Source: Streptomyces sp. NBC_00285 (GTDB lineage Bacteria > Actinomycetota > Actinomycetes > Streptomycetales > Streptomycetaceae). Taken from it: 64,000 nucleotides of DNA. Made by a program: the position numbers and the translations under genes. Below the pieces are notes generated by a model that had not been told where the DNA came from, did no database searches, and was given only the letters and a program-made list of their open reading frames with translations. This document shows, piece by piece, positions 1 through 64,000 of this stretch. The first letter of the stretch is position 1. The number at the start of each line of letters is the position of its first letter. Where the stretch lies: positions 124,001 to 188,000 of the forward strand of contig NZ_CP108055.1 in the NCBI RefSeq assembly GCF_036174265.1, given 5' to 3'.

Positions 1-1352
1 CCGGCCCGCTTCCACCGCAGGTACAGGCCGGCCGCGATGAGCAGGGTGGCCACCAGGGACAGCACCGGCCAGCCGCGCAGCAGGTTCACCGCCAGAGTGA
101 AGGCGACGGCCACGGCGGCCAGGGCGTTCGCCCAGGCCAGGGCCGTTTTGTCCTCGCGGCGGGCGAAGCGGGCCATGGCGACGAGTCCGACGAGGAAGCT
201 GACGAAGACGGCGACCGCGTAGAACAGCACGAGCTCCTGCTCCTTGCCCGCCGCGGCGACGATGATGAGCCCGGCGGCGGCGAGGTAGACCACCACCGAC
301 CAGTAGGGGGTGTGATGGCGGTTGACCCGGCCGAGGACCGGCGGCAGCACTCCGGGCCGTTCGGGCGTGCCGGACAGGGCCTTGAGCAGTCCGGGGCCGG
401 CCTGGAAGGAAGAGCTGGCCGCAGCGAGCAGGAGCATCGAGCTGGTCAGCTGGAAGGCGCTGTAGAGCCAGCCGGGTCCTGCGGCTGCGTGCGCGATGTC
501 GGCGATCTGGGTGGAGTCCGTGCCGGGGATCCCGATGTGCAGCTGAACGGCCAGCGCCGTCAGAGCCAGAGTCAGCCCTCCCACGATGACGACCAGCAGC
601 GCGAGGGTGCCGCGGCCGAAGCGGCGGCGGTGGGTGTCGTCGAGCTGGCCGAGCTGGGCGATGGCGGTCGACGGCGCCTCGATTCCGGTGGCCAGCGCCA
701 TCGCGACCGGGAACGCCAGGACCACCGCGAGCATCGCCGAACGGCCTGGGTCGGCCGAGGTGGCGGCGTGGCCGGTGGCATGGGGCGAGGTGAAGCCGAG
801 GATCAGTACGGCCACGGAGATGATGACGAAGGCCACGGTCATGAAGGCGAACAGCAGCCGTCCGCCGTGCCCGAACCAGGTCAGCCCCGCCACCACGACC
901 AGCAGCAAAAGCGCCATCGGGATGCGCAGCGGAGCAAGCCCGGGGAAGAGGGCGATGACCGCGCTGGCCGCGGCCGCGGTCGAGATGCCGATGGTCAGGA
1001 CGAAGTCGACGACCAGCGCGCCGATGGGCAGGAACGTCCAGCGCGCGCCGAACGCCCGCCCGGCCGCGGCCGCCGCACCGCCGCCCTGGGGAAAGCGCCG
1101 GACGAGCTGCCAGTAGTTGGCGGTGACGACCACGACGAGCCCGATGACCAGGCTCATCGTGGGCAACAGCAGCGCCAGGTCGCCGTCCAGGGCGCGCAGC
1201 GCCGCCTCGATCGCGTACGCCACCGAGGAGACGGGGTCGGCGATCACCGCGAAGGCGAACGCGAAGAAGAGAACGGAAGGGCGCGGGCCACGGCCACCCA
1301 CGACAGCAGACGGAGCAGCCGCGATGGCGGCGGCCGACTTCGAGACGGTCAC
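1..1352 (-). CDS. KimA-like APC-superfamily potassium importer (3' end beyond window)
   Basis: Polytopic membrane transporter, read on the minus strand and cut by the left edge after about 450 residues. The start is GTG at 1352, with AAGGAAGG about 5-10 nt upstream. Hydrophobic segments alternate with short loops throughout. Residues 42-46 (SSVAY) and 87-92 (FPQGGG), followed by VDFVLTIGIS near 115-124, match Bacillus subtilis KimA, a high-affinity K+ importer, more closely than amino-acid permeases. The potassium role is inferred from that resemblance and from the nearby kdp locus. KimA-type proteins are usually about 600 residues, so roughly 150 residues lie outside the window. Upstream are 11-bp phased repeats shared with the kdp promoter and a 23-bp motif shared with the antiporter gene at 6041-7315. 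A general amino-acid permease is the alternative. Confidence 0.8.
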   Translation of the reverse strand, partial: MTVSKSAAAIAAAPSAVVGGRGPRPSVLFFAFAFAVIADPVSSVAYAIEAALRALDGDLALLLPTMSLVIGLVVVVTANYWQLVRRFPQGGGAAAAAGRAFGARWTFLPIGALVVDFVLTIGISTAAAASAVIALFPGLAPLRIPMALLLLVVVAGLTWFGHGGRLLFAFMTVAFVIISVAVLILGFTSPHATGHAATSADPGRSAMLAVVLAFPVAMALATGIEAPSTAIAQLGQLDDTHRRRFGRGTLALLVVIVGGLTLALTALAVQLHIGIPGTDSTQIADIAHAAAGPGWLYSAFQLTSSMLLLAAASSSFQAGPGLLKALSGTPERPGVLPPVLGRVNRHHTPYWSVVVYLAAAGLIIVAAAGKEQELVLFYAVAVFVSFLVGLVAMARFARREDKTALAWANALAAVAVAFTLAVNLLRGWPVLSLVATLLIAAGLYLRWKRA

Positions 1353-1405
1353 GCAAAGACCTTCCTTGGCGTCCCTGCGGACGCATTCGTCGAGGACAGG
1401 ACACT

Positions 1406-1428
1406 TCGCCGACCAGACTTCCCGGCAC
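1406..1428 (-). promoter_or_regulatory. 23-bp leader element shared with the antiporter gene (copy 1)
   Basis: On the minus strand this reads GTGCCGGGAAG then TCTGGTCGGCGA. It lies 53 nt upstream of the KimA-like start codon. The same 23 bases with one difference occur at 7324-7346, upstream of the CPA1 antiporter. Part of it can pair with itself (GCCG/CGGC). I could not match it to a named riboswitch class. Confidence 0.5.
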
Positions 1429-1444
1429 TCCGCCCCCGACACTA

Positions 1445-1485
1445 CGTCAGGGAAGCGCAAGTAAGGCGTTAAGGATGCGTCAGGG
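1445..1485 (-). promoter_or_regulatory. Four 11-bp phased repeats, candidate KdpE/OmpR-class operator
   Basis: On the plus strand CGTCAGGG (1445), a weaker CGCAAGTA (1456), CGTTAAGG (1467) and CGTCAGGG (1478) start exactly 11 bp apart. On the gene strand these read as CTGACG/CTTAACG half-sites. OmpR/PhoB-family regulators bind tandem repeats of this spacing. The array lies about 95-135 bp upstream of the KimA-like start. A comparable array precedes kdpF, so KdpE is the natural candidate, but this is inference. Confidence 0.45.
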
Positions 1486-1634
1486 TTCCCCGCCGGGCAC
1501 CGCCCGTTGCCAGGGACGACGGCCGGCGCGACACGGCTGCCAGGTAGTCGGCCGATCCGGGCCGCTTCACGGCTCCCCCTGTACGCCGACGTCAGCCAGG
1601 TTCCGAGACCGGCCTGCAGGGCTACGCTGCCGAC

Positions 1635-2516
1635 GTGCCCTCCGTCTATCGCGACCCCAAGTGCCGTCAGCAGGTGCGGGAATGGTGTCTTAAGCGACTC
1701 GATGAGTGGGACGTCCCGCACCACCGGCAGGAGATCTCGACAGCGGCCGGTGCCACCAGCGTCGTCACGGTCGGCCCGGCCCCAGCAGCCGCGTCGCCGA
1801 CGGTGGTGCTGGTGCCCGGTACGAACACGAACGGTGCCGTCTACCGGCACATTGCCGGGGCACTGGCCGCCCGCTGGCCCACGGTGGTGCTCGATGTGCC
1901 CGGGCAGCCCGGGCTGAGCGCGGACATCCGTCCGCGCCGCAGGCGGTCGGCGTGGTACGGGCAGTGGCTCACCGAGGCACTGGAGCAGACGGTGCCGGGC
2001 AATGCCCTGGTCGTCGGGCACTCGCTCGGCGGAGCCATCGTGCTCGCCTCCGCCTCCCCGCGGATCGCCTGGCGGGTCGTGCTGTCCAGCGCCGGGCTCG
2101 TGCGGCTGCTCGTCCCGCCGGCCGTCATGGTCGCGACGGTGCCGTGGCTGACCCGGCCGACCGTGCCACGGGCGGCCCGGATGCTGCGGCCCATGGTGGC
2201 TCCGGGTGGTCGCGTGCCGGATGAGCTGGCGGAGTGGATGGCCCTGGTCGCCCGCTGCTGCCGCAGCAGCCTTGCCCCTCCCCCGCTGCCTCCGGCGCTG
2301 TTGGACGAGCGCCGGGCGGTGCCCTGTCTGGTGGCCACCGGCCGCTACGACGTCTTCCTGCCGCCGCGGCGGGTGGGGCCTGCCGCCTATCGGCATCTGG
2401 GCACCCGGTTGCACGTCCTGGACGGTTCGGGGCATCTGCTGCTGGACGAGGCGCCCGACGACATCGTCAGGCTGGTGGGGCGGGCACTGGCCGCGTCGGG
2501 CAGGGATGGCGCATAG
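1635..2516 (+). CDS. Alpha/beta hydrolase
   Basis: A 293-residue cytoplasmic enzyme with an alpha/beta-hydrolase fold. The nucleophile elbow GHSLGG lies at residues 128-133 (Ser130). The fitting acid and base are Asp239 in TGRYD and His267 in DGSGHLLL, giving a complete triad in the expected order. The oxyanion strand before the elbow contains LVPGTNTNG near residue 59. The start is GTG; no strong ribosome-binding site precedes it, so a slightly later start is possible. It is transcribed away from the KimA-like gene and followed 93 bp later by the CBS-domain gene, possibly in one transcript. Substrate cannot be read from the sequence; esterase, lipase or peroxidase-like activity are all possible. 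Confidence 0.8.
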   Translation: MPSVYRDPKCRQQVREWCLKRLDEWDVPHHRQEISTAAGATSVVTVGPAPAAASPTVVLVPGTNTNGAVYRHIAGALAARWPTVVLDVPGQPGLSADIRPRRRRSAWYGQWLTEALEQTVPGNALVVGHSLGGAIVLASASPRIAWRVVLSSAGLVRLLVPPAVMVATVPWLTRPTVPRAARMLRPMVAPGGRVPDELAEWMALVARCCRSSLAPPPLPPALLDERRAVPCLVATGRYDVFLPPRRVGPAAYRHLGTRLHVLDGSGHLLLDEAPDDIVRLVGRALAASGRDGA

Positions 2517-2609
2517 GCTGCGCATGTTTCCCTTCGATGACCTGGCGTATGGGGCGGGGCCGTACGACGCTGGGCGCAGGGACGTTTTGAGGCAGACGAG
2601 GAGCCGACC

Positions 2610-3095
2610 GTGCGCGCACGTGACCTGGCGGTGGAATACGAGTCGGTGAGCGTCGACAGCGATGCCCTGGACGCGGCTCGGCTGATGGCCGAGCACAAGC
2701 TGCCCGGGCTGCTCGTGCTGGACGAGCGCGGGGAGCCGAAGGCCATCCTGCCCGCCTCCCAGATGATCAAGGTGCTGGTTCCCGCTTACGTCATCGAGGA
2801 CCCCACGCTCGCCGCGGTAGTCGACGAGCAGCACGCCGACCGGCTGTGCCAGGCGCTGGCCGGCCGCCGCGTCGGCGACTGTCTCCCCAAAACCGCGGCC
2901 CCGCCGCCGATCGCCGACCCGGACGACACCGCGCTGGAGGTCGCCGCGCTGATGGCGCAGGTGCGCAGTCCCTTGGTGGCGGTCGCAGAGAAGGCCAAGG
3001 ACGGCACGCGTCTCCTCGGCGTCATCACCGCCTCGCACCTGCTGCACGAACTCCTGGGAAAGACGGGCACGTTGAGCTGCACGCCAAGCGACTGA
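2610..3095 (+). CDS. CBS-domain pair protein
   Basis: A 161-residue soluble protein made of two CBS repeats, about residues 2-55 and 85-150. The second ends in LLGVITASHLLHELL, the usual end of a CBS unit. CBS pairs bind adenine nucleotides or similar ligands and regulate transporters or enzymes. With no attached catalytic domain, this would act as a separate sensor. Neighbours suggest involvement with cation transport or stress. The gene ends 11 bp before the convergent DUF4118 gene. The GTG start follows GAGG about 10 nt upstream. Confidence 0.8.
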   Translation: MRARDLAVEYESVSVDSDALDAARLMAEHKLPGLLVLDERGEPKAILPASQMIKVLVPAYVIEDPTLAAVVDEQHADRLCQALAGRRVGDCLPKTAAPPPIADPDDTALEVAALMAQVRSPLVAVAEKAKDGTRLLGVITASHLLHELLGKTGTLSCTPSD

Positions 3096-3106
3096 AACCT
3101 GTCGGG

Positions 3107-3856
3107 TCAGCGGTCGAGCACCGGCCCGGTGGTGTCCAGTGCTGCCCCGACGTGGTCGGCCAGGCTCACCGCTACCAGGCGCGTCTGTAGAGGCGGCGGT
3201 ACCGTGCCGGGTTCCGGCTCCAGCATGAAGCGGCCCAGGTAGCGGCCGCCCACCTGGGCGCGCAGTTCGATCTCCTCGCCGGGCCAGCCGTCCTTGTCCA
3301 GGTCCCAGTGGGCCCGGCCGACGGTCACTGAACCGTCCTGTTCCAGGCGGGGATGTCGGCCGAGCAGCGTGCCGTGCTCGAACCGGGAGCCACGCAGTCC
3401 CAGAATCTCGGTGAGCTGATGCCCTACCTGGTCCACCACCGCATACGGCGAGCCGCCGGCCTGGACCAGGGAGGCAGTTTCGTGGATCCGCGCCAGATGC
3501 GCCGCGTCGGTGACGGTGACCAGCTTCAAGGTGCGGGCGTGGGCCGCCAGTTGGGAGACGGCCACGCCCACCGCCAGCAGCAGGAAGGTCGTGGTGATGT
3601 CGTCGCCATGGGAGATGGTGAACCGCTGGAAGGGTCGGGTGAGGAAGAAGTCGAACCAGGCCGCCGCCGACAGTGCGGCCGCCACCCCGCCTGCCCGGCT
3701 GCCCAGCGTGGCGACCGCCACGACCACCACGACCAGGATCAGCGCCAGGTTCGCGGACGTCATGTGGGTACGGAAGGGCACCAGGGCGAGCGCGACGACA
3801 AGCGGCGCGAGCAGAGCAGCCGCCAGGGCGATCCGGTTACGCAGGGACATCCGCAT
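3107..3856 (-). CDS. Orphan KdpD-like DUF4118 membrane protein without kinase domain
   Basis: About 249 residues. Four hydrophobic helices fill roughly residues 8-110, including a WFDFFLTRPFQRFTI loop typical of DUF4118, the membrane module of KdpD. A predicted soluble sensor-like region follows to the C-terminus. No H-box or HATPase motifs are present, so it cannot be a histidine kinase by itself. I chose ATG 3856 because GAGGTGG sits about 6 nt upstream; an earlier in-frame start at 3925 would add 23 unconvincing residues. It may modulate KdpD or act as a scaffold; the function is not known. It converges on the CBS gene. Confidence 0.7.
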   Translation of the reverse strand: MRMSLRNRIALAAALLAPLVVALALVPFRTHMTSANLALILVVVVVAVATLGSRAGGVAAALSAAAWFDFFLTRPFQRFTISHGDDITTTFLLLAVGVAVSQLAAHARTLKLVTVTDAAHLARIHETASLVQAGGSPYAVVDQVGHQLTEILGLRGSRFEHGTLLGRHPRLEQDGSVTVGRAHWDLDKDGWPGEEIELRAQVGGRYLGRFMLEPEPGTVPPPLQTRLVAVSLADHVGAALDTTGPVLDR

Positions 3857-4061
3857 GGTCCACCACCTCACGGGAGCGAGGAGCGGCCCTCCTTGCCAAG
3901 GGGCCGCCCGGTAGGGGGTCGACACGGCACGACGGTCGACAAGGCCAGAATCCCGCTGCCGTCCTCTCCGGGCTACTGCCAGGGCCGATCTTGACGCACT
4001 TCTGACACCGCATACACCAGGGCGTACGTAGTCACCGGGCGATCCGGTACTGGGCGGCCGG

Positions 4062-4654
4062 TCAGCCCGTCTTCCCGCCCCTCCGCGTGTCGGCCCGTTC
4101 CCACTCCTCGTCCCACTGCCGCAGGCGCTGCCGGGCCAGGCACACGCGGACGATTCGTCCGCTGCCCCACATCGTTGCGCCCGCCCCCACCGCGACGATT
4201 CCGCCCATCATCACCGCGCGGAAGGCCGCATCCGCGGGGGACAACGGCGCGGAGGCCAGACCTCCGCGCCTGTCGGTCCAGACGGTGACCCGGGTGCCTG
4301 CCCGGGTGCCGGGTCCGGGTGCCGGGTCCGGTCCGTATGCGACCAGCCGTCGGGGGCAACCCAGCGAACGGGGGCCCACGCCCGCCGGTTCCCGTCCGGC
4401 CGCGCGGACACCTCGTCCACCGCGTCCTTCGTGACGACGGCCGACACCCCCTGCCGCTCGGCCCGTTCCCGGTCGAGGCCCCGCTCGACGGTGACCGCGG
4501 TCACCAGGCCCGCCAGCAGCCCCCCAGCCACGGCGAGCGCCCAGGCGACGAGCACCGCCCAGGTTTCGACGACGTCGCTGCGCCGCCGCAGCGGGTTGCG
4601 CCTCCAACGCCACCACCGCACCGTCCCACGTGGTGTACTCGCCACCGCCGACAC
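4062..4654 (-). pseudogene. Rv1733c-family membrane protein, frameshifted at a 13-bp tandem repeat
   Basis: The 5' part (4654 to about 4330) encodes an arginine-rich start (RWWRWRRNPLRRRSD), a hydrophobic helix and VERGLDRERAERQ. The matching 3' part (about 4330-4062) lies in another frame and encodes TRVTVWTDRRG, a second hydrophobic stretch and a C-terminus ending in WERADTRRGGKTG. Together they match the Rv1733c family, a dormancy-associated predicted membrane protein. The frame changes in 4302-4331, which is 2.3 copies of a 13-bp repeat (CCGGGTGCCGGGT). One extra copy, or two fewer, would rejoin the frames. A real pseudogene, a phase-variable tract and a sequencing error are all possible. 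Confidence 0.7.
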
Positions 4655-4739
4655 CCCCTCGCAAGGGGACAGACTGCACCCGCCTCCGGTGTGCTCCCCC
4701 TCGGGTGGCCTGGCCGCCCGCGTGTACGCCCGTCACGGC

Positions 4740-6044
4740 TCAGGCGAGCACGAAGTACCGCAGCCACAAGTACAGCGCACTGATAGCGACCGTGACGAGC
4801 ATGACGACGAGGCCGTACTTGGTGAACTGCCAGAAGGAAATGGGCTGCCGGTTGCGCTCGGCGATGCCGAGGACGACTACGTTGGCACTGGCGCCGATCG
4901 CGGTGGCGTTGCCACCCAGGTCGGCGCCGAGGGCCAGGGCCCACCACAGCACGTGGTGGCCGCCGGCCGCGCCGCCCATGTCCTTGACCAGGTCTGCGGT
5001 GATGGGCGCCATGGTGGCCACGTAGGGGATGTTGTCCACGATGCCGGACAGCACGGCCGAGCCGCCCAGCAGGGTGAGTGTGGCGCCGAGTTCGCGGCCG
5101 CCGGTGGCGTCCGCGAGGGCGCTGGAGAGATCGCCGATGACGCCGGTCTCGATCAGCGCGCCGACCATGACGAACAGGCCGGCGAAGAAGGCAAGGGTGG
5201 GCCACTCCACTTCGCCCAGAAGCTGCCGGGTCTCCACTCTGGAGACGGCGACGAGCAGTCCGGCGCCGAGCAGGGCGACCACGCTCGGCTCGTAGTGCAG
5301 GACGGGGTGGAGGACGAACCCGGCGACGACGAGGGCCAGGACGGCAAGGCCCTGCCACAGCAGCCGCGGGTCGCGGATGGCCTCGCGCTCGGTCAGCGCC
5401 ATGACCTGCCCGGCGCGCTCTTCGTCGTAGACGAACGCCTTGCGGAACATCACCCGGCACAGCACCAGCAGCACCGCCGTCAGCAGGGCTGCGATCGGAG
5501 CGAGGTGGACCAGGAAGTCGTTGAAGGTCAGCCCGGCCCGGCTGGCGATGATGATGTTGGGCGGGTCACCGACCAGGGTCGCGGTGCCGCCGATGTTCGA
5601 GGCGAACACCTCGGCGATCAGGAACGGCGCGGAGGCCAGGCCGAGCCGTTCGCACACCAGCAGGGTGACCGGGGCGATCAGCAGCACGGTGGTCACATTG
5701 TCGAGCAGCGCGGAGGCGACCGCGGTGATGACGACGAGCATCGCCATCACGCGGAACGGTCTGCCGCGGGCCCGCTTGACCGACCAGATGGCCAGGTACT
5801 CGAACAGGCCAGTCTGCCGCAGTACGCCGACGATCGCCATCATCCCCAGCAGCAGGAAGATGACGTTCCAGTCGATGCCGGTGTGCTCGGAGTAGAACGC
5901 CGCCTTGCCGTCGGTGGCACTGATCACGAGCATGAACCCGGCGCCGCCGAGGGCCGCGGCCGTGCGGTGGACGCGCTCGGTGATGATCAGTACGTACGCG
6001 CCGACGAACACGGCCATGGCCGCCCAGCTGTGCCAATCACTCAT
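4740..6044 (-). CDS. ArsB/NhaD-superfamily permease
   Basis: A 434-residue inner-membrane carrier with about 11-12 hydrophobic helices in two inverted halves. The conserved signature [17 protein letters not shown] lies near residues 150-165, and a second [24 protein letters not shown] pair lies in the C-terminal half, as in the ArsB/NhaD and mammalian P-protein families. Such carriers move arsenite, Na+/H+ or organic anions. No arsenic genes are nearby, so a cation or anion homeostasis role is more likely. Its ATG overlaps the stop of the upstream antiporter gene by 4 nt (ATGA, 6041-6044), so the two are translationally coupled. Confidence 0.85.
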
Positions 6045-7315
6045 ACGGCCGTCTTTCTCTCCTGGTCGTTCTCACCGGTGTTCGTGTCGTGTGCGTCGTC
6101 GGGGAGGCCGACCAGGTCCTCGACGTCGAACATGCGGGCGATGGGCACGTCGGTGCTGGAATGCGCGACGATCGAGAACGCGATACACACCGCGATCAGC
6201 GTGTACGCCTCCTCTGCCTGCGGGATGCCGGACTGCAGCACCAGCAGCCCATACACCACCGACGCGAAGCCCTTCGGTCCGAACCACGCCGCGGTCAGCT
6301 TCTCGCGCCGCTCGAACCGCGTACCGACCAGCGAGATCAGCAGCGAGGCCGGGCGGATCAGGAAGATCGCCAGGACCACCGCCACGTACCCCTGCCACGT
6401 AAGGTCCGCGAACAGACGTGGCGTCAGCAGCGCGCCGAACACCAGCAGTGCGGCGAATTTCGCCAGCTCCGCCAGGGCCTCGCCCAGCGGTTCGAACGCC
6501 TCCTTTGCCTCCGGTGCGGTGGCGGTGAGCACGGCGCCGGCGGAGAACGCGGCCAGGTAGGGGTTGGCGTGGGTGAGGTGGCACAGGCCGTACAGGCTGA
6601 TCCCAGTCGCCAGCGGCAAGAGCTGCTGCAGTTTGGGCTCAGCGCCCGGCAGCCGGAACCGTACGAGGCCGTTGACGGTCAGCGGCAGCAGGATGCCGAA
6701 GGCGAGGCCGAGGGCCAGCTCCAGCGCGATCGTCCCGAGCGACGCCTCGCTCGTGTGACCGGCGACCGGGCCTGCGGCCGCGATCAGCAGTACCACCACC
6801 GGCAGTGCGAGGCCGTCGTTGATGCCGCTCTCGACGTTGAGCAGTTCCCGCAGCTTGGCCGGCACTTCCTTGCGGCCCACGATCGCAGAGGCGAACACCG
6901 GGTCGGTGGGTGCCAGTACCGCGCCGACCAGGAACGACGTCGTCCAGTCCAGGCCGACCAGGTAGTGGGCGACCAATGCCATGAACACGAACGCCAGCGG
7001 CATGCCCAGGCCCAGCGCCCTTGCGGGGTTACGCCAGTTGGCGCGCAGCTTGGCGAAGGAGACGTGCTGGCCGTCGGTGAACAGCACCGCGAACAGCGCC
7101 AGGTCGGCCGTGACCGACACGATCTCGCTGTCCGGCGTGATGTGGATCAGTCCGAGGAAGCCATCACTGACCAGCGCGCCGCCGGCGAGGAAGAGGAGGG
7201 AGGTGGACAGCACGGTGCGGGCGGCAAGCCCGGACAGCAGCACTGCGACGAGCAATGCCACCCCGAAGACAGCAACGAGTACCACCGGAAACGCCCCGAT
7301 CGGAAGAGAGATCAC
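6041..7315 (-). CDS. CPA1-type cation/proton antiporter
   Basis: About 424 residues with 12-13 hydrophobic helices. [13 protein letters not shown] and [14 protein letters not shown] are the CPA1 signature segments; the Asp in SGIND is the expected ion-binding residue. It exchanges H+ for Na+ and/or K+. The reading frame is open back to 7435, but those residues do not look like the family. GTG 7315, which directly precedes the first helix, is the better start, and GTG 7285 is possible. First gene of a two-gene unit with the ArsB/NhaD permease. A 23-bp leader motif shared with the KimA-like gene lies at 7324-7346. No C-terminal TrkA domain is fused. Confidence 0.85.
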
Positions 7316-7323
7316 ACCTCTGC

Positions 7324-7346
7324 TCGCCGACCAGGCTTCCCGGCAC
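7324..7346 (-). promoter_or_regulatory. 23-bp leader element shared with the KimA-like gene (copy 2)
   Basis: Differs from the copy at 1406-1428 at a single base. It lies only 8 nt before the chosen GTG start, or 38 nt before the alternative GTG at 7285. Two identically oriented copies before two cation-transport genes suggest post-transcriptional or operator function. Flanking bases are not conserved between the two copies. Confidence 0.5.
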
Positions 7347-7453
7347 ACCGTTGGGAACCCTACCTGCTCTTGGCACGTCTTTGACAGGTCGCTGATGCGC
7401 ACCACCCGGGCGTACAGGTTGCCGGGTTCCGGCAAGGAACACCGTCTAGGGAG

Positions 7454-10006
7454 TTACGACGTGGCCGTCGCCGACAGGTCGGTGGGGGTGGGCGCGTGCC
7501 TGAGGGCGGCCGGGAGGGTGAGGACCATGGTGAGGCCGCCGCCGGGGGTGTCCTCGGCGGTGAGGGTGCCGCCCATGGCCTCGGCGAAGCCGCGGGCGAC
7601 CGCGAGGCCGAGGCCGACGCCGTTGCCGCGCGGGGCGTCGCCGTAGCGCTGGAAGGGCGCGAAGATACGGTCCTTGGCCTCGTCCGGGACGCCCGGGCCC
7701 CGGTCGACGACGCGCACCTCCACGCGGTCGGCGAGCGCGCTGGCCGACACCACCACCGGCTCGCCGTCCGGGCTGTACTTGACCGCGTTCTCCACGACGT
7801 TGGCGACGGAGCGCTCCAGCAGCCCCTTGTCGACGGCGACCATCGGCAGGGTTTCGGGGATGTCCAGGGCCACGACCGACTCCGGGTCGGGGATGCCGAC
7901 GAGCGCCAGGGGGACGACCTCGTCCAGATCCACCTCGCGGATCAGCGGCTCGACGGTTCCGGTCTGGAGGCGGGACATGTCCAGCAGGTTCCCGACCAGG
8001 TGGTCAAGGCGGTCGGCGCCCTCCTCGATCGCGGCGAGGAGTTCGGCCTGGTCCTCCTCGGACCACTCCACGTCCTCGGAGCGCAGGGAGGTGACGGAGG
8101 CTTTGATCCCGGCGAGCGGGGTGCGCAGGTCGTGGCTGACGGCGGCGAGCAGGGCGGTGCGGATGCGGTTGCCCTCGGCCAGTTCCTTGGCCTGGTCCGC
8201 TTCGGACTGCAGGCGCTGGCGGTCCAGGACGACGGCGGCCTGGGCGGCGAAGGCGGCCAGTACGCGGCGGTCCTCGGCGGGCAGCACGCGGCCGGACAGG
8301 GCCAGCGACATGTGGTCGCCGACCGGCATGTCCACGTCGGCGTCCTCCGGCCGCTTCACCGGCTGCCCGGGGCCGACCCGGCCCGCGCAGGTCCACGGCT
8401 CGACGTCACTCGTGCGCTCCAGCAGGGCCGCCGACTCCATGATGAAGGTCTCGCGAACCCGCTCCAGCAGCTCCTCCAGACCGGTCTCACCGCGCAGCAC
8501 GTTGCCCGCGAGGAAGGAAAGGATCTCCGACTCGGCGCGCAGCCGGGCCGCCTGGTGGGTGCGGCGGGCGGCCAGGTCCACGACGGAGGCCACGGAGACC
8601 GCCACCCCCACGAAGATCACCAGAGCCAGGATGTTCTTGGGGTCGGCGATCGTGATGCGGTGCACCGGCGGCGTGAAATACCAGTTCAGCAGCATCGTGC
8701 CGACCGCCGCCGAGGCGAGCGCTGGGAAGAGGCCGCCGAGCAGGGCGGATGCCACCGTCAGCGTCAGGAAGAGCAGCATGTCGTTGGTGAGGCCGAGGTT
8801 CGCGTCGACGTGGGTGAGCAGCAGCGTGAGCAGTGCGGGGCCGCCGATGCCGGTGAGCCAGCCCCACAGGACGCGGGAGCGGCCAAGGTGTGCGCGCCGG
8901 GCCACCGGCAGGCCGCGTCCCTTGCCCGCCTCGTCGTGCGTGATCAGGTGGACGTCCAGGTCGGGCCCCGAATCGCGGGCCACCGTGGCCCCGACGCCGG
9001 GCCCGAAGACGTACTGCCAGCTCTTGCGGCGGGACACACCGAGGACGATCTGGGTGGCGTTCACGCCGCGTGCGAAGTCGAGTAGCGCCACGGGGATGTC
9101 GTCGCCGACGACGTGGTGGAAGGTGCCGCCGAGGTCCTCCACCAGGGTGCGCTGGACTGCCAGTTCCTTGGGCGAGGCGGAGGTGAGTCCGTCGCTGCGG
9201 GAGATGTAGACGGCCAGCACCTCGCCGCCGGCGCCCTTCTCCGCCAGTCGCGTGGCCCGGCGGATCAGGGTGCGGCCCTCGGGGCCGCCGGTCAGTCCGA
9301 CCACGATCCGCTCGCGCGAGCCCCAGATCTTCGAGACCCGGTGCTGGCTGCGGTACTCGTTCAGGTACTCGTCGACCCGGTCGGCCACCCACAGCAGCGC
9401 CAGCTCGCGCAGCGCGGTCAGGTTGCCGGGCCGGAAGTAGTTGGACAGGGCTGCATCCACCTTGTCCGGCTTGTAGATGTTGCCGTGCGCCATGCGGCGG
9501 CGCAGCGCGGGCGGTGACATGTCGACCAGTTCGATCTGGTCCGCGCGGCGCACCACCTCGTCCGGGACGGTCTCCTTCTGCCGGACGTCGGTTATCGACT
9601 CGACGACGTCACCGAGGGACTCCAGGTGCTGGATGTTGACCGTGGAGACGACGTCGATCCCGGCCGCGAGCAGCTCTTCGACGTCCTGCCACCGCTTGGC
9701 GTTGCGCGAGCCGGGGATGTTGGTGTGGGGCAGCTCGTCGACGAGGGCCACCGCGGGACGCCGGGCGAGCACGGCATCCACGTCCATCTCGGTGAAGACG
9801 CCGCCGCGGTATTCGAGCTCCTTGCGCGGCACCTCCTCCAGGCCGTGCAGCATCACCTCGGTGCGGGGCCGGTTGTGGTGCTCGACGAAGGCCACGACGC
9901 AGTCGGTGCCCCGCTCGATACGGCGGTGCGCCTCGGACAGCATCGCGTACGTCTTGCCGACGCCCGGTGCCGCGCCGAGATAAATCCGTAGCTTGCCGCG
10001 TGCCAT
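7454..10006 (-). CDS. kdpD: KdpD osmosensitive K+ sensor histidine kinase
   Basis: An 850-residue membrane sensor kinase. The N-terminus carries the KdpD domain with Walker A (GAAPGVGKTYAML, about residues 9-21) and DELPHTN, then a universal-stress-like domain to about residue 370. Four DUF4118 helices, a GAF-like region, the phosphoacceptor H-box AVSHDLRTPL (about residue 625) and a HATPase domain with N and G boxes (ENAVKYSP, GVGLGLAVARG) follow. KdpD senses low K+ or osmotic stress and phosphorylates KdpE. ATG 10006 is chosen because AGAGGCGAG lies just upstream and MARGKLRIYLG is the canonical start. The gene follows kdpE by 46 bp. Confidence 0.95.
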   Translation of the reverse strand: MARGKLRIYLGAAPGVGKTYAMLSEAHRRIERGTDCVVAFVEHHNRPRTEVMLHGLEEVPRKELEYRGGVFTEMDVDAVLARRPAVALVDELPHTNIPGSRNAKRWQDVEELLAAGIDVVSTVNIQHLESLGDVVESITDVRQKETVPDEVVRRADQIELVDMSPPALRRRMAHGNIYKPDKVDAALSNYFRPGNLTALRELALLWVADRVDEYLNEYRSQHRVSKIWGSRERIVVGLTGGPEGRTLIRRATRLAEKGAGGEVLAVYISRSDGLTSASPKELAVQRTLVEDLGGTFHHVVGDDIPVALLDFARGVNATQIVLGVSRRKSWQYVFGPGVGATVARDSGPDLDVHLITHDEAGKGRGLPVARRAHLGRSRVLWGWLTGIGGPALLTLLLTHVDANLGLTNDMLLFLTLTVASALLGGLFPALASAAVGTMLLNWYFTPPVHRITIADPKNILALVIFVGVAVSVASVVDLAARRTHQAARLRAESEILSFLAGNVLRGETGLEELLERVRETFIMESAALLERTSDVEPWTCAGRVGPGQPVKRPEDADVDMPVGDHMSLALSGRVLPAEDRRVLAAFAAQAAVVLDRQRLQSEADQAKELAEGNRIRTALLAAVSHDLRTPLAGIKASVTSLRSEDVEWSEEDQAELLAAIEEGADRLDHLVGNLLDMSRLQTGTVEPLIREVDLDEVVPLALVGIPDPESVVALDIPETLPMVAVDKGLLERSVANVVENAVKYSPDGEPVVVSASALADRVEVRVVDRGPGVPDEAKDRIFAPFQRYGDAPRGNGVGLGLAVARGFAEAMGGTLTAEDTPGGGLTMVLTLPAALRHAPTPTDLSATATS

Positions 10007-10052
10007 CGTCTCGCCTCTGCGGTCGTGTGCGGTGAGGAGCATGGTGAGAGCG

Positions 10053-10736
10053 TCATGACTCGAAGCGGTAGCCCATTCCCGGCTCGGTGATCAGATAGCG
10101 CGGGTGGGCGGGGTCAGCTTCGAGCTTGCGCCTCAGCTGCGCCATATAGACCCGAAGATAGTTGGTCTTGCTTCCGTAGGAGGGGCCCCAGACCTCCTGG
10201 AGCAGCTGCTTCTGTGTGACGAGGCGCCCGGGGCTGCAGACCAGGATTTCCAGCAGATGCCACTCCGTCGGGGTGAGGCGTACGTCGCGTCCGCCGCGGG
10301 TCGCCTTCTTGGCCAGCAGGTCGACCGTGAAGCCGTCCGTGGTGACCACGGTCGTCTCGGGGGCCAGCGGCAGGGCCTCGGTGCGACGCACGGCGGCGCG
10401 CAGCCGGGCCAGGAGTTCGTCCATGCTGAACGGCTTGGTAATGTAGTCGTCGGCGCCCGCGTCGAGGGCTGCGACCTTCTCCTCGGACGCGCGACGTGCG
10501 GACAGGACCAGGACGGGCACCCGGGTCCAGCCGCGCAGCGCTTTGATCACCTCGACGCCGTCCATGTCGGGCAGACCGAGGTCGAGCACCACCACGTCGG
10601 GCTGGCGCGCGGCGGCCAGCCGGAGCGCGGTGGCGCCGTCCGGCGCCGCGTCCACTCCGTAATGCCGGGCCTGCATGTTGATCACAAGGGCTCGTACGAG
10701 CTGTGGATCGTCCTCCACCACCAGCACCCGGGTCAT
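10053..10736 (-). CDS. kdpE: KdpE response regulator
   Basis: A 227-residue OmpR/PhoB-class regulator. The receiver domain (residues 1-115) has acidic Glu8-Asp9-Asp10, phosphoacceptor Asp52 in VVVLDLGLPDMDG and the conserved Lys in YITKPFS. The C-terminal winged helix (about 130-225) ends in YLITEPGMGYRFES. KdpE~P activates kdpFABC. A strong terminator separates it from kdpC, so kdpED probably has its own promoter in 10737-10788, although readthrough from kdpC is possible. The 11-bp phased repeats upstream of kdpF and of the KimA-like gene are plausible binding sites. Confidence 0.93.
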   Translation of the reverse strand: MTRVLVVEDDPQLVRALVINMQARHYGVDAAPDGATALRLAAARQPDVVVLDLGLPDMDGVEVIKALRGWTRVPVLVLSARRASEEKVAALDAGADDYITKPFSMDELLARLRAAVRRTEALPLAPETTVVTTDGFTVDLLAKKATRGGRDVRLTPTEWHLLEILVCSPGRLVTQKQLLQEVWGPSYGSKTNYLRVYMAQLRRKLEADPAHPRYLITEPGMGYRFES

Positions 10737-10788
10737 CGGCGTGCGGCCTTCCTGTCATCGGTGGGGTCAGGGCCTTCGAGTCGGCGGC

Positions 10789-10834
10789 GGGAGCCGGCGG
10801 GGCGGGGATTCCCAGCCCAGCCCCGCCGGCTCCC
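10789..10834 (-). terminator. Terminator hairpin after kdpC
   Basis: A perfect 15-bp inverted repeat (GGGAGCCGGCGGGGC at 10789-10803 and its complement at 10820-10834) with a 16-nt loop. It lies between the kdpC stop and the kdpE start. There is no clear U-tract, which is common for high-GC actinobacterial terminators. Confidence 0.75.
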
Positions 10835-10857
10835 AGTCGTCTCTGCCGCTAACGCCA

Positions 10858-11469
10858 TCAGTTCCTGGCCAGTTCCTTGAGCGCGATGTTGAGTTCGAGG
10901 ACGTTGACCGTCGGCTCGCCAAGGAACCCGGCCGTGCGGCCGTCGGTGTGGTCCTTCACCAGCTTTTGGACCTGCGCGACCGTCAGACCGTTGTGCTCGG
11001 CCACCCGCTTGACCTGGATGTCCGCGTACTCCTTGGAGATGTCCGGGTCGATTGCCGAGGCGGAGCCGGTGACCGCGTCCTTGGGGACCTCGGACTGCGG
11101 TACGTCGTTGAACTCGGCGACCTGTTTCTTGGCCGCCTTGACGTTCTTGACGAGGGTCGGGTCACTGGCGCCGAGCTGGCTGGAGCCGGTGGACAGCGGG
11201 TCGTAGCCGCTGTTGGAGGGGCGGCCCTGGAACCACTTCGGGTCCGGCTTGTCGGTTCCCTTGATGTTCCAGCTCTGGCCGATCAGCTTGGAGCCGACCT
11301 CCTTGCCGTCGACCTTCACCATCGAGCCGTTGGCCTTGTCGTGGAAGGCGAGTTGTCCGATGCCGGTCACCACCAGCGGATAGATGACACCGGTCACGAC
11401 CGTGAGGACGAGCAGCATGCGCAGCGCCGCCCACACCATGCGCCCGGTGTTGACTACGGAGTTGTTCAT
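10858..11469 (-). CDS. kdpC: KdpC, chaperone-like subunit of the K+-ATPase
   Basis: A 203-residue protein with one N-terminal membrane helix (about residues 12-32, ALRMLLVLTVVTGVIYPLVV) and a periplasmic-side domain. The motif GRPSNSGYDPLSTGSSQLG around residues 85-103 is the KdpC hallmark. It assists ATP binding by KdpB and assembly of the KdpFABC complex. It is the last gene of kdpFABC, 5 bp after kdpB, and is followed by a 15-bp terminator stem. Confidence 0.95.
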   Translation of the reverse strand: MNNSVVNTGRMVWAALRMLLVLTVVTGVIYPLVVTGIGQLAFHDKANGSMVKVDGKEVGSKLIGQSWNIKGTDKPDPKWFQGRPSNSGYDPLSTGSSQLGASDPTLVKNVKAAKKQVAEFNDVPQSEVPKDAVTGSASAIDPDISKEYADIQVKRVAEHNGLTVAQVQKLVKDHTDGRTAGFLGEPTVNVLELNIALKELARN

Positions 11470-11474
11470 GCTGA

Positions 11475-13618
<2,144 letters not shown>

Positions 13619-13622
<4 letters not shown>

Positions 13623-15283
13623 GACGCCAGCCCCTCAGCGAGCGGGCCCAGCGCGAGGGCGGGGAAGAACGTCAGACCGGTGATGATCATGATCGCTCCC
13701 ACGAGAAGGCCGGTGAACAGGGGCTTCTCCGTGCGTAGCGTGCCCGCGGTCTCCGGGACGGGCTTCTGCTCGGCGAGCGAGCCGGCCAGCGCCAGCACGA
13801 ACACCATCGGCAGGAACCGGCCCAGGACCATGCACAGGCCCAGCGTCGTGTTGAAGAAGTCGGTGTTCGCGCCGAAGCCCGCGAAAGCCGAGCCGTTGTT
13901 GTTCGACGCCGAGGTGAAGGCGTACAGCACCTCGGAGAAGCCGTGCGCCCCGATGTTGGTCATGGCCTCCTTGCCGTCCGGTAGAGCCATGGCAACCCCG
14001 GCGCCGATCAGCACCAGCGCCGGCGTGACGAGGATGTAGCAGGCCGCCAACTTGATCTCGCGGGTGCCGATCTTCTTGCCCAGGTACTCGGGCGTACGGC
14101 CGACCATCAGGCCAGCGAGGAACACCGCAATGATCGCCATGATCAGCATGCCGTAGAGGCCGGATCCGGTACCGCCGGGCGCGATCTCGCCGAGCATCAT
14201 GCCCAGCAGCAGCACTCCGCCGGAAAGGCCGCTGAAGGAGTCGTGGAAGGAGTTGACCGACCCGGTCGAGGTCATCGTGGTGGAGACCCCGAACACCGAG
14301 GACGGGCCCTCGCCGAAGCGCTGTTCCTTGCCCTCCATCGCGCCGCCCGCGAGCTGCGAGGCGGTGCCCGGGTGGGCGTACTCCAGCCAGGTCACCGCGA
14401 CCACGCCGGCGAACCAGATGATGCCCATCGCGGCCACGATCGCGTAGCCCTGCTTGACGTTGCCGACCATCTTGCCGAAGGTGCGCGGCAGCGAGAACGG
14501 GATCACCAGCAGCAGGAAGATCTCCAGCAGGTTCGTGAACCCGTTGGGATTCTCGAACGGGTGGGCGCTGTTGGCGTTGAAGAAGCCGCCGCCGTTCGTC
14601 CCGACGTCCTTGATGGCCTCCTGGGAGGCGACCGCGCCGGGGCTGATGGCCTGCTTGTCACCGGTGAGCGTGGTGATGGTGTGGATGTCGCCGAAGTTCT
14701 GGATGGCGCCCGCCGCGATCAGCACGACCGCCGCGACCACCGAGATCGGGATCAGGATGCGGACGATGCAGCGCACCAGGTCCGCCCAGAAGTTTCCCAG
14801 ATCGCCCGTGCGGGACCGGGCGAAACCGCGGACCAGCGCCGCCGCAACGGCGATGCCGACGGCTGCGGAGACGAAGTTCTGCACGGCCAGACCGGCGGTC
14901 TGGGTGACGTGGCTCATCGCCACCTCACCCGAGTACGACTGCCAGTTGGTGTTCGACACAAACGACGCGGCCGTGTTGAACGCCTGGTCCGGGCTGATCG
15001 GCTTGAAGCCGATCGACAGCGGCAGCTTGTCCTGCACGCGCTGCAGCACGTACAGGAACAGCACGCTCACCGCGGAGAAGACGAGCATGCCGCGCAGGTA
15101 CGCCGGCCAGCGCATCTCCGCGTCCGGGTCGGCACCCACCGAGCGGTAGATCCACCGCTCGACGCGCAGGTGCTTCCTGGACTGGAAGACGGCGGCCATG
15201 TAGTCCCCGAAGGGACGGTGCACCAGAGCGAGCGCGCCGACCAGCGCGATCACCATGAGCACATCAGCAAGAACGGAGCTCAT
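13619..15283 (-). CDS. kdpA: KdpA, K+-binding translocating subunit
   Basis: A 554-residue membrane protein with about ten hydrophobic helices and the repeated pore-loop segments typical of KdpA. These include [19 protein letters not shown] near residues 232-250 and [12 protein letters not shown] near 455-466, which form the selectivity filter regions. It selects and moves K+. It lies 9 bp downstream of kdpF and overlaps kdpB. Confidence 0.95.
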
Positions 15284-15292
15284 GTCGGGGAC

Positions 15293-15382
15293 TCAGAACC
15301 TCTCCGGGAAGATCAGGGCGAGGACGAGATAGCCCAGCAGAGCGACGGCCACGATCAGGCCGACGATGTTCTCGGCGGTCAC
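15293..15382 (-). CDS. kdpF: KdpF, small K+-ATPase subunit
   Basis: A 29-residue single-span membrane peptide (VTAENIVGLIVAVALLGYLV and a short tail ending FPERF). KdpF stabilises the KdpFABC complex. The GTG start overlaps the TGA of the preceding 27-codon ORF by 4 nt, so its translation is probably coupled. It is easily missed because of its size. Confidence 0.88.
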   Translation of the reverse strand: MTAENIVGLIVAVALLGYLVLALIFPERF

Positions 15383-15462
15383 AGCTTCGTCACCCCCTTG
15401 GCGACGAGGGCAACCAGCGCGAACACCGCGACGGTGGTGACGACGAAGGCCAGGTCGGCCAT
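15379..15462 (-). CDS. 27-residue membrane ORF at the head of the kdp operon
   Basis: The frame opens with ATG 15462, preceded by a good AGGAG about 7 nt upstream, and encodes MADLAFVVTTVAVFALVALV plus a basic tail (AKGVTKL). It is one hydrophobic helix, much like KdpF in size and design. Its stop overlaps the kdpF start. It could be a second small subunit, a leader that couples translation to kdpF, or a regulator of KdpD. I believe a similar short ORF precedes kdpF in other Streptomyces, but this needs alignment to confirm. Confidence 0.65.
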   Translation of the reverse strand: MADLAFVVTTVAVFALVALVAKGVTKL

Positions 15463-15546
15463 CGCAAGCTCCTGGAAGAGGTTCGGAAATCCGTAAGAGG
15501 ATCTGACCGCTACAGGAAACCTGCCTCCCGGGTCGGATTCGAGGGT

Positions 15547-15597
15547 GCTTAACGGCTCCCTTACGCCGACCCGTACACCCTTGACGCATCCCATACG
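15547..15597 (-). promoter_or_regulatory. Phased CTTACG-type repeats upstream of kdp, candidate KdpE operator
   Basis: On the plus strand GCTTAACG, CCCTTACG, CCTTGACG and CCATACG end at 15554, 15565, 15586 and 15597: steps of 11, 21 and 11 bp. They lie 85-135 bp upstream of the first ATG of the operon. Spacing and position fit an OmpR/PhoB-class activator. The rest of 15463-15826 contains no convincing gene; it holds this array and presumably the kdp promoter. Confidence 0.5.
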
Positions 15598-15826
15598 CCC
15601 AGCCCCGCCAACCCGGTCGCAGCATCACGTACGACGTCCGGACAACGCCGACGACGGGGCAACACCCTGACCGGCAGACAGGCTCAGCCGGGCCCACGCG
15701 CCGGGGCCTCCCTCAAGGCCGGGTAGTTAGCGTTTCCGCAGGTCACGCAAGGGGTGTCGGGGTCCATGCTGTGGCGGCGTAGAGGCCGGGGCCGAGTTTG
15801 TATCGCCACGACCAGGCCCAGGCCCG

Positions 15827-15855
15827 CACGGGCACGACGGCGAGTCGTGCCCGTG
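15827..15855 (-). terminator. Terminator hairpin after the AAA ATPase gene
   Basis: A perfect 11-bp inverted repeat, CACGGGCACGA at 15827-15837 and its complement at 15845-15855, with a 7-nt loop. It lies 45 nt past the stop of the large ATPase gene and would end the flotillin-ATPase transcript before kdp. Confidence 0.75.
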
Positions 15856-15900
15856 TCGGGCAGCTCCCGCGGCAACGGCTCCCGACCGGGCCGTGGCACC

Positions 15901-18900
15901 TCAGTGCTCCTCGTGGGCCGGCGTCGAGCGGGCCGCGTGCCGGCCCGCAGTGTCGGCAATGAGGTGGCGCGGGTCGACTGCGCGGTTGATCGCCGACTCG
16001 ACGGCCGCAACGCGGTCGGCGAGCAGGCCAAGGGCGGCGACGGCGCGGGTGACGGGGTCGCTCCCAAAGCCACCGAGCGTCTGTGTGCGGACGTACGCCG
16101 CCTTCACGTCGGCCCAGCGCGCGGCCTGGTCGGGGGTGAGCGTGTCACGCAGCTCGGCCAGCTTCAGCAGGTTGGCCTCGGCTCCGGTGGTGAGGGTCTG
16201 GGCCTCGGCCCGGTAGTGGTCGTCGATCAGCATGGCCAGCTCGGTGTCGTTCATGACCGGCTGGATACGCTGGGCGATCTTGTTCATGTTGCGGTAGGAG
16301 CCCTGGAGCTGGAAGGGGGGTTCGGTGCGCGTGGCGTCGGACTGGCCGGCGGAGGCGATGTAGGCGGCGTTCACCGCCAGGACCGTCTCACGGGCCGCGA
16401 GCAGGTGCCGCAGTACTGCCAGGATTCGCTCCAGCTCTGCTGGGGCGTATGGGTGGGCCAGCCGGTCGGCGCGGGCCGTCGCGTCGCCCTCGGCCAGGCG
16501 GATGAGCAAGTCGAGGTCGGTGCGGTCGCGGCCGGCGAGCGGGGCGAGGACCGGGTTGGCGGTGAGCGCGTTCTCGATGAAGCTGAGCGCGAAGGCGTTC
16601 TCTTTGCCGGTCAGGACGTCGCCGAGGTTCCACACGTCGGCGCGGTTGGCGAGCATGTCGGGGACGCGGAAGCGGCTGCCGGACTCGGTGTAGGGGTTGC
16701 CGGCCATGCAGACGGCGAAGCGCTTGCCCCGCAGGTCGTAGGTGCGCGGCTCGCCGTCCCGTACGCCCTCGATGCGGCGGGTGGCGTCGCACAGGGGAAT
16801 GAACTTCTGCAGTAGCTCGGGTGAGGTGTGCTGGATGTCGTCCAGGTACAGCAGGGTGTTGTTGCCCGCCTCCAGCGCGAAGTTGATCTTCTGGACCTCA
16901 TGGCGGGCAGTCGCGTTCGGCGCCTCCGCCGGGTCGAGGGAGGTCACCGCATGGCCGAGCGCGGGTCCGTTGACCTTGACCAGGATCAGGCCCAGGCGGT
17001 TGGCGACGTACTCCATGAGGGTCGTCTTGCCGTAGCCGGGCGGAGAGATGAGCAGCAGGAGGCCGCCGGTGTCGGTGCGCTTGGACTCGCCCGTGGTGCC
17101 CAGCTGCTTGGCGAGGCTGTCGCCGACCAGCGGCAGGTACACCTCGTCGATGAGCCTGCTGCGCACGAACGCCGACATCACCCGCGGCCGGTACTCGTCC
17201 AAACGGATCAGGGTGCGCTCGGCGGCCACCAAGGCCGTCCGGCGACGCTGGTACGCCCGGTGGGCGGGGACCTCGTGGGCACGGAACTCCTTGGTGCGGG
17301 CGAGGAATTCGTCGACGCGAACCGTGAGCCCACGGCCGATGATGCGCGGATGAGTGCCCAGCAGCCCCTCAACGGTCTCGGTCAGCGGAGCGTCGGACTC
17401 GTAGCGGGCCAGGTCCGGGCACAGCTCGGCGGCCACCGCCTCGGCCACGTCGCCGGGGGGGATCTCCGAGCCGGTCGTGGTGGTGTACGACGTCAGCCAC
17501 GCCTGCACCAGCTGCCTGCGTGCGGCCGGGTCGGTGAGGACGGCAAGGTCGTCGTCGTAGGCCGACGTGCCCACCGTGCGGCGGAACTTGTCCAGCAGCG
17601 TGCGGGTGCCGGCGCTGATGACGAAGCCGTCGGGGCTGCTCGTCAGCTCCTCGAAGAGGTAGGCGGCCGCCGCTTGGGTGCCGATCGCCTCCGCCAGTTC
17701 GGCCCGCAGGTCGTCGATGGCGGGCGCGAGCCCGAACGTGTCCCGGGCGCGGGCCAGCGACACCGCCCGCCGGGTCCAGCTCTCGCGCTCCTCGGCCGTT
17801 GTGCCGTGCGCCCAGAAGAGCTGGGCGGTGGCGCGGGCGGCGGGCTCGTGGCGCAGCGGACCGGCGCCCTCATGCAGGCGCACCACCGCGGCGAGGATCG
17901 CGGTCGCATCGTGGTCGTGGACGCCGCGCTGGTAGCCCTCGTCGTATGCCGACTCCGCCGCCTGCCGTACCAGCGTTGGCAGGTCGGCCTCTGCGAGCGC
18001 GGCCGGGCCGTGTTCGTCCAGCAGGCGGGCGGCGAGGTGCTCGGCGCGGTAGACCTCGGGCGACTCGGACGGCAGCGAGCGGTCCCAGTACGGCCGGGTG
18101 GCGGCGAAGCCGGGGTCCGTGACCGGCGAGCGGTAGTCGGTACCGGTCAGCGCGAAGGCCAGTCCCTCGCCATGCGGGACCAGCGTCAGCTCCGGCGCCT
18201 GGGTGTTGACGGCGAAGTGGTGGCTGCCCAGCCGGAGGGTGCGGCCGTCGTCGGTGTACAGGTCGGTGCGGTCGCGCAGGGCACGCAGCGCCTCCTGACG
18301 GGCCGCCTTCAGGTGGCCGTCCAGTTCCTCCGCCCGTACCTGGTCGCCGAGTTCGCGCAGGTCGTCGACTAGGCGGCGGACCTTGGCGGGCATCGGGTCG
18401 GAGGTGAAGTACGTGACGATCGCGTCTGTGTCGGCGAGTGTGGCGGCGCGGCGGGCAACCGTCTGGAGAACGCGGGTCGCGGAGTCGGCGAGGCGTTCGG
18501 CGCGGCGGGCGCGGGCGTCGGCGAGGGTCTGTTTACGGGCAGAGAACGCCTCGTGGACCTCGTCGCGCTTGTCCGCCAGCTCGCCGAGGTAGTCGTCGAA
18601 CTCGGCAAACTCCGAGAACTGCGCCTCCAGGTTCTCCACCTGCATCAGCATGCGGGCGAGTTGCTCGTCGCACGCCTCGGGGCTGTCGGCGGCGACGAGC
18701 GCACCGATGACGGCCTGGCCGAGCAGCGCGAACTCGGCGGCGAACTCTGCCCGCCCCTCACGATCCAGTAGCGCGCGGCGGCGGCCGTCGAGGGTGGCGC
18801 GGGCGCGGTTGACTCCGCCGAGGACCTCGGCGATGCGCTCCAGGATGGACGTACGGACGGTGGCGTCGCCGATGTCCAGCCCTGCGACGACCTCGGTCAC

Positions 18901-20793
18901 CGTGCGCAGCGCTTCGGCGTGTTCGTCAAGACGGGCGGCGACGGGCTCTGCCTCGGCCACCGTGGCGATCGCCTCCGCGTCGGCGACGAGCTGCTCGATG
19001 TCGTCCTGGTGGCCGGCGAAGGCGTCCTCGCGGGCGAGGTGGCTGACGGCCCGCTTTCCGAAGGCGGCGAGGTCGGCCTCGGCATCGGCGGCAAGTTCGT
19101 CGATGCGGGCGGTGTCGGCGTACCGCATGTCCTTGAGCGTGAGCAGGTGACCCTGGGCGTGGCGCAGTTCGGTCAGGCCGGTCACCCAGGCAGCGGCACT
19201 GCGCGGGGCCTCGCCGCGCAGGCGTCGAACGACGGCGGCGACCCGCGCCGCGGCCTCGGTGAGTGCGTCCGCTGCCTGCCGGGTGAGGGCCTGAACGGTC
19301 TCGAACTCGGCCAGGACCTGCTCGGCGGTGGCCCGCACCTGCGTGAGCGGCTTGTGCAGGTCGCCGAGTCCGGGCTCGCCCAGCCAGTAGTGGGAGTCCG
19401 CCGCCCGGACGCAGGCGGCGGCCAGGGCCTCGTACACCTCGCTCGTCGGGGTGGTGTCGGTGACGGCTTGGGTGAGGGAGAGGCAGTCGGAGATGCCGCG
19501 CACGAGGTCGGCGTTGCCGATGCGGGCCAGCAGTCCGGTGCCGACGGGCTGCGCAACGGCGTGGGTGTCGGAGACGTACGGCGACTTCCACAGCTGGAGC
19601 GGGTGGACACGCTGCGGTTCGTCGCTGTCGGCACGCAGCACCATCAGGGTGCCGTCGTCGAAGAGCGCCCAGCCGTGGCAGGACAATGGGGTGGCGACCT
19701 CCTTGCGGATCACGTTGTACGGCAGCAGGAGGCTGCGGCCCTCCACGCGTGCGTGGAAGGCGAACAGGACGTCCTCGCCGTTCGGGGAGCGGACCACGCG
19801 CTCGACTTCCAGGTCGGTGGTGTCGATGCCGTCGAAGGTCTTGTGCGTACCGGTAACCAGGCAGTAGCCGGCGGGGAAGGCGATCCCCTGGTCCTCCGGC
19901 AACCGGCGACACGCTTGCCCGATGCCGTCGAGGCGGATCACCCTCCTGGAGAGGGTGTTGAACACCAGGTAGCGAAGCGTCTCCTCCTTGTACGGGCGGA
20001 TCCGCAGCAGGATCAGGGCACCCACGCGCGCGTACGCGATGTCCGCGTCGGCGAGGGACTGGAGCGGTTCGTCGACGGGTTCGCTGTAGATGCCCTCGCC
20101 GGTCTCGGTGTTGTTCTCGACCTTGACGGTGAGGGTGCCGCCGAGCGTCTCGACGTACACCTCGTCCTGGACACAGACGTGCGGGTGGCGACCAAGGACG
20201 TGGTCCTCCCGGGTCGTCTCGGTCCACTCGAAGTCGTGAGAGGGCGGGAAGACGTGGTCGCGCTCGCCGCGCGCGTCGCGGAAAGATGCCCTGCCGTCGT
20301 CCGTCAGGGCCCAGCGCAGGACCCGGATGTCACCGGCCTGCTCGCCGGTCTGGAAGACGGCGAGCAACTTCCCGTCCACGTGGCGGAGTTGGAGGAGATG
20401 GGCTTGGCGGTAATAGCGGTAGAGGGCCGTGAACTCCCGTACGAAGGCGGGGTCGTCGAGCAGACCGGGCACGGCGTCGTCGGGCAGCCGGCGCAGCTCG
20501 CGGTCGTGCAGTGCGAAGACGTCGCCCACGACCGTGTCCGGCTTCAGGCCGAGGAGGACGTTGTAGCCGAAAAGCAGCACGTCGCCGACGGAGACGATGT
20601 CGCGGGGTACGCAGTTGTGCTCGGTGCGCAGCCGCTTGGCGCCGGACAGCTCGAATCGCGTCGAGCCGAACTCCTCGGCACGCCTGTCGTTGAGCGCTTC
20701 GGCGCGGCGGGCGAGCTCGGCGGCCTGCGCGGTGAGCCGGTCGCGCAGCACCTCGTACGTGCCGGTGTCCAAACCGGTGGTCCCGGTGGTCAT
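15901..20793 (-). CDS. Giant AAA ATPase of the flotillin-linked "DNA repair ATPase" type
   Basis: About 1,630 residues. The N-terminal two thirds have no recognisable catalytic motif: the first 450 residues look beta-rich (a DUF3686-type N-terminus, from memory) and about 450-850 is alpha-helical with many Ala/Glu/Arg heptad-like runs. The AAA module is C-terminal: Walker A PPGYGKTTL near residue 1250, Walker B LLYLDDIQ near 1313, and sensor-1-like MAGNPYTESG near 1363. This resembles MoxR/dynein-like ATPases. Annotation as a DNA-repair ATPase is conventional and unsupported here. ATG 20793 has GAGAGGG just upstream. It lies 87 bp downstream of the flotillin gene on the same strand, suggesting a membrane-associated remodelling machine. 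Confidence 0.75.
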   Translation of the reverse strand: MTTGTTGLDTGTYEVLRDRLTAQAAELARRAEALNDRRAEEFGSTRFELSGAKRLRTEHNCVPRDIVSVGDVLLFGYNVLLGLKPDTVVGDVFALHDRELRRLPDDAVPGLLDDPAFVREFTALYRYYRQAHLLQLRHVDGKLLAVFQTGEQAGDIRVLRWALTDDGRASFRDARGERDHVFPPSHDFEWTETTREDHVLGRHPHVCVQDEVYVETLGGTLTVKVENNTETGEGIYSEPVDEPLQSLADADIAYARVGALILLRIRPYKEETLRYLVFNTLSRRVIRLDGIGQACRRLPEDQGIAFPAGYCLVTGTHKTFDGIDTTDLEVERVVRSPNGEDVLFAFHARVEGRSLLLPYNVIRKEVATPLSCHGWALFDDGTLMVLRADSDEPQRVHPLQLWKSPYVSDTHAVAQPVGTGLLARIGNADLVRGISDCLSLTQAVTDTTPTSEVYEALAAACVRAADSHYWLGEPGLGDLHKPLTQVRATAEQVLAEFETVQALTRQAADALTEAAARVAAVVRRLRGEAPRSAAAWVTGLTELRHAQGHLLTLKDMRYADTARIDELAADAEADLAAFGKRAVSHLAREDAFAGHQDDIEQLVADAEAIATVAEAEPVAARLDEHAEALRTVTEVVAGLDIGDATVRTSILERIAEVLGGVNRARATLDGRRRALLDREGRAEFAAEFALLGQAVIGALVAADSPEACDEQLARMLMQVENLEAQFSEFAEFDDYLGELADKRDEVHEAFSARKQTLADARARRAERLADSATRVLQTVARRAATLADTDAIVTYFTSDPMPAKVRRLVDDLRELGDQVRAEELDGHLKAARQEALRALRDRTDLYTDDGRTLRLGSHHFAVNTQAPELTLVPHGEGLAFALTGTDYRSPVTDPGFAATRPYWDRSLPSESPEVYRAEHLAARLLDEHGPAALAEADLPTLVRQAAESAYDEGYQRGVHDHDATAILAAVVRLHEGAGPLRHEPAARATAQLFWAHGTTAEERESWTRRAVSLARARDTFGLAPAIDDLRAELAEAIGTQAAAAYLFEELTSSPDGFVISAGTRTLLDKFRRTVGTSAYDDDLAVLTDPAARRQLVQAWLTSYTTTTGSEIPPGDVAEAVAAELCPDLARYESDAPLTETVEGLLGTHPRIIGRGLTVRVDEFLARTKEFRAHEVPAHRAYQRRRTALVAAERTLIRLDEYRPRVMSAFVRSRLIDEVYLPLVGDSLAKQLGTTGESKRTDTGGLLLLISPPGYGKTTLMEYVANRLGLILVKVNGPALGHAVTSLDPAEAPNATARHEVQKINFALEAGNNTLLYLDDIQHTSPELLQKFIPLCDATRRIEGVRDGEPRTYDLRGKRFAVCMAGNPYTESGSRFRVPDMLANRADVWNLGDVLTGKENAFALSFIENALTANPVLAPLAGRDRTDLDLLIRLAEGDATARADRLAHPYAPAELERILAVLRHLLAARETVLAVNAAYIASAGQSDATRTEPPFQLQGSYRNMNKIAQRIQPVMNDTELAMLIDDHYRAEAQTLTTGAEANLLKLAELRDTLTPDQAARWADVKAAYVRTQTLGGFGSDPVTRAVAALGLLADRVAAVESAINRAVDPRHLIADTAGRHAARSTPAHEEH

Positions 20794-20880
20794 GGGTCCC
20801 TCTCGGAAGTCGGAGAAACGTGGTCCGGAGTTGCCGTCCCCTGTGCGGCAGCTCCAGACCACGGGCCGGGGCAGTACAGG

Positions 20881-22914
20881 TCAGGCCCTGACGCTGCCGT
20901 TGAGAGCGGCCAGCGACGTGTCGGCAAGGCCCAGTTCGCCGGCCTTGTCGAGGAGCTGCTGGAACTGTCCGGCGTTCGCGCCGCCGTTGTTCATGAGCTT
21001 CATGAGCAGGGCGGAGACGGTCAGGTTCTGCACGTCTGCTGTGGAGACCGAGCCGAGGACGTGGCTGAGGTCGTCGGTGAAGCTGGAGGTGCCGTCCAGC
21101 CAGGGCTTCACAAGCGCCTGGGCCGTGTCGGAGTGCTGGACGAAGCCGTCGACGCTCTTGCCGAGCGCGATCGAGGACACCAGCCGGTCGAAGAAGACCG
21201 ACTCGCCGCCGACGATGTTGATGTCGGCGTTCTCCAGCCCGGTGGCGAGCACCGTGGCCTGTGCCTCGGCGACCTGCCGCTGCACGTCCAGCCCGGCAAG
21301 GCGGATGTCCTTCTCGGCCTGCAGGCGCAGCCGGTACTCCTCGTGGCCGCGGGAGGCGTCGTCGAGGGCGGACATCGCGGCGGCCTTCTCGGTGAGACCG
21401 GCGGCCTCCGCCTTGAGCTTCTCGCCGATGCCGTCGGCCTCGGCGAGCGCTTTCGCCTTGGCGCCCTGGGCCTCCGCCAGCATGCGTGCCTGCGTCGCCT
21501 CGGCCTCCGCGCGGCCGGCCTTCTCGATGACCTCGGCCTCCTTGTCGCGAACCTGGACGGCGGCCAGCCCCTCGGCGGCGCACTCCGCCTGGACGCCCTC
21601 GGCCAGCCGCAGCTTGGCCTGCGCGTCGAGGTCGGCGGTCTTCAACCGGGCGTCGGCCAGGGTGAGTTCCTCGGCGGCACGGTGCACGGCGGCCTGCTCG
21701 GCGGCCTCGGCGGCCTTGATGTCCTTGACCAGTTGCTCCTGCGCCTCGGCCTCGGCGGCGATGATCACGGTCCGGCGGCCGCGCTCGGCTTCCTCCACGG
21801 AACGCAGCGTCTTGATGGACTCCTCCTGCTCGGCGACCGTCCGGTCCACCGCGACCCGCTCGCGGATGACCTCGGCGATCTCCCGCTTCTCCGCCTCGAC
21901 CTCCTTGTCGGCGGCGATCCGGGTCAGCTGCGTCTCCCGCTCCCGTGCGATGACTTCGAGGAGGCGGTCCTTCTCGATGCGCTCGTTCTCGATCGCGATG
22001 ACCCGCTCGCGGTTCTTCGCGGCGACGGCCACCTCGCGGGCCTGATTCTCCCGCTGAATGCCGAGCTGCTCCTCGGTCCTGAGGAAGGCGCCCTGCGAGC
22101 GCAGCCGCTCCTCCTCCATCACCCGCGCCGTCTCGGCCTCCTCACGGGCCCGTACGGTGTCGATCTCCCGCTTCTGCTTGATCTCGGCGTCGGCCTGACG
22201 GCGCTCCAGCTCCAGGATGGCCTCGCGAGCATCCACGTTCTGCCGGGTGATCTCCTTCTCCTCCGTGCGCTGCGCCTCGTTGGTGCGCACGTGCTCCACG
22301 GCTGTCAGCTCGGTGATCTTGCGGATGCCCTGGGCGTCGAGGACGTTGGCCGGGTCGAGATGGGTCAGCGGCGTCTGCTCCAGGTAGTCGATCGCCGCGT
22401 CCTCCAGGTGGTAGCCGTTGAGGTCGACGCCGATGACCTCGATGATCCGGTACCGCAACTCCTCACGCTTGGTGTACAGGTCGGTGAAGTCCAGCTGCTT
22501 GCCGACGGTCTTCAGCGCCTCGGAGAACTTCGCGTGGAACAGCTCCTGCAGCGTGTCCCGATCACTCGCCCGTGCGGTGCCGACGGACTGGGCGACCTTG
22601 ATGACGTCCTCGACGGTCTTGTTGACCTTCACGAAGAACGAGATCCGGATGTCCGCGCGGATGTTGTCCTGACAGATGAGACCGTCCCGGCCAGAGCGCG
22701 TGATCTCGATCGTCTTCACCGAGATGTCCATCACCTCGGCCTTGTGCAGCACCGGCAGGACGACCTGTCCTGTGAAGGTCACGTCGACCTTGCGCAGCTT
22801 GGAGACGATCAGCACCTTGCCCTGCTCCACCTTGCGAAAGAGCTGGGAGACGACGAGTACGACAACGAGGCAGACGGCGACGAGCACGCCGATGCCCACG
22901 AGCATGGCAACCAT
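20881..22914 (-). CDS. Flotillin-family SPFH protein (YqiK-like)
   Basis: A 677-residue membrane scaffold. Residues 5-25 form one hydrophobic helix; the SPFH/PHB domain follows to about residue 200, with FRKVEQGKVLIVSKL, FTGQVVLPVLHKAEVMDISV and VIGVDLNGYHLEDAAIDYL as typical segments. Residues 200-510 are a long Glu/Ala/Arg coiled coil with many EAE repeats. The tail (about 600-677) is a small globular region. Flotillins oligomerise and organise membrane domains. It lies between the YqiJ-like membrane protein and the AAA ATPase on one strand. Confidence 0.88.
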   Translation of the reverse strand: MVAMLVGIGVLVAVCLVVVLVVSQLFRKVEQGKVLIVSKLRKVDVTFTGQVVLPVLHKAEVMDISVKTIEITRSGRDGLICQDNIRADIRISFFVKVNKTVEDVIKVAQSVGTARASDRDTLQELFHAKFSEALKTVGKQLDFTDLYTKREELRYRIIEVIGVDLNGYHLEDAAIDYLEQTPLTHLDPANVLDAQGIRKITELTAVEHVRTNEAQRTEEKEITRQNVDAREAILELERRQADAEIKQKREIDTVRAREEAETARVMEEERLRSQGAFLRTEEQLGIQRENQAREVAVAAKNRERVIAIENERIEKDRLLEVIARERETQLTRIAADKEVEAEKREIAEVIRERVAVDRTVAEQEESIKTLRSVEEAERGRRTVIIAAEAEAQEQLVKDIKAAEAAEQAAVHRAAEELTLADARLKTADLDAQAKLRLAEGVQAECAAEGLAAVQVRDKEAEVIEKAGRAEAEATQARMLAEAQGAKAKALAEADGIGEKLKAEAAGLTEKAAAMSALDDASRGHEEYRLRLQAEKDIRLAGLDVQRQVAEAQATVLATGLENADINIVGGESVFFDRLVSSIALGKSVDGFVQHSDTAQALVKPWLDGTSSFTDDLSHVLGSVSTADVQNLTVSALLMKLMNNGGANAGQFQQLLDKAGELGLADTSLAALNGSVRA

Positions 22915-22991
22915 GGCATACGTCCTTCAGGCGTAAGGGAGTTGAGCGTGAAGAAGACAGAACCGCAGACGAGGTCCGGCGGCGGAGCGGC

Positions 22992-23480
22992 TCAGGCGGC
23001 GCGGCCTCGCGAACGGAGCGCAGCGTCGCGCGACACGCCCCCGTAGGGATCCCGGCTGTCGGCATCCGACGGCTCACCGTCACCCGGGCGGGCCTCGCTC
23101 GGCACGGAAGGTACGGGTTCATCCGGGAAGAGGCGGTGCAGCGGGCGTACGATCAGGCAAGTCGCGGCCCAGGCGATAAACAGTGCCCCGACGGGTACGA
23201 CAAGGCGCAGCATCCCTGCGACCGGCCCTGGGTACGCGTACACGGCAAGCAGAACCGCTGCTCCGACGCTCAGGCACCAGGCGAGCACCGTCAGCACAGA
23301 GAAGGCGACCGTCACGGGCACCCCGCCCATGCGCCACGCCCGCAGGTCCACATCCGTGTCGAAGCTGGCGACGGCGGCTGCGCCCACGGCGGCCAGGAGC
23401 CAGAAGCAGACAACCACGACGAGGGCAGCGGTCAGCAGGATCGTGGGCAGACCCGTGGCCGCTGCCAAAAATGTCCGCAT
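22992..23480 (-). CDS. Small YqiJ-like membrane partner of the flotillin
   Basis: About 162 residues with three hydrophobic helices (about 6-35, 52-78 and 90-110) and a hydrophilic Pro/Asp/Ser-rich tail. The segment GGVPVTVAFSVLTVLAW resembles the core of YqiJ/DUF1449 proteins, the partners of YqiK-type flotillins. The C-terminal OB-fold usual in YqiJ/NfeD is not evident, so this is a shortened form. ATG 23480 follows AGGGGGGACCGGGAG; an in-frame start at 23501 is less convincing. First gene of the flotillin unit, 77 bp upstream of it. Confidence 0.6.
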   Translation of the reverse strand: MRTFLAAATGLPTILLTAALVVVVCFWLLAAVGAAAVASFDTDVDLRAWRMGGVPVTVAFSVLTVLAWCLSVGAAVLLAVYAYPGPVAGMLRLVVPVGALFIAWAATCLIVRPLHRLFPDEPVPSVPSEARPGDGEPSDADSRDPYGGVSRDAALRSRGRAA

Positions 23481-23728
23481 CTCCCGGTCCCCCCTCTCCA
23501 CCTGCGGCGCGCACCAGTCGCCTCCGACGCAACACGGCCGTTACGGCCCTCGGCGCCGGGCACCTGCCGGTGTCCGGCACCGGAACCATCCGCCGTGCTC
23601 CCCACGAGCCATGCTGCCCGATCCGATCCGGGCCGCGCATTGCCGGTTCCCGGCAGCGTTCATTAGGGTCTGCATGCCGGTGGCCGCTAAGAAACTGTCA
23701 GCGGCACGTCAACAATCCGGGGGACGAC

Positions 23729-24787
23729 GTGACGGACCGGGAACTTCCCGAGCAGTATCTGGACGGTTACGCCGAGATCCTGGCCGCGGTGTCGGCCACC
23801 GGGCGACGCCTCACCCGGGACGAGATCTCCTCCCGCCGCACCCTGGGTGAGCAGGCCGCCGAGGCCGGCCATGGGCTGCGCGCCCTCGTCAGCGCGCATC
23901 TGACCGCTGCCCGCACGGCCTGGCCCGGTTCGCCCGGCTCCGCCGACGACGCCCTTGCCGCCGTACAGCAGGTCATCGACGCCTTCGCCGAGGGCTACGA
24001 ACGCGCCCAACTCCTGGCCGTGCGCCAGGAGGAGGCCGCCCGCCGGGAGTTCATCGACGACCTCCTCTACGGCCGCAGCGACCTTGGCCGCCTCGCCGAG
24101 CGCGCCGAACGCTTCGGCCTGCGCCTCTCCCACGCGCACGCGGTCGCCGTCGCCCAAGGGCCTGCCGCCTACGACGAGGGCGCCCCGGTGCCCCGGCAGG
24201 TGGAACGGGCGCTCATCTCCCGCTTCGGCGACCGCAACGTCCTGCTCACCACCAAGGACGGTCGGCTGCTGTGCATCGCCCCCGGCCACCAGGACGAGGT
24301 CCTCGCCTACTTCGCCAAGCAGGCCCACGCCGCCACCGACGGCGGCCGGGTCGCCATCGGCCGCGCTCAGCCCGGCCCCGGAGGCGTCGTCCAGTCCTAC
24401 GAGGAGGCTCTGGGCGTCCTGGAACTCGCCGAGCGCCTAGACCTCGACGACCCCGTCCTGCGCGCCGCCGACCTGCTCGTCTACCCCGTCCTCACCCGCG
24501 ACCGCCAAGCCATGGCCGACCTCGTCGCCGACACCCTCGGCCCGCTCACCACCGCCCGCGGCGGCGCCCGACCCCTCCTGGACACCCTCACCGCCTACTT
24601 CGACTCCGGCTGCGTGGCCGCCGAAGCCGCCCGCCGCCTCACCCTCAGCGTGCGCGCCCTGACCTACCGCCTGGAACGCATCCACAAACTCACCGGCGCC
24701 AACCCCGCCGACCCCGCCCACCGCTACATGCTCCAGACCGCGGTGATCGGAGCCCGGCTTCTGGACTGGCCGGCCAAAGACGTCTGA
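23729..24787 (+). CDS. PucR/CdaR-family transcriptional regulator
   Basis: A 352-residue regulator, starting at GTG 23729 with GGGGGA 6 nt upstream. The N-terminal half (to about 130) is helical; a GGDEF-like degenerate domain occupies about 140-270. A C-terminal PucR-type helix-turn-helix (FDSGCVAAEAARRLTLSVRA, then LTYRLERIHKLTG) occupies about 290-335. The family responds to unknown ligands and often regulates neighbours. It is divergent from the flotillin unit (249 bp apart), which makes that unit its most likely target, and convergent with the TetR gene. Confidence 0.82.
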   Translation: MTDRELPEQYLDGYAEILAAVSATGRRLTRDEISSRRTLGEQAAEAGHGLRALVSAHLTAARTAWPGSPGSADDALAAVQQVIDAFAEGYERAQLLAVRQEEAARREFIDDLLYGRSDLGRLAERAERFGLRLSHAHAVAVAQGPAAYDEGAPVPRQVERALISRFGDRNVLLTTKDGRLLCIAPGHQDEVLAYFAKQAHAATDGGRVAIGRAQPGPGGVVQSYEEALGVLELAERLDLDDPVLRAADLLVYPVLTRDRQAMADLVADTLGPLTTARGGARPLLDTLTAYFDSGCVAAEAARRLTLSVRALTYRLERIHKLTGANPADPAHRYMLQTAVIGARLLDWPAKDV

Positions 24788-24909
24788 CACCGGCCGCCGC
24801 CACGACCGGTCGCCGACAGCGCGTACGACGTCCACAGCCGTCGCCCCGCCCTCGTCGCGCCCGCATCCACTCACCCGACCCCGCTGACACGGCATGCCGC
24901 ACGGCCCGG

Positions 24910-25500
24910 CTACGCGGCCCCCAGTGCGTCGAGGGCTCCGGTCACCGTCCTCGTCAGCTCCCCGGCATCGGCGCCTGCACGGGAACGTAGATTGACTCCG
25001 TAGGCGAGCAGGGCCAGCAGGTCGGCCGCGGCCCCGGGGTCGGCGCCGGGTTTGAGCTGAGCCTTGGCCTCGGCGGCGACGAGTGCCGTGCGCAGCGCCT
25101 CCCGTAGCTCCCAGTGGTGCCTGTCGAGGACGGCCCGGATGTCGGGGTCACAGTTCTCGCCGCCGGCATGGGCGTTGGAGACCATGCAGCCCCATTGGGC
25201 AAACGCGCCTGAGCAGCGGGCCTCGATCAGCGCGGCGAAGAAGTCGTGAACGGCGGGCAGGCCGCGGTCGTCTCCGGCCAGGCGGCTGAACGCCGGATGG
25301 GAGCGTTGCTCGATGTACCGCCGCAGTGCGGCACGGTACAGCTCCTGCTTGCCGCCGAAGGTGGCGTAGAGGCTGGAACGGTTCAGGCCGGTGGCCGTCA
25401 CGACGTCCTGGATCCCGGTCGCCTCCACTCCCTCGCGCCAGAACAGCCGCATCACGGCGTCCAGGGCCGTGTCGGGATCGAAGTGTTTGACGTCCGGCAT
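24910..25500 (-). CDS. TetR-family repressor
   Basis: A 196-residue repressor. The N-terminal helix-turn-helix covers about residues 10-55 (GIQDVVTATGLNRSSLYATF, then GGKQELYRAAL). The C-terminal ligand-binding region has CSGAFAQWGCMV and NAHAGGENCD, the pattern of the AcrR-like TetR_C group that senses toxic or electrophilic compounds. The three cysteines (about 97, 105, 117) could be redox-sensitive, but this is speculation. It is divergent from a peroxiredoxin-like gene with two palindromes between them, which argues for repression of both promoters. Confidence 0.88.
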   Translation of the reverse strand: MPDVKHFDPDTALDAVMRLFWREGVEATGIQDVVTATGLNRSSLYATFGGKQELYRAALRRYIEQRSHPAFSRLAGDDRGLPAVHDFFAALIEARCSGAFAQWGCMVSNAHAGGENCDPDIRAVLDRHHWELREALRTALVAAEAKAQLKPGADPGAAADLLALLAYGVNLRSRAGADAGELTRTVTGALDALGAA

Positions 25501-25515
25501 GTCTCAGTCCTCGGC

Positions 25516-25539
25516 ATCTTGAAATGAGGGTTCCAAGAT
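25516..25539. promoter_or_regulatory. TetR operator palindrome 1
   Basis: ATCTTGAAATG-AG-GGTTCCAAGAT-type dyad in the tetR-peroxiredoxin intergenic region; outer arms ATCTTG and CAAGAT are perfect. It lies 16 bp from the tetR start codon. Confidence 0.65.
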
Positions 25540-25552
25540 ACCGCCCCGCCCG

Positions 25553-25580
25553 CTATCTTGAAACGGTCGTTCCGAGATAG
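25553..25580. promoter_or_regulatory. TetR operator palindrome 2
   Basis: CTATCTTGAAACG and CGTTCCGAGATAG flank a 2-bp centre; 11 of 13 positions are symmetric. It shares the TATCTTGAA core with palindrome 1, 37 bp away, and lies 41 bp before the peroxiredoxin ATG. Confidence 0.65.
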
Positions 25581-25620
25581 CGGAAGACGACATGACCGGC
25601 GCCCCAGGAGGAACCTTCCG

Positions 25621-26268
25621 ATGACCCTCAACGCCGAGCTGCACGCCTTCTACACAGCCCGCCAGCAGCAGATCCCCGCCGACATCCGGCAGATCATGCA
25701 GCGCGCCGGCCAGGAACTCGCCAACTCAGGGCAGGCCGACCGCGCACTGGCCGTCGGCGCACAGGCCCCTCTCTTCCACCTGCCGTCCGCGGCCGGCAAC
25801 CCCGTGAGCCTGGCCGACCTGGTCAAGACCGGCCCCGTCGTCCTGACCTTCTACCGGGGCGCCTGGTGCCCTTACTGCAACATCGCCCTGCGCGCCCTAC
25901 AGCAGCACCACGACGAGATCACCGCACGCGGCGCACACCTCGTCGCGGTCTCTCCGCAAGTCCCCGACGAGTCCCTCTCCCTGGCCGAGAAGCACCAGCT
26001 CGCCTTCAGCGTCCTCAGCGACGTCGGCTCCGACACCGCCAAGCAGTACGGCCTCGCCTTCGACCTCCCCAACGACCTCGCAACCATCTACTCCAAGCTC
26101 GGCTTCGACCTCCAGCGCGTCAACGGCGGCCACCCGCGCACCCTCCCACTGCCCGCCACCTACGTCATCGACCGCGACGGCGTGATCCGCTGGGCCTTCG
26201 TCGACGCCGACTACACCAAGCGCGCCGAACCCGCCGCCGTCCTGGCCGCCCTCGATGCCATGGGCTGA
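25621..26268 (+). CDS. AhpC/TSA-family peroxiredoxin-like protein
   Basis: A 215-residue thioredoxin-fold enzyme. The active-site segment FYRGAWCPYCNIALRAL lies at about residues 76-92, so both cysteines of a CPYC motif are present. This resembles the redoxin "peroxiredoxin-like" group rather than classical AhpC. Residues 1-45 form a helical extension. It probably reduces peroxides or acts as a thiol oxidoreductase in the cytoplasm; no signal peptide is seen. ATG 25621 has a strong GGAGGAA 7 nt upstream. The gene is divergent from tetR with two operators, so it is likely induced by the TetR ligand. Confidence 0.85.
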   Translation: MTLNAELHAFYTARQQQIPADIRQIMQRAGQELANSGQADRALAVGAQAPLFHLPSAAGNPVSLADLVKTGPVVLTFYRGAWCPYCNIALRALQQHHDEITARGAHLVAVSPQVPDESLSLAEKHQLAFSVLSDVGSDTAKQYGLAFDLPNDLATIYSKLGFDLQRVNGGHPRTLPLPATYVIDRDGVIRWAFVDADYTKRAEPAAVLAALDAMG

Positions 26269-26301
26269 GTGCCGACGTGGTGCGACATGGCCGCACCACC
26301 G

Positions 26302-26871
26302 TCAGACACGGGCGAGTTCGGCAGCGCCGAACGACACGTCGAAACGGTCGCACCAGATGCTCACGCTGCGGTAGTTCGACAAATCCACGTCACGGGGCAG
26401 GGCGTAGTTCTGACTTCCCTTGTTGCCCTTCAGCTTGCCGAGGCTGACGTACTTCCCGTCGTCGAAAACATGCCATCCAGCCTTCCCCGGCTTCACCTTC
26501 GCGTCGGTCAACCAGACACGCAAGTCCGGTCCGTTGCTGGTGTCGAGGTTCTCCAGCCGGACGACATGGGAGCCGTCAGCCAGCCGTACGAGCTTCACCG
26601 CGCCCGAAGTCGCATGCTCGTGGCTGATCAGCTCACCACTGGCCAGCACCTGCGGGCCGGTGGCCGGGGAGGGCGGCGCGAGGGTCTCTTCCGAGGGCGC
26701 CGCAGCAGGAGCGGACACGTCCGCGACCCCGGGCAGGGCCTCTTGGACGGTCTCGTCCTGCCACAGCTTCCAGGGCTGAAACCAGTACAGCCCGAAGCCG
26801 ACTGCGCCAACCGCCACCACCACAACCGCGATGACCCACGGCCCGGTCAATGCCTTCCGCACGCGCCCCAT
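26302..26871 (-). CDS. Membrane-anchored DM13-domain protein
   Basis: About 189 residues. One N-terminal membrane helix (about 11-35, WVIAVVVVAVGAVGFGLYWF) is followed by an Ala/Pro-rich linker and a C-terminal DM13 domain (about 85-185) with LVRLADGSHVVRLENL, GPDLRVWL and VSIWCDRFDVSFGAA. DM13 domains are proposed extracytoplasmic electron-transfer or redox domains; the single Cys in SIWCDRF is the conserved one. ATG 26871 has GGAGG 9 nt upstream. The gene converges on the peroxiredoxin gene, giving a possible redox pairing. Confidence 0.82.
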   Translation of the reverse strand: MGRVRKALTGPWVIAVVVVAVGAVGFGLYWFQPWKLWQDETVQEALPGVADVSAPAAAPSEETLAPPSPATGPQVLASGELISHEHATSGAVKLVRLADGSHVVRLENLDTSNGPDLRVWLTDAKVKPGKAGWHVFDDGKYVSLGKLKGNKGSQNYALPRDVDLSNYRSVSIWCDRFDVSFGAAELARV

Positions 26872-27252
26872 CCCCGCTCGCCTCCTGAGATTTTCCTGTT
26901 GCGCTCCCATTCAACGGGCACGGGCGCCCGTACCCCACCCCGCAGCTGATGACGAAATACTTACGTCGCGCCGTCGCGCCGTCGCGCCGTCGGCCATGGG
27001 AGCAGGAGGCGTCCCACCTCCTTTTCGAGCGCTACTACCAGGGGCCAGCGGCGCCCGTCGCCGAGAGCCCCTTTCGAAAACAGAAAACGTCCGCGACGCT
27101 CTGGAGGGATCCTCCAAACGCCTCCACCGTCCACAGCAGGGCGAGCCCGATCGCGAGCTGCCGCGCGAGGCTTCAACAGAATGGCCGAGAGCCATACTTG
27201 CTCATGTAGGTGGCATTGCGTGGTGGCTTGAAATGAGAGAGGCAGCAATTCG
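26872..27252. other. Intergenic region with a short tandem repeat
   Basis: No supported gene. Positions 26964-26992 hold 3.6 copies of an 8-bp repeat (CGTCGCGC). The right part should contain the promoter of the interrupted terD-like gene that starts at 27253, with GAGAGG at about 27236-27241 as its ribosome-binding site. Confidence 0.5.
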
Positions 27253-27340
27253 GTGAGCAGCGACAGCCATGGGGTCTGCCGCACGATCGGGTGACATCTG
27301 AACTGGCTTGCCCTGTGGGGCGGGTGGGAAGGATGTCGCT

Positions 27341-27649
27341 GTGCCCAAGCCTTATCCGGAGGAGTTCCGCCAGGACGTTGTGCGGGTCGCGAGGAACCGC
27401 GGTCCGGGTGTGACGGTCGAGCAGGTCGCCACCGACTTCGGAGTCCATCCGATGACGCTGTGGAAGTGGATGCGTCGCGCGGACATCGACGACGGAACCA
27501 AACCCGGAACTACCAGCCAGGAGAGCGCAGAGCTTCGGGAAGCGCGTCGACGGATCAAGCTGCTGGAGCAGGAGAACGAGGTTCTGCGGCGGGCCGCGGC
27601 CTATCTGTCACAGGCGCATCTGCCGGGAAAAGGATCTACCCGCTCGTGA
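27341..27649 (+). CDS. IS3 transposase OrfA
   Basis: A 102-residue DNA-binding protein starting at GTG 27341. PKPYPEEFRQDVVRVARNR and VATDFGVHPMTLWKWMRRAD form the IS3 helix-turn-helix; a leucine-zipper-like region (EARRRIKLLEQENEVLRRAA) follows. It overlaps orfB in the -1 frame, with a slippery A-tract at 27628-27631 through which an OrfAB fusion can be made. It is intact. Confidence 0.9.
   Translation: MPKPYPEEFRQDVVRVARNRGPGVTVEQVATDFGVHPMTLWKWMRRADIDDGTKPGTTSQESAELREARRRIKLLEQENEVLRRAAAYLSQAHLPGKGSTRS
27628..27633 (+). promoter_or_regulatory. Slippery sequence for -1 frameshifting between orfA and orfB
   Basis: GGAAAAGG is read GGA AAA in orfA. Slipping back one base after AAA continues AGG ATC TAC CCG in the orfB frame, giving PGK-RIYPLV. 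IS3 elements use such A-tracts to make the OrfAB transposase. Confidence 0.6.
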
Positions 27650-28327
27650 AGGAGCTGGCCGGGGACGGGGTGCCCGTCACGGTTGCGTGCCGGGTGCTGA
27701 AGCTCGCCAGACAGCCCTACTACCGCTGGCTGGACCAGCCGGTGACCGATGCCAAGCTGGAGGAGGCGTACCGCGCGAACGCGCTGTTCGACGCGCATCG
27801 TGACGACCCGGAGTTCGGCTACCGCTTCCTGGCCGACGAAGCGCGCGGCGCCGGGGCCGTGATGGCGGACCGGACCGCGTGGCGGATCTGCCGGGACAAC
27901 CGCTGGTGGAGCGTGTTCGGCAAGAAGCGCGGCAAGGCCAAGAAGGCCGGCCCGCCGGTGCACGACGACCTGGTCCGCCGTGACTTCACCGCGGATGGCC
28001 CGAACCGGCTGTGGCTCGCCGACATCACCGAACACGCCACCGGCGAAGGCAAGTTGTATCTCTGCGCGATCAAGGACGTCTTCAGCAAGAGGATCGTCGG
28101 CTACTCGATGGACACGCGGATGAAGTCCCGCCTGGCCGTCACAGCCCTCAACAACGCTGTCGCCCGGCGTGGACACGTCGACGGGTGCATTCTGCACAGC
28201 GATCGCGGGTCGCAGTTCCGGTCACGGAAGTTCGTCCGGGCGCTCGATCGTCAGCGGATCGTCGGCTCGATAGGGAGGGTCGGGGCGGCAGGCGACAAGC
28301 ACTTGTCATCACAGTGCTCCTCTTCTC

Positions 28328-30397
28328 CTATCGGGTTCGCTTTGAGGTCGTTGTTGCTGGTCGGCGGGGGTCGAGGCGTACGCCTTGCTGGACGCGGGGC
28401 GGGTTGGGTCCCGGCTGGGGGTAGAGGCATGCGTTCTTGTCGTTGTACTTCTCGCCCTCGAGCAGTCCGGCCCGGTGCCATTTCCAGACGGTGGGGACGC
28501 TGACGTCGAGGAGTTCGGCGAGTTCGTATGCGGTCAGCAGGCCGCGGTCCCGCAGTCGGTCGAAGCGGCTGGTGAGCTGGTAGTCCTGGCGGATGTCGCG
28601 GACCAGGAGCCGGTGGAAGGGCAGGCCCTTGCCGCTGGTCAGGCCGCGCTGGTTGAGGATGCCGGCGATCTCCGCGTCGGTGTGGTCCTCCAGGAGGGTG
28701 TCGATGGCTGCGACGACGGATTTCGGGGTCTGCCACAGTTTCCCGCCGCCGAGAGGCAAGGACAGGTCGAGGGTGTGGTGGCGGCCACCGGACAGCCGCA
28801 CGTGGGCGGTGATCTGCTCGGCCTTGGTGAGGGTGACGTCCGTGATCAGCAGGCGGGCGATGCGTTTGCGTTCCCGCATCGGGGTGTCGGGGTCGTGCCA
28901 GAGCCGGTGCACGTCACTGGCGAGGTGGGCCAGTTTCTCCCGCAGTGCCTCGTTGACGGGTTCGGCTTCAGTGCGGGCGCGTTCGATGCCCTTGCGGGCG
29001 GCAGCGACCTCGCGCAGGGCCGCGTTCCAGTCCGCTTCGAGGCTGTCGGCGACGAGACGGTTGTCCGGATCGACCGCGAGATAGCGTCGTTTGGCCAGGT
29101 CGGCGCGGTGCTGGGCGCGTTGGAGGTGGGCGGAACGCAGCCGGTCGGCCTCGGCGGCCTGGGCGGCGAGGCGGTCAGTGACGCGCAGGGCGGCCTCGAC
29201 AGCGAGCGGGGTCAGCTCGTCCAACAGCAGGGTGGCGACGGCCTGTTCGATGCCGGGGCCGGGGATGCGCTGGCAGACCGTGCCGCCGTTTTGGATGGCG
29301 TGGGTCATGCACCGGTAGTCGGAGACCTCGCGGCCTTGCCGCAGGTGATAAGCGATGGTCATGCGCCTGCCGCAGCGGCCGCAGATCACCAGGCCCTGCA
29401 GCAGCGCAGGCCCTTCCCGCGGTGCGGTTGCGGTCCGCTCGAGGCCGCGGGAGGCGGCCTGCGCGGCGAGTGCGGTCTGGTTCAACTCCCACCGGGCGAA
29501 GGTCACATAGCCCTCGTGATGGTCTTGGATGAGGGTGTCCCACTGCTCGCGCGGCAGCAGCCGGATGTGTGTCCTGCCGTCCGCACTGCGCTCGACCTTG
29601 CGCCGTCCGTAACAGAACGCCCCTGCATAGAGCGGGTTGTGGAGAACGTTGAGGACCTGCCAGTGCTTGAGCGGGCCCCAGACCAGCTCGCCCTTGCGAG
29701 GGCCGGTGCGGATACGCGAGGGGAAGGTGAGATGGCCGGCGGCGAAGGTCTTGACGACGCCGCGGGCCGAGCCGGTGGCCGCGAAGACCGTCAGGACGTG
29801 CTCGACGACGGCCCGCACCGAAGCGTCGGGGTCCTTGACGATCCGGTCGGCATAGTCGTGGACATAGCCGACCGGCAGGCCCTGCTTCAGTTCGCCGCGG
29901 CGGGCCTTGGCCAGCTGGCCGCCCCGCAACCGGGCTGCCAGCAGGTGGAGTTCGGCCTCCGACATGGTGCCCTTCATGCCCAGCACGAGCCGGTCGTTGA
30001 AGGTCCGCGGATCATACAGACCGTCCTCGTCCAGGATCAGCATCCCGGACAGCGCACAGATCTCCAAAAGCCGGTGCCAGTCGGTGTTGTTCCTGGCCAG
30101 GCGGGACACCTCCAGCCCGAGGACGATCCCGGCATGTCCCATGGAGACCTCGGCGACCAGGTACTGGAAGCCGTCCCGGCCCGCAGTCGATGCCCCTGAG
30201 CGGCCCTGATCGGAGTCGATCACGATGATCTGGGAGTCGGTCCAGCCCAGCGCGACGGCCCGGCCGCGCAGGGCGTACTGCCGCTGGGTGGACTCGCTGT
30301 TGTTGACGACCTGCTTGAGCGAGGACTGGCGCACATACAGATACGCGTCCCGCCGCAGATGCTCCACGGTGACCTTCCCGGTCTGCTCGATACTCAC
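28328..30397 (-). CDS. Large serine recombinase
   Basis: A 689-residue site-specific recombinase. The N-terminal resolvase domain has YVRQSS (residues 21-26, catalytic Ser25) and GLEVSRLARN. A recombinase domain covers about 165-280 and a zinc-ribbon CGRCGRRM...YRCMTH about 340-370. A long coiled-coil segment rich in Ala/Arg/Glu follows, and a C-terminal MerR-like helix-turn-helix (LTAYELAELLDVSVPTVWKW) lies near 625-645. It should integrate and excise the element at the CAA core. GTG 30397 has GAGGAGGG just upstream. Last gene of the element's operon, its stop 30 bp from the element end. Confidence 0.92.
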   Translation of the reverse strand: MSIEQTGKVTVEHLRRDAYLYVRQSSLKQVVNNSESTQRQYALRGRAVALGWTDSQIIVIDSDQGRSGASTAGRDGFQYLVAEVSMGHAGIVLGLEVSRLARNNTDWHRLLEICALSGMLILDEDGLYDPRTFNDRLVLGMKGTMSEAELHLLAARLRGGQLAKARRGELKQGLPVGYVHDYADRIVKDPDASVRAVVEHVLTVFAATGSARGVVKTFAAGHLTFPSRIRTGPRKGELVWGPLKHWQVLNVLHNPLYAGAFCYGRRKVERSADGRTHIRLLPREQWDTLIQDHHEGYVTFARWELNQTALAAQAASRGLERTATAPREGPALLQGLVICGRCGRRMTIAYHLRQGREVSDYRCMTHAIQNGGTVCQRIPGPGIEQAVATLLLDELTPLAVEAALRVTDRLAAQAAEADRLRSAHLQRAQHRADLAKRRYLAVDPDNRLVADSLEADWNAALREVAAARKGIERARTEAEPVNEALREKLAHLASDVHRLWHDPDTPMRERKRIARLLITDVTLTKAEQITAHVRLSGGRHHTLDLSLPLGGGKLWQTPKSVVAAIDTLLEDHTDAEIAGILNQRGLTSGKGLPFHRLLVRDIRQDYQLTSRFDRLRDRGLLTAYELAELLDVSVPTVWKWHRAGLLEGEKYNDKNACLYPQPGPNPPRVQQGVRLDPRRPATTTSKRTR

Positions 30398-30424
30398 CGC
30401 ACCCTCCTCGCCACGTCGTTGTGG

Positions 30425-30694
30425 TTATCCGCTGCGACAGCCTCCGGCCGCCGTCCATGCCATGAGTGCCAGCACGTCCACCAACTCCTCTGCCACCGCG
30501 AGCGGCTCGGGCGGCTGGTGCTGAACGGCCTTGGGCGGAAGGGGGATTCGGGTGACTGCCTTGATCCAGGCGGCCATGCCGGAGCGGGCCAGCACTGCCC
30601 AGCCATGTCGCGATCCTCGGTCGGGGCCGCCGAGGACCGCGGCCCGCAGGTCCTCATACCGGCGGGCCACCTCGGTCCCGTCCGCCGGGGACAC
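30425..30694 (-). CDS. Small conserved-looking ORF of the recombinase element
   Basis: 89 residues from GTG 30694, with GAGG about 4 nt upstream, placed 7 bp after the helix-turn-helix gene and 27 bp before the recombinase. It contains GWAVLARSGMAAWIKAVTRI near the middle and a C-terminal helical segment EPLAVAEELVDVLALMAWTA. I do not recognise the family. Tight spacing argues that it is real and belongs to the mobility module, perhaps as a recombination directionality factor; that role is only a guess. Confidence 0.5.
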   Translation of the reverse strand: MSPADGTEVARRYEDLRAAVLGGPDRGSRHGWAVLARSGMAAWIKAVTRIPLPPKAVQHQPPEPLAVAEELVDVLALMAWTAAGGCRSG

Positions 30695-30701
30695 TGCCTC
30701 G

Positions 30702-31181
30702 TCAGCAGTGGTGGGCTTCCTCCGCAGTGCGCGGTTCGCGCCGCCTGGCCAGGGCTTTCTCCACCGACCGCGGGTGAACGGTGATCCCGAACCGCCTCTG
30801 GACCGCGTCCGCCAGCCGGACCGGCCGCAGGGACGCATCGCCGGCCCGGAGCTGTTCGACGAACTCCATGACCTCCTCGGTGAGCTTGCGCGGCCCCTTC
30901 GGGCCGGGCTTGCCCGGCACCAGCGCGGCCGGCCCGCCCGCGTCCAGCGCGGCCGCGATCACATAAAAGCTCTGCCGGCAGAACCCGAAAGCCGCCGCAG
31001 CACGCGCGACGGGCACCTTGTCCACCCTCACCCGGCGCACCATCTCGTACTTGACCTGCACCACATCGTCCGGATCCAGGAACGGACACAACGCGAAGTC
31101 CTCGTCGGTCACCGCGTCGGGCCGCGGATTGAGTGCCCGGGACTCCTTCAGCGCCGCCTTCTTGCCCGTCTGCCGGCTCAT
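30702..31181 (-). CDS. Helix-turn-helix protein of the recombinase element
   Basis: 159 residues. RVRVDKVPVARAAAAFGFCR followed by QSFYVIAAALDAGG is a transposase-type helix-turn-helix near residues 50-80, and a second winged-helix-like part (PVRLADAVQRRFGITVHPRS) lies near 120-140. It resembles the N-terminal DNA-binding half of IS481/IS630 transposases without a catalytic DDE domain. In this operon it more likely regulates or directs the recombinase than transposes DNA. Confidence 0.75.
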   Translation of the reverse strand: MSRQTGKKAALKESRALNPRPDAVTDEDFALCPFLDPDDVVQVKYEMVRRVRVDKVPVARAAAAFGFCRQSFYVIAAALDAGGPAALVPGKPGPKGPRKLTEEVMEFVEQLRAGDASLRPVRLADAVQRRFGITVHPRSVEKALARRREPRTAEEAHHC

Positions 31182-31355
31182 CGCGCCTCCCCGTCGATCC
31201 CGATGTCACCAGGATCAGACCGCTCGTCCCACAAGCCAAGAGCGCAAAGGCCGAGCAGAAGAGCGAAAGAAGCAGGTCACGGACTCGCTTCAGCGTCCGC
31301 GCGCCCCCCACAGCCTCCGCGAGCGCCCCCGGCAGCGGCCTCAATGCGACGACGA

Positions 31356-31634
31356 TCACGGCGTCATCTCCCCGACACCGTGCCGGCTGCCGGACAGCAA
31401 TCCGGCCACCAGATCCGCCAACTCGACCAGATCCCCGGTCCGATACGGACAACCCTCACCGGCCGCCGCGACGAACGCGTCCACCAGCGCCATATCGGTC
31501 CACTCCAGTGGGAACGAGCACCTGCGACCCTGCCCATCGAGGACCAACACCACATCTCCACGCCACGAGTTGAGCCGCTCGAGAAACTCGAAAGCCTCAC
31601 CGCACCGGGGATGGAACGGATGAATCAGCCGCAC
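31356..31634 (-). CDS. DUF5372-like protein of the recombinase element
   Basis: 92 residues starting at GTG 31634, 46 bp inside the element's right end. The start MRLIHPFHPRCGEAFEFLER matches the DUF5372 group as I recall it, short proteins often found beside IS/recombinase helix-turn-helix genes and related to a phage- or transposon-associated beta-barrel domain. First gene of the element's operon; 174 bp separate it from the next gene. Function unknown. Confidence 0.65.
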   Translation of the reverse strand: MRLIHPFHPRCGEAFEFLERLNSWRGDVVLVLDGQGRRCSFPLEWTDMALVDAFVAAAGEGCPYRTGDLVELADLVAGLLSGSRHGVGEMTP

Positions 31635-32438
31635 ACGTCCATCGTCATCGCGGGGAACGGGCGCATTCGACGGTGAATGCCAACGCGGCCATGGAGTCCT
31701 TCTTCAGCCTGCTGCAGAAGAACGTCCTCGACCGTCGATCGTGGGCCACCCGCGAGGAACTGCGGATCGCGATCGTGACATGGATCGAGAGGACCTACCA
31801 CCGGCGCCGCAGACAAGCCTCGCTCGGCCGGCTGACCCCCGTTGAATTCGAGAGCGTCATGACCACACCGGCCCTCCAGGCCGCGTGACCGAACCTGTCA
31901 CCCAAAGCTGCACCAGACCCATGGAGTCGGGAAGGCCGAGGTACGGATCAAATGGGACCCGAGTCTCTGGGATCGGCCACCCCATCATCTCGACATCATC
32001 GCCGCCACCTACTCGGCGGACGCCCCCTTCGGGCGGCCGGTGTACGTCGTCCACTTCGACAGCCGCTCACCGGACGGCACCATCAACATGAGCCGGCACA
32101 GCCAGACCGGCCAGGGCTTCGGCTACGTCGAAGCGATGACCCTGGAGCTCGATCGCCTCGCTTCCTCCTTCGCTCGGGTGGTGGTGGGTGTGGCGATCCA
32201 CCAGAACAGCGGCCCCAAAACCTTCGGCGACCTGTCGAACGCCGGAGTTCTGGTCGTCGAGGGGTACAGGGAGCTACTGAAGGACGACTTCGCACAGCTC
32301 TCCGAATACACCGCCGCGACGGTCGCGGAGTTCACCAGGGACGCCTCCGGAACGTGGGAGTACCGCGAGATGGTCCGAGGATTCGACAGCGACCCCGTGA
32401 TCTTCACCGCCGAGATGGGCAGCACCCCACAGCCCTGA

Positions 32439-32784
32439 CCAAGCAGCAGCGCAGGAAGCGTACGACCGTCATGGTGGTGCCCTCGTGGACTTCTGGAACC
32501 GAAGCGCCAAGCACCCGGAAACGGCTGAAGCCACTGGTGCGCGGTATCCCCGCAGATCCGCTCCCGGCGCGGCTCACGTCGTCAGCGGCCGACGGGACTC
32601 CGGGCCCACAGGGACGCGCGGAGTGCGACCGCCTGGGCGACGGCCGGGCCGACTGCTCCGCCACGCACCGCCTGAATGCCGTGCACGTGCAGTTGCTGAC
32701 CGATCCGGATGGCCGACCGCCATCGATCTCAGCCCGGATGCCCTTCCGGTCGTCGGCGGATTCGCTTGGCTCAGGAGCCCCCGA
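32439..32784. other. Intergenic stretch with no supported gene
   Basis: Between the terD-like 3' piece and the convergent histidine-kinase gene. Open frames here are low-complexity and show no domain. I see no strong hairpin. Confidence 0.4.
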
Positions 32785-33897
32785 TCACGCCTCGGCCAGG
32801 GGAAGCGTCACTTCGAAGCGGCAGCCGCCGGGGACGTTGCGCACGGCGGCCTGGCCCCGGTGCGCTTCCACGATGCCCCGGACGATGGCCAGGCCGAGGC
32901 CCGCACCGGCGGGAGGAGTACGGGCATGGGTACCGCGCCAGCCGGTGTCGAAGACCCGCGCCAGGTCCTCCTCGGGGATGCCGCCGCAGCCGTCGGTGAC
33001 GGACAGGACGACTCCGTCGGAGAAGAGCTCGGCGGTGACCGCGACGGTACCGTCGGAGGGTGTCCGGCGGATCGCATTGACCAGCAGATTGCCCAGCACT
33101 CGGCTCATCTCCTTGCCGTCCACCTCGACCGGCACCGGCTCGACGCGGTCGCCGACCAGCCACACCCCGTACTCGCGGGCGAGGGCGTCCGCTCCCGCAA
33201 GGGCGTCCCCCACAAGGTCGTACACCGACATGCGGGAGGGGGAGAGGGCGAGCGCGCCGGCGTGGATGCGGGAGAGCTCGAAGAGATCCCCGACCATGCC
33301 GTTGAGGCGTTCGACCTCGGTGCGCATCTGGCGGAGGTAGCGGTGGGGGTCGGCGGCAACACCGTCCTCCAGGGCCTCGGACATGGCGCGCAGCCCGGCG
33401 AGGGGAGTGCGCAGGTCGTGCGAGATCCAGGCGACGAGTTCGCGTCTCGATGTCTCCAGAGCGCGCTCGCGGTCCCGGGACTCGGTCAGCTTCGCACTGG
33501 TGGTGGCCAACTCACGGCTGAGTGCGGCCAGTTCCGCGGTCGCCGGGCCCTCGGGAGCCGCGAAATGGCCGCCGTCGCCGAAGGAACGGGCGGCGGCGGT
33601 GAGTGCCCGGCTGCGGGCGACGACCCACCGGCCGAGCAGCAGCGCGGTGAGCAGGGAGACGACGGCCGCCATCGCCACGACCGTGGTGACGACGCTCAGG
33701 TCGTGCGAGGACAGGAACATCGCCTGCGCCACGGCCAGCGTTCCCGCGAGCATGGCGGTCACGGCCACGGCGGCGACCACGGCGAGGGACGCGGTCAGCG
33801 AGCGTCGCCGGATCAGCCACAGCACGCCCGCCCCGAGCAGTCCGGCCGCGAGAGCGCCGAGGAAGGCGAAGAGGGCAATGAGGAGGGTGTCGCTCAC
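32785..33897 (-). CDS. Two-component sensor histidine kinase
   Basis: About 370 residues. Two hydrophobic helices (about 5-25 and 60-90, plus a short one between) lack a large extracytoplasmic loop. A HAMP-like linker is followed by the H-box AWISHDLRTPLAGLRAM (phosphoacceptor His about residue 158), the N-box LGNLLVNAIRRTP and G-boxes (GCGGIPEEDL, AGLGLAIVRG). GTG 33897 overlaps the regulator's stop by 4 nt, so the pair is co-translated. The stimulus is unknown; the short sensor region suggests intramembrane or partner-mediated sensing. Confidence 0.9.
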   Translation of the reverse strand: MSDTLLIALFAFLGALAAGLLGAGVLWLIRRRSLTASLAVVAAVAVTAMLAGTLAVAQAMFLSSHDLSVVTTVVAMAAVVSLLTALLLGRWVVARSRALTAAARSFGDGGHFAAPEGPATAELAALSRELATTSAKLTESRDRERALETSRRELVAWISHDLRTPLAGLRAMSEALEDGVAADPHRYLRQMRTEVERLNGMVGDLFELSRIHAGALALSPSRMSVYDLVGDALAGADALAREYGVWLVGDRVEPVPVEVDGKEMSRVLGNLLVNAIRRTPSDGTVAVTAELFSDGVVLSVTDGCGGIPEEDLARVFDTGWRGTHARTPPAGAGLGLAIVRGIVEAHRGQAAVRNVPGGCRFEVTLPLAEA

Positions 33898-34649
33898 GGT
33901 CGGACCGCCTCCTCGCAGGGCGTGGCGTCGAAGCGGTAGCCCACTCCCCACACCGTCTGGATCAGCCGGGGCCGGGCCGGGTCATCCTCCAGCTTGCCCC
34001 GCAGCCGGCGGACGTGGACGGTGACGGTGGACATGTCGCCGAAGTCCCAGCCCCACACCTCGCGCATCAGCTCTTCACGGCTGTAGGCGCGGCCGTGGTT
34101 GCGCAGGAGGAAGGCGAGGAGGTCGAACTCGCGGAGTGTGAGGCTGAGCTCGGCGCCGTTCTTGGTGGCGCGGCGGGCCGCCGGGTCGACGGTGACGCCT
34201 GCCGCGTGCATGGGATGAGCCGCGACGGGGGGCCGGGTCCGGCGCAGTACCGACTCGACCCTCAGGACCAGCTCACGGGGGCTGAAGGGCTTCGTGACGT
34301 AGTCGTCGGCGCCCACTTCCAGGCCCAGAATCCGGTCGCCCTCGTCGCCGCGGGCGGTGAGCATGATGACCGGCACGGGCCCGCGGGCACGTATCCGGCG
34401 GCACACTTCCAGGCCGTCCATGCCGGGCAGCATCAGGTCGAGCACCACCAGGTCCGGCCAGTGCGCCGCGGCCCGCGCGAGCGCGGAGTGCCCGTCCCCG
34501 GCCACGTCCACCTGGTACCCGGCGCGGTCGAGATAGCCGGAGACGACCTCGGAGACGGTGGGGTCGTCGTCCACGACCAGGACGCGGGTCGTACCTCCCT
34601 GCCCACGTGGAGCATGTCCGGAGTCTGGGGATTCGTGCGGCTGCTGCAT
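33894..34649 (-). CDS. OmpR/PhoB-family response regulator
   Basis: 251 residues. After an 18-residue hydrophilic N-terminal extension the receiver domain has VLVVDDDPTVSEV, phosphoacceptor Asp in LVVLDLMLPGMDG (about residue 72) and Lys in YVTKPFSPREL. The winged helix ends in RLIQTVWGVGYRFD. It is paired with the kinase just downstream. Its targets are unknown; CTTACG-type repeats upstream of genes at 43.2 and 45.2 kb could belong to it as well as to KdpE. Confidence 0.9.
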   Translation of the reverse strand: MQQPHESPDSGHAPRGQGGTTRVLVVDDDPTVSEVVSGYLDRAGYQVDVAGDGHSALARAAAHWPDLVVLDLMLPGMDGLEVCRRIRARGPVPVIMLTARGDEGDRILGLEVGADDYVTKPFSPRELVLRVESVLRRTRPPVAAHPMHAAGVTVDPAARRATKNGAELSLTLREFDLLAFLLRNHGRAYSREELMREVWGWDFGDMSTVTVHVRRLRGKLEDDPARPRLIQTVWGVGYRFDATPCEEAVRP

Positions 34650-34980
34650 GCCCCCAGCATCCCACCGGCTTCATTGCCGTGCGGCAGGGCCGCCCCGGCG
34701 TCCGCCTTTCGTAAGACCTCGACGCCCGTTTCGCCCTTTCCTGCATCTGGCCGTTCTCGCGACCAGCGCTCCCGTCGTACGGCTGCCGTGTCACTCGACG
34801 GCGCCTGAGCCGGGAAGGCGCCGGCGTCGCGAGCACCCCTACCTGTCTCCCCTGGCACAAACCAGAGCGGTGCCCTGTGTGCGGGTAGGGCGGCGTCGAC
34901 GGCGAGCGCCTGGACGATCCGCCCGGAGAAGCGGTGACCGGTGGCGCTCCTCCGCGGAGGCTTGAGCCGGGTCTCCAAGG
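34650..34980. other. Intergenic region before the two-component genes
   Basis: 331 bp without a gene. It should hold the promoter of the response-regulator gene. CGTAAGACCTCG at 34710-34721 also occurs at 43052-43063, in the epimerase-propeller intergenic region. Confidence 0.4.
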
Positions 34981-36327
34981 TCACCATCCCGACAGCAGTA
35001 GGTGGTTGAGGAGCAGGGCGAGGGTGGCCTGTGCCGTGAGCCAGGCGCGGGGTCGGTTCAGGAACGCGCATGCCGGCAGCAGCCACATCGCGAACGGCAG
35101 CCAGATGCGCTCTGTTTCCGCTTTGCTCATGCCGGTGAGGTCGGCAGTGAGGAGCGCGAGAAGGGCGGCGAGGACGAGCAGGGCGAGGCGGGGTTCGGCG
35201 GCGGAGCGGCGCAGGCACGTGCGAAGACCCTGGCGGATGGGAGCCGCACCGGCTCGTCGCAGCCCGGCCACCGTCGCCGGACCTACGACGAGTGCCGTGC
35301 ACGCGAGGTTCGCCCACACCCAGTAGCCGTACGGCCGGACACCGCCTGCCCCTTGGTAGTAGCGGGTGACCAGCAGGTGGTACGCCTCCCACCAGTTGAA
35401 GCCCGCGATCGTGAAGACGGCCGGGACGACGACGAAGCCGGCGAGGACGTAAGGGAGGGGACACAGCCGTCGGGAGCCGAGCAGCAGGACGCCGCCGGCG
35501 ATCACCGCGAACAGTGCCAGCCCGTACGAGAGATACGCGGTGAGGCCGAAGAGGAGCCCGGAGGCGAGAGCTGCCGACCGGGGCCGGTGTCCCGTGACCG
35601 CGAGGGCGAGGAACGCGATCGCCCAGGCGGCGACCGCAGCGAAGTACCCGTCCGCGGAGGTGCCCATCCACACGGCGGCCGGGGCCAGGACCAGGAAGGG
35701 CGCGGCACGGCGGGCGAGCGCCTCCCCGGCCAGTGTTCGTACGGTGATGAGGACCGCCACCGCCGCTGTCGCCCCGACGATGATGCACCAGAGGCCCGCC
35801 CAGGCACCGCCGCCCAGCCCGATCCGGTCGAGGAGGACGAAGGTGAGGGTCGCCGCGGGGGGATGTCCGGCGACGTGCGCGGGCCAGGCGTCGGGTGAGT
35901 GGATCAGGATGTGGTGGGTGAAGTCCCGCAGGGCGGCGGGGATGTCGTGGAAGCGGTTGACGGGCTCGATGACCTGGAGGTACTCGTATTTGGTCGTGAG
36001 CCGACGGGCTATTCCGCGCTGCCATCCGTCGACCAGGGCGAGCGAGAACGTCCATGCCATGGCGGTGCCCCAGGCGGTGCACAGCAGCGCGCGCCAGGGC
36101 AGCCGGGCGGCGAGGAGCGGCCCGTACGCGACGACCACGACGGCCACCATGATCGCGGCGGGGGTGCCGGGGCCGACATGCGGCTCCCAATGGCCGTAAA
36201 GCGGCGGCCAGCTGACATGAAGGTTCCCGTAACGGTGTTCCAGGACGGTGCCGATCACAGCCGCCGTCGTGACGAGCAGCGCTGCGGCCAGGGCCGCAGA
36301 CAGATCGCGGAGAAGATCGCGGTTCAC
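34981..36327 (-). CDS. Polytopic membrane protein, GT-C glycosyltransferase-like
   Basis: 448 residues with about 11-12 hydrophobic helices. The first periplasmic loop carries a patch of aromatic and acidic residues (HRYGNLHVSWPPLYGHWEP, then KYEYLQVIEPVNRFHDIPA, HPPAATLTFVLLDRIGLG), as in GT-C/GT39-type mannosyltransferases that use polyprenyl-phosphate sugars. No clear DxD pair is visible, so catalysis is unproven. Nearby genes for a GT2 enzyme, a DUF2064 protein and an epimerase support a role in a surface glycan. It shares a divergent promoter region (113 bp) with the oxidoreductase gene. Confidence 0.65.
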   Translation of the reverse strand: MNRDLLRDLSAALAAALLVTTAAVIGTVLEHRYGNLHVSWPPLYGHWEPHVGPGTPAAIMVAVVVVAYGPLLAARLPWRALLCTAWGTAMAWTFSLALVDGWQRGIARRLTTKYEYLQVIEPVNRFHDIPAALRDFTHHILIHSPDAWPAHVAGHPPAATLTFVLLDRIGLGGGAWAGLWCIIVGATAAVAVLITVRTLAGEALARRAAPFLVLAPAAVWMGTSADGYFAAVAAWAIAFLALAVTGHRPRSAALASGLLFGLTAYLSYGLALFAVIAGGVLLLGSRRLCPLPYVLAGFVVVPAVFTIAGFNWWEAYHLLVTRYYQGAGGVRPYGYWVWANLACTALVVGPATVAGLRRAGAAPIRQGLRTCLRRSAAEPRLALLVLAALLALLTADLTGMSKAETERIWLPFAMWLLPACAFLNRPRAWLTAQATLALLLNHLLLSGW

Positions 36328-36440
36328 ACCGGCACGCTAGGCGAGGGAAGGCCGGATGCGACTCCGGTGAGCCTGGACGTCAGCGTTTCGTCATGTGTTG
36401 CGGGCCCCGCCCTCGGCCCTTACCGGCCTACGGTCGGGAC

Positions 36441-37673
36441 ATGCGCGACCATCGACTCCCCACCTCTCCCGGTTTCTGGCGCAGCCCGCTGCGCAGCCCC
36501 TGGTTCACCTCCGTGCTCGGTATCGTGCTGCTCGGCGGGATCACGGTGCTCTTCGCGACGGGCCTTGTGTCGTACGCCGCCTACAACCCGGACCTGTCGC
36601 CGGTGAATGACAAGACCCCGGACAAGGGCCTGCTCGGCTTCTACCTCTTCGCCTGGCCGACCGACCCGCCCTGGCTCTACCGGCTCACCCAGGGCGTCCA
36701 CGTCACCCTGGGCATCGCGCTGATCCCCGTACTGCTGGCGAAGCTGTGGTCGGTCCTGCCGAGACTGTTCACCCTGCCGCCCGTGCGATCGCTCGCCCAT
36801 GCGCTGGAGCGGATCTCGCTGCTTCTGCTGGTCGGGGGCGCGCTGTTCGAGTTCACCACGGGCGTGCTGAACGTCCAGCTCGACTACCTCTTCCCCGGCT
36901 CCTTCTATCCGCTGCACTTCTACGGCGCCTGGGTGTTCTTCGCGGCGTTCGTGACTCACGCGGTGCTGCGGGTGCCGGCCGCGGTACGCAATCTGCGCCA
37001 CCTGCACGACGAGGAGGGCGGGCTGGTGTCCCCGAACCCCGCCCCGCCCACCGTCTCGCGCCGCGGCGCCCTCGCCTTCGTCGGCGGCGGCTCCCTGCTC
37101 CTGCTGGCCACGACGGCGGGCCGGAGCTTCGACGGACCGCTGCGGGCAACGGCTCTGCTCGCGCCGCACGGCGGCCCCGAACCGGGTTCGGGATCCGGTG
37201 GCTTCCAGATCAACAAGACGGCCGCGTCGCGCGGGATCAGCATGACGGAGACGAGTGACGAGGCGTGGCGGCTGGTCGTCGAGGGGCAGGGACGGACGGT
37301 CCGGCTGAGGCGGGCAGAGCTGCTGCAACTCCCCCTGTACAGCGCGGCGCTGCCCATCGCGTGCGTGGAAGGCTGGTCAACCTCCGACCAGTGGTGGCGG
37401 GGCGTACGCCTGCGGGATCTGGCGGCGCTCGTCGGGTTCGAGAGCGGCGCGGCGCCCGATGTCATGGTGGAGTCGCTCCAGCGGCACGGGTCGTTCCGCC
37501 GGGCCGCCCTGCGCAACAACCAGGTGCGCGACCCGCGTTCCCTGCTCGCCCTGTTCGTCAACGGCGAGCCCCTCACCGCGGACCACGGCTACCCGGCGCG
37601 GATCATCGTCCCCGCGGCGCCCGGCGTGCTCAACACCAAGTGGGTGGCACGGATGACCTTCGGAGAGCTGTGA
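36441..37673 (+). CDS. Membrane-bound molybdopterin-dependent oxidoreductase
   Basis: About 410 residues. The N-terminal half has four or five hydrophobic helices with histidines (GVHVTLGIALIPVLLAKLW, PLHFYGAWVFFAAFVTHAVL), resembling a b-type cytochrome module. An RRGALAFVGGGSLLLL stretch (about residue 205) looks like a Tat-type sequence inside the protein and precedes a sulfite-oxidase-like domain with CVEGWSTSDQWWRGVRLRD; its Cys would ligate molybdenum. The last residues (TKWVARMTFGEL) match the family end. The substrate is unknown. ATG 36441 is chosen because earlier residues do not resemble the family. Confidence 0.85.
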   Translation: MRDHRLPTSPGFWRSPLRSPWFTSVLGIVLLGGITVLFATGLVSYAAYNPDLSPVNDKTPDKGLLGFYLFAWPTDPPWLYRLTQGVHVTLGIALIPVLLAKLWSVLPRLFTLPPVRSLAHALERISLLLLVGGALFEFTTGVLNVQLDYLFPGSFYPLHFYGAWVFFAAFVTHAVLRVPAAVRNLRHLHDEEGGLVSPNPAPPTVSRRGALAFVGGGSLLLLATTAGRSFDGPLRATALLAPHGGPEPGSGSGGFQINKTAASRGISMTETSDEAWRLVVEGQGRTVRLRRAELLQLPLYSAALPIACVEGWSTSDQWWRGVRLRDLAALVGFESGAAPDVMVESLQRHGSFRRAALRNNQVRDPRSLLALFVNGEPLTADHGYPARIIVPAAPGVLNTKWVARMTFGEL

Positions 37674-38164
37674 TGCGACGACATGTGATGCGACGGCTCG
37701 TGACGCGCCCGCACGTAGGCAGCCCGCTCCAGCTCCTGCTTCTCGCCTGTTCGTTCGCGCTGGCGGGGTACGCGGGTGTCCGACTGCTCGCGGACGACTG
37801 GCTCTCGGTCGCGCTGTGGTTCGTGGGCGCGGCACTGGTGCACGACCTGGTGTTGCTGCCCCTGTACGCGGGCGCGGACCGGGTCGTCGCGCGGGGGCTG
37901 GGCGCGGTCGGCCGCCGGGAGTGGACGGTCTACGTGCGCGTCCCGGCGGCGTTCTCCGGCCTGCTGCTGCTGATCTGGTTTCCGCTGATCAGCGGGCAGG
38001 TGGCGGACCACTACAGCTCCGCCACCACCCTGTCCGGCGACGCGTTCCTGTCCCGCTGGCTTTTGATCACCGCGGTGCTGTTCGGCGGCTCGGCGGTGGT
38101 GCTCCTGCTGCGGTCCCTGCGGTTACGCAGGGCCACGAAGGAGCGGCCGCCGCTCGTCCACTGA
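37673..38164 (+). CDS. Four-helix membrane protein, partner of the oxidoreductase
   Basis: 163 residues. ATG 37673 overlaps the previous stop codon (TGATG) and has GGAGAG 5 nt upstream. Four hydrophobic helices lie at about residues 17-37, 45-62, 85-110 and 130-155. There is no recognisable catalytic motif. Translational coupling suggests a structural or electron-transfer role with the molybdopterin enzyme. Its last 154 bp overlap the opposing methyltransferase gene. Confidence 0.65.
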   Translation: MRRHVMRRLVTRPHVGSPLQLLLLACSFALAGYAGVRLLADDWLSVALWFVGAALVHDLVLLPLYAGADRVVARGLGAVGRREWTVYVRVPAAFSGLLLLIWFPLISGQVADHYSSATTLSGDAFLSRWLLITAVLFGGSAVVLLLRSLRLRRATKERPPLVH

Positions 38165-38844
38165 CGCTCCGGGCGCCAGCCGGCGCGTGTCGCGAGCCGG
38201 AGCAGGGCCGATGTGCCGAGACGGGCCCAGGGGAAGGGCGGACCGGCCGTGCCGTGAGCGCCGGCGGTAATGCTCACGACGTGGACGGTGACGCGTTCGT
38301 CGACCTCACTGTCCGGGACCGTCTCGGCGATCAACAGGCCCTTCTGGCTGAGGAGTTGAGACATCCGCCGGAGGAGAGCGGTCGGGTCGCCGCCGATGCC
38401 GATGTTGCCGTCGATGAGGAGGACCGTGTCCCAACGCCCTTCGGCCGGGAGCGGCTCGAAGACGGAGCGTTGCAGAGCCTGGCCGCCGAGCCGCACCGTG
38501 CGGGCGACGGCGGCTTCGCTCACGTCGACGCCGAGCACCCGCCGGCCCCGGGCCGCGAGTTCGGCGACGAGCCGCCCCGGACCGCACCCCACATCGAGTA
38601 CAGCGCCTTCGCAGTGCTCCAGGACATCCATGTCCACCGCGTCGGCCCTGGCACACCAGCGTTCCACCTCCAGCGGCAGCAGCCAGCCGTCGGCGCGACG
38701 AAGGAAGAGCGGGCCCCGGCCGGTGACGAGGGCCTCGGAGTAGGGGTCGGCAGCCCAAGGGCGCGGGACGCCCATCGACGCAACGGACGCGAGGCGATCC
38801 AGGGCGCTCACCCTCGGCGACGCGATCTCATGTGCGGTGCTCAT
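38011..38844 (-). CDS. Class I SAM-dependent methyltransferase with a long antisense-derived tail
   Basis: 277 residues. Motif I VLDVGCGPGRLVAELAARG lies near residues 84-102 and the acidic motif VLGVDVSEAAV near 105-115. The region around 140-190 (TVLLIDGNIGIGGDPTALL) fits a small-molecule or glycan methyltransferase. After about residue 240 (GGRSFVALRNR) the sequence becomes a basic, Ser-rich tail lying wholly on the opposite strand of the membrane-protein gene at 37673-38164. The original stop was probably lost. Last gene of the GT2-DUF2064-methyltransferase unit, overlapping the DUF2064 stop by 4 nt. Confidence 0.82.
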   Translation of the reverse strand: MSTAHEIASPRVSALDRLASVASMGVPRPWAADPYSEALVTGRGPLFLRRADGWLLPLEVERWCARADAVDMDVLEHCEGAVLDVGCGPGRLVAELAARGRRVLGVDVSEAAVARTVRLGGQALQRSVFEPLPAEGRWDTVLLIDGNIGIGGDPTALLRRMSQLLSQKGLLIAETVPDSEVDERVTVHVVSITAGAHGTAGPPFPWARLGTSALLRLATRAGWRPERQWTSGGRSFVALRNRRDRSRSTTAEPPNSTAVIKSQRDRNASPDRVVAEL

Positions 38845-39458
38845 CGACCGACAGCCGCCCCGAGACGCCCCAGTTCGGCGGCGAAACGGCTCTCCGGCGC
38901 AGCCGCGGCCACCGCCTCCGCGTCGCCGACGGTGTCCACGTCTCGCAGACGGGGCAGCTCGCGTACGCGTAGGCCCGCGACGGCGAGCCGTTCACGCTGC
39001 ACGGCACCCGTCGTGGGCGTCGACATCGGCACACCCCGCAGCAGCTCGGGGTCCGGGTGGGCGAGGCCCAGCGCCCAGAAGCCGCCGTCCTCGGCCGGCC
39101 CGAAATACGCGTCGCAGTCGGCGAAGTCGACGGTGAGCAGTGCGGGCGTCACCTGGGGGGTGTCCATGCCGATGAGCAGCGCGGGCCCGTCACAGCCGGC
39201 GAAGGCGGCGGCCAGCCGCTCGTCCAGACCTCCCGCGCACTGCGGGACGACGTCGAAGCCGGGAGGCAGCCAGGGTCCGGGAGCGCCGTCGAGTACCAGC
39301 ACACGGCGGCGGGCGGGTGTGGCCGCCACCGTACGCAGGGTGTCCACGAGTGCCGCCTCGGCGAGCGCCGCCGCTTCGCGAGGCGTGAACGGCGGAGTGA
39401 GCCGGGTCTTCACCCGTCCTGGCCGCGGTTCCTTGGCGATGACGAGGAGAGTGGTCAC
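38841..39458 (-). CDS. DUF2064 / TIGR04282-type glycosyltransferase-like protein
   Basis: About 205 residues. The start VTTLLVIAKEPRPGRVKTRL and GMDTPQVTPALL plus DCDAYFGPAEDGGFWALG are typical of the DUF2064 family, which has a nucleotidyl/glycosyltransferase A-like fold. GTG 39458 overlaps the GT2 stop by 4 nt (GTGA). Members often sit beside GT2 genes, as here, and probably share a pathway. The substrate is unknown. Confidence 0.83.
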   Translation of the reverse strand: MTTLLVIAKEPRPGRVKTRLTPPFTPREAAALAEAALVDTLRTVAATPARRRVLVLDGAPGPWLPPGFDVVPQCAGGLDERLAAAFAGCDGPALLIGMDTPQVTPALLTVDFADCDAYFGPAEDGGFWALGLAHPDPELLRGVPMSTPTTGAVQRERLAVAGLRVRELPRLRDVDTVGDAEAVAAAAPESRFAAELGRLGAAVGR

Positions 39459-40225
39459 TGAGCGGTTCCTCCTGGAAGTACGGCGAATGAGTCGGTGTCT
39501 GCCCCGTCTGCCCCGTCCTGGGGTATCGGTGGTTCGGCCAGGACGCGGTCCATGTCCCGTACCGCCTGCCAGGTTCCGCGCCAGGTACCGGTGACCTTGG
39601 AGGCACCAGTGCGCGGCAGGTAGGGCACGTCGTGCTCGACGACACGCCACCCGGCGTCGGCCGCGCGCGCGACCATCTGCAGCCGGTAGCCGCTACGGCG
39701 GTCCGTGAGTGCCAGGGCGAGCAACTGTTCCCGGCGGCCGGCACGGAGTAGGCCGAGGTCGTGCAGGCGCAGCCCCGTGCGGCGGCGCAGCATCCGTGCC
39801 AGCGCCACGTTGCCCAACCGGGCGTGCGTGGGCCGAGCGCCCCGGCCCTGCGGACGGCGCCGCCCCAGCACCAGGTCGGCCTCACCGTCGCACACCTCGC
39901 GGACGAAGGGCACGAGCAGGGACGGGTCGAGGGAGGCGTCGCAGTCACAGAAGCACACGATGTCCGCGGTACCCGCCGTCAGCCCGGCGTGACAGGCGGC
40001 GCCGAAGCCGCGGCGCGTCTCACGCACGACCGTCGCGCCGAGGTCGCGGGCCAGTACCGGCGAGCCGTCCGTGGATCCGTTGTCCACCACCAGCGCGCGC
40101 CAGGTGGGCGGGATACGGGCGAGGACCCCGGGCAGGGCCTCGGCCTCGTTCAGACAGGGGAGCACCACGTCGACGGTCGCCGCGGTCGTCTCCGCTTCCG
40201 ATTGCGTTGCGGGAGAAGTCGTCAC
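39455..40225 (-). CDS. GT2-family glycosyltransferase (polyprenol-phosphate type)
   Basis: About 256 residues. GT-A motifs are VDVVLPCLNEAEALPGVL, LVVDNGSTDGSPVLA, and FCDCDASLDPSLL, whose DCDAS would hold the metal and UDP-sugar. No membrane helices follow. It probably transfers a sugar onto a polyprenyl phosphate or related acceptor for the GT-C-like neighbour. GTG 40225 has AGGG 8 nt upstream; GTG 40234 is also possible. First gene of a three-gene overlapping unit. Confidence 0.82.
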   Translation of the reverse strand: MTTSPATQSEAETTAATVDVVLPCLNEAEALPGVLARIPPTWRALVVDNGSTDGSPVLARDLGATVVRETRRGFGAACHAGLTAGTADIVCFCDCDASLDPSLLVPFVREVCDGEADLVLGRRRPQGRGARPTHARLGNVALARMLRRRTGLRLHDLGLLRAGRREQLLALALTDRRSGYRLQMVARAADAGWRVVEHDVPYLPRTGASKVTGTWRGTWQAVRDMDRVLAEPPIPQDGADGADTDSFAVLPGGTAQ

Positions 40226-41570
40226 GGCTTTCACCCTACGAAGACAAAAGGTATGTAAGGGACTTCGGCTCCTTACGAAACGCGGACGTCGAGGGAGGGA
40301 GCAGAGCACCGAAGTGCGGTCGGCAGGAGTCCGGTTGCGTGTGTGAGCGCCACGCGCCTCCGATGCTCAACCGGCTGTACCGCACACGGGGTCACCGGCA
40401 TACCGGACACAGAGACCCGACGTGCGAATGCTGCCCGTCTCCCTCATCCGCCGTCGCTGTCAAGGTCACCGCGATGCCCGCGGAGCCGGGCGGCCGTGGT
40501 GCAGGCGACGACCTTGCCGGCCCACACCGCTTCGACCCCAGCCGTCGCGGTGGCAGCCGGTATCTCTCCGGCGACCGCGCTGCTGCTCGGCCGCCGATCC
40601 CTCGGCGGGGCGCCGTCCGCCTCCCGCTCTGCCGCGCCAGGACCGGTCAAGCACTACTCCTCGCAGCCCTGCGCTCGCGAATTCCCACATACCCTCCTCG
40701 AAGCCGGCCTCGGCCTTCCAGCCCAGCTCGCCCCGCAACCGCGACGAGTCCACCGTGATGTGCCGTACGTCCCCCAGGCGGTACTCCCCCGTCACCACGG
40801 GCTCGGGCCCGCCGTACGCGGACGCCAGCGCCCGCGCCATCTCGCCGACCGTGTGTGGCTCTCCGCTGCCGGTGTTGTACGCCCCCAGCGCTCCGGCCGG
40901 GGACTCGGCCTCAAGCGCCGCCACGTTGGCCGCCACCACGTCCCGTACGTGCACGAAGTCCCGCCGCTGGCCGCCGTCCTCGAAGACACGCGGTGCCTCA
41001 CCGCAGGCCAGCGCGGACCGGAAGAAGGACGCGACTCCCGCGTACGGGGTGTCGAGTGGCATGCCCGGCCCGTACACGTTGTGGTGCCGCAGCGAAACCG
41101 CCGAGCCGCCCGTCGACCGGGCCCAGGCCGAAGCCAGATGCTCCTGGGCCAACTTGGTCGTCGCGTACACGTTCCGGGGGTCGACCGGAGCGTCCTCGCC
41201 GCCCAGCCCCGGCGTCAGCGGCTTCTCGCACTGCGGGCACCGGGGCTCGAAACGCCCGGCAGCCAGATCGGCCACGGCCCGGGGGCCGGGTCGTACCGCC
41301 CCGCGCCGCTCACACCCGTACGAGCCCTCGCCGTACACGACCATCGACCCGGCCAGCACGAGCCGCCCCACCCCCGCGTCGGCCATGGCGGAAAGCAGCA
41401 CCGCCGTACCCAGGTCGTTGCGCGACACCTACTCGACCGCGTCGCCGAACCCCTTCCCAAGACCCACCATCGCCGCCTGATGGCACACGGCGTCCACACT
41501 GCGTGACGGCCTGGGCGTACTCGACGCGGGGGCGGTCGCGGCCGTTCTGCCGGGTCAGCGCTTCGACGAC

Positions 41571-41720
41571 TTGACTTCCTCCCCCTCGTGAACGAGGGGA
41601 AGTTCCTACGGCTCGCGCCGTGGGGGTTTCTGCTTCATCGCCGACTGCCCCGTCCGGGAGGACTCCCGTTGAGGTCTTACACCAGCTCCCCAGACAGACA
41701 CCGCCAGCCCGGCGGCCAAA
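41571..41720 (-). ncRNA. Predicted omega RNA overlapping the tnpB 3' end
   Basis: In TnpB elements the guide RNA comes from the 3' end of tnpB plus the right end of the element, with the guide just outside. Here the scaffold would end at 41571 and the guide would begin GTCGTCGAAGCGCTGACC (41570 downward), which is epimerase sequence. The 5' limit given is arbitrary. No experimental evidence. Confidence 0.4.
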
Positions 41721-42808
41721 AGATTGTTCGCCGCGTTCACGTCCCGGTCATGGACCGCACCGCACTCACACGTCCACACGCGGACGTTCAGCGGCAGCTC
41801 CGCCCGGATCGTGCCGCAGACACCGCACAGTTTCGAGCTGGGGAAGAAACGGTCGACGACCACCAGCTCCCGCCCGTACCAGTCGCTCTTGTACTCCAGC
41901 ATCGTCCGCAGTTCTCTCCACGAGGCGTCGGAGATCGCGCGGGCGAGCGTGTGGTTCTTGACCATGTTGCGGACGGTGAGGTCCTCGATCACGACCGTTT
42001 GGTTCTCACGGACGAGCCGAGTGGTCAGCTTGTGCAGGAAGTCCCGGCGCCGGTCGGCGATCCGGGCATGGACACGGGCAACCTTCCGGCCCGCCTTGGC
42101 CCGGTTCGCACCGTCACCCTTGGCCTTGCGGGACAGTTCCCGCTGGGCTTTGGCCAAGCGGGCGCGGTCCCTGCGCTCATGCCGCGGGTTGGTGATCTTC
42201 TCCCCGGTGGACAGCGTCAGCAGGGACGTGATCCCCGCGTCAATACCGACCGTGTTCGCGGTGGCCGGGGCGGGTGTGATGGTGTCGTCGCAGAGCAGCG
42301 ACACGAACCAGCGTCCCGCCGCGTCCTGGGACACCGTCACCGTGGACGGCCGCGCCCCCCGAGGCAGCGGCCGCGACCACACCACGTCCAGCGGATCCGC
42401 CATCTTGGCGAGGGTCAGCCGGCCTTCACGCAAGCGGAAACCACTGGTGGTGTACTCCGCACTCCTGCGGGACTTCTTCTTCGACTTGAAGCGCGGGTAC
42501 TGCGCCTGCTTGCCGAAGAAGCTGGTGAACGCCACCTGCAGATGGCGCAGCGTCTGCTGGAGCGGAACCGACGACACCTCACCCAGGTAGCCCAGCTCCT
42601 CCGTCCGCTTCCACGCGGTCAGCATCGCGGAGGTCTGGTTGTAGTTGACCCGCTCCTGCCGCGCCCACGCTTGCGTACGGGCCGCCAGCGCCAGGTTGTA
42701 GACCTTCCGCACGCATCCAAAGGTGCGCGACAGCTCAGCCGCCTGCACATCCGTCGGATAGAAGCGGTACTTGAACGCCCGCTTCACCTGCTTCACGGTC
42801 ATGCTCAC
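41606..42808 (-). CDS. tnpB: TnpB-family RNA-guided endonuclease
   Basis: 400 residues, apparently intact. The N-terminal OrfB helix-turn-helix region has FKYRFYPTDVQAAELSRTFG. The split RuvC nuclease has Asp190 (VGIDAGITSL), Glu275 (VVIEDLTVRNM) and the Asp of HDRDVNAANNL (about 354-356). Zinc ligands are CGVCG (328-332) and CECG (347-350). TnpB cuts DNA at the empty donor site with a guide RNA, promoting element retention. Without tnpA it depends on a transposase elsewhere. Confidence 0.92.
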   Translation of the reverse strand: MSMTVKQVKRAFKYRFYPTDVQAAELSRTFGCVRKVYNLALAARTQAWARQERVNYNQTSAMLTAWKRTEELGYLGEVSSVPLQQTLRHLQVAFTSFFGKQAQYPRFKSKKKSRRSAEYTTSGFRLREGRLTLAKMADPLDVVWSRPLPRGARPSTVTVSQDAAGRWFVSLLCDDTITPAPATANTVGIDAGITSLLTLSTGEKITNPRHERRDRARLAKAQRELSRKAKGDGANRAKAGRKVARVHARIADRRRDFLHKLTTRLVRENQTVVIEDLTVRNMVKNHTLARAISDASWRELRTMLEYKSDWYGRELVVVDRFFPSSKLCGVCGTIRAELPLNVRVWTCECGAVHDRDVNAANNLLAAGLAVSVWGAGVRPQRESSRTGQSAMKQKPPRREP

Positions 42809-43153
42809 AAGCTAGCATCACTACTGGTTAAGCCCAAATCTGCGGGTCAGAGCACTGCGATCCGCCCTGGCGGCGAATCCCAGCTCCCTGCCCTGCTCCG
42901 CAGGAGTCCGATTCCTCCCCGGCCTGAAGGCCGCGGTTTCCTCGGAGGTATCCGATGAACCCGGCTCCGCCGGTGACCAGTACTCGCATACGCGAACGCT
43001 AGGAGCTTGAGCACCCCGCACGGCAGCGCCGCGCCCATCACGTCACGGGTCCGTAAGACCTCGCCAGTGCAGCAGCCCATGGCACATCGCTTTGGGGCCA
43101 ACTCAGGCTGTGGCCGAAGCTACCGATCAAACCCGCAGCCGACGACCGAAGTT

Positions 43154-43170
43154 CTTACGAGAAGCTGACG
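43154..43170 (+). promoter_or_regulatory. CTTACG-N5-CTGACG repeat upstream of the propeller gene
   Basis: Two half-sites start 11 bp apart, 96-112 bp before the GTG start. Same consensus and spacing as the kdp and KimA-like arrays. Confidence 0.4.
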
Positions 43171-43265
43171 CAGGACCGAAACTTCTTCATCCCACCCGCC
43201 TCACAGGCAACTCTGGCTCTGCACGTCACCGACCGGCGGTGGCGGCGAGGTGCGAGGAGTCAGGC

Positions 43266-44492
43266 GTGAGCAGGCATACCAGGCGCAGGTCGACGTCGCA
43301 GGTCCGTATGACCATCGCCGGAGCCGGCATCCTGGCCACGGCGGCCGTCGCCACCACGGTGGCCATCGCCTCGGCGGGAGAAGCGCCCCGCGCACGCGAC
43401 AGCGTGACGACGAAGAGCGCCAAGGCGGGAGCTGATCACGCCGTCTTCGTACAGGGCAACGAGCTCGCCGGAAACACCATCCACGTCTTCAAGCGCGGAG
43501 ACGACGGCAAACTGACCCCCGGTGGCACCTACGCGACCGGCGGCAAGGGCGGGGACCAAGTCGACGCCCCCACCGACTCCCTCGCCTCCCAGGGTTCACT
43601 CCTCTACGACCGGCGCTCGCATCTGCTGCTGGCAGTCAACGCGGGCAGTGGCACCGTCACCTCGTTTCGCGTCGAGGGGCAGAAACTGACGGACCGGCGG
43701 GTGGTGCGCTCGGGCGGGGACTTCCCCTCGTCCATCGCGGTGTCCGGCAACCTCGCCTACGTCATGAACGCGGGCGGCGAGGGCAGCGTCCAGGGCTTCA
43801 AGATCACCGCCAACGGACTCGAACCGCTGGGCGGTTCGTATCGCTCCCTGAGGCTGAAGAACGACAAGGTGCCGTTGTTCAGCAGCTCGCCGGGACAGGT
43901 CGCGTTTACGCCGAGTGGCCGTGAGCTAGTCGTCACCACGAAGTCCGCCAACACCATCGAGGTGTTCCCGATGCGGCGCGACGGACGTCCTTCACACCGG
44001 GCGACGGTCAACGACTCGGCCGGCGGCGTGCCGTTCGCGATCACCTTCGACAAGGCGGGCCGGATGCTGGTGGCCGAAGCGGAGAAATCGACGGTCAGTA
44101 CGTACAAGGTGCTCGCCGACGGCCGCCTCAAGGTCGTCCAGAAGCCGCTGGCCAACGGGCAGAACACGCTGTGCTGGCTGGAACGCGCCGGTGACTTCTT
44201 CTACGGCGGCAACACCGGCAACTCGACCGTCACCGGCTACCGCACCAACCAGCACGGCAAGCTGGTACTGACCAACGAGGTCGGTATCGCCACCCCGCCG
44301 TCAGCGATGTCCCAGGGCGTCATCGACCTGGCGGTGACGCAGGACGAGAAGTTCCTGTACGTACAGAACGGGACCTCCGGCACCATCGACGGCTTCCGCA
44401 TCGGCAGGAACGGCTCCCTCACCAAGGTCACCACGGCCACCGGACTGCCCCCCTTCGCCGAGTCCGGCATGGAGGGCATCGCCGCGGTGTAA
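43266..44492 (+). CDS. Secreted beta-propeller (lactonase-like) protein
   Basis: About 408 residues from GTG 43266, with GAGGAG 8 nt upstream. An N-terminal signal region (SRHTRRRSTSQVRMTIAGAG, then a hydrophobic run ending ASAGEA) indicates export. The rest is a seven-bladed propeller of the 6-phosphogluconolactonase/YVTN type with repeated blades such as GNTIHVFKRGDDGKLTPGG and STVSTYKVLADGRLKVVQK. Catalytic residues of Pgl are not evident, so a binding role is as likely as lactonase activity. A monocistronic unit: operator repeats precede it and a terminator follows it. Confidence 0.83.
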   Translation: MSRHTRRRSTSQVRMTIAGAGILATAAVATTVAIASAGEAPRARDSVTTKSAKAGADHAVFVQGNELAGNTIHVFKRGDDGKLTPGGTYATGGKGGDQVDAPTDSLASQGSLLYDRRSHLLLAVNAGSGTVTSFRVEGQKLTDRRVVRSGGDFPSSIAVSGNLAYVMNAGGEGSVQGFKITANGLEPLGGSYRSLRLKNDKVPLFSSSPGQVAFTPSGRELVVTTKSANTIEVFPMRRDGRPSHRATVNDSAGGVPFAITFDKAGRMLVAEAEKSTVSTYKVLADGRLKVVQKPLANGQNTLCWLERAGDFFYGGNTGNSTVTGYRTNQHGKLVLTNEVGIATPPSAMSQGVIDLAVTQDEKFLYVQNGTSGTIDGFRIGRNGSLTKVTTATGLPPFAESGMEGIAAV

Positions 44493-44512
44493 AGAAGCGG
44501 CCACCGCGGCCG

Positions 44513-44542
44513 GGCGCCCTGGAGACTCCTCTCCGGGGCGCC
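44513..44542 (+). terminator. Terminator hairpin after the propeller gene
   Basis: GGCGCCCTGGAG (44513-44524) and CTCCGGGGCGCC (44531-44542) pair at 11 of 12 positions with a 6-nt loop, 20 nt past the stop. Confidence 0.65.
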
Positions 44543-44763
44543 GAACCCGTTCCGATGCAGCAAGGAGTGCTCAACGCCGGTCACCGATCCTGCAACCGAC
44601 AGCCCATGCGGGCCGGACGCGCCCAGCCGACTGGAGCAGCAGTGTGGAACAGACCAGTCAGCCCGCCAGGACAACTGCCCTGCCAGTCGGCGCCATGTCA
44701 CTGCCCCCGTGGCCGACCCGTCGGCCGCTGCGTGCGCCCGGTGCGCGCGCACTTCCTCGGCTG

Positions 44764-45004
44764 AGCCGACCCTCGCCCCCTGACTGCGTTCGACGGCTCG
44801 CCCCGTCACCGGCGCAGGCCCGCTGCTGTCCCGTACTACGAGCTCGATGGTGACCTCGGCCTGTGCAGTCTCCGGTTGCTGTCCGGACAGCAGCAGCGGC
44901 ACCGTGCAGGCGGCGCGCACAGTCATGTCGGCGAGTGGAGTGCGCACGGTCGTCAGACGAGGAGTCACCCAGTCCACGAAAGGCAGATCGCCGAAGCCGA
45001 CCAC
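44764..45004 (-). pseudogene. LacI-family regulator relic (C-terminal piece)
   Basis: The frame reads VGFGDLPFVDWVTPRLTTVR, then TPLADM and VTIELVVRDSSGPAP, the C-terminal sugar-binding signature of LacI regulators. The helix-turn-helix and most of the effector domain are absent; the upstream sequence is in other frames. Downstream of about 44764 the frame no longer resembles the family. Confidence 0.6.
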
Positions 45005-45169
45005 GCCGGCATCGCCGCCAACGCGTCCACCGCCACCGCTCCTACAACGTGGTCAGCCCAGACGAGGTCCTCTGTTCTGGCATCGCCGCACGATGGGCGA
45101 GGCCGGTGTCGCGTCGGAGGGGAATCACCCCGGCGGGGGTTTCCAGCATTCCACGGCACCACGCAAGAT

Positions 45170-45186
45170 CTTACGAAGCCCTTACG
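45170..45186 (+). promoter_or_regulatory. CTTACG-N5-CTTACG repeat upstream of a membrane-protein gene
   Basis: Two identical half-sites exactly 11 bp apart (45170 and 45181), 40-56 bp before the GTG start at 45226, close enough to overlap or abut the promoter -35 region. Confidence 0.45.
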
Positions 45187-45225
45187 CAGCCCTCTCAAGT
45201 GACGTAACGCACCTACGATCACAGC

Positions 45226-45834
45226 GTGTTGACCATCCGAAACATCACCCTCGTCACTGTCGCGCCCCTTGTGCTGGCTGTGGCGGGCGCCGCGCACCCG
45301 CATGGTCTGTCCAGGGCGACGGCCACCGACTGGACACAGTTGCACATCGCGCTGCTGCCGGTCTTTCCACTGCTTACGCTCGGCCTCCTCGTCCCTCTGT
45401 GGCACCGCCCCCGACCAGACCTCGCGGGCTTCGCCACGGCGGTGGCCTGGACGAGTGCGTTCACGTACGCGGCCTTCTACACCGGTCTCGACGCGGTGGC
45501 CGGCATCGCGGCGGGAACCGCGGTCGAGCACGCTGCCGGGACAGCGAACATAGGTCCGATCAAGTACCCGCTCTACGACACAGGTGAGTCGCTCGGGGAG
45601 GTCGGCGCCTACGCCCTCATCGTCGCAGTCGTGGCCACGGCGGTCGCGCTCTTCCCGAAACACGGCGTGCGCGTTGTTCCCGGCACTGTGGTTCTCCTGG
45701 TGGCCGGTTGGTCCTTCACTGACAGCCACATCTTCTGGCCCCGCGGCGTATGGACCATGCTCGGTTTCGCACTGGGCTTCGCTCTGCTCGCCGCCGGGAC
45801 CAGAAGCAGCGAATCCATTCCGCGCCGCGCCTGA
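45226..45834 (+). CDS. Small polytopic membrane protein of unknown function
   Basis: 202 residues with about five hydrophobic helices (about 8-25, 40-60, 68-90, 125-145, 165-190). No catalytic motif is recognised. The loop between helices 3 and 4 contains GPIKYPLYDTGESLGEVG and helix 5 is preceded by SFTDSHIFWPRG, the most distinctive segments. Transcribed alone; direct CTTACG repeats precede it. Confidence 0.6.
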   Translation: MLTIRNITLVTVAPLVLAVAGAAHPHGLSRATATDWTQLHIALLPVFPLLTLGLLVPLWHRPRPDLAGFATAVAWTSAFTYAAFYTGLDAVAGIAAGTAVEHAAGTANIGPIKYPLYDTGESLGEVGAYALIVAVVATAVALFPKHGVRVVPGTVVLLVAGWSFTDSHIFWPRGVWTMLGFALGFALLAAGTRSSESIPRRA

Positions 45835-45931
45835 GCGGGACGGGTGGCTACGTAGATCAAGTTGTGAGGCCAACGGTGGGTTTTGACTCCAGGGTGGGCC
45901 GCAGGGCTGTGGCGCTGGCACTGGGGTCGGT

Positions 45932-46138
45932 GTGGCCGGCGCCACACAAGCAGCTTCCGTCCCGGATCTCGCGCCTGGATCCGTTCAAGGCAAGGCGGAG
46001 GTCGACTTCGGGGATGTGTGGACCCACCTGGACGGCGTGTCCACCAACGTGTTCCTGTTCTCGCGGCGGTTGTCGTTCAGCGGGAAGGCCGTGCACAACC
46101 ACGATATGACGCATGCCACATGCAACTCCTGTCAGTAA
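45932..46138 (+). pseudogene. IS21-family IstA transposase fragment
   Basis: Residues AEVDFGDVWTHLDGVSTNVF and FSRRLSFSGKAVHN match the start of the IstA integrase core (first catalytic Asp in VDFG). The N-terminal helix-turn-helix, the rest of the core and istB are missing. It ends 57 bp before the oxidoreductase relic. Confidence 0.65.
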
Positions 46139-46194
46139 TCGGGCGCTGTTCCGCTCAAGTCACGGAGAGCCAAGCGAACAGACAGGAGCAGCAC

Positions 46195-46891
46195 ATGAAG
46201 CACCGCATCGTCGTCCTCGGCGCCGGCTATGCCGGGGCCTACGTGGCCGGGACCCTTGGCCCGTCGGCTGTCCCCGGCGGACACCGAGATCACCTTGGTC
46301 AACGCCGAGGCGGACTTCGTCCAGCGGCTGCGGCTGCACCAGCTCGCGGCCGGCCAGGAGATCGAGGCTCCCCAGCTCGCCGACGTCTTTGCGGGCACGG
46401 GGACTGCGCCTGACCCGTGTCACCGCCGTCGACCCCGAGCGCCGGGTCGTCGCCGTGGCCGACGCCGAGGGCGGCGGCGAACTCGGCTACGACACGCTTC
46501 TCTACGCGCTCGGCAGCCACGCCACCGACCGCGGCGTCCCCGGCGTGGCCGAGCACGCCTTCGACGTCAGCAGTCGTCCGGCGGCGCTGCGCCTGCGCGA
46601 GCGCCTGGACTGCCTGAGCAAGCGGGACGAAGGCGGGAGTGTGCTGGTCGTCGGCGACGGGTTGACCGGCATCGAGACCGCCACTGAGATCGCCGAGTCC
46701 CGGCCCGGCCTGTCGGTGGCGCTGGTCGCCCGCGGCGAGCTGGGCCCCCGCTCTCCGGCGGAGCACGCCGCCACCTGCGCCGGCCCTGCGACCGGCTGGG
46801 CATCACCGTCCTGGAGCACACCGAGGTCGAAGCCGTCGAAGCGGCGGGGGTGCTGTGCGCCGGGGCGATGCCCACCAACTTCCTACTGTGA
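46195..46891 (+). pseudogene. NDH-2-like FAD oxidoreductase relic with several frameshifts
   Basis: ATG 46195 (AGGAG upstream) encodes KHRIVVLGAGYAGAYVAGTL, a Rossmann FAD site. Family sequence then continues in a second frame (SPADTEITLVNAEADFVQRL) and a third (RVTAVDPERRVVAVADAEGG, then VLVVGDGLTGIETATEIAES), and breaks again near 46750. It stops about halfway through the usual 400 residues. At least three frame changes make it non-functional. Confidence 0.82.
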
Positions 46892-46927
46892 GAGCGGGCA
46901 CACGCTGCTGCCCGGGATACTCGGTCC

Positions 46928-47407
46928 ATGCCGCTCATCCGTGACATCACCCACGTCGACTACTCGGTGGTGGAGGACCTGCTGCACTCGAACCATCTGG
47001 GAAACGGCAGGCTCTACGACCCCGAGGGCTTGGACGTCATCGTGGCCGAGCTCGACGGATCCGTCATCGGGGTCGCCGAGTTTCAGCTCCACTGCGACTT
47101 CGGACACGCCGAAGGCCGGGCGGCGCATCCCGGCGAGCAGACGTTCGTCTTGACCCTGGCCGTCGCTGATACCGATCGTCGAAGCGGGGTCGGCCAAACG
47201 CTTCTCGCCGAGATCGCCCGCCGGGCCAAGAAAGCCGGCCTCACCTTCCTGGCCCTGGTCCCCCAGAACGGCGACGATGCGCTCAGCCGACAGGAGTTCT
47301 TCCAGGCGTGCGGGCTCACGCTCTACGGACCCGACACACCGGGGGCGGCATGGGGCTGCTCGGTCTCAAAGATCCTTGATGCGAACGCGGCCAGCGAAGG
47401 CCGCTGA
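46928..47407 (+). CDS. GNAT-family N-acetyltransferase
   Basis: 159 residues. The acetyl-CoA-binding motif A region reads FVLTLAVADTDRRSGVGQTL (R/Q-x-x-G-x-G/A), followed by LLAEIARRAKKAG and a motif B-like segment. Substrate unknown. It starts about 37 nt after the oxidoreductase relic and appears intact. Confidence 0.8.
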   Translation: MPLIRDITHVDYSVVEDLLHSNHLGNGRLYDPEGLDVIVAELDGSVIGVAEFQLHCDFGHAEGRAAHPGEQTFVLTLAVADTDRRSGVGQTLLAEIARRAKKAGLTFLALVPQNGDDALSRQEFFQACGLTLYGPDTPGAAWGCSVSKILDANAASEGR

Positions 47408-47671
47408 TCCCACCTCGGGCCACGCCCGGCCGCACTGGAGGTCCTCAATGGCCGCCATGCCAGTCTTTAGTAGATCAACTACGCCGTCCCGCCGCTCTCC
47501 AACTGCAGCGGCACATCCGCCGGTACCAGGCGGGCTACGGCGTCCAGCACGGCGACATCGTCGCCATTGAGCCTTTCCAACCTCACGTTGTGGGGTGCGG
47601 TGGAGAAGACTGCGGCGCTTCCCCGCGTATGCTCGCCCGACTGCGACATGACGTCGGCCTGACACCAGTGA

Positions 47672-48151
47672 TCAGCTGCTGTCGGTGATCGCTCGGAACA
47701 GCACGCGAGCCCGCTCGCAGAACTGCTCGACATCCGTGGTGTCCGGCTCGTCGCCGTCCGCCAGCATCCGAGCCTGAAGTTGCTCGGAGCGCAGCCCGCC
47801 GTAGCGGGCCCGCACCTCCGTGGTCACCGGCTGGACCGCGATATGCAGATGTTTGCGTGCGTCGCGGCCGTGCGACCACATGCAGACATAGGTCTGCTCT
47901 GGTCGACACAGCGTCTCCACGACACGAGCGGTATCGCGCAGCAAGGGGCCGAGTTCCGCCGCTGCCGTGTCGTCGAGGTCGGCGAGGGCCACAACATGCT
48001 TCCGCGGACCGACGATCAAGGTTCCAAGATTCATCGGGCCGACGACATGGTTCACCACCCAAGCGGCGGTTTCGTGTAGGACGCCCCCGGGCAACTCCCG
48101 GCGCCCAGTCAGAAGGTCGCACCCAAGACACCCCATCACATCCACGCGCAC
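47672..48151 (-). CDS. HIT-like nucleotide-binding protein
   Basis: 159 residues (ATG 48136 is an alternative start). CLGC near the N-terminus and MNLGTLIVGPRKHVVALADL fit the HIT superfamily. The active-site region is KHLHIAVQPV, where the last histidine of the HxHxH triad is replaced by Gln two residues on, as in GalT-like branches. It probably binds or hydrolyses a nucleotide conjugate. No gene in the adjacent 47408-47671 is supported; a short Leu/Asp-rich frame there (47479 side) is not convincing. Confidence 0.6.
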   Translation of the reverse strand: MRVDVMGCLGCDLLTGRRELPGGVLHETAAWVVNHVVGPMNLGTLIVGPRKHVVALADLDDTAAAELGPLLRDTARVVETLCRPEQTYVCMWSHGRDARKHLHIAVQPVTTEVRARYGGLRSEQLQARMLADGDEPDTTDVEQFCERARVLFRAITDSS

Positions 48152-48288
48152 CAGCCTATACAGAGCCCGTAGCGATGATGGCGACGGCCAACTTGGCTGA
48201 GGAGCTTGCTGGTTGGTCAGCCCACGCGATGAAGCTCCTGGTAGACGGCTTACCGACCAAGATCACCTGTGTCCGCCAGGAGCTTCGC

Positions 48289-49053
48289 ATGCTTGTCTAT
48301 CCGTCCTCGATCGAGCTGTCCAGCCGTACCCTGAGGTACCTCGGTAGGCAACTCGCCATCCGACAGCGGGAGATCGGGACGCGATGGCGACGCCTGCTTG
48401 TCGGCCGCCAGGCCCTGTTGACCCTGGCCCACCTGCGGTGTGGCGATACCTACGCCCAACTCGCCGCCGGGTTCGGCATCGGGATCCTGTTCCGCTACAT
48501 ACGCGAAGCAATCGAGGTACTGGCCGCGCTCGCGCCGTCCCGGGCCGAGGCGATGGCGGCGATCCTGACCAAAGCGTTCGTCATCCTCGACGGCACGCTG
48601 CTGCCGATCGACCGCATCGCGGCCAACACCCCGTACTACTCGGGGAGGCACAAATGCCACGGCATGAACGTTCAGGTGCTCACCGACCCGTTCGGTCGCC
48701 TGCTCTGGGCCTCGCCAGCACGGCCCGGCTCAACCCACGACCTGGCTGCCGCTCGGCAGCAAGGAATCATTGAGACCCTCGCCGATGCAAGCCTCAAATG
48801 CTGGGCGGACAAGGCGTATCAGGGAGCCGGAGGAACCGTTCGGGTTCCGTTCCGGGGTCGCCGCCTCAAGCGATGGAAGCGCCGTCACAACAGTAGCCAC
48901 GCAAAGATCCGCTGTCTCGGCGAGCAGGCCATGGCTGCTCTCCCAACCTCACCTCAACAAGCGGCGGGCCACCGGCAGTGGTACCTCATACGGCAACTGG
49001 CTGTCACGGATGCCTCCCAGCCAACTCGGCGGAAAGACAGGCCTGTTGGATGA
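48289..49053 (+). pseudogene. IS5-family transposase with a broken C-terminus
   Basis: Starts near ATG 48289 (MLVYPSSIELSSRTLRYLGR). DDE regions are AFVILDGTLLPIDR, ARPGSTHDLAAAR and CWADKAYQGAGGTVRV. After SHAKIRCLGEQAMAAL the frame becomes Pro/Gln-rich nonsense where intact relatives have ATLKSWRLLRKLRC. A C-terminal frameshift or truncation has therefore removed the last part. Confidence 0.75.
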
Positions 49054-49073
49054 TCAACCTCCAGGAGAGACTT

Positions 49074-49087
49074 CTACAAAACTGTAG
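49074..49087. promoter_or_regulatory. BlaI-type palindrome upstream of tatA
   Basis: CTACA-AAAC-TGTAG, a perfect match to the motif found at 60160-60173. Lies 64 bp before the tatA ATG. Confidence 0.55.
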
Positions 49088-49150
49088 TTTGCCATGTGCC
49101 GCCGGTTCGTCACGTCGGCTGGCAGTCGTCACCGGGAAAGGGCGGACCTG

Positions 49151-49303
49151 ATGTTCGGTTTGAGCGAACTGGCCTTGATCCTCATCGTCGTCATCGTGAT
49201 CGTCGGGATCAAGAAACTACCCGAGCTGACGCGGTCAGCGGGCAAGGCCGCGCGCATCTTCAAGAGCGAGGCGAAGGCGATCAAGGGGCAGGATCGCGCC
49301 TGA
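49151..49303 (+). CDS. Short TatA/E-like twin-arginine translocase component
   Basis: 50 residues. FGLSELALILIVVIVIVGIK is the TatA transmembrane segment with its conserved Gly/Glu start; KLPELTRSAGKAARIFKSEA is the amphipathic helix with the FG.xKLPEL-type hinge. It is shorter than housekeeping TatA (about 90 residues) and has no tatB or tatC beside it. It may be a stress-induced paralogue; a CTACA-N4-TGTAG palindrome precedes it. Confidence 0.8.
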   Translation: MFGLSELALILIVVIVIVGIKKLPELTRSAGKAARIFKSEAKAIKGQDRA

Positions 49304-49331
49304 ACCACCCGGCCGGGCCGACGCACGCGTG

Positions 49332-49769
49332 TCATCTTGCCTCGGGCGGAGAGGAGGCACGGGCATAGACGGCGCCGGGTCTCAGCGCCCGATGCAGCGG
49401 AAATGCGGTGAGCAGGACGAAGGCTCCGAAGAGCGTGATCGGCAACAGCCCCACCGGACGGAGGAACGCGGTGGGATGCTCCATGACCGCTCTCCACGTG
49501 ATGCTCCAGTTGCCGGCCACGTCCGTGAGCATGACCGCGGCGGCGAGCATCGGCCCAGCGGAACGAGCGCGGATGATCACGAGTGCAACCATGGGGTCCA
49601 GCAACAACAGTACGTGGAAGAGGAGTTGGACGGGCAACGGTGCGTAGGCGTAGGCGTCGAGCCCACCCGTCAGCAGGAAGTACCCGTGCGCTGCCGTCCC
49701 TTCCAGAAATCCGACCATGTACACCGCCGCTGTCAGCCGGATCCAGACCGGACGATCCGCCCATCGCAT
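49332..49769 (-). CDS. Four-helix membrane protein of unknown function
   Basis: About 145 residues; ATG 49769 with AGGGTGATC upstream. Hydrophobic helices lie at about 11-30, 42-65, 75-95 and 105-130. No domain recognised. Transcribed towards tatA and 61 bp downstream of the response regulator gene. Confidence 0.55.
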   Translation of the reverse strand: MRWADRPVWIRLTAAVYMVGFLEGTAAHGYFLLTGGLDAYAYAPLPVQLLFHVLLLLDPMVALVIIRARSAGPMLAAAVMLTDVAGNWSITWRAVMEHPTAFLRPVGLLPITLFGAFVLLTAFPLHRALRPGAVYARASSPPEAR

Positions 49770-49830
49770 GGTGATCACCCTAGTTCTCTGAACATCAGCT
49801 TCGTCCCGCGCATGGCCCGCCATTCATACG

Positions 49831-50526
49831 TCAGGGGCTGCGTCGGTTGGCCGCTCTGACCAGTCCGGTCTCGTAGGCGATGACCACCGCCTGGACGCGG
49901 TCGCGGAGTTGGAGTTTGGCGAGGATGCGTGAGACGTGTGTCTTGACGGTCGTCTCTGACAGGTGGAGACGGGCGGCGAGTTCGGTGTTGCTCAGGCCCT
50001 GGGCCAGCAGGCGTAGGACTTCGAGCTCGCGAGGGGTCAGGGCGGACAGGTCCGGGTGCGGCTCGGCGGGGCCGTCGGTCTCCGCTTCGCGGGTCGGGGT
50101 GGCGTGGCGTTCGACGAGGCGGCGGGTGATGGCCGGGGCGAGGAGGGCGTCGCCGGTTCGGACCAGGCGGACCGCGGCGATGAGGTGTTCGGGTGTGACG
50201 TCCTTGAGGAGGAAGCCGCTGGCTCCTGCCGCGAGGGCGTCGTAGACGAGTTGGTCGAGGTCGAACGTGGTCAGGATGATGACGCGGGGTTCGCCGGGGG
50301 CGCCGGTGAGGATGCGCCGGGTGGCTTCGAGGCCATCTAGTTCCGGCATCCGGATGTCCATCAGGACGACGTCCGGGCTGGTGCGGCGTACCGCTTCGAC
50401 GGCCTGCGCGCCGTCGGCCGCCTCGGCGACGACCTTGATGCCGTCGGAGGCGAGGATCATGCGGAAGCCGGTGCGGACGAGGGTCTGGTCGTCGGCGACC
50501 ACCACGCGCAGCGGGGCGTCGGTCAC
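49831..50526 (-). CDS. NarL-family response regulator
   Basis: 231 residues. The receiver domain (phosphoacceptor Asp in PDVVLMDIRMPELDG, about residue 54; Lys in GFLLKDVTP) is followed by a LuxR-type helix-turn-helix (LTPRELEVLRLLAQGLSNTE, then LHLSETTVKTHVSRIL). GTG 50526 overlaps the kinase stop by 4 nt. The probable target is the divergent ABC exporter, as in many actinobacterial kinase-regulator-ABC sets. Confidence 0.92.
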   Translation of the reverse strand: MTDAPLRVVVADDQTLVRTGFRMILASDGIKVVAEAADGAQAVEAVRRTSPDVVLMDIRMPELDGLEATRRILTGAPGEPRVIILTTFDLDQLVYDALAAGASGFLLKDVTPEHLIAAVRLVRTGDALLAPAITRRLVERHATPTREAETDGPAEPHPDLSALTPRELEVLRLLAQGLSNTELAARLHLSETTVKTHVSRILAKLQLRDRVQAVVIAYETGLVRAANRRSP

Positions 50527-51818
50527 GTCGTCTCCGTCTCCGGGGTGGGCAGCGGGATCCGGGCCTGGACACGGTAACCGCCGTCGGGAGTGGGACCGTT
50601 GCGCAGGGTGCCGCCGTAGACCGCCAGGCGCTCGCGCAGGCCGAACAGGCCGCGTCCGTCGCCGGTGGCCGCGGAGGTGGTCGGGGTGCCGCCGGTGTCC
50701 GCGATCTCGACGCGCAGGTCGGAGGTGCCATGGGTGACGGTCACCGAAACGTCGGCTCCGGCCGCGTGCTTCACGGTGTTGGTCAATGCCTCCTGCACCA
50801 CTCGGTACGCGGCCAGGCCGGCCCCGGGCGGAACCTCCCGAGAAGTCCCCGTCACGGTCAGGTCCACGTCCACTCCCGACTCCCGCACCCCGCGCACCAG
50901 CGCCTCCACCTGGTCGAGGCCCGGCTGCGGTACCAGGCGACCGGAGCCGTCCCCCGCGTCGTCGTCGGCGTTCATGGTGAGCAGACCCATGGCGTGCCGC
51001 AGTTCCGTCATGGCCGCCCGTCCCCCGGCCTCCACGGCGAGCAGTGCCTCGCGGGCCTGGTCCGGCGCCGCGTCCAGGACCCTGCGGGCGGCGCCGGCCT
51101 GGATGACCATCATGCTGACGTTGTGGGTGACGACGTCGTGCAGTTCGCGGGCAATCCGGGCCCGCTCCTGCTCGGCGGCGCGGCGCAGTTCCTCGGCCCT
51201 CCGTCCCTCCAACTCGGCCATCCGTGCCTGGCGTTCGCCGGCGCGCAGCCGCCAGTTGCGCATCCCGTACGCCACCGCGGCCAGGGGTACCAGGATGAGG
51301 AACGGCACGTACTCGGTCGGGACGTCGGGCAGTTCGGGGTTGCGGGCCGGGAGGCTGATCACGAGCAGGACCGCCGGGACGCTCGCCAGGGCGGGGAACG
51401 GGTACGGGCTGTGCACGACGGCGCTGTAGGTGGCGATCACGAACATGTAGAAGATGCTTCGCGCCAGGCTGTCCGGGGCCATGATCGACGCGGCCACGAC
51501 GGCCCACAGGACGGTCAGCGGGAAGCGGCGGCGCAGAGCCAGCGGCACGGTGGCCACGAGCATCGGCCCGACCGCGCCGAACCACGTGCTCGCTCCCTCC
51601 GGGCGCACCCGCTGCACCCCGTCGACGAGGACATACGTAGTGCCCGTCCCGACGCTGAGCACGTCGTTGACCCCGACGGCGACAGCGGCCGCGGCGAGCA
51701 GCGCGTCGAGGATCAGGTCGCGCCCGGACGGCCGCAGCGGTGGGCCGCTCGCACGCGTCAGCGCCGCCCACCCCGCTCGAAGCCGGTATCCCGCCGGTAC
51801 GGCCGCCACATTGGTCAC
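50523..51818 (-). CDS. HisKA_3 sensor histidine kinase
   Basis: 431 residues. Five or six hydrophobic helices (about 35-180) and a coiled linker precede the H-box IARELHDVVTHNVSMMVIQA (phosphoacceptor His) and a HATPase domain with EALTNTVKHAAG and GRGLFGLRERL. Intramembrane sensing; stimulus unknown. Divergent from the ABC genes, 234 bp between starts. Confidence 0.9.
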   Translation of the reverse strand: MTNVAAVPAGYRLRAGWAALTRASGPPLRPSGRDLILDALLAAAAVAVGVNDVLSVGTGTTYVLVDGVQRVRPEGASTWFGAVGPMLVATVPLALRRRFPLTVLWAVVAASIMAPDSLARSIFYMFVIATYSAVVHSPYPFPALASVPAVLLVISLPARNPELPDVPTEYVPFLILVPLAAVAYGMRNWRLRAGERQARMAELEGRRAEELRRAAEQERARIARELHDVVTHNVSMMVIQAGAARRVLDAAPDQAREALLAVEAGGRAAMTELRHAMGLLTMNADDDAGDGSGRLVPQPGLDQVEALVRGVRESGVDVDLTVTGTSREVPPGAGLAAYRVVQEALTNTVKHAAGADVSVTVTHGTSDLRVEIADTGGTPTTSAATGDGRGLFGLRERLAVYGGTLRNGPTPDGGYRVQARIPLPTPETETT

Positions 51819-52052
51819 CGCCCCATTGTTCCCGGCCGCATCCCCCGCACCATCGTCTCCACGGACCGTCCTTGCGCGCTCCCGTACATCGCTCGTCTAC
51901 ATCGCGCGGAGGAGGCGGGGCCGAAGTCCTCCGTACGCAGGACGAATGCAGGAACGGAGATGGCTCGGACGCCGGACGCGCCCGGCACCGTGCGGTCCGT
52001 AGCGTCCAGCGGGCCGGCCACCGGGGCCGGTCCTGCATGGAGAGGACGGCGT

Positions 52053-52925
52053 GTGACAGCCGTGCTGAGAGCCCGAACACTGGGCAAGAAATTCCGAGGA
52101 CGCTGGGCCCTGTCGGACTGCACCCTCGACGTCCCCGCAGGCCGCGTGACGGGCTTGGTCGGCCCCAACGGGGCCGGGAAGTCGACCTTGTTGAATCTGG
52201 CGTCCGGCATGCTCGCCCCGACCACCGGCACGATCGAGGTCTGCGGTGGCCGTCCCGCCACCGGACCCGCCCAACTCGCCAAGGTCGGCTTTGTCGCCCA
52301 GGACACCCCCACCTACCCCGGGTTGAGCGTCGCCGACCACCTCGCGCTCGGCGCCCGCCTCAACCCCCGGTGGGACGCCACACTCGCCCGGGAACGCATC
52401 CGCCGCCTCGGCCTGGACCCCGCCCAGCGCGCCGGACGCCTCTCCGGCGGACAGCGCGCCCAGCTCGCCCTCACACTCGGCCTCGCCAAACGTCCCGAAC
52501 TCCTCGTCCTCGACGAGCCGGTCGCCGCCCTGGACCCGCTGGCCCGCCGTGAGTTCCTGGAGGATCTCACCGAGGCGATCACCGGACGGGAGATGAGCGT
52601 CATCCTCTCCTCCCACCTGGTCTCCGATGTCGAGAGGGTCTGCGACCACGTCATCGTGCTCGTCGGCTCACGAGTTCAAGTGGCCTCCGACATCGACGAC
52701 TTGACGGCCACGCACCACCGTCTCACCGGTCCGGCCGGAGAAACGCTGCCGTCAGTGGGCCGGCACATCGTCTCCGCGAGCCGCACCGACGACCGGACCA
52801 CCGCAGTCGTACGCGCCGATTCTCCTGCACCTCCGGATCCCGCCTGGACCGTCGAATCGCTGCCCCTGGAAGACATCGTCCTCGCCTACATGGGCCGAAC
52901 CTCCTCCCTGGAGTCCCTCCGATGA
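52053..52925 (+). CDS. ABC exporter ATP-binding protein
   Basis: 290 residues. Walker A GPNGAGKSTLL near residue 38, Q-loop VGFVAQD, signature LSGGQRAQLAL near 130, Walker B LLVLDEPVAALDP and H-loop SSHLVSDVE. A C-terminal extension of about 80 residues is typical of drug or antimicrobial-peptide exporters. GTG 52053 follows GGAGAGG. The stop overlaps the permease ATG by 4 nt. Confidence 0.92.
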   Translation: MTAVLRARTLGKKFRGRWALSDCTLDVPAGRVTGLVGPNGAGKSTLLNLASGMLAPTTGTIEVCGGRPATGPAQLAKVGFVAQDTPTYPGLSVADHLALGARLNPRWDATLARERIRRLGLDPAQRAGRLSGGQRAQLALTLGLAKRPELLVLDEPVAALDPLARREFLEDLTEAITGREMSVILSSHLVSDVERVCDHVIVLVGSRVQVASDIDDLTATHHRLTGPAGETLPSVGRHIVSASRTDDRTTAVVRADSPAPPDPAWTVESLPLEDIVLAYMGRTSSLESLR

Positions 52926-53902
52926 TCTGGCTGACCTGGCGCCAACTCCGTATGCAGACAGCAGTGGTGGTCGCAACGCTGGCCGTTCTCGTCGCGCTCC
53001 TCACCGCCACCGGACCGCGACTGGCCAGCCTGCGCACCACCGCCGGAGGCGACCTGATCCAACAACTCACCAGCGCCGACACGGCCTTGTACTTCGCCGG
53101 AGCAGTGACCGTCCTGCTCGTCCCGGCTCTCCTCGGCATGTTCTGGGGTGCCCCACTGGTCGCCCGGGAACTGGAGAGCGGCACTCACCGCCTCGCCTGG
53201 AACCAGAGCGTCACCCGCACCCGCTGGCTCCTGACCAAGCTCATCGTCACCGGCGGCACCGCCGTGGCCGCCGCGGGACTGGCCAGTTTCGCCGTGAGCT
53301 GGTGGAGCAGCCCGATCGACCAGGCCGTCTCCGCCGGCGGATCCGACAACACCGACAACTTCGTCCCACGCGTGGATCCCGCCGTCTTCGCCGCCCGCGG
53401 CATCGTCCCTCTCGGCTACGCCCTCTTCGCCTTCGTCCTGGGCGTCACGCTCGGCGTCGTCGTCCGCCGAACCATCCCGGCGATGGCGGCCACCCTGGCC
53501 ACGTCCACCGCGCTCCAGGTCGCCATGCCCCTATGGATCCGACCGCATCTGGCGACGCCGTCCACCGTCACCGTCCCCTTCCGGCCCGGCACGATGGCCA
53601 ACCTCCGGCTCGACTCCGTCTCCCAGGTCGACATCGGCAGGCCCGACTCCTGGGTCGTCGCCGAACAGACCCTCAACGCCACGGGCCATCCCGCAGCGCA
53701 CCTTCCGGAGTCGTACGCCGACTGCGACTCCCCGAAGGTCTGCCTCACCGCCCTCGCGAAAGCCGGCTACCACCAGAGGGTCACCTACCAACCCGCGGGA
53801 AACTTCTGGATCCTCCAATGGGCCGAGGCCAGCGTCTATGCCGTCCTTGTCGCGGTCGTGGGTGCCTTCTGCTTCTGGTGGTGCCGTCGCCGAGTGACCT
53901 GA
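52922..53902 (+). CDS. ABC exporter permease
   Basis: 326 residues with six hydrophobic helices (about 15-32, 55-80, 100-125, 160-190, 195-215, 290-315) and a large extracytoplasmic loop between the last two. It is an ABC2-type permease paired with the upstream ATPase. A perfect 10-bp inverted repeat follows as terminator. Confidence 0.85.
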   Translation: MIWLTWRQLRMQTAVVVATLAVLVALLTATGPRLASLRTTAGGDLIQQLTSADTALYFAGAVTVLLVPALLGMFWGAPLVARELESGTHRLAWNQSVTRTRWLLTKLIVTGGTAVAAAGLASFAVSWWSSPIDQAVSAGGSDNTDNFVPRVDPAVFAARGIVPLGYALFAFVLGVTLGVVVRRTIPAMAATLATSTALQVAMPLWIRPHLATPSTVTVPFRPGTMANLRLDSVSQVDIGRPDSWVVAEQTLNATGHPAAHLPESYADCDSPKVCLTALAKAGYHQRVTYQPAGNFWILQWAEASVYAVLVAVVGAFCFWWCRRRVT

Positions 53903-53928
53903 CGATGTCGCCCGTCGAGGGCAGTACC

Positions 53929-53957
53929 GGTCCGGTCCACGAGCCGCGGACCGGACC
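53929..53957. terminator. Bidirectional terminator between the ABC permease and CNNM genes
   Basis: GGTCCGGTCC (53929-53938) and GGACCGGACC (53948-53957) form a perfect 10-bp stem with a 9-nt loop between convergent genes. Confidence 0.75.
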
Positions 53958-53972
53958 TCTGTGATCAACTGC

Positions 53973-54995
53973 TCACGTAGCGGCGGGAGTTGGACCCACC
54001 AACTCGGACAGGACATCCTCCATGGTCACAAAGCCGAGCACTGTCCCCGTTTCCCCCGTCACCGCGGCCAGGTGGCTGCCGTCGGCGCGCAGGGCGGTGA
54101 GGGTGTCGTCCAGCGGGGTGTCGATACGGACCCGGGTGACCGGGTGCAACGCCTCACGCGGGAAGGGCCGCTCGCGGTCCGCGATCCCGAGGGTGTCCTT
54201 GATGTGGAGGTAGCCGAGCAGGGTTCCCTCGCTGCCGGTGACCGGGAAGCGGGAGTAGCCCGCCTCGGCGGCCACCCGCTCCAGCCGCGCCGGGGTGACC
54301 GTCTCCTCGACGGTTCGCATCTTCTGGGTGGGGACGAGGATCTCGCCGACCGGTCGGGTGCCCAGCTCCAGCGCGTCCCGCAGCCGCTCGCCGTCGGCGT
54401 GCGACAGGAGCCCCGCCTCACCGGCCTCGACGACCATGCGGGCGAGCTGGTCGTCGGTGAACACCGACTCGACCTCGTCCTTGGGCTCCACGCGCAACAG
54501 CTTCAGCAAGGTGTTGGCGAAGGTGTTGATGCCGAACACGAACGGCTTCAGCGCGCGGGTGAGGGCCACCAGGGGCGGTCCGAGCAACAGCGCCGTCGGC
54601 ACGGGGGCCGCAAGGGCGATGTTCTTCGGAACCATCTCGCCGATCAGCATGTGCAGATAGGTCGCCAGCGAAAGGGCGATCACGAAGGCGATCGGATGGA
54701 TGAGCCCCTGCGGGATGTGGGCCGCATGGAAGCCGGGCTCCAACATGTGCGCAATGGCCGGTTCGGCGACCGCGCCCAACACCAGCGAAGAGACGGTGAT
54801 GCCGAGCTGAGCGGTGGCCATCATCGCGGAGAGGTGTTCCAGACCCCACAGGGTCATGCGGGCCCGCTTGTTACCTGCCTGGGCATGCGGCTCGATCTGA
54901 CTGCGGCGCACGGAGATCAGAGCGAACTCGCCGCCCACGAAGAACGCGTTGGTCAACAGCGTCAGAGCGCCAATGGTGAGCTGGAGAACGGTCAT
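53973..54995 (-). CDS. CNNM/CorC-family transporter, second copy
   Basis: 340 residues. The N-terminal DUF21/CNNM domain has four hydrophobic helices with GGEFALISVRRSQIE and ISVSS-like segments, then a CBS pair (about 200-335). It lacks a CorC_HlyC C-terminal domain. CNNM proteins are Mg2+/divalent-cation transporters, some being Mg2+ exporters. ATG 54995 overlaps the upstream CNNM stop by 4 nt. Confidence 0.85.
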   Translation of the reverse strand: MTVLQLTIGALTLLTNAFFVGGEFALISVRRSQIEPHAQAGNKRARMTLWGLEHLSAMMATAQLGITVSSLVLGAVAEPAIAHMLEPGFHAAHIPQGLIHPIAFVIALSLATYLHMLIGEMVPKNIALAAPVPTALLLGPPLVALTRALKPFVFGINTFANTLLKLLRVEPKDEVESVFTDDQLARMVVEAGEAGLLSHADGERLRDALELGTRPVGEILVPTQKMRTVEETVTPARLERVAAEAGYSRFPVTGSEGTLLGYLHIKDTLGIADRERPFPREALHPVTRVRIDTPLDDTLTALRADGSHLAAVTGETGTVLGFVTMEDVLSELVGPTPAAT

Positions 54996-56326
54996 CGGGA
55001 TTCCTCGCCTTCCTGGGCGGGTTCCTGGACCGGTTTCGTGACCCGTACGCGGTCGGCACGGTGGTGCTCGATCTCCAGCACGACGAACTGCCAGCCGCCG
55101 ACGTCGACGGTGTCTCCCTTGGCGGGGATGCGCTCAAGGTGGGCGGCGATCATGCCGGCCACGGTCTCGTACGGTCCTTCCGGCGCGGTCAGTCCTATGC
55201 CCGCGAGTTCGTCCAGGCGGACGCTTCCGTCCGCCTCCCAGACCTCACGGCCCTCCGGATCCGGGGAAGCGGACACGATGCCGGGCGTTTCGACGGGGTC
55301 GTGCTCGTCGCGGACCTCGCCGACGACCTCCTCGACGATGTCCTCCACCGTCGCCACACCCGCCGTACCGCCGTACTCGTCGATGACCACGGCCATGGTG
55401 CGCCGCTCCCGCATCCGCTCCAAAAGCCGGTCCGCCGTCAGCGAGGAGGGGACCAGCAGGGGTGCGGTGGCCAGTTCGGCGACCGGGGTGACGGCCCGCT
55501 TCGCCGGCTCCAGGGCGAGTACGTCTCGGATATGCACGGTCCCGACGACCTCGTCCAAGCTGTCCCGGTAGACCGGGAAGCGGGACAGGCCGGTCGCATA
55601 CGACAGGTTCGCCGCGTCCACGGCCGTCGCGTGCGCCTCCAGCGCCTGGACATCCACCCTGGGCGTCATGACGTTCTCCGCGGTCAGCTCACCTAGATGC
55701 AGGGTGCGCACGAACAACTCGGCCGAGTCGGCCTCCAGAGCGCCCTCGGCGGCCGAGCGCCTGGCGAGCGCGACCAGCTCCTCCGGTGTGCGGGCGGAGG
55801 CCAGCTCCTCGGCGGGCTCCAGGCCGAAGCGCCGTACGACACGGTTCGCGGTGTTGTTCAGATGCCGGATGAACGGGCCGAAGGCGGCCGTGAAACCGCG
55901 CTGCGGGCCCGCGACCACCTTGGCGACGGCAAGCGGGCGGGAGATCGCCCAGTTCTTCGGCACCAGTTCGCCCACCACCATCAGCACGACGGTGGACACG
56001 GCGACACCCAGCACGCTGGCCACCGAGGAGGCCGCGCCCCCGAGTCCGGCGGCTTCCAGCGGCCCCTTCAGCAGTGCTGCCAGGGACGGCTCGGCGAGCA
56101 TGCCGATCACCAGCGAGGTGACGGTGATGCCGAGCTGAGCGCCGGAGAGCTGGAGGGTCAGCCGGCGTACGGCGGCCAGGGCTCCATCGGCGCCGCGTTC
56201 ACCGGCCTCGGCGGCTCGTTCGAGGTCACCGCGCTCGACGGTGGTCAGGGAGAACTCGGCCGCGACGAACACGGCGCAGGCCAGGGTGAGGAGGAGGGCC
56301 AGCAAGAGGAGCAGGATCTCGGTCAC
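54992..56326 (-). CDS. CNNM/CorC-family transporter, first copy
   Basis: 444 residues: four-helix CNNM domain (about 1-190, with AAEFSLTTVERGDLE and VGELVPKNWAIS), CBS pair (about 210-335) including MTPRVDVQALEAHATAVDAA, and a CorC_HlyC domain (about 350-430, DGSVRLDELAGIGLT). Mg2+/Co2+ transport. GTG 56326 overlaps the stop of a 22-codon leader ORF by 4 nt (GTGA), and a large hairpin lies just upstream, so expression is likely controlled at the leader. Confidence 0.88.
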   Translation of the reverse strand: MTEILLLLLALLLTLACAVFVAAEFSLTTVERGDLERAAEAGERGADGALAAVRRLTLQLSGAQLGITVTSLVIGMLAEPSLAALLKGPLEAAGLGGAASSVASVLGVAVSTVVLMVVGELVPKNWAISRPLAVAKVVAGPQRGFTAAFGPFIRHLNNTANRVVRRFGLEPAEELASARTPEELVALARRSAAEGALEADSAELFVRTLHLGELTAENVMTPRVDVQALEAHATAVDAANLSYATGLSRFPVYRDSLDEVVGTVHIRDVLALEPAKRAVTPVAELATAPLLVPSSLTADRLLERMRERRTMAVVIDEYGGTAGVATVEDIVEEVVGEVRDEHDPVETPGIVSASPDPEGREVWEADGSVRLDELAGIGLTAPEGPYETVAGMIAAHLERIPAKGDTVDVGGWQFVVLEIEHHRADRVRVTKPVQEPAQEGEESR

Positions 56327-56391
56327 CGGGCCACCCCCGCTCCTCGGGACGGGCGGAACAGGGCCGAGTTGGTACTGGGAGGCTCACCCAT
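56323..56391 (-). CDS. 22-codon leader ORF coupled to the CNNM gene
   Basis: ATG 56391 encodes a peptide starting MGEPPSTNSALF and its TGA overlaps the CNNM GTG. The Glu-Pro-Pro run right after the start resembles leader peptides on which ribosomes destabilise at low Mg2+, but this is analogy only. Its candidate ribosome-binding site AAGGAG (56405-56410) is 13 nt upstream, longer than usual, and lies in one arm of the leader hairpin. Confidence 0.45.
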   Translation of the reverse strand: MGEPPSTNSALFRPSRGAGVAR

Positions 56392-56399
56392 GACGGGAC

Positions 56400-56482
56400 T
56401 GTGGCTCCTTGTCGAAACACGCGTGAACAGTGGGAAGGCAAGCAAGGCCGCTTGTCTCTACACCCACTGTAAAGGAGCCACA
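56400..56482 (-). promoter_or_regulatory. Structured leader of the CNNM operon (nested hairpins)
   Basis: Three concentric perfect stems: TGTGGCTCCTT/AAGGAGCCACA (56400-56410 with 56472-56482, 11 bp), ACAGTGGG/CCCACTGT (56427-56434 with 56463-56470, 8 bp) and CAAGC/GCTTG (inner). On the minus strand the 3' arm of the outer stem contains AAGGAG, so folding would hide this ribosome-binding sequence. Candidate metal-responsive switch; I do not recognise a named riboswitch. Confidence 0.65.
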
Positions 56483-56599
56483 AAGAGCATCACCCAGCCA
56501 GGGCGTCGGCACCTCTCTAGCCAGGACGAGAAGTCATTTTCGGCCGTTTTCGCCACACCTGCGCGGACCTCACTCATCCGCGCTTGGCAGGCACCTATG

Positions 56600-56619
56600 C
56601 TTCTACGCACCTGTAGAAG
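56600..56619. promoter_or_regulatory. BlaI-type palindrome upstream of spo0M
   Basis: CTTCTAC-GCACCT-GTAGAAG, a perfect 7-bp dyad; relative to CTACA-N4-TGTAG one base differs (CTACG). Lies 57 bp before the chosen spo0M start. Confidence 0.6.
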
Positions 56620-56676
56620 GCCCGCACTGAAAGGGCGTCAGGGGAAGACACGCACGTTTAAGGAGTGGACGCCACG

Positions 56677-57678
56677 ATGGTGTTCAAACGACTGCTCGGA
56701 TCGCTCGGCGCGGGCGGGCCCACGGTGGACACGGTCCTCGACCCGGGCGGCGCTCGCCCCGGCTCCACGCTGACCGGACAGGTTCATCTCAGGGGCGGTG
56801 ACGCCGACTTCGACATCGACCACATCACCCTGGAGTTGGTGGCGAGGGTCGAGGCCGAGCACGAGGACGGCGAGAGCGAGGGAGTCGTCACCTTCGACCG
56901 GCTCACGGTCGGCGGCGGCTTCCGGCTCGCGGCGGGCGAGCTGCGCAGCGTTCCGCTCAGCGTGATGCTGCCGTGGGAGACGCCTATCACCGAGCTGTAC
57001 GGGCAGGGGCTGGGCATCGTGCTCGGCGTGCGGACCGAACTGGCCGTCGCCGGCGCCAAGGACAAGAGTGACCTCGACCAGCTGAACATCGCCCCGCTGC
57101 CGGTCCAGGAAGCGATCCTGGAAGCCCTCGGGCAGCTCGGCTTCGGCTTCAGGTCGGCCGACCTCGAATACGGCCACATCCGCGGCACCGGTCAGCGACT
57201 GCCCTTCTACCAGGAGATCGAGCTCAGTCCGGCGCCGCAGTACGCCCACCAGGTCAACGAGATCGAGGTGACATTTCTGGCAGGACCAGGCGGGATGGAG
57301 GTCGTCCTGGAGGCCGACAAGCGCGGCGGTCTCTTCTCCGAGGGGCATGACACGGTCACCCGGTTCGCGGTCGGCCACCATGACGTCCGCGACTGGAACA
57401 CCGAAGTCGACGGCTGGATGCGGCAGTTGGTGGAGCACCGGGCCTCGTACGGTTCGCACGCCGGCCATGGACACGACCCGTACGGGCACGGCGGCCACTA
57501 CGGCCACGGTGAGCACCACCACGACGAGGGCCACCGTCCCGGACCCGGCATGGGCACCGCGGTCGCCGCGGGCGCGGCCGGACTGGCCGTCGGCGTGATC
57601 GGCGGGATGGTCGCGGCCGAAGCGGTCGACGAGATCGGGGACTTCTTCGAGGGCGAGGAGGCAGAAGAGGAGGACTGA
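56677..57678 (+). CDS. Spo0M-like sporulation-control protein
   Basis: 333 residues from ATG 56677 (AAGGAG 11 nt upstream; GTG 56665 overlaps that site and is unlikely). Residues 1-240 form the arrestin-like Spo0M domain (MVFKRLLGSLGAGGPTVDTV, LPWETPITELYGQGL, DKRGGLFSEGHDTVTRF). A His/Gly/Asp-rich stretch (about 255-290, possibly metal-binding), a Gly/Ala hydrophobic segment near 300-315 and an acidic tail follow. Spo0M regulates developmental timing in Bacillus. A BlaI-type palindrome precedes it. Confidence 0.85.
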   Translation: MVFKRLLGSLGAGGPTVDTVLDPGGARPGSTLTGQVHLRGGDADFDIDHITLELVARVEAEHEDGESEGVVTFDRLTVGGGFRLAAGELRSVPLSVMLPWETPITELYGQGLGIVLGVRTELAVAGAKDKSDLDQLNIAPLPVQEAILEALGQLGFGFRSADLEYGHIRGTGQRLPFYQEIELSPAPQYAHQVNEIEVTFLAGPGGMEVVLEADKRGGLFSEGHDTVTRFAVGHHDVRDWNTEVDGWMRQLVEHRASYGSHAGHGHDPYGHGGHYGHGEHHHDEGHRPGPGMGTAVAAGAAGLAVGVIGGMVAAEAVDEIGDFFEGEEAEEED

Positions 57679-58094
57679 CCGGTTCGAGGTGGGCTGGGAT
57701 GGCCGGTCGGCCATCGATCATCGGTCATGCGCAGGGCTTGCTCGCGATCCGCACACCAGCTCCGCCCAACCGGTCGCCCGTGGTTCTGCGAGAACTCCGC
57801 GACGGCCCGGCTGGCACCTCCTCGACGGGCGGCAGTCGTCGACGAGGAGAGGCCATCACGCAGATGAGGTCGCGAGCCGACACGAGCAGGCGCTTGAGGT
57901 CCGGCGAACGGCCGTACCAACGCAGCAGCAGTCGGCCCACGACCAGGCCCGGGCCCAGCCTGCATTTGCTCCGGCAGCACAGTCCTCATGGACGTGGTCG
58001 CATCGCCACCACGGCGCCGACAGCAGCCAAGCCGGTCCCCGGCAGTCCGAATCTCGTGGACTCGACCGGAACTCATCCGGCCCACCGCTAGTTT
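57679..58094. other. Intergenic region with no supported gene
   Basis: Between spo0M and the terB promoter. A short minus-strand frame with VGRLLLRWYGRSPDLKRLLV near its start has no recognised family and no clear ribosome-binding site; I do not count it as a gene. Confidence 0.4.
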
Positions 58095-58108
58095 CTACGT
58101 TGCTGTAG
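58095..58108. promoter_or_regulatory. BlaI-type palindrome upstream of terB
   Basis: CTACG-TTGC-TGTAG, one base from the perfect motif, 66 bp before the terB ATG. Confidence 0.55.
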
Positions 58109-58173
58109 ATATCAATGGGAGTATGGGCACCGCTGACAAGGCGGGTCCCCGTAATCGAACTTTTGGAGTTCTA

Positions 58174-58629
58174 ATGGCCCTGTGGGACCGCGTCAAGGAG
58201 TCCGCATCGACGATGCAGACCCAGCTGGTGGCGAAGAAGAACGACCTCAAAAGCGGCGCCTTCCGCGACGCGAGCATGGCCATGTGCGCCCTGGTCGCCG
58301 CCGCCGACGGCACCGTCGACCCATCCGAGCGGCAACGGGTGACCCAGCTGATCTCGGCCAACGAGGTGCTGCAGAACTTTTCCGCCGACGACCTGCGCCG
58401 CCGCTTCGAGGAGTACCTGGACAAGCTGACCGCCGATTTCGACTTCGGCAAGGTCAGCGTGCTCCAGGAGATCGCGAAGGCCAAGAAGAAGCCCGCCGAG
58501 GCGCGCGCCGTCATTCAGATCGGCATCGTCATCGGCGGCGCCGACGGCGACTTCGACAAGGATGAGCAGGCCGTGGTCCGCGAGGCGTGCTTCGCCCTCG
58601 ATTTGCCGCCCCACGAGTTCGACCTCTGA
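58174..58629 (+). CDS. terB: TerB-family tellurite/stress protein
   Basis: 151 residues; ATG 58174 with GGAG 6 nt upstream. TerB fold with two similar acidic helical halves: VAAADGTVDPSERQRVTQLI (about 41-60) and GGADGDFDKDEQAVVREACF (about 121-140), which can bind divalent metals. FDFGKVSVLQEIAKAKKKP lies between them. TerB acts with TerD at the membrane in the tellurium-resistance stress system. In this block it sits near two terD genes and shares a likely repressor site. Confidence 0.88.
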   Translation: MALWDRVKESASTMQTQLVAKKNDLKSGAFRDASMAMCALVAAADGTVDPSERQRVTQLISANEVLQNFSADDLRRRFEEYLDKLTADFDFGKVSVLQEIAKAKKKPAEARAVIQIGIVIGGADGDFDKDEQAVVREACFALDLPPHEFDL

Positions 58630-58709
58630 CCGACACATGGAGCAGGTGTGCCAGGCCGGCCCGTCAGGGAGCTGCCCGGCACACCGCACTCAACGATGTC
58701 CCCGCCCGC

Positions 58710-59642
58710 TCAAAGAGGAGTGGCGGCATGCAGGATAAGAAGCAGGGTCACGGCGGAGTTCGCGGACGACATCGCAGAGACGGCCGTGCCCGCAGCCGCA
58801 CCCCAGGCCGCCAGGCCCATCGCCGTGAACACCGATGGCCAGCTGCGTACCGCGGGCGCCGGACCGAGCAGAGCCGCCACCCGGCGCGGCACCGGCCCGG
58901 GCGCGGCGAACCCCGCGAGCGTCGGCGTCGGAGCGCCACGATCCACCAGGGCCGCCTTGCCGATCGCGCGCGCCACCGCACGACGGCTGCCGACCGCCTG
59001 CGCCGCCTCCTCGTCCGCCCACCGCTCCGCCGTATACGACACGGCTGTCCGCAGCGGCCACAGCAACGGGTTGGCCTGCGAGGCGAGTTTGACGGCGAGG
59101 AGGAAGCGATGGTGACGGGCGGCCAGATGGGCGCGCTCGTGGGCGAACAGCGCCCGGCGCTCGGCGGGCTCCAGACACTCCAGCAGTGCGGTGGTCACCA
59201 CGACTCGCTCCCGGCGGCCACCCGGCAGGGCGTACGCGTACGGCGTGGTGTCAGGCAGTACGACCACCCCTGTCTCCGCCAGTCCGGCCAGCGCCCGGTG
59301 CGCGCGGCGCCGCATCCGGCCGTGCCGCCACACCATCTGCCCGCAGGCCGCCAGCACGGCGAGCAGCACGGGGATGGCTGCCTTACCGGCCACTTCGTCG
59401 AACGGTACGGCCTCGCGTACTTCCGGGTCGGACCAGCCGTCGGGCAGCGGGTTGCCGGGCAGCTGGGCCGTGCCGACCACCATCACCAGCGCGAGACACA
59501 CCGTGCTGCACATCGCCATGGCCACCGCCACGCCGGTCAGCAGCCTGGTCGCGGTGCGCGGATGCAGATGCTGCTCCGCCAGGCGGGCCACCGGCCATGC
59601 GGTCAGCGGCAGGACCAGCGGCAGAAAGACAAACACCCCCAT
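58710..59642 (-). CDS. M56-family metallopeptidase (BlaR1-like, no sensor domain)
   Basis: 310 residues. HExxH zinc-binding motif in LFAHERAHLAARHHRFLLAV (about 188-192), followed by a glutamate in SYTAERWADEEAAQAV, the third ligand. Four or five hydrophobic helices, as in BlaR1/MecR1 peptidase domains. The penicillin-binding sensor domain of BlaR1 is missing, so it must respond to another signal or partner. Located 6 bp after blaI; it would inactivate BlaI by proteolysis. Confidence 0.85.
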   Translation of the reverse strand: MGVFVFLPLVLPLTAWPVARLAEQHLHPRTATRLLTGVAVAMAMCSTVCLALVMVVGTAQLPGNPLPDGWSDPEVREAVPFDEVAGKAAIPVLLAVLAACGQMVWRHGRMRRRAHRALAGLAETGVVVLPDTTPYAYALPGGRRERVVVTTALLECLEPAERRALFAHERAHLAARHHRFLLAVKLASQANPLLWPLRTAVSYTAERWADEEAAQAVGSRRAVARAIGKAALVDRGAPTPTLAGFAAPGPVPRRVAALLGPAPAVRSWPSVFTAMGLAAWGAAAGTAVSAMSSANSAVTLLLILHAATPL

Positions 59643-59648
59643 GAGGCT

Positions 59649-60038
59649 TCAGTCTTCCCCTTCACCGCGGGCACGACCCAGCAATTCACGCAGCAACCGC
59701 TCGTCACCCGGACCGAGGCCGGTGACGAAGCTGGCCAGCACCGCTTCCCGGTCGGCTTCCCCGTCGAGCACCTTGCGCATCCGGTGCGCCGCGAGGCCCG
59801 CCTCGTCCGAGTTGGGTGTCCAGGCGAAGGACCGGCCGGTCCGCTCCCGGGTCACCACACCCTTGGCCAGTAGCCGGGTCAGGATCGTGATCACCGTCGT
59901 ATAGGCGAGATCGGCGCCGAGGCGCTCCTGCACCCAGCCGGCGGTCGCCGGTCCGTCCGCCTCGCGCAGTGCCGACAGGACCTGCACCTCCAGCTCACCC
60001 TGCCCCCGCCGCCGGGGACCGTGCCGGTGTTCCGTCAC
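59649..60038 (-). CDS. BlaI/MecI/CopY-family repressor
   Basis: 129 residues from GTG 60038 (GGAGG 7 nt upstream). A winged helix-turn-helix (LEVQVLSALREADGPATAGW, then LAYTTVITILTRLLAKGVVT) is followed by the Phe-Ala-Trp segment and a C-terminal dimerisation helix. BlaI proteins bind TACA/TGTA palindromes. One perfect site lies at 60160-60173 in the divergent region with terD, and three more copies lie upstream of spo0M, terB and tatA, which makes this protein the obvious regulator of them. Confidence 0.88.
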   Translation of the reverse strand: MTEHRHGPRRRGQGELEVQVLSALREADGPATAGWVQERLGADLAYTTVITILTRLLAKGVVTRERTGRSFAWTPNSDEAGLAAHRMRKVLDGEADREAVLASFVTGLGPGDERLLRELLGRARGEGED

Positions 60039-60159
60039 GCCCTGCCTCCTCTCCGCGCCGCCTGTTTCCCGACCCGACATCGTATAGACACCCGAGCGGC
60101 CGTCTTTCGCACAGGAGTTGCGGCGACACGAAGGCCACCGCTCGACCGACCTCACTTTT

Positions 60160-60173
60160 CTACAGTGTTGTAG
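60160..60173. promoter_or_regulatory. BlaI-type palindrome in the blaI-terD divergent region
   Basis: CTACA-GTGT-TGTAG, a perfect dyad. It lies 57 bp before the terD ATG and 122 bp before the blaI GTG. Confidence 0.65.
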
Positions 60174-60229
60174 ATTCTAACCTGGGATCCGTGATGCGGA
60201 CCCGAACCGACTGTGTGGAGGAATGAACC

Positions 60230-60805
60230 ATGGGTGTTTCCCTGTCCAAGGGTGGCAACGTCTCGCTGAGCAAGGAAGCGCCGGGTCTGACCGCCGTCGT
60301 GGTCGGCCTGGGCTGGGACGTCCGCACCACCACGGGCGCCGACTTCGACCTCGACGCCTCCGCACTGCTCCTGAACACCTCGGGCAAGGTCGCCTCGGAC
60401 CAGCACTTCGTCTTCTACAACAACCTCACCAGCCCCGACGGCTCGGTCGAGCACACCGGCGACAACCTCACCGGTGAGGGCGAGGGCGACGACGAAAGCA
60501 TCAAGGTGAACCTCGCCGCCGTACCCGCCGAGATCGACAGGATCGTCTTCCCCGTGTCGATACACGACGCAGAGATCCGCGGGCAGAGCTTCGGACAGAT
60601 CCGCAACGCCTTCATCCGCGTGGTGAACCAGGCCGGCGGCACCGAACTCGCCCGCTACGACCTGTCCGAGGACGCCTCGACCGAGACCGCGATGGTCTTC
60701 GGCGAGCTCTACCGCAACGGCGCGGAGTGGAAGTTCCGCGCCGTCGGCCAGGGTTACGCCTCGGGACTGGCCGGCATCGCCGCGGACTTCGGCGTGAACG
60801 TCTGA
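60230..60805 (+). CDS. terD: TerD-family stress protein
   Basis: 191 residues. [20 protein letters not shown] at the N-terminus, [20 protein letters not shown] and the Ca2+-binding loop [20 protein letters not shown] (about 80-99) are canonical. It forms the core of the tellurite/oxidative stress response in actinobacteria, acting with TerB and membrane partners. Divergent from blaI with a perfect palindrome upstream. Confidence 0.95.
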
Positions 60806-60887
60806 GACCGCCCACACCGCTCGGCCGGGTCCGCCCTTCCGGACGCGCACCCCGGCCCCGGACGTGACACTCCACCCAGGAGGCCAT

Positions 60888-61526
60888 GTGACCGCCCCGT
60901 TCCGCCTGCGCCCCGAGGACCAGCCGGACTTCGAGGCCGTCCTGCACCTGGCGCTCAACACCTGCGACATTCGCACCGCCCTGGCCGCCGATCCCACCGG
61001 CCGGAAAGCCTCCCGCCTGCGCCTGCGCGCGCTCACGGACGCCGACAAGATCGCGGCCGCGGCGCGGGACGAGTACGACACCTACCTCGCGCTCCACGCC
61101 CCAGCCCGCAAAAACGACGAGGACCGACCCGACGGCAACAGCCTGCTGGCTGCCCTGGCCGTGCTGACACCAGCCGTGGCCGGGACATCCGCCGCCGCCC
61201 TGCTCGTGCTCGGCTACGTACTCCGACTGACCGGCGCACAACGCTCCTTGACCGGCTCACTGATCACCGCGGGCTGGATCCTGGCCCTGATCGCGGCGGT
61301 GGGCACGCTCATCGCCTTCGCCGCCCTGCTGACTCACGCGGCACGGCGGCAGGGTGGCCCTCGACAGCCCGCCCGTCTGGAACAAGCGCGGCTGAACTGG
61401 CAGCAGGCGCTGCTCACACAGGGAATGCTGCCTCGCCTGCGTCACTACATGAGCGAGGCCACTTCCCGCTCCGCAGCGCCCGAGTCACACCCACCGAACG
61501 GCGACGGTCTCCCTCACACCAGCTAG
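60888..61526 (+). CDS. Two-helix membrane protein between the terD genes
   Basis: 212 residues from GTG 60888 (AGGAGG just upstream). A helical soluble N-terminal part (to about 85) is followed by two hydrophobic segments (about 88-115 and 122-150) and a cytoplasmic, Arg/Gln-rich C-terminal part. No family recognised; it could be a membrane anchor for the Ter proteins. On the same strand between two terD genes. Confidence 0.65.
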   Translation: MTAPFRLRPEDQPDFEAVLHLALNTCDIRTALAADPTGRKASRLRLRALTDADKIAAAARDEYDTYLALHAPARKNDEDRPDGNSLLAALAVLTPAVAGTSAAALLVLGYVLRLTGAQRSLTGSLITAGWILALIAAVGTLIAFAALLTHAARRQGGPRQPARLEQARLNWQQALLTQGMLPRLRHYMSEATSRSAAPESHPPNGDGLPHTS

Positions 61527-61569
61527 CAGTCCATTACCACCACGAACCCGCGAGCGAGAGGCTCCCCCC

Positions 61570-62154
61570 ATGTCGATCAACCTGAACAAGGGCCAGCAGA
61601 TCAGTCTCCAGAAGGCCGACGGCAGTGCCCTCACCACCGTCCGTATGGGCCTGGGCTGGCAGGCCGCACCCCGTAAGGGCTTCCTGGCCAAGCTCACCGG
61701 AGGGGGCCAGATCGACCTGGACGCCTCCGCGGTGCTCTTCGCCGACGGTGAGCCAGTGGACGTCGTCTTCTTCCAGCACCTGGCCAGCGACGACGGCTCG
61801 GTACGACACACCGGGGACAACCTCACCGGCGGCGCCGGCACCGGCGGGGACGACGAGTCGATCGTCGTCGACCTGACAGGCGTGCCCGCCCGCGTCGACC
61901 AGATCGTCTTCACCGTGAACTCGTTCACCGGCCAGACCTTCGCCGAGGTGCAGAACGCCTTCTGCCGTCTGGTCGACGAGACGACGGGCACGGAGCTCGC
62001 CCGTTACACCCTCACCGGCGGCGGCCGGCACACCGCGCAGATCATGGCCAAGGTCCGACGCGGCGCCGGCGGCTGGGAGATGAAGGCGATCGGCGAACCC
62101 GCCACCGGCCGCACCTTCCAGGACCTTCTGCCCACGATCAAGCCGTACCTGTAG
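61570..62154 (+). CDS. terD: TerD-family stress protein, second paralogue
   Basis: 194 residues: SINLNKGQQISLQKADGSAL, GGGQIDLDASAVLFADGEPV and the metal-binding loop DNLTGGAGTGGDDESIVVDL. FTGQTFAEVQNAFCRLVDET resembles the other TerD. Full length. It follows the membrane-protein gene by 43 bp with its own AGAGGC ribosome-binding region. Confidence 0.93.
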   Translation: MSINLNKGQQISLQKADGSALTTVRMGLGWQAAPRKGFLAKLTGGGQIDLDASAVLFADGEPVDVVFFQHLASDDGSVRHTGDNLTGGAGTGGDDESIVVDLTGVPARVDQIVFTVNSFTGQTFAEVQNAFCRLVDETTGTELARYTLTGGGRHTAQIMAKVRRGAGGWEMKAIGEPATGRTFQDLLPTIKPYL

Positions 62155-62257
62155 AACGCGGGGTCCTTTATTTTCCTCATACATGGGCGGAATGGTCTCG
62201 GTTCGAACGGGCACTCGCACGCCATCAACGACTGGACCGAGGGCGGGCAGACCACTC

Positions 62258-62521
62258 ATGGAGATCTCAGGCATCATCAGCGCGATCGTCATCGGCATCG
62301 TGATCGGTGTCCTCGGCCGGCTCGTCGTCCCAGGGCGCCAGCGCATCGGTGTCCTCTGGACGATTGCCATCGGCATCATCGCCGCGTTCATCGGCACCGG
62401 CATCGCCGCTGGCCTCGACGTCGCCAACACCAAGGGCGTCGACTGGATCGAGTGGCTCATCCAGATCGCTCTCGCCGCCGTCGGCGTCGCCGCGGTCAGC
62501 AAGGTGAAGGTCCGTCACTGA
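62258..62521 (+). CDS. GlsB/YeaQ/YmgE-family membrane protein
   Basis: 87 residues; ATG 62258. MEISGIISAIVIGIVIGVLG, then RLVVPGRQRIGVLWTIAIGI and a second and third hydrophobic helix match the GlsB/YeaQ/YmgE stress-membrane family (three helices, Gly-rich). Its position after the ter genes fits a general stress role. Confidence 0.85.
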   Translation: MEISGIISAIVIGIVIGVLGRLVVPGRQRIGVLWTIAIGIIAAFIGTGIAAGLDVANTKGVDWIEWLIQIALAAVGVAAVSKVKVRH

Positions 62522-62557
62522 CCGCGGCCCCAAAAATCCGTTTCGCCTCGGCCTACG

Positions 62558-63763
62558 TCACAGCACCTGACGGAGGCCTGGCAGCCGGCGCAGGGCCGCC
62601 GCCAGGAGGAAGGACACCGGGACGACGAGTACGCACACGACCAACCACGCGCCGGCCGCGGACAACCCGCGGTCGGCCAGGCAGTACTGGACGGTGACCA
62701 CCAGCGGCAGGTGGACGATGTACACGGCATAGCAACAGGCCGCCAGCTCTCCTGTCAGTCGCGTGCGATGCGTCACCGCTTCCCGGAACAGCGTCAGCAG
62801 GCCGACGCACAGGGCCACGCACAACACACTCTCGTACGTCGCCCACAGCGCCGACGGCGCGTCGAAGCCGCCGCTCCCGAAGCAGCCGGCGTCGGATCCT
62901 ACTGCGAACAGAAGCGCCACCCCGGCCAGACCCCCGCCCAGCCACACCCACCCGACTCGGACATGGAGCCGCCGCAGCCAGTCGTGGCGGTGCGCGAGCA
63001 CCCCGAGTGTGAAGAAGGCCGCGTACTGCGGCACCCGGGCGGGCTCCACCTGGAGGAAGTCCAGAAACGGGACCCACTCATCCAGCGGGTAGCGCAGCCG
63101 TACCAGGAAGGTCGCCATCGAGATCCCCGCCGTCAGCCCCAGCAGTGCCGCGTGCCCTGGCGCGCGCGTCTTCCGCGGCGGGCCGGGCCGTCGCCTCAGC
63201 AGGTGGCAGGCCTTGCGGCACAGCACGTAGAGCACGACGTACGCCAGCAGGTTCTGGATGAACCACAGGTGCCCGAACTGGAGGTCCGGCCACGATGGCC
63301 CGCTCCAGTCCGCGGGCCTGTCACCCAGCCCGAGGTAGACGTCGGTGAAGTAGTGAGGAAAGGAGATCGGCGGATAGCCGCGGTAGCGGACGTAGTAGGC
63401 GTACATCAGGCCCGGCACGATCGTCAGCGCTCCCGCCACAACCGGGGTGCCGAGCCGGACCAGCCGGCCCTTCAGGAACGGCCACGTACCGCGCCACTCG
63501 TAGGACTCGGGCACGAAAACGGCCGAGACGAAGAAGAACAGGCTCATGAAGAAGGCCCCGTCGACTGCGGAGAGGGTGGCGAGGGCCGGAGTCCGCGGCT
63601 GCCCCTCGACGTACCACCAGTCGGCGGGGCCGTACGCCTGTGCCGCGTGGTGAACGACGACCAGAACGGTCAGGGCGATGCGTAAGTTGTCCAGCCAGCC
63701 CAGACGAAGACGACCAACCGGGCGGGTGGTGGGCGGCGGGGCGCCGGAATCGGTGGTGTACAT
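62558..63763 (-). CDS. Acyltransferase-3 family membrane protein
   Basis: 401 residues; ATG 63763 with GAGGA upstream. About ten hydrophobic helices. The N-terminal segment LGWLDNLRIALTVLVVVHHA has the family His (H-H-A) and YPPISFPHYFTDVYLG a second conserved block. Members acetylate polysaccharides, antibiotics or surface glycans. The substrate is unknown. Monocistronic; the next gene on the right is divergent. Confidence 0.85.
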   Translation of the reverse strand: MYTTDSGAPPPTTRPVGRLRLGWLDNLRIALTVLVVVHHAAQAYGPADWWYVEGQPRTPALATLSAVDGAFFMSLFFFVSAVFVPESYEWRGTWPFLKGRLVRLGTPVVAGALTIVPGLMYAYYVRYRGYPPISFPHYFTDVYLGLGDRPADWSGPSWPDLQFGHLWFIQNLLAYVVLYVLCRKACHLLRRRPGPPRKTRAPGHAALLGLTAGISMATFLVRLRYPLDEWVPFLDFLQVEPARVPQYAAFFTLGVLAHRHDWLRRLHVRVGWVWLGGGLAGVALLFAVGSDAGCFGSGGFDAPSALWATYESVLCVALCVGLLTLFREAVTHRTRLTGELAACCYAVYIVHLPLVVTVQYCLADRGLSAAGAWLVVCVLVVPVSFLLAAALRRLPGLRQVL

Positions 63764-63981
63764 GCGTTCAGCTTCCTCAACACTTGTACACATCGCACTG
63801 GTGCCAGCCCCCGTCCCGCCCTCCGGAAAGCCGTAGGCGCCCAGCACTTTTCGGGCAGCTCGATGTCCTCATGGAATTCTTATCCATCACCCATGGCGAG
63901 CCCAGGGGTACGCCACAGTATGGTCAAGCCTTCAAGAGGAGGGTCCGGTTCCACACGACGGGGGGACAAGGAGGCACGGCC

Positions 63982-64000
63982 ATGGTTTCACCCGGAACAG
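63982..64000 (+). CDS. Start of a gene running off the right edge
   Basis: ATG 63982 follows AAGGAGGCACGGCC, a strong ribosome-binding site, and begins MVSPGT. Too short to identify. Confidence 0.5.

Follow-up and report, generated by a model that had tools for sequence, protein, structure and literature searches.

The inserted element and the gene that it divides

The window, a 64,000-nucleotide stretch of the Streptomyces sp. NBC_00285 genome, contains an IS3 element whose orfB is interrupted by a second element carrying four small genes (Table 1). Pfam confirms the large serine recombinase, helix-turn-helix and DUF5372 genes named in a preliminary description, which had placed the element at 28296..31683; its open reading frames and junctions stand as placed, and the left boundary is now refined to 28299. 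In the recombinase, the Resolvase, Recombinase and Zn_ribbon_recom domains (PF00239, PF07508 and PF13408) all exceed their Pfam cut-offs and follow the order of large serine recombinase elements, with an N-terminal resolvase catalytic domain preceding the Recombinase and zinc-ribbon domains. The helix-turn-helix protein matches HTH_28, HTH_32 and HTH_29, and the 89-aa ORF occupies the same position as an 89-aa ORF of pNGR234a that is annotated 'transposase'. Judging from record titles, relatives of the element occur in actinobacteria, proteobacteria, acidobacteria and other phyla.

Table 1. Features of the host IS3 element and the inserted element (window coordinates)
Feature	Position	Strand	Basis and remarks
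Putative left terminal inverted repeat, host IS3	27267..27296	+	Imperfect match to 31896-31924, local alignment of chosen stretches; weak
orfA, host IS3	27308..27649	+	Pfam HTH_Tnp_1; NCBIfam transpos_IS3
orfB N-terminal part, two catalytic Asp	27646..28298	+	Pfam rve 8.8e-21; NCBIfam transpos_IS3 1.3e-49
Overlap dinucleotide AA, orfB N-half side	28297..28298	.	Junction comparison among relatives
Inserted element	28299..31683	-	3,385 bp; boundaries common to L010, L011 and L017 by blastn
DUF5372 start and first codons, parted from the body by integration	28299..28309	-	ATG 28309-28307; in frame across circle junction
AGGAG, ribosome-binding-site-like, ahead of the ATG	28317..28321	-	Sequence; similar purine-rich stretch in relatives
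Large serine recombinase, 689 aa	28328..30397	-	Pfam; PHROG integrase; weak C-terminal HTH
Small ORF, 89 aa	30425..30694	-	No family match
Helix-turn-helix protein, 159 aa	30702..31181	-	Pfam HTH_28, HTH_29
DUF5372 gene body	31356..31683	-	Pfam DUF5372 1.5e-23; annotation-style start at 31634
Overlap dinucleotide AA, orfB C-half side	31682..31683	.	Junction comparison among relatives
orfB C-terminal part, catalytic Glu (NAAME)	31684..31888	+	Pfam rve_2, rve_3; D-35-E spacing
Putative right terminal inverted repeat, host IS3	31896..31924	-	Same local alignment; weak

Two other identities were considered for the element and rejected. A temperate phage finds no match here: apart from the integrase family, Pfam and PHROG detected no phage gene in the element, and the best matches among phage records were below 60% identity, with none spanning 80%. 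The recombinase likewise scores 97.8 bits on the XisF equivalog model (NF041201), against a cut-off of 375. A sigma-70 scan of the element returned no promoter-like site.

Pfam and NCBIfam place the two halves of orfB on either side of the element, in agreement with the preliminary description. Both halves match the NCBIfam IS3-family transposase model, with the break between them at profile position 313 of 369; the C-terminal half scores 59.5, under the cut-off of 160, as expected of a fragment. The insertion falls within the D-(35 residues)-E signature, with the second Asp on the N-terminal side of the break and the Glu on the C-terminal side, so that the Glu is indeed parted from both Asp residues. 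Joining the flanks restores orfB without loss, as had been claimed. The joined gene is matched at E<=1e-100 by 23 of 199 Streptomyces genomes, one of which is the window's own interrupted copy, and all 12 uninterrupted relatives that were fetched align without gaps over the junction; element-free alleles of IS3 orfB are thus present in Streptomyces. It is plausible that the host transposase is silenced until the element leaves, as was first suggested, although some insertions look permanent because 5 of 13 IS3 hosts lack an in-frame second-Asp motif.

A conserved codon as insertion site

The trinucleotide CAA, originally noted at both junctions, is present there in the window, but it is not a shared core. 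It is excluded by locus L017, which has GATAAC as its target and junctions that disagree at the third base; the relatives have AA alone in common (TT on the recombinase strand). The overlap at both ends of the element in the window comprises two bases with no longer target duplication, and L017 limits it to two bases, while at L029 and the IstB-type loci one base of the presumed overlap is mismatched. Pairing junctions automatically from open frames alone proved too permissive and was dropped. The AA begins an Asn or Lys codon four residues ahead of the catalytic Glu, the attB of the window reading GA[C AA]C GC.. (D-N-A-x-x-E).

An element end lies within an IS3 orfB at this same codon in 16 loci (the window and 15 further), which upholds the proposal that the IS3 transposase gene serves as attB and offers many possible sites. 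Fourteen of the 16 form one recombinase clade with support of 100, whose sole other member (L044) is truncated and lacks a usable end. The Glu lies at +4 in 19/19 sites with both flanks readable (31 sites are listed, 12 of which lack one flank), and the TC of its codon lies at -12/-11 in 20/20 attB sites, against a background of 194 among 2557 TT positions in the window (7.6%). The IS3 targets are divergent, which excludes a single IS3 type as attB. One genome carries the element twice, in IS3 genes unrelated to each other; the copies agree at 3393 of 3394 positions (99.97%) and their flanks are 32-39% identical. In the window's own genome the left end recurs in a second IS3 orfB, matching over 123 bp at 100% identity. 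The right flank of L033 is not IS3.

IS3 is one case in a family that targets conserved motifs of many mobile-element genes. Wider relatives of the element insert at the corresponding codons of IS481-like, IS21, ISL3 and Mu-like transposases, and distant relatives target IstB, IS66, tyrosine recombinases and reverse transcriptases. The preliminary description had tied the recombinase to IS3; unrelated attB sites are found, but only among these more distant recombinases, whose targets have switched. Among 48 loci with flanks that were scanned, 38 match mobile-element families in the flank, eight have no clear match, and two match other genes, namely a GH65-type gene (L045) and a PGA_cap gene (L117). 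In L020 the other half of the target matches Mu-transpos_C_2. The rve matches of L114, L023, L028, L031, L048, L036 and L054 fall under the Pfam cut-off despite E<=0.001, as does that of L030, which accompanies a strong IstB match. On the recombinase tree, a quick build that carries a long-branch warning, the target labels cost 28 changes versus a shuffled mean of 69.7; these labels were assigned partly by eye, Pfam having been run on 5 of 17 IstB, 3 of 7 tyrosine-recombinase, 4 of 8 IS66 TnpC and 4 of 7 reverse-transcriptase rows.

A gene divided at a putative attP

Beyond the earlier account, attP can now be located inside the DUF5372 gene, with the start codon at one end of the element and the body at the other. 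The TGC-CAA-GCA dyad previously proposed as attP is the centre of this putative site, and is no proof on its own. Start and body are in frame over the predicted circle junction in every locus with placeable ends, 23/23 in one set and 24/24 in a more distant one (35 examined, 11 without placeable ends), although the relatives are not independent observations. The distances from start to DUF5372 are 57, 60, 63, 66 and 69, and 48, 51, 54 and 57 in the distant loci, all of them multiples of three. These placements use a tightened left-end rule, the first version having misplaced several ends (L020, L021, L113, L026, L029, L031, L003 and others) and given out-of-frame joins; L040 and L043 are left out. 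The left end of L032 looks degraded.

The frame is therefore continuous over attP and broken at attL and attR, the pattern of an integration-dependent switch. An AlphaFold model of DUF5372 has modest confidence (mean pLDDT 79, pTM 0.51) and matches no PDB entry at E<=0.001, so that the fold gave no function. DUF5372 is not mentioned in the PMC full texts searched.

Probable parasitism of mobile elements and its known counterparts

We consider it probable that the inserted element is a serine-recombinase transposon, small and autonomous, that lives as a parasite of other mobile elements and uses the transposase codons before the catalytic Glu as attB. This proposal builds on what can be observed directly: the site, its codon precision, the scarless join, the spread among different IS3 genes and the in-frame attP. 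The recombinase would join a circular form, through attP, to the codons ahead of the Glu of a DDE transposase, with crossover at AA/TT; the target gene would thereby be split between its second Asp and the Glu, and excision would restore it without a scar. With attP four to five codons past the DUF5372 start, integration would leave the gene body without its ribosome-binding site and start codon and circularisation would reunite them, so that full-length DUF5372 may act at the circle stage and integration may be its off state. We infer recombinase activity, the circle, its excision and the role of DUF5372 from the arrangement of the sequences.

Three other explanations bear on parts of this proposal. 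It is very unlikely that the element integrates at many AA/TT sites and merely persists in dispensable genes such as transposases. The two non-mobile targets do mean that the enzyme is not absolutely specific, and relaxed-specificity serine recombinases with TT cores are described in PMC10083194, but survivorship leaves the choice of the same codon, with Glu at +4 in every readable site, unexplained. Furthermore, even the GH65-type off-target has TC at -12/-11, as would be expected if this DNA word were read by the enzyme.

Movement mainly as a passenger of the host IS3, with transposase supplied in trans and integration by the serine recombinase a rare event, is also improbable. Streptomyces sp. 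NBC_01669 has a 5,067-bp block of IS plus element at two places, 99.98% identical and ending near matching inverted repeats, as such movement would produce; near-identical elements in NBC_01669 and NBC_00154, however, occupy distinct IS3 genes and have unrelated flanks, a distribution that passenger movement cannot yield. The passenger and recombinase routes may coexist. Somewhat less improbable, though still unlikely, is the reading that DUF5372 of the integrated element is translated from an internal start, the in-frame extension over attP being accidental. The Pfam domain begins at an HPFHP motif, a GTG is available at 31634, and public records annotate the gene as an ordinary CDS. Against this stand the nine length observations (eight distinct lengths), multiples of three throughout the placed loci, and the ribosome-binding-site-like sequence ahead of the split-off start.

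Returning to a dedicated parasite, we lean on balance towards a broader reading, in which the DUF5372/serine-recombinase elements form a class of such parasites of mobile DNA. Their clades would successively have evolved attB sites from codons of active-site motifs (the DDE catalytic Glu, the IstB P-loop, IS66, the tyrosine-recombinase LGH motif and reverse transcriptase), every horizontally moving IS would be both vector and target, and the attP-split DUF5372 would be a sensor on only in the circle, integration being its own off switch; transposases would thereby be curbed across bacteria. If true, a widespread set of mobile elements would have other mobile DNA as its niche, and natural recombinases would be available that are aimed at DNA encoding a conserved protein motif. 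Such elements would make a simple test bed for target change in serine integrases, might slow IS activity and would supply a compact gene switch controlled by integration. For DUF5372, a Pfam family of no known function, a role open to testing would emerge and the start codon would be corrected.

The Resolvase, Recombinase and zinc-ribbon domains are shared with large serine recombinases and serine integrases (phiC31, Bxb1, SPbeta YokA and the TnpX/TndX-type transposons), and SPbeta YokA is, with a YokA-YotN fusion, among the solved chains nearest to the recombinase; the present element differs from these in targeting catalytic codons of mobile-element genes. A likeness exists to phiRv1 of Mycobacterium tuberculosis, whose serine integrase uses the repeated element REP13E12 as attB, although phiRv1 is phage-like and uses a single repeat type, whereas the present elements insert at homologous codons of many transposase families. 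Inteins, homing introns and group II introns in IS elements also insert in conserved active-site codons, for which targets are always available, but they splice from protein or RNA and the host gene works, whereas the present DNA element breaks the gene. The XisF/fdxN element is a serine recombinase element within a gene that is restored by excision; the present one is not developmental as far as is known. Searches of the PMC literature listed no description of such a system.

The TT core resembles that of a multi-targeting integrase in PMC10083194, which reports DUF4368 in 63% of its multi-targeting clade; the present recombinase has no DUF4368 (Pfam, E<=0.001) and so lacks this mark of the DUF4368/TndX clade, and the terms 'insertion sequence', 'IS3' and 'DUF5372' are absent from the main text of that source. 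A similar design is that of mycobacteriophage integration-dependent immunity, where, as described in PMC9262239, attP likewise lies within a gene of the element and integration alters the product. In the mycobacteriophages a tyrosine integrase acting at a tRNA gene cuts off the 3' end of the repressor gene, whereas here a serine recombinase would remove the 5' start of DUF5372.

An element inside an IS3 transposase gene

In the window, which spans 124-188 kb of a 10.3-Mb genome with two contigs, judged Streptomyces-like from its named relatives, 3,385 bp interrupt an IS3-family element comprising orfA and orfB. The plasmid pNGR234a annotation holds four genes in an order identical to that of the insert. 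The recombinase has the usual predicted domain content of a large serine recombinase. A weak C-terminal HTH_17/MerR-like match (residues ~619-659) is unusual in a serine integrase, and this region may have a role in target choice. A TerD-domain fragment directly adjoins the host IS3.

Features of the insert, its host IS3 and the adjoining fragment (window coordinates)
Feature	Position	Strand	Matches
Host orfA (IS3-family element)	27308-27649		
Host orfB, first part	up to 28298		rve, IS3 transposase model
Large serine recombinase, 689 aa (in insert)	28328-30397	minus	
89-aa ORF (in insert)	30425-30694	minus	family match sought, none found
Helix-turn-helix protein (in insert)	30702-31181	minus	
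DUF5372 (in insert)	31356-31634	minus	
Host orfB, remainder	31684-31888		rve_2, rve_3, end of same IS3 transposase model
TerD-domain fragment	32040-32438		

Joined without the element, the orfB halves form one unbroken reading frame, which retrieves orfBs of up to 93% identity and is matched at E<=1e-100 in 23 of 199 Streptomyces genomes (one of the 23 being the interrupted copy in the window itself). Twelve loci were fetched from this search, and every one spans the predicted empty site without a gap. The scarless join of the orfB halves claimed in the preliminary description is upheld by this open frame and these uninterrupted relatives, which are also the element-free alleles that it called for. 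Within the D-(35 residues)-E signature, the insertion point comes after the second Asp and before the Glu, confirming that the catalytic Glu is separated from the Asp residues. This spacing is exact in 8 of the 13 IS3 hosts listed and the in-frame Asp motif is lost in the other 5; the missing second-Asp motif in the host orfBs at the right flanks of L010, L011, L014, L112 and L115, all loci with related recombinases, suggests decay after insertion.

Targets in IS3 and other mobile genes

Scanning the contigs of 84,980 genomes for related recombinases gave 80 loci; in some of these, orfB halves beside elements were located with an IS3 orfB profile built for this analysis. Next to the element, N-halves end or C-halves start at an identical model position. 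The profile and translated junctions place elements there in 16 loci (the window, L010-L018, L024, L025, L033, L111, L112 and L115), some seen from one side only, with the C-halves of L011 and L033 and the whole of L112 assigned from translated sequence, the L033 right flank not being IS3, and L044 and L118 left out as truncated copies at 86% with no usable end. These loci, with an element end at one codon, support the proposal that IS3 orfB serves as attB.

Streptomyces sp. NBC_00154 carries two elements 99.97% identical (3393/3394 columns), each in an IS3 gene unrelated to the other, S. turgidiscabies Car8 has three copies identical across 3418 bp in as many genes, and different IS3s of NBC_01669 hold two copies at 99.8%. 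In the window's own genome, the C-half of another IS3 orfB retains a 123-bp left-end relic (L102; C1:214300 region, 1670-1792) that matches the window copy at 100%. Near-identical elements and a relic in different IS3 genes show recent movement from target to target rather than descent with one IS.

A Pfam scan of the flanks of 48 loci matched mobile-element families in 38, 7 of these being rve matches under the Pfam cut-off. The families were rve, DDE_Tnp_1, DDE_3, DDE_Tnp_ISL3, DDE_Tnp_IS66, TnpB_IS66, IstB_IS21, Mu-transpos_C_2, Phage_integrase and RVT_1. Non-mobile genes were matched in two (L045, L117), and eight gave no clear Pfam flank match (L026, L037, L042, L043, L112, L116, L120, L125). 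In the distant group, profile matches break off at characteristic positions: 99-101 of 238 in IstB, before the P-loop, 277-281 of 284 in IS66, 148-151 of 172 in Phage_integrase and 78 of 205 in RVT_1. Targets cluster by clade on the recombinase tree (28 label changes, where shuffling gives 69.7 on average); support for the IS3 clade is 100, and L024 and L025, also IS3-targeting, are placed elsewhere. A second family member in the window's own genome (L002, C1:9952591-9954438) is 39% identical, with a DDE_Tnp_1 domain alongside. L090, on a viral-collection contig, is a family member whose target is no obvious transposase and whose frame is open across attP.

Recognition of the target site

For 20 attB sites with both flanks, ends were set by fixed landmarks. 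TT at attB is partly built into this rule and was excluded as evidence; the rule ignores position -12/-11, where TC occurs in 20/20 sites (for TTs across the window, in 194 of 2557), 19 of the 20 sites being <75% identical across 80 bp. This TC pairs with bases one and two of the Glu codon, and Glu lies four residues past the split Asn/Lys codon in 19/19 readable sites (12 of 31 listed loci have no readable left flank). The motif reads NAAMES, NALAES or NPYSES in IS3, NGTVER in an IS481-like gene (L019), NAFAER in an integrase with HTH_21 (L048), KPRVER, KAKVEV, NGAIES or KGGVEG in IS21-type genes, KGTIEK in a Mu-like gene (L114) and NARVES in ISL3 (L003); K-x-x-x-E is present even in the off-target L045, a GH65-type gene. 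Given K/N-x-x-x-E sites and TC at -12/-11 across target families, what the enzyme recognises is probably a DNA word common to these genes, which they would share through the encoded catalytic helix.

The junctions of L029, L065, L068 and L075 disagree at one position of the presumed two-base overlap, as though a mismatch there were tolerated. By eye, L139 on pNGR234a (junctions near 2960 and 6280) is a family element in a putative transposase gene, which we take to be ISNCY-type, with K-G-R-V-E across the junction.

A DUF5372 gene divided by attP

At the recombinase end, a start codon (ATG; TTG in some) with purine-rich sequence lies 11 or 14 bases ahead of the crossover and opens a frame that leads into the target gene. 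Over the circle junction this start is in frame with DUF5372; for the window the join gives MTSAWHSPSNAPVPRDDDGRVRLIHPFHP. Among 23 closer loci placed (17 distinct elements) the start-to-DUF5372 distance is 57, 60, 63, 66 or 69 bases, the value of 56 at L014 being an anchor shift of the profile, with an open translation. Of 35 distant loci examined, 24 were placeable, each of them in frame with a distance of 48-57 bases. Since the frame is continuous across the junction, integration detaches ribosome-binding site and start codon from DUF5372.

Serine integrases have established recombination directions and require a directionality factor; here DUF5372 or the HTH protein might assist integration or block excision. 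Most likely, a circle with an intact DUF5372 operon would be joined by the recombinase to catalytic-motif codons of a resident transposase, DUF5372 expression would be lost, and the element would stay long in the dead gene, excising now and then. In NBC_01669 a 5,067-bp IS-plus-element block (L013, L018; 6234-11300), 99.98% identical at two chromosomal places, ends near CTGTCAAAG inverted repeats; an IS carrying its parasite as passenger may add to spread.

In searches of open-access papers we found no description of a family that combines attB sites in the active-site codons of genes from mobile elements with an attP-split accessory gene; the apparent novelty lies in this combination, not in the recombinase domains. 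A large survey of large serine recombinases treats target genes and multi-targeting, its main text not containing 'insertion sequence', 'IS3' or 'DUF5372' (PMC10083194). The nearest published idea that we found to the attP-split DUF5372 is integration-dependent immunity, in which attP lies within a repressor gene (PMC9262239).
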